Assembly (NCBI GenBank): GCA_025526915.1
Contig: JAHLKH010000457.1
Location: 1-11,283 of the forward strand
Origin: Entophlyctis helioformis
Taxonomy: Eukaryota; Chytridiomycota; Chytridiomycetes; Chytridiales; Chytriomycetaceae
Direction: 5' to 3'
Length of the DNA stretch: 11,283 bases
Notes under the pieces: model-generated
Told to the model about the DNA's origin: nothing
What the model saw: the letters and a program-made list of their open reading frames with translations, nothing else
Databases searched by the model: none
Translations under genes and position numbers: made by a program
Shown here: positions 1-11,283 of the stretch, one piece after another
How positions within the stretch are numbered: the stretch's first letter is position 1
How the letters are laid out: each line of letters opens with the position of its first letter

Positions 1-1823
1 CAGAAGCATCCGACGCGGTCGTGGCAGAAGCATCCGACGTGTTTCGTGGTCGAAGCATCCGGTGCATGGCGATCGGTGGTCGTGGCTTCCGGACGTGTTC
101 GTGGTCGAGGCATCCGACGTGTTCGTGGTCGAAGCATCAGACGTGTTTGTGGTCGAAGCATCCGACGAGTTCATGGCAGAAGCATCCGACGCGGTCGTGG
201 CAGAAGCATCCGACGTGTTTGTGGTCGAAGCATCCGGTGCATCGGTGGTCGAGGCATCCGACGAGTTCGTGGCAGAAGCATCCGACGTGTTTGTGGTCGA
301 AGCATCTGGCGCGGTCGTGGCCGAGGCATCCGACGCGGTCGTGGCAGAAGCATCCGACGTGTTCGTGGTCGAAGCATCCGGTGCATCGGTGGTCGTGGCA
401 TCCGACGAGTTCGTGGCAGAAGCATCAGACGTGTTTGTGGCAGAAGCATCTGGCGCGGTCGTGGCAGAAGCATCCGACGCGGTCGTGGCAGAAGCATCCG
501 ACGTGTTTGTGGTCGAAGCATCCGGTGCATCGGTGGTCGTGGCTTCCGACGTGTTCGTGGTCGAGGCATCCGACGTGTTCGTGGTCGAAGCATCAGACGT
601 GTTTGTGGTCGAAGCATCCGACGAGTTCATGGCAGAAGCATCCGACGCGGTCGTGGCAGAAGCATCCGGTGCATCGGTGGTCGTGGCTTCCGACGCGGTC
701 GTGGCAGAGGCATCCGACGTGTTCGTGGTCGAAGCATCAGACGTGTTTGTGGCAGAGGCATCTGGCGCGGTCGTGGCCGAGGCATCCGACGAGTTCGTGG
801 CAGAAGCATCCAGTGCATCGGTGGTTGTGGCATCCGACGTGTTCGTGGCAGAAGCATCCGGTGCATCGGTGGTCGAGGCATCCGACGCGGTCGTGGCAGA
901 AGCATTTGGCGCGGTTGTGGTCGAGGCATCCGGTGCATCGGTGGTCGTGGCATCCGACGAGTTCGTGGCAGAAGCATCTGGCGCGGTTGTGGTCGAAGCA
1001 TCCGGTGCATCGGTGGTCGAGGCATCCGACGAGTTCGTGGCAGAAGCATCCGACGTGTTCGTGGCAGAAGCATCCGGTGCATCGGTGGTCGAGGCATCCG
1101 ACGCGGTCGTGGCAGAAGCATCTGGCGCGGTTGTGGTCGAAGCATCCGGTGCATCGGTGGTCGTGGCATCCGACGCGGTCGTGGTCGTGGCATCTGGCGC
1201 GGTTGTGGTCGAAGCATCCGGTGCATCGGTGGTCGAGGCATCCGACGTGTTTGAGGCAGAAGCATCTGGCGCGGTTGTGGTCGAAGCATCCGGTGCATCG
1301 GTGGTCGTGGCATCCGACGCGGTCGTGGTCGTGGCATCTGGCGCGGTTGTGGTCGAAGCATCCGGTGCATCGGTGGTCGAGGCATCCGACGCGGTCGTGG
1401 CAGAAGCATTTGGCGCGGTTGTGGTCGAGGCATCCGGTGCATCGGTGGTCGTGGCATCCGACGAGTTCGTGGCAGAAGCATCCGACGTGTTCGTGGCAGA
1501 AGCATCCGGTGCATCGGTGGTCGAGGCATCCGACGCGGTCGTGGCAGAAGCATCTGGCGCGGTTGTGGTCGAAGCATCCGGTGCATCGGTGGTCGTGGCA
1601 TCCGACGCGGTCGTGGTCGTGGCATCTGGCGCGGTTGTGGTCGAAGCATCCGGTGCATCGGTGGTCGAGGCATCCGACGTGTTTGAGGCAGAAGCATCTG
1701 GCGCGGTTGTGGTCGAAGCATCCGGTGCATCGGTGGTCGTGGCATCCGACGCGGTCGTGGCAGAAGCATCTGGCGCGGTTGTGGTCGAGGCATCAGACGC
1801 GGTCGTTGCTGGCAAGGTCGTGG
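1..1823 (-). repeat. 24-nt (8-codon) tandem repeat array encoding the stalk of the LRR protein
   Basis: About 72 consecutive 24-nt units run from about 1823 down to 96, with disturbed units to position 1. Read on the minus strand in the LRR gene's frame they give eight-residue units such as DASATTAS, DASTTTAP, DASTTDAP and DASATNTS. Five or so unit classes recur. From about 900 to 1790 they fall into a three-unit, 72-nt super-period. The array length is a multiple of three and the unit has almost no stop in any frame, so long open frames appear on both strands; only the one spliced to the LRR exons is supported. Low-complexity Thr/Ser content fits an extended glycosylated stalk. Confidence 0.93.
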
Positions 1824-3462
1824 TCTTGACAGCTGGTGCATCGGTGGTAGCTTTGGTCGTCGTCGTCGTCGTCGTCGTAGCAGCCTTCGTCGTTGAAGAG
1901 GAAGCAACAGTCGTCGTGGGAGCCTTCGTAGTGGTCGTCGTCGTGGTCGTGGGAGCCTTCGTAGTGGTCGTAGTCCTTGGCACAGGGCCTTTAAAAGCAG
2001 CCATAAACACACGTCAGTCGCCGCTCAGATCCACAACGCATGCCAACATCCAGCATTGCGACTCACACTTGGTCTCGATGCCACAGCTGTTGCCCTTGTG
2101 TCCAGCAGGGATGCAAACGCTCGTGCCATCACTTTTGCAGTCTCTCATAAACAGTGGGAGATCCGGAAGTGGGCCGGTCAGAAGTCGGTTGTTGTCAAAA
2201 TAACTGTTGGATTGGAAAGAGGCCAGAATATGTCAGCCAATCGCACAAAGAAGGGAAATGATCGATTGACATGGACTTGCAAGTATTGAAGACTCTTGAG
2301 GTTGCTGATGCCTGGTGGAATCGTGCCGTTGAGGTTGTTGCCACGTAAGAGGCTGTCCATCGCAGCAGTGTCAGCAACGCATGCCATTGCACAAGTTCAA
2401 GCACAACCTGCCAAGTCTGTGGCTTACAGAATTTCAAGATTGGTCAGCTTCTCAAAACTGCGAGGGATCTCGCCACCAAAGCCACTGGACGAGAGACGCC
2501 TGCAGTAGAGTATCATCGCAAGACGAAGATACGTGCATGTCACGAACGGAAGTCGAGAGATGCGCGAGGGACAGGTGGCGGTGTGCATGCGTCAATATGT
2601 GATCGCGGTCATCGGAAGCAGACATAACGCCAGTATGCATTGCGACTTACAGATCGGTGAGACTCGCCAGGTTGCCAATGGACGATGGGATCGGCTTGCC
2701 ACCAAACTTGTTGTCACGAAGATAGCTTTGAGATATGGGAAGTCGTGAGACAGAGGACCATGCCAGCACGATCGCAAAGCAAGTGTAATGGGAAACCAGC
2801 AAATCACATACAGCGACTTGAGTGCAGTCAGATTGGCAAAGGCGTTGTCGGAGATCGACGTGTAGTCATTGTCCGAAAGATTGCTGTCCAAAGTGGTTCA
2901 TGGCAGGAGCATGGCTTGAATGGTCAGCAAGGATGATGCCAAGTGCGTCTTTGTAGTTCGTGGAACTTACATTTCCATCAGACCAGTCAGGGAAGCGAGC
3001 GCTGCGGGGAATGCGTTGTCGGCTGTCTTGCCACCACCATTATCCAACGAGCTGTGGTTGTGAAGGAGCACGGTTGGCGCGGGCGATGGCGTCGTCAAGC
3101 CATGGTGCACAAGGGGACAAGATGAAGACAATGGCGGCAAGAGCGATGCAGATGTAGAACGCAGAGTAGAGAGCAGAGCATGAAATGGCGTGATGTCAGT
3201 TGGCTTGATGAGGCATACGGCATGGTGGAACGGCGACGTACAGCTTAGCGACACGGCCGTTCTCGCAAGTCGCAGGAGAGCTTGATAGTATACCACAGCA
3301 GCTCCGGTTGACACGGAAAGTGTTTGGCCAGATGCTCTGCAGAACAGCGCAGTCTCGTGCGAGGGACATGATGCCAAGGAATCCTTTGGATCGCTTGGGG
3401 TGGATGGAGATGGAAAACGAGCGGGGAACAGCACGCCATTTGAAGGGAACCCTCCTTCGCAT
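1..3462 (-). CDS. Secreted-type leucine-rich-repeat protein with Thr/Ser-rich repeat stalk (multi-exon, C-terminus off the left edge)
   Basis: Exons read on the minus strand: about 3462-3242, 3051-2971, 2883-2812, 2725-2651, 2499-2428, 2352-2281, 2203-2067, 1988-1. The first carries an LRR N-cap (DCAVLQSIWPN, then SCCG, then TCENGRVAKL). Five exons of 72-81 nt each carry one plant-type 24-residue LRR, for example LLRGNNLNGTIPPGISNLK. Exon 7 ends the solenoid with a cysteine cap (RDCKSDGTSVCIPAGHKG, then SCGIETKC). Exon 8 starts PVPRTTTTTKAPT and becomes a repetitive Thr/Ser/Ala/Asp stalk of over 600 residues. Introns after exons 1-6 are phase 2 at the same LRR position; the last is phase 1. 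The architecture suggests an O-glycosylated cell-surface or wall protein, by analogy with LRR-plus-stalk proteins; ligand unknown. The N-terminus is unresolved: ATGs at 3462 and 3369 are in frame, but neither gives a convincing signal peptide, so a further 5' exon is possible. Confidence 0.82.
1851..1980 (-). repeat. Poly-threonine / (ACG)n tract at the start of the stalk
   Basis: On the minus strand this stretch encodes runs of Thr broken by KAPT and SSTTKA blocks. It includes a perfect run of about eight GTC/ACG triplets at 1856-1879. It links the cysteine cap of the LRR domain to the eight-residue repeats and is a likely site of length variation. Confidence 0.85.
2204..2280 (-). other. GC-AG intron 6 of the LRR gene
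   Basis: A GT donor nearby would give an immediate stop (Leu-Gln then TTA TTT TGA). Using donor GCAAGT at 2280-2275 and acceptor AACAG ending at 2204 restores the LRR (LKSLQYF then YFDNNRL). The intron then falls at exactly the same phase-2 position as the introns of the preceding repeats. It is 77 nt long and contains a CTGAC branch-like motif. Confidence 0.75.
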
Positions 3463-3526
3463 CTGTGCTCATTGTCTATGATCCGTATCCACGGACGTTG
3501 GGAATGTATTCATTGTCGGTGTCTGA

Positions 3527-3790
3527 TTAGAGAGAACGCGCCACCATCAATGGCACCAGGTTGTTGGCAACAATCCCACAAAGCACATCCGTTGTGCCAA
3601 TCACCGCAATCCGCTCCTCTGTGCACTCGAGCGCAAAGTGGGCAATCTCCAGCGTGTTTCCAAGATCGTCGCAACACATGATGCAGCATGAACCCCCCGC
3701 CAAACGGGTGGGCTGGGTCGAGCAGGTTGGCCTTGATGGGGCGGCGTTGATCCACCAGCAGCCATGGCACGGATGGATGGCTGAAGAGTG
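3527..3790 (-). pseudogene. Unassigned coding-like remnant, no start codon found
   Basis: The minus strand reads a protein-like stretch: HPSVPWLLVDQRRPIK, then ANLLDPAHPFGGG in one frame, continuing as CDDLGNTLEIAHFALE, then VIGTTDVLCGIVANN in another, to a TAA stop at 3529-3527. The two frames join if the six-G run at 3698-3693 (minus strand) is one base too long. There is no ATG upstream in frame before the tRNA gene, so it may be a 3' exon, a truncated gene copy, or a gene with a missed start. I do not recognise the family. It lies between the tRNA gene and the LRR gene on the same strand. Confidence 0.35.
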
Positions 3791-3892
3791 CCAGAGGGCA
3801 ACCCAAGCAGCGACAGGCAGCGACAGTGGCAAAAGAGAGAGAGACTGGCCAAGGATCGATGCCTGCAAGTCGAGCAAAATGACGAGATTGGC

Positions 3893-3896
3893 AAAA
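3893..3896 (-). terminator. Pol III oligo-T terminator of tRNA-Lys
   Basis: A run of four T on the minus strand begins nine bases after the tRNA 3' end (discriminator at 3905), the usual place and minimum length for RNA polymerase III termination. Confidence 0.7.
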
Positions 3897-3904
3897 GAGA
3901 AGCC

Positions 3905-3977
3905 AGCCCGACGTGGGGGTCGAACCCACAACCTTAAGATTAAGAGTCTTACGCTCTACCGATTGAGCTAGCCGGGC
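3905..3977 (-). tRNA. tRNA-Lys(CTT): tRNA-Lys (anticodon CTT)
   Basis: The minus strand folds into a full cloverleaf: acceptor GCCCGGC with GTCGGGC (one G-U), T8-A9, D stem GCTC/GAGC, anticodon stem TAAGA/TCTTA around the loop CTCTTAA with anticodon CTT, a five-base variable loop, and T stem GTGGG/CCCAC with loop TTCGACC. There is no intron and no encoded CCA, as expected for a nuclear eukaryotic gene. Internal A box (TAGCTCAATCGG) and B box (GGTTCGACCCC) supply the Pol III promoter. It reads Lys codon AAG. Confidence 0.98.
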
Positions 3978-3990
3978 TTGTCCCTTCTTG

Positions 3991-3998
3991 TCACGTGA
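3991..3998. promoter_or_regulatory. TCACGTGA palindrome (E-box/CACGTG)
   Basis: A perfect eight-base palindrome with a CACGTG core lies 14 bp upstream of the tRNA-Lys 5' end and 374 bp upstream of the bZIP start. CACGTG is bound by bHLH factors such as Cbf1 and USF. Which gene, if any, it serves cannot be told from sequence. Confidence 0.35.
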
Positions 3999-4208
3999 TC
4001 TGCCCACCCACACTCCATGCGTGCCACTCGGTGCACAACAGCCACTGCAAAACCACAAAAGCGACCGTGTCCTGCCACTCTTGTGCCATCCACTGGCCTG
4101 CGTTAGATGCTGCCAAGTCGCACAGCACAGCCTTCATCGTCGGCTCCTTCTGCAGTCGCTCAGTGGCACTCCTGAGCTGGCTGGTGGCAGACACTCACAC
4201 TCTGCCAG

Positions 4209-4227
4209 CCAATCAGCGAGCGCCGCG
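4209..4227 (+). promoter_or_regulatory. Near-ERSE (CCAAT-N9-CCGCG)
   Basis: On the plus strand CCAAT at 4209-4213 is followed after nine bases by CCGCG at 4223-4227, one mismatch from the ER stress response element CCAAT-N9-CCACG. It is the mirror partner of the perfect element on the other strand. Confidence 0.45.
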
Positions 4228-4237
4228 TAGCAGCCGC

Positions 4238-4256
4238 CGTGGGCATCGCTGATTGG
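4238..4256 (-). promoter_or_regulatory. Perfect ER stress response element (ERSE, CCAAT-N9-CCACG)
   Basis: Read on the minus strand, CCAAT (4256-4252), nine bases, then CCACG (4242-4238) matches the ERSE consensus exactly. In animals NF-Y binds the CCAAT half and ATF6 or XBP1 the CCACG half. The site lies 116-134 bp upstream of the start codon of the HAC1/XBP1-like gene, a position that would suit autoregulation. The motif match is seen directly; use of this element in the fungus is inference. Confidence 0.65.
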
Positions 4257-4371
4257 CCGCCTGCCCCTCTCTGCGTCCCTCTCTGCGACCAGCACCTTCA
4301 TAAGCAGCGCTGCTGCCCGTGCCTGTCTGGCCATCCTCCCACTGCTCCCACTCCCACTGCTCCCACCAACG

Positions 4372-5432
4372 ATGCTGTCGCCGCTCGCCATCCGCCCTGC
4401 CGCTGCCGCACAGCCCTCACAGCCCACACAGCCCTCGCTGCTGCCGTACCCTACTGGCGTCCACATGCTCTCGCCCGTTGCGTCGCCGCCTGCCACTGCA
4501 CCAGCCAGCCGCAAGCGCAAGGCCTCGCTTGCGTCGTCAGACGGCGGCTCCTCTGCTGGCACCACTGCTGGCTCCACAGCTGGCTCCTCTGGCCCTGCGG
4601 GCAAGGACGACAAGGCCCGCGACCGTGCACAGCGCAACAGAGAGGCGGCGCAGGAGTCGCGGGACCGCAAGAAGCAGCGCATGGCCGAGCTCGAGGACCA
4701 GAACGCAAGCCTGCGCCGCTCCAACGCCGCCCTGGCCACCCGGCTGCAGGCCATCGAGTCCTCCAACCAGGCGCTGCTGGACCGTCTCGAGGCTCTGTCG
4801 TCGCAGCTGTCGCAGGTGGCATCGATGCAGCACTTGCAGCCCTTGCCGATGCAGCACTTGCAGCCCTTGCAGCCCTTGCAGCACCATCAGTTTGCCAGCA
4901 ACGTCGCCGTCACATCGCCGCTTCTGCCGTCCTTCACCTTCAACCACATGGCCCCCGTCAGCAACACCACCACCACCACCGACCACAGCCACCTGCTGCA
5001 GTTGCCGCTGCCCGCCTCGCTGCACTCGCCGCCTGCGTCGGCCTCCGCTCTGTCTGCATACACATCGCCGTCGTCAGCGTCGCCATCGCCACTGCTGCTG
5101 GCCCGCACAACCAGCGCCAGCACCAACGCCGCCGCTGCTCCAGCAGCCGCACAGGCACACCCGTCCACCGGCACCTGCGAATCCGAAGCATTCGCAGATC
5201 CCCAGCAGTGGGTGCCTTCTGGACGGGCGCCGACCTCGCCTCGCTCTTCCAGTTCCAGCCCCCAAGCCCATTCAGCAGCGGGCACGGACTCTCTGCCGGC
5301 AACGGTGCCCTCGCGTCCGGCCTCGCGCTGCAGCACTGCAGTGTCGACGCCGGCGTCTGTGCACCGCTCTCCGCAGAGGCCTTCCTTGCCTCGCTTTCAC
5401 CACTTGGTGATGGCCTTGGACTCGAGCTGTGA
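4372..5432 (+). CDS. HAC1: HAC1/XBP1-type bZIP transcription factor of the unfolded protein response (20-nt Ire1-type intron at 5186-5205)
   Basis: Joining 4372-5185 to 5206-5432 gives 347 codons, a 346-residue protein. The basic region (about 80-103) has N89-R90-E-A-A-Q-E-S-R97, the bZIP N-x7-R signature, in the form RDRKKQRMAELE that resembles XBP1. A perfect zipper follows with L107, L114, L121, I128, L135 and L142. RKRK at 47-50 may be a nuclear signal. Residues about 150-270 are Ser/Pro/Ala/Gln-rich. After the splice a new 75-residue tail begins AVGAFWTGADLASLFQF and ends LGLEL, rich in Phe, Trp, Leu and Asp like an activation domain. Without the splice the frame continues to 5694 (440 residues). 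The start has A at -3 and no ATG lies in the preceding 250 bp. The role, ER-stress gene activation in the nucleus, is inferred from the bZIP type plus the intron structure. HAC1 is the family assignment, not a proven orthology. Confidence 0.86.
5170..5216 (+). promoter_or_regulatory. Twin stem-loop Ire1 splice structure in the bZIP mRNA
   Basis: The 5' hairpin is an 8-bp stem (5175-5182 with 5190-5197) closing the seven-base loop CCGAAGC at 5183-5189. The 3' hairpin is CCC (5200-5202) with GGG (5210-5212) closing the loop CAGCAGT at 5203-5209. Both loops have C1, G3 and G6, the positions conserved in HAC1/XBP1 loops, with cleavage expected after G3. GGCA at 5170-5173 pairs with TGCC at 5213-5216, closing both hairpins into one junction. 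Confidence 0.88.
5186..5205 (+). other. Non-spliceosomal 20-nt intron (Ire1 plus tRNA ligase)
   Basis: Cleavage after G5185 (CCG) and after G5205 (CAG) removes 20 nt. It has no GT-AG ends. Twenty is 2 modulo 3, so its removal moves translation from the 440-residue frame into a frame that ends at 5432. Filamentous fungal hacA/hac1 genes are also known for a 20-nt intron, and human XBP1 for 26 nt, giving the same frame change. Confidence 0.88.
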
Positions 5433-5928
5433 GGGCAGCGAGCGTCGTGCCTGTGCGTCTGCTGCCGCCGCCTGTGTTGCTCCTGCTGCTCGTTGTGCCG
5501 TGTCTGCATGCTCTGCCGATGCCGATGTCTGTGACGCTGACCCCATGCAGGCAAGCCGTTGGTCGTCCCAGTCGCACTCGCAGCCGCCGCGCCTCCACAA
5601 GCACTCGTTTGAGCAGGTCGTCTCGCTCGCACACTCGCAGTGGCAGCGTCGTTGCTACCCCATCTCGTCGCAGATCCTCCAGTCTCTGCCTTGAGCACCT
5701 CCTCCTTTCTATCCTGTACATCTTTACATCCAATACATACCACCCTGTTCGTCCCAGTCCAACCACTTCCGCTCGCCCGTCCAACCTCTTCAGCTCTACC
5801 TTCCCCAGCCAGACTGCCTTGAATGTCACTCGACTCGTTCGAGCCATATCGACACGACCGACGACCCAATCCCACAACCGCAATCAATGCACAGCACGCG
5901 TCCGTCCGCAGCAGCACAGCCAAGCGAG
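5433..5928 (+). other. 3' flank of the bZIP gene / upstream region of U2
   Basis: No separate gene is supported here. The first 262 bases continue the unspliced reading frame of the bZIP gene to the TGA at 5692-5694, with a Cys/Ala-rich and then Ser-rich translation unlike a folded domain. A GT-AG intron-like block (5429-5550) with a good branch motif lies inside. From 5695 the sequence is pyrimidine-rich, with CTGTACATC and CAATACATA that might guide 3' end formation; no AATAAA is present. Confidence 0.5.
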
Positions 5929-5935
5929 TATAAAA
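5929..5935 (+). promoter_or_regulatory. TATA box of the U2 snRNA gene
   Basis: TATAAAA starts 38-39 bp upstream of the U2 5' end, the spacing expected for a TATA-directed start. It suggests an RNA polymerase II snRNA promoter. Confidence 0.8.
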
Positions 5936-5966
5936 CCTGGGCAGTTCCAGCGCCTCTCTTTTCCGG

Positions 5967-6153
5967 CATCCTCTCAGGCCTATTGGCTAAGATCAAGTGT
6001 AGTATCTGTTCTTTTCAGTGTGACAACTGAAACTCGGGATTCGTCCCGTTTGTTGTCAAACTTATTTTTGACTCGGGTCCTTGCGGGTCGTTGCTTGCAG
6101 CGCTCGCTAGGGCACTGGTGTCGCTCCTATCGCACTACCTGGAGCTGACGCCG
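5967..6153 (+). ncRNA. U2: U2 spliceosomal snRNA
   Basis: The 5' third is near-identical to U2 of yeast and animals: GGCC-TATT-GGCTAAGATCAAG, then the branch-site pairing sequence GTAGTA at 5999-6004. Stem IIa is TTCAGT/ACTGAA (6014-6019, 6026-6031), and stem IIb is CGGGA-TTCG-TCCCG (6035-6048). TGACAAC (6021-6027) is complementary to GTTGTCA (6052-6058), the IIa/IIc toggle known in U2. The Sm site TTATTTTTGA is at 6062-6071. Stem-loop IV pairs 6117-6127 with 6141-6152 around a loop resembling the human TATTGCAGTACC loop. Length is about 186 nt (human 188). Ends are accurate to a few bases. Confidence 0.96.
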
Positions 6154-6392
6154 AGTGTGTGCAACCACCACACTGCCACCTCAATCCCGACAAACCCCAA
6201 AAACAATATGAAAACACCACACTGCTCTGCAGTCTGACCGATGTGGTCAATGGCCAGGATGTGATTCAAGGAAGGATGTGACGGCTGGTGGTTGGTGGGA
6301 CAAGCTGCCCGCTGAGCTGCCAACGGCTGTTGTTATAACGACGTTCAAAGCAGCGTGGACATACCCGCTATCATTGACAGACACGACCAGGG
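6154..6392. other. Short intergenic region between U2 and the PPR gene 3' end
   Basis: I see no gene here. U2 (plus strand) and the PPR gene (minus strand) converge on these 239 bases, so both 3' ends are formed here. No clear snRNA 3' box or hairpin was recognised. Confidence 0.5.
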
Positions 6393-9300
6393 TCAACGTG
6401 CGTTTATTCCATCGTCGTCCAAAAGCGAGCTCACAATGGCAACGAGATCGGCCATGCGCTGACGGTCCTCGGCTGCAGTCGACGCCTTTTGCACGTCGCC
6501 GATCAAGCGCGCAAGCCTTGCCCTGTGGGCCATACACAGCTGGTGCTCGTTGCGCCACACTGGCGGCAGTACCGTCAGCAGCAGCTTGCTGTCCACAACA
6601 GCATGGATGAGTCCGCCGTCCGTCCGCTTCAGATGCTCCACATTGAGCAACATATCAAACGCTTCGTCGTGGTATCCCATGCGGCAGAGCGCCTCGGCGT
6701 ACGAGCACAGAATGCCGCCAGTGACAACAGGGACCAGATCGCGCCGTGACAGGACCGTGTGCCACGCGTCGTCAAGAATGCGGCGGTCGCTGCTGTGGAA
6801 TCCAATCGCATCCAAGTACGTGGCCGCAAGAGCTGGCACAAACATCACGGGCATCGCTGTCGCCGGCAGCCGAGGCCGGCCGCGCCAGTCTTGGTCCACG
6901 CACGACCGCCAGACGCGCGTTGCTCCGTCAAAGTCCTTGCCGAGATTGTATGCCTTGAGAAGCACGGCCATGAGGCTGACGTCAATGGCCATGCCGGCCT
7001 GGATGGCATCCTGGATGATCGTCTCGCAGGTGGCCGGGTCACCGAGAATCGCATAGTAGTCCATGGCCGACGCCAGTACGAGCCGAGTGATGGGAACCCC
7101 ATGCGACCGCATCTCTTGGAGGATGCTGTATGGATCGAGCCGCGCGTCGACTGCCGATGGCTCCGCAGCCAGCGCTCCTTGGCTGTCGCCACCTTGGCGT
7201 CTGCCTAGGTCCGAGTGTTTCTCGGCCGCCCCTTGGATGGCCACGAGCAGCGCCTTCCATGACTCGTAGCCAAGAGGCTTGCCGGTCGTGTCCATGTGGC
7301 TGGCATAGAGGCGGTCGAACCACTCGCGGGCATGGCGCGGCCCGTGCGTGATGCCTGTGACATACACAATCCTGTCCACCGTCTCGGAGTGGATCCACAC
7401 ACGCGGCGAGACGGCCTTGACCTCGTCAAAGAACTGAATCGCAGACTCGAAGCCAGTCGTGGTGCCGTCCGACGAGACACTCGGCCGGCTCGTTTGGCAG
7501 AGCCATTCCAGCATGGCGGCAGAGAGCGCTGGCGACGGGCCAGGCAAGTAGTCTCGTGCAATGGTGTACCACTGCCACACGCCAGCCACGTCACCGGCAG
7601 CCATGTGCGCGCGGACCACAAACGACAGCTCGGCATCGGTCCGGTGCCGTCCTGGTCCCATCAAACGAATAGTGTGTGTTCAAGCACGCCACGGCTCCCT
7701 CTGCGTCACCGGTCGATGCATACGCACGAAGCAGAGCAACGTGGATGGATGCGAGATAGCCAGGGACGGTATGCTGCCGAGGGGCCATGGATGGATCCAG
7801 CTCATCGAGACCGCTTTCTTGCTTCCCTGGGATCGCCGCCTGCAGACGCGCATCAATAACATGGCGCGATGCCGCCCGCCATTCAGAGAAACTCGGCAAA
7901 CCGAGCCAGTGCACTCTCCTTGTCTTTTGCCAAGGCGTGTGTCGTGATCATGAAGAGGACCGCCGACAGGACTTGACTGACCAGGTTCTCCTCCTCGTCC
8001 TCTGCCTCGATCTTGTTCAAGGTCGGTTTGGCGCTCGCGACAGTGTCCTGGCGGCGATCAATGTCCAGAACCGTGCGTGTCGGGCCAACCAGTCTTGCGA
8101 TTGGGGTGGAGAGCATCTCTTGATACGCTTGGACTGCGCCGCGGAGGTCGCCCAGCACAACAAGGCTCTTGATACGGGCCTTGAATAGGGTCGCTGGATG
8201 GACGATGCCACGATCCCGCAGCACACTCACACAGTGCTCGATGGCCTGAACGTCTCCGCGCATCGAGGCCGTGTCCATAAAGACGTACACAAACAGTGGC
8301 TCCAACTTGACGCCTGAGGAAACAGCCTCGTCAAAGACGCGCTTGCAGCGAGCCCAGTCTGGCTCGCCCGTCTCGTCCTGACAGAGCATGTACATTGTGT
8401 ACACGAGCGACGTGGGCTGGACGCCGCACGACAGCATGTCCGCCCACACGCGCTCCAGTGCCTGCGCGTCGCCAAGAACACGTCCGGCATGGCGAAGGAG
8501 CGGAAAGTAGGCCCACGTCGTGAGCTCAAAGTTTGGGATCGCCTTGGCACGCTCGACCTCGGCACACGCGTCCCTGAAGCCAATCCGCGGGTCCTTGTGG
8601 AGCAGCAGTGCTTTGAGAATCATGGACAGCGTCTGCATGCGGTACTCGATGCCAGGCAGCTCGACGAGGAGCCTGGCTGCTGACGGCGTGGATGGAATGA
8701 CCTTGTTGACGTTGCTCCCAACAACACGCGTGATCTGTGCCTTGTCGAGGCCGAGTATCTTTAGGCGTTGCATGATACGCACGACTCGCTCGGTGTCGAC
8801 GCTCTTGATAGCAGCCTGCAGCCTGCGCAACTCGGTGCCTGCCAACGCCGTCCTGAACGACTGCAGTGCTGCTCGATTTGCAGACGCATTGTCAGATTGC
8901 TGGGCTGCGGCTGTAGACAGTGCATAGCGCAGCGTCTCAATGACGGCGTCGCGCTGCTGCTTGGCAATCTCCGAGTCGGCCGCGTGGGTATCAACAGGCT
9001 TGCTCAAAGACTGCGGCCGGTGCCGCTGCTGATGATGCCGATGCTTTTGCGCATGGGTTTTGGCGTAGGCAACGAGCGCGGCATCGGGAACAGCCATGAT
9101 GTAGGACCAGAGATCCTCAAACAGCTCCTTGGCTTGCTCGGATGTCTGGCATCCGCTAAACAAACCGCCAACGAGCCAGGCATTCGCAGGAACCATCGTC
9201 TGCTGCTTGACCACCGACCAAAGGAACGGCATGCACCCCAGAATCTTGTTCTTGTGGCACATGGATATCATGCTTGTGACCAGCGCGTTGCTGATCAAGG

Positions 9301-11283
9301 TGGCATGGTCGGATGCGACTGCTGCTAAATCGCCCATGATGCGATCGCCAAACGCACAGGACTCGGGCGACGCAGGATCTCTGTTGTATGTGCTGAGGAG
9401 CTTCATCGTCGTCTCGCGCCAGAAACTAACCAGCTTGTCGGCGCTCTGGCCTCTATGAACGGCGTTCGGTTTACGAGCGAGTTCCGAGGCAGCGATAATC
9501 GTCGCGGGGTCAAAGAGAATGCTGTGCGCGTGTCCAAGATACCCGTGCATGATAAGCGATCTTGCCAAGAGAACCAGCAGGGACATCCGTGATGTTTGTG
9601 ATTGGCCCCGATCCGGCGTACGCTTGGTATCGGCGACTGTGTGGAGTGGCGCCAGCAGATACGCTGGACTGGGCATGGTTTGGGACGGCTGAGCGTTCAA
9701 AATGTCCATCTTCTTGACAATCATGGGCTCGAACCCAGCGTCGTTTGTTTTGGCGGCAAGCAACGTAGCTGACAGCAGTCCAAGGTCGCGGCGGATGGGA
9801 ATGCCGTACTTGTGCATCAGACCAAAGTAGACGTGGCCAGCTGTGGCGCGTCCATCTGCAACTGCTTGCTCGAGCTTGCTTTCCAGGACTGCGGCTGGGT
9901 CCGCAGTGCGTGATAGGCTAGAGCTGGAGCTGGAGCTCGAAGTACTCTCGCTGCGTGCAGGCGATCCCCACACGGCCGGCCTGTCAAGCAGAGGAAGCCG
10001 CTTGAGTACCTGGTCCACAAACCTCGCAGCCGCACCAGACTCGATAAATCCGTCCGGCAATGCAGAGCTCCGTGAGAATGCCAACGTCCTGGTACGATCG
10101 CATGCGCCACCGAACAGATCCTCGACAAGATGCACCGCCTGCAGTCTTGCAAAATGGGCGGCGATGGTCTCAAAGACGGCGTATGGAACGTCTGCGTGCC
10201 GATGAGTGACATGATAACACGCAGCCTGCGCATCTTGTGTTGTTTTGCCAGTTGGCGAGGCTGGTGCCATAGTAGAAGATCTCGAGAGCATCCGTGGCAG
10301 TTGGCACGGCAGGCGATGTTGGAGTTGTGGAAGTGACTGACGCAGGTGTGGTGATGGGTGCAGCAGCTGGCAGAGAGTCTGCTTGGCATTCAAGGTGGTC
10401 AGGGAATGGAATGAATCGGCGTTGCCAAACAGACACACTAACCATGCAAAGGGCCAGATCCAGGCGCTGGCTGCACATGCGCTCCTTGAACCAATGCCTG
10501 CAAGAGGCTCGGGCAGTTGCGGCTCCAGCTTGAGAGCTTGCGCCAGTGCATCGGAATCGGCCGTCGTGGCCAACGAACGCAGCACAAGGCTTGCGGCGTC
10601 TTGCAGGCCGGCATCCAGCAGCCGGCGTGCGAGCCGCAGCACTGCAAGGGCATCAGCAATGTCGCCATCCGGTGTGGCTGCGTCTTGCACTTGTTTGCAT
10701 GCGGACCGCGTGAGTTGATGCTGCCCCATGATCCGATCCAGCTTGGCGTGTGCATCGGCAGGCACAATATCACGCCAGCCTTCCCTGAAACCGCGTGGAT
10801 GCGGATGGCGAGGATGGCCTCGAGAAACATGTCTGCTTGAACGAAGCGCACGATTGCATTGGACTCCCGCACGTTCATGTCATCGGCGGTCGATGCTCTC
10901 AACAGGTTTTCGGTCGTGGGCTGGTACGCCTGTGCACCAGCGCGTGCTGCCGGATCCAGGCTCGCCGGCGACGGCCGATCGTTGATGGCAGGCGGCCGAC
11001 TCGTTGGTTTGGGCAGCTTTCGCAGGCGCGACTTGAGCAGCGCGACCGAGGCATCGGCAGAGATCTGATCGAGAGAGCCGCTGCGAGTGGCGACCAGAGT
11101 CTGCCACACTTGGTCGATGCCACGATGGTGGCCGTGACGATCAAAGAGGACAATGAGGTCCGACCATGCTTTGGCATCGATTGGCCGCCGGTACCATCCA
11201 CCGTCCAGCTTGGATGCCAGATGGGCAAGACGGGGGAGCTGTCCTGCAGATTGCATGTCGTTGAACGCATCCAGCCTGCAGAC
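6393..11283 (-). CDS. Long pentatricopeptide-repeat (PPR) protein, 5' end off the right edge, reading frame interrupted
   Basis: Six consecutive minus-strand frames form one PPR-type protein of about 1,600 residues ending at TGA 6395-6393: about 11283-10797, 10797-10498, 10498-10244, 10244-7890, 7889-7658, 7658-6393. Typical helix-pair units are visible: NAIVRFVQADMFLEAILAIR, DADALAVLRLARRLL-like helices, TWAYFPLLRHAGRVLGDAQA, LFVYVFMDTASMRGDVQAIE, SIHVALLRAYASTGDAEGAV, LSFVVRAHMAAGDVAGVW and LMAVLLKAYNLGKDFDGA. A Ser run lies near 9910-9945 and a His-rich linker near 9005-9045. PPR proteins of fungi generally bind mitochondrial RNA in processing, stability or translation; any targeting peptide would be beyond the window. 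The largest intact pieces are 7883-10765 (960 residues) and 6393-7664 (423 residues). No introns fit the changes, so they look like one-base errors or decay. Confidence 0.75.
6403..6408 (-). promoter_or_regulatory. Possible poly(A) signal AATAAA of the PPR gene
   Basis: AATAAA on the minus strand lies within the last codons of the PPR frame, eight bases before its stop codon. If used, the 3' UTR would be very short; it may also be a chance match. Confidence 0.3.

Follow-up and report, generated by a model that had tools for sequence, protein, structure and literature searches.

A putative HAC1/XBP1-type mRNA with a 20-nucleotide Ire1 intron in the chytrid Entophlyctis helioformis

Does a bZIP gene of the fungus Entophlyctis helioformis carry, concealed within its coding sequence, the kind of short intron that Ire1 removes from HAC1 and XBP1 messages? 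The Ire1-HAC1/XBP1 switch is common to fungi and animals, and chytrids are a lineage in which it has been little studied. What is known of stress responses in fungi is confined for the most part to Dikarya, according to the available text of a 2021 study (PMC10512342); the same text reports Ire1 in anaerobic gut fungi and names no HAC1 among the genes queried. A literature search on HAC1 and Chytridiomycota yielded no description of a chytrid HAC1 intron in the portions of text retrieved. Hooks and Griffiths-Jones surveyed 156 species in 2011, and in 28 of these no conserved structure was found, according to the citation in the accessible part of PMC3561209.

The stretch of DNA analyzed here in full (11,283 nucleotides, hereafter the window) had been given a first-pass annotation from its letters, which proposed an HAC1/XBP1-type mRNA with a 20-nucleotide Ire1 intron and supposed that the host might be an early-diverging fungus. 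The latter guess fits the NCBI assignment of E. helioformis to Chytridiomycota. As for the former, we infer, with a probability of roughly 92%, that the gene is a chytrid HAC1/XBP1 orthologue from whose mRNA Ire1 excises 20 nucleotides, the cutting, the joining, the stress dependence and the activity of the exposed tail being predictions from sequence. The Rfam match, the bZIP domain, a tail free of lysine and arginine, the IRE1 and ligase genes of the host, and all four copies of the gene agree with this reading. Its features are the following.

4372 to 5694, plus strand: open reading frame of the unspliced form (HAC1u/XBP1u-type), encoding a bZIP transcription factor (Pfam bZIP_2 1.7e-9, bZIP_1 7.9e-9).
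4603 to 4785, plus strand: coding region of the bZIP domain, residues 78-138, with an XBP1/HacA-like basic region (Pfam; alignment to references).
5161 to 5167, plus strand: 5′ arm of the outer stem, CCGTCCA, pairing with 5220-5226 (Rfam, folding).
5170 to 5173, plus strand: GGCA, pairing with TGCC at 5213-5216 to close the twin hairpin (pair probabilities).
5175 to 5197, plus strand: 5′ hairpin with an 8-bp stem and the loop CCGAAGC, of the CNG/ANGN type (slash at the cut), predicted Ire1 cut after G5185 (sequence, folding).
5186 to 5205, plus strand: predicted Ire1 intron, 20 nt, frame-shifting (from sequence).
5200 to 5212, plus strand: 3′ hairpin with a CCC/GGG stem and the loop CAGCAGT, of the CNG/CNGN type, predicted cut after G5205; a CCA/UGG register is its rival.
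5213 to 5226, plus strand: 3′ arms of the enclosing stems, TGCC at 5213-5216 and TGGACGG at 5220-5226 (Rfam, folding).
5206 to 5432, plus strand: tail of the spliced frame, 75 amino acids including the joint codon, with no Lys or Arg and its stop codon ending at 5432; the unspliced frame codes through the same stretch (dual coding).
5433 to 5694, plus strand: tail coded by the unspliced frame alone; four copies differ here in two columns and by one in-frame 18-nt indel.

An open reading frame scan of the window finds the uninterrupted frame of 440 codons at 4372-5694 on the plus strand, and Pfam confirms a bZIP DNA-binding domain in its product (bZIP_2, 38.1 bits; bZIP_1, 35.9 bits). This domain had been described as XBP1-like. 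Indeed, in BLOSUM62 local alignments to seven references the best scores belong to human XBP1 (105) and Aspergillus HacA (101), with CREB1, GCN4, JUN and ATF6 lower at 68-82 and yeast Hac1, which is also the shortest reference used, lowest at 56; all seven reference sequences are unverified, and the scores depend on them. The genome contains 11 bZIP_2 matches, of which four are copies of this gene, and the other seven have GCN4, ATF6, CREB1 or JUN as their best reference in the same set. Solved structures match the bZIP region weakly, with CREB first at E 0.003. Searches for homologues at E ≤ 0.001 returned none, either for the full 440-residue protein, a low-complexity query (7,992 candidates scored), or for residues 76-150, a query that is short for 5.8 billion sequences (155 candidates); with queries of these kinds, the absence of orthologues does not follow from either search.

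The element itself spans 5161-5226 and is built from two hairpins with seven-base loops, CCGAAGC at 5183-5189 and CAGCAGT at 5203-5209. Its anatomy is as the first-pass annotation had described it: C1, G3 and G6 are present in each loop, the 5′ stem is a perfect 8 bp (5175-5182 with 5190-5197, all Watson-Crick), the stretch from the G3 of one hairpin to that of the other (G5185 to G5205) delimits exactly 20 nucleotides at 5186-5205, and GGCA at 5170-5173 pairs with TGCC at 5213-5216 to enclose both hairpins, with pair probabilities of 0.89-1.0. The 3′ stem has three pairs (5200-5202 with 5210-5212, CCC with GGG). Beyond that description, an outer stem of 7 bp joins 5161-5167 to 5220-5226 with pair probabilities of 0.92-1.0. 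The Ire1 loop rule, as given in the available text of PMC6037481, is CNG/CNGN or CNG/ANGN; the 3′ loop fits the former and the 5′ loop the latter variant.

This arrangement is recognized by an established RNA family. Specifically, the Rfam model RF04247 (Hac1/Xbp1 intron) aligns over its whole length, positions 1-72 of 72, with 5161-5226 of the plus strand, at 41.3 bits and an E-value of 2.6e-5, a narrow pass at 0.3 bit over the gathering score of 41. The available text of the Rfam 15 paper (PMC11701678) describes the family as found in Metazoa, and a full-length chytrid match goes beyond that statement. A genome-wide search with RF04247 returned nothing in this genome, with only 73 of 6,625 first-look candidates scored; because the search missed the window's own element, this blank result is uninformative on the other copies.

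The rarity of such a loop pair was measured by counting loops of the form CNG[A/C]NGN on stems of at least 8 and 3 bp, at a spacing of 15-40 nucleotides that is not a multiple of three. A pair of this kind arose in 6 of 20,000 synonymous-codon shuffles of the gene and in none of 10,000 dinucleotide shuffles. When the criterion is relaxed (5 or 6 bp plus 3 bp) and the whole window is scanned, a single pair is found on the plus strand, at this very place, and none on the minus strand. The RNA also folds more stably than its shuffled counterparts, with z-scores of -4.1 for 5161-5226 (as stable in 0 of 200 shuffles), -3.2 for 5150-5240 (1 of 200) and -2.5 for 5170-5216 (4 of 200). Stability alone is not strand-specific, because the reverse complement of 5161-5226 likewise reaches z -4.1.

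The 3′ hairpin is where the predicted structure counts against the reading. The minimum-energy fold places it in another register, CCA/UGG with a four-base loop, at -30.2 kcal/mol versus -26.8 for the Ire1-type structure, a difference of 3.4. The CCC/GGG pairs that would make this hairpin Ire1-competent have probabilities of 0.01-0.03, and those of the 5′ stem 0.92-0.99. Either IRE1 binds and captures a minor form of the RNA or the prediction for so short a stem is off.

Deletion of 5186-5205 shifts translation into a frame that ends at 5432, in line with the original proposal, and the predicted spliced product has 346 amino acids compared with 440 for the unspliced protein. The tail entered in this way had been called rich in Phe, Trp, Leu and Asp. 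Its 75 residues include 13 Leu, 5 Phe and 1 Trp, and so the Leu/Phe-rich part of the description stands, but with merely 3 Asp (5 acidic residues in all) the Asp-rich part does not; Lys and Arg are absent altogether. We evaluated this tail against a null in which the codons of the unspliced protein were redrawn 20,000 times from the gene's own usage. In 7,400 of these redraws the spliced frame was open equally long, and thus openness of the frame alone is weak evidence. None of the 7,400 open redraws produced a tail free of Lys and Arg, the mean there being 6.5 such residues, and therefore the tail exposed by the 20-nucleotide deletion has, in its composition, the look of an acidic/hydrophobic activation domain maintained by selection. 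The third frame, which a 19- or 22-nucleotide deletion would open, encodes 17 Lys/Arg.

The four copies of the gene lie on contigs C457 (the window), C154, C170 and C47. The C154 copy is 99.4% identical to the window over 5.9 kb and, judged by this likeness, is probably the other haplotype of the window locus. Those on C47 and C170 are separate loci, which places the gene at no fewer than three, that is, at least three separate loci. An identical 27-nucleotide element is found in all four copies. When they are aligned, no column varies at 5080-5226, four vary at 5227-5432, two vary at 5433-5694 in addition to the one 18-nucleotide indel, and 31 vary in the 3′ UTR at 5695-5790. Positions 5080-5160, outside the hairpins, are invariant too. 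Because the invariance reaches upstream to 5080, the hairpins by themselves do not explain it, and recent gene conversion may be the source of part of it. The four copies come from one genome and, being identical in the element, offer no covariation. The C47 copy (14995-18150 of that contig, minus strand) is frameshifted behind the bZIP region and before the element and, as assembled, enters the spliced-frame tail directly, without splicing. The frameshift may be an error of the assembly, or else the copy may be decaying or may encode a form that is always on.

The portion of the gene that is read in the unspliced frame alone raises a further possibility. Because this private tail (5433-5694) is nearly invariant across separate loci whose 3′ UTRs have diverged, one might suppose, with considerable reservation, that the unspliced isoform is itself selected and translated, in the manner of XBP1u in animals. 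The alternative to selection on this tail is conversion between the gene copies. If the unspliced isoform does function, then a functional translated unspliced form could predate the split between fungi and animals. For a membrane anchor like that of XBP1u, the unspliced tail has one weak candidate, a hydrophobic stretch with a best 15-residue Kyte-Doolittle mean of 1.44 at residue 366.

A search for IRE1 and a Trl1-type ligase had been advised at the outset, and both proved to be encoded in the same genome, which was searched by profiles over 29.57 Mb in 482 contigs. The IRE1/RNase L nuclease domain has 14 exon matches, corresponding to about seven genes on contigs C1, C167, C207 and C134 (loci L021-L026), some of which are perhaps haplotype copies. 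One gene on contig C1 (L021) has lumenal, membrane, kinase and RNase parts; it begins with a sequence resembling a signal peptide and contains a hydrophobic segment resembling a membrane span. Its kinase-RNase part, assembled by hand into one query from the frames of its exons, scores up to 400 bits with IRE1 structures (2rio, from yeast). One of these hand-made joints falls within the catalytic stretch RNK-KHHY, of which the genome contains both halves. A Trl1-type ligase on contig C10 is recognized exon by exon, in neighbouring frames, by PF09511, PF08303 and PF08302, and comprises adenylyltransferase, kinase and cyclic-phosphodiesterase (CPD) domains. The profile search for RtcB gave no match in this genome and was positive in 9 of 14 control genomes.

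Some observations concern the other IRE1-type genes. The one that adjoins the canonical IRE1 on contig C1 has upstream no more than a hydrophobic stretch, rich in alanine and lying in a different frame, and its sequence offers no evident membrane-spanning sensor part. The copies on C167, C207 and C134 have kinase frames that resemble one another, and a simple motif scan found KHHY in the two C1 genes alone.

Taken together as an HAC1/XBP1-type switch, these components would operate as follows. Without stress, any translation of the mRNA would produce the 440-residue unspliced form. Under ER stress, activated IRE1 would cut after G3 of each loop, at G5185 and G5205, by the cleavage mechanism that the available texts of PMC6037481 and PMC3470409 present as established. 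Cutting would free 5186-5205 while the enclosing stems keep the exons paired, such that the Trl1-type ligase could join 5185 to 5206. The resulting shift of frame would yield a bZIP factor of 346 residues, whose acidic/hydrophobic tail, devoid of Lys and Arg, would act as an activation domain.

Other explanations of the same data deserve consideration. The gene might descend from HAC1/XBP1 and retain a real element, and yet the copy in the window might be unspliced or poorly spliced while another copy does the work. The existence of four copies, the frameshift in the one on C47 and the weak register of the 3′ hairpin speak for this account, which we nevertheless regard as improbable: both frames are open in the window copy, and all four have the very same element, so that whatever weakness the 3′ hairpin has is common to every copy. 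We give a still smaller chance to the idea that the hairpins are accidental features of an ordinary GC-rich bZIP gene that encodes the 440-residue protein alone. GC-rich coding DNA folds easily, the opposite strand folds equally well, and an open spliced frame is commonplace among the redraws (7,400 of 20,000), all as this idea would have it, but the loop pair is rare (6 of 20,000 shuffles), the Rfam model matches, a tail without Lys and Arg never appeared (0 of 7,400), and the genome encodes IRE1 together with a ligase.

Alternatively, the hairpins could be sites of IRE1-dependent decay (RIDD) rather than of splicing. There is precedent in fission yeast, where Ire1 cuts mRNAs for decay and there is no HAC1, according to the available texts of PMC3470409 and PMC6037481. 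Decay sites of this kind are a most improbable explanation for a structure with two strict seven-base loops 20 nucleotides apart, enclosing stems and a frame-shifting length, in a genome with a ligase. Excision of a 20-nucleotide intron from an HAC1/XBP1-type mRNA is the reading that we retain.

By anatomy, the closest known systems are HAC1 and hacA of filamentous ascomycetes. In Verticillium dahliae HAC1, for example, the intron is 20 nucleotides long, as is the predicted intron here, and the unspliced protein exceeds the spliced one (526 versus 417 amino acids; available text of PMC8071499), again as it does here (440 versus 346). The same text gives 20-26 nucleotides for the introns of filamentous ascomycetes. 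Unlike ascomycete HAC1, the gene described here belongs to a chytrid host, has A after the cut in the 5′ loop CCGAAGC, and is present at several separate loci.

Metazoan XBP1 has a 26-nucleotide intron and overlapping frames. The chytrid gene resembles it in the twin loops and enclosing stems captured by RF04247, in its best bZIP score among the references and in the overlap of its frames. It differs from metazoan XBP1 in its predicted 20-nucleotide intron and in an unspliced form that is longer than the spliced one, and also in the presence of a Trl1-type ligase with no RtcB match in the genome and the weakness of the hydrophobic stretch in the unspliced tail.

With HAC1 of Saccharomyces cerevisiae and Candida albicans it shares the Ire1 loop rule and, by prediction, Trl1 ligation, whereas the intron lengths differ, at 252 and 19 nucleotides, respectively (available text of PMC6222058). 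The intron of C. parapsilosis HAC1 has 626 nucleotides according to the available texts of PMC6222058 and PMC8071499. An intron of 20 nucleotides leaves little room for the pairing between long intron and 5′ leader that is typical of yeast. Ustilago maydis Cib1 and Cryptococcus Hxl1 are bZIP mRNAs spliced by Ire1, as the chytrid mRNA would be, and the U. maydis intron has 65 nucleotides (available text of PMC8071499) versus 20 here. The chytrid case would fit the idea that this intron was originally short in fungi and that the long introns of yeasts came later.

This case is unusual for its host lineage, for the presence of the gene in several copies and for that of several IRE1-type genes. 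If the HAC1/XBP1 reading is true, both the switch, with at least three HAC1 loci, and the sensor, with about seven IRE1-type genes, have multiplied in this chytrid. With both substrate and sensor multicopy, the organism might serve for research into the diversification of the pair.

Upstream of the gene, the alignment of three loci reveals one more conserved feature.

4204 to 4263, plus strand: conserved promoter inverted repeat (CCAATCAGCG...CGCTGATTGG), a candidate element (alignment of three loci).

Within this repeat 58 of 61 columns are identical in the three loci, and the corresponding counts for the flanks are 20 of 133 at 4140-4203, 27 of 37 at 4264-4300 and 67 of 86 at 4301-4371. The repeat contains an exact match to CCAAT-N9-CCACG on the minus strand at 4238-4256. 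Genome-wide, this pattern has 58 matches versus 14 for the backwards pattern. We dropped the reading of the match as an ERSE, given that spacings of 10-14 yield 285 matches, or 57 per spacing, and there is no N9-specific enrichment. For 30 of the 58 sites, the surrounding 3 kb or so (L037-L066) were scanned for simple motifs, and neither an HSP70 nor an ER-retention motif was encountered. A J-domain-like frame (HPDK) lies about 0.8-1.4 kb from one site (L052, on contig C48 around 124749) and may be a gene for a DnaJ protein. CGHC/CPHC strings occur near two other sites (L043 and L056) and have no clear meaning.

The remainder of the window holds the following features.

6 to 1794: minisatellite of about 25 copies of 72-bp units, with a higher-order period of 216 bp, open in several frames.
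3905 to 3977, minus strand: tRNA-Lys (CTT), 68.7 bits.
5968 to 6160, plus strand: U2 spliceosomal RNA gene, just downstream of the bZIP gene (RF00004, 134.7 bits).
6393 to 7661, minus strand: long frame with sub-threshold Pfam matches (TPR_14, E 0.029; CdiI_ImmP, 0.039; PPR, 0.099).
7883 to 10729, minus strand: long frame with no Pfam match.

One of the frames through the minisatellite extends from 173 to 2203 and has 676 amino acids. The U2 RNA gene is retained beside the C47 and C154 copies of the bZIP gene and not beside the C170 copy.

In the genome as a whole, Fungal_trans has 31 exon matches, chitin synthase six and the flagellar protein IFT46 four, the last all in one place (contig C120). 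This content agrees with a zoosporic fungus as the source of the sequence. NCBI lists E. helioformis under the order Chytridiales. A chitin synthase of this genome, the one marker compared, is 100% identical over 735 residues to that of E. helioformis; the next best matches outside the species are those of Batrachochytrium salamandrivorans (72%) and Polyrhizophydium (71%), and both of these genera belong to Rhizophydiales. Judged by this likeness, the order assignment of E. helioformis may need revision.
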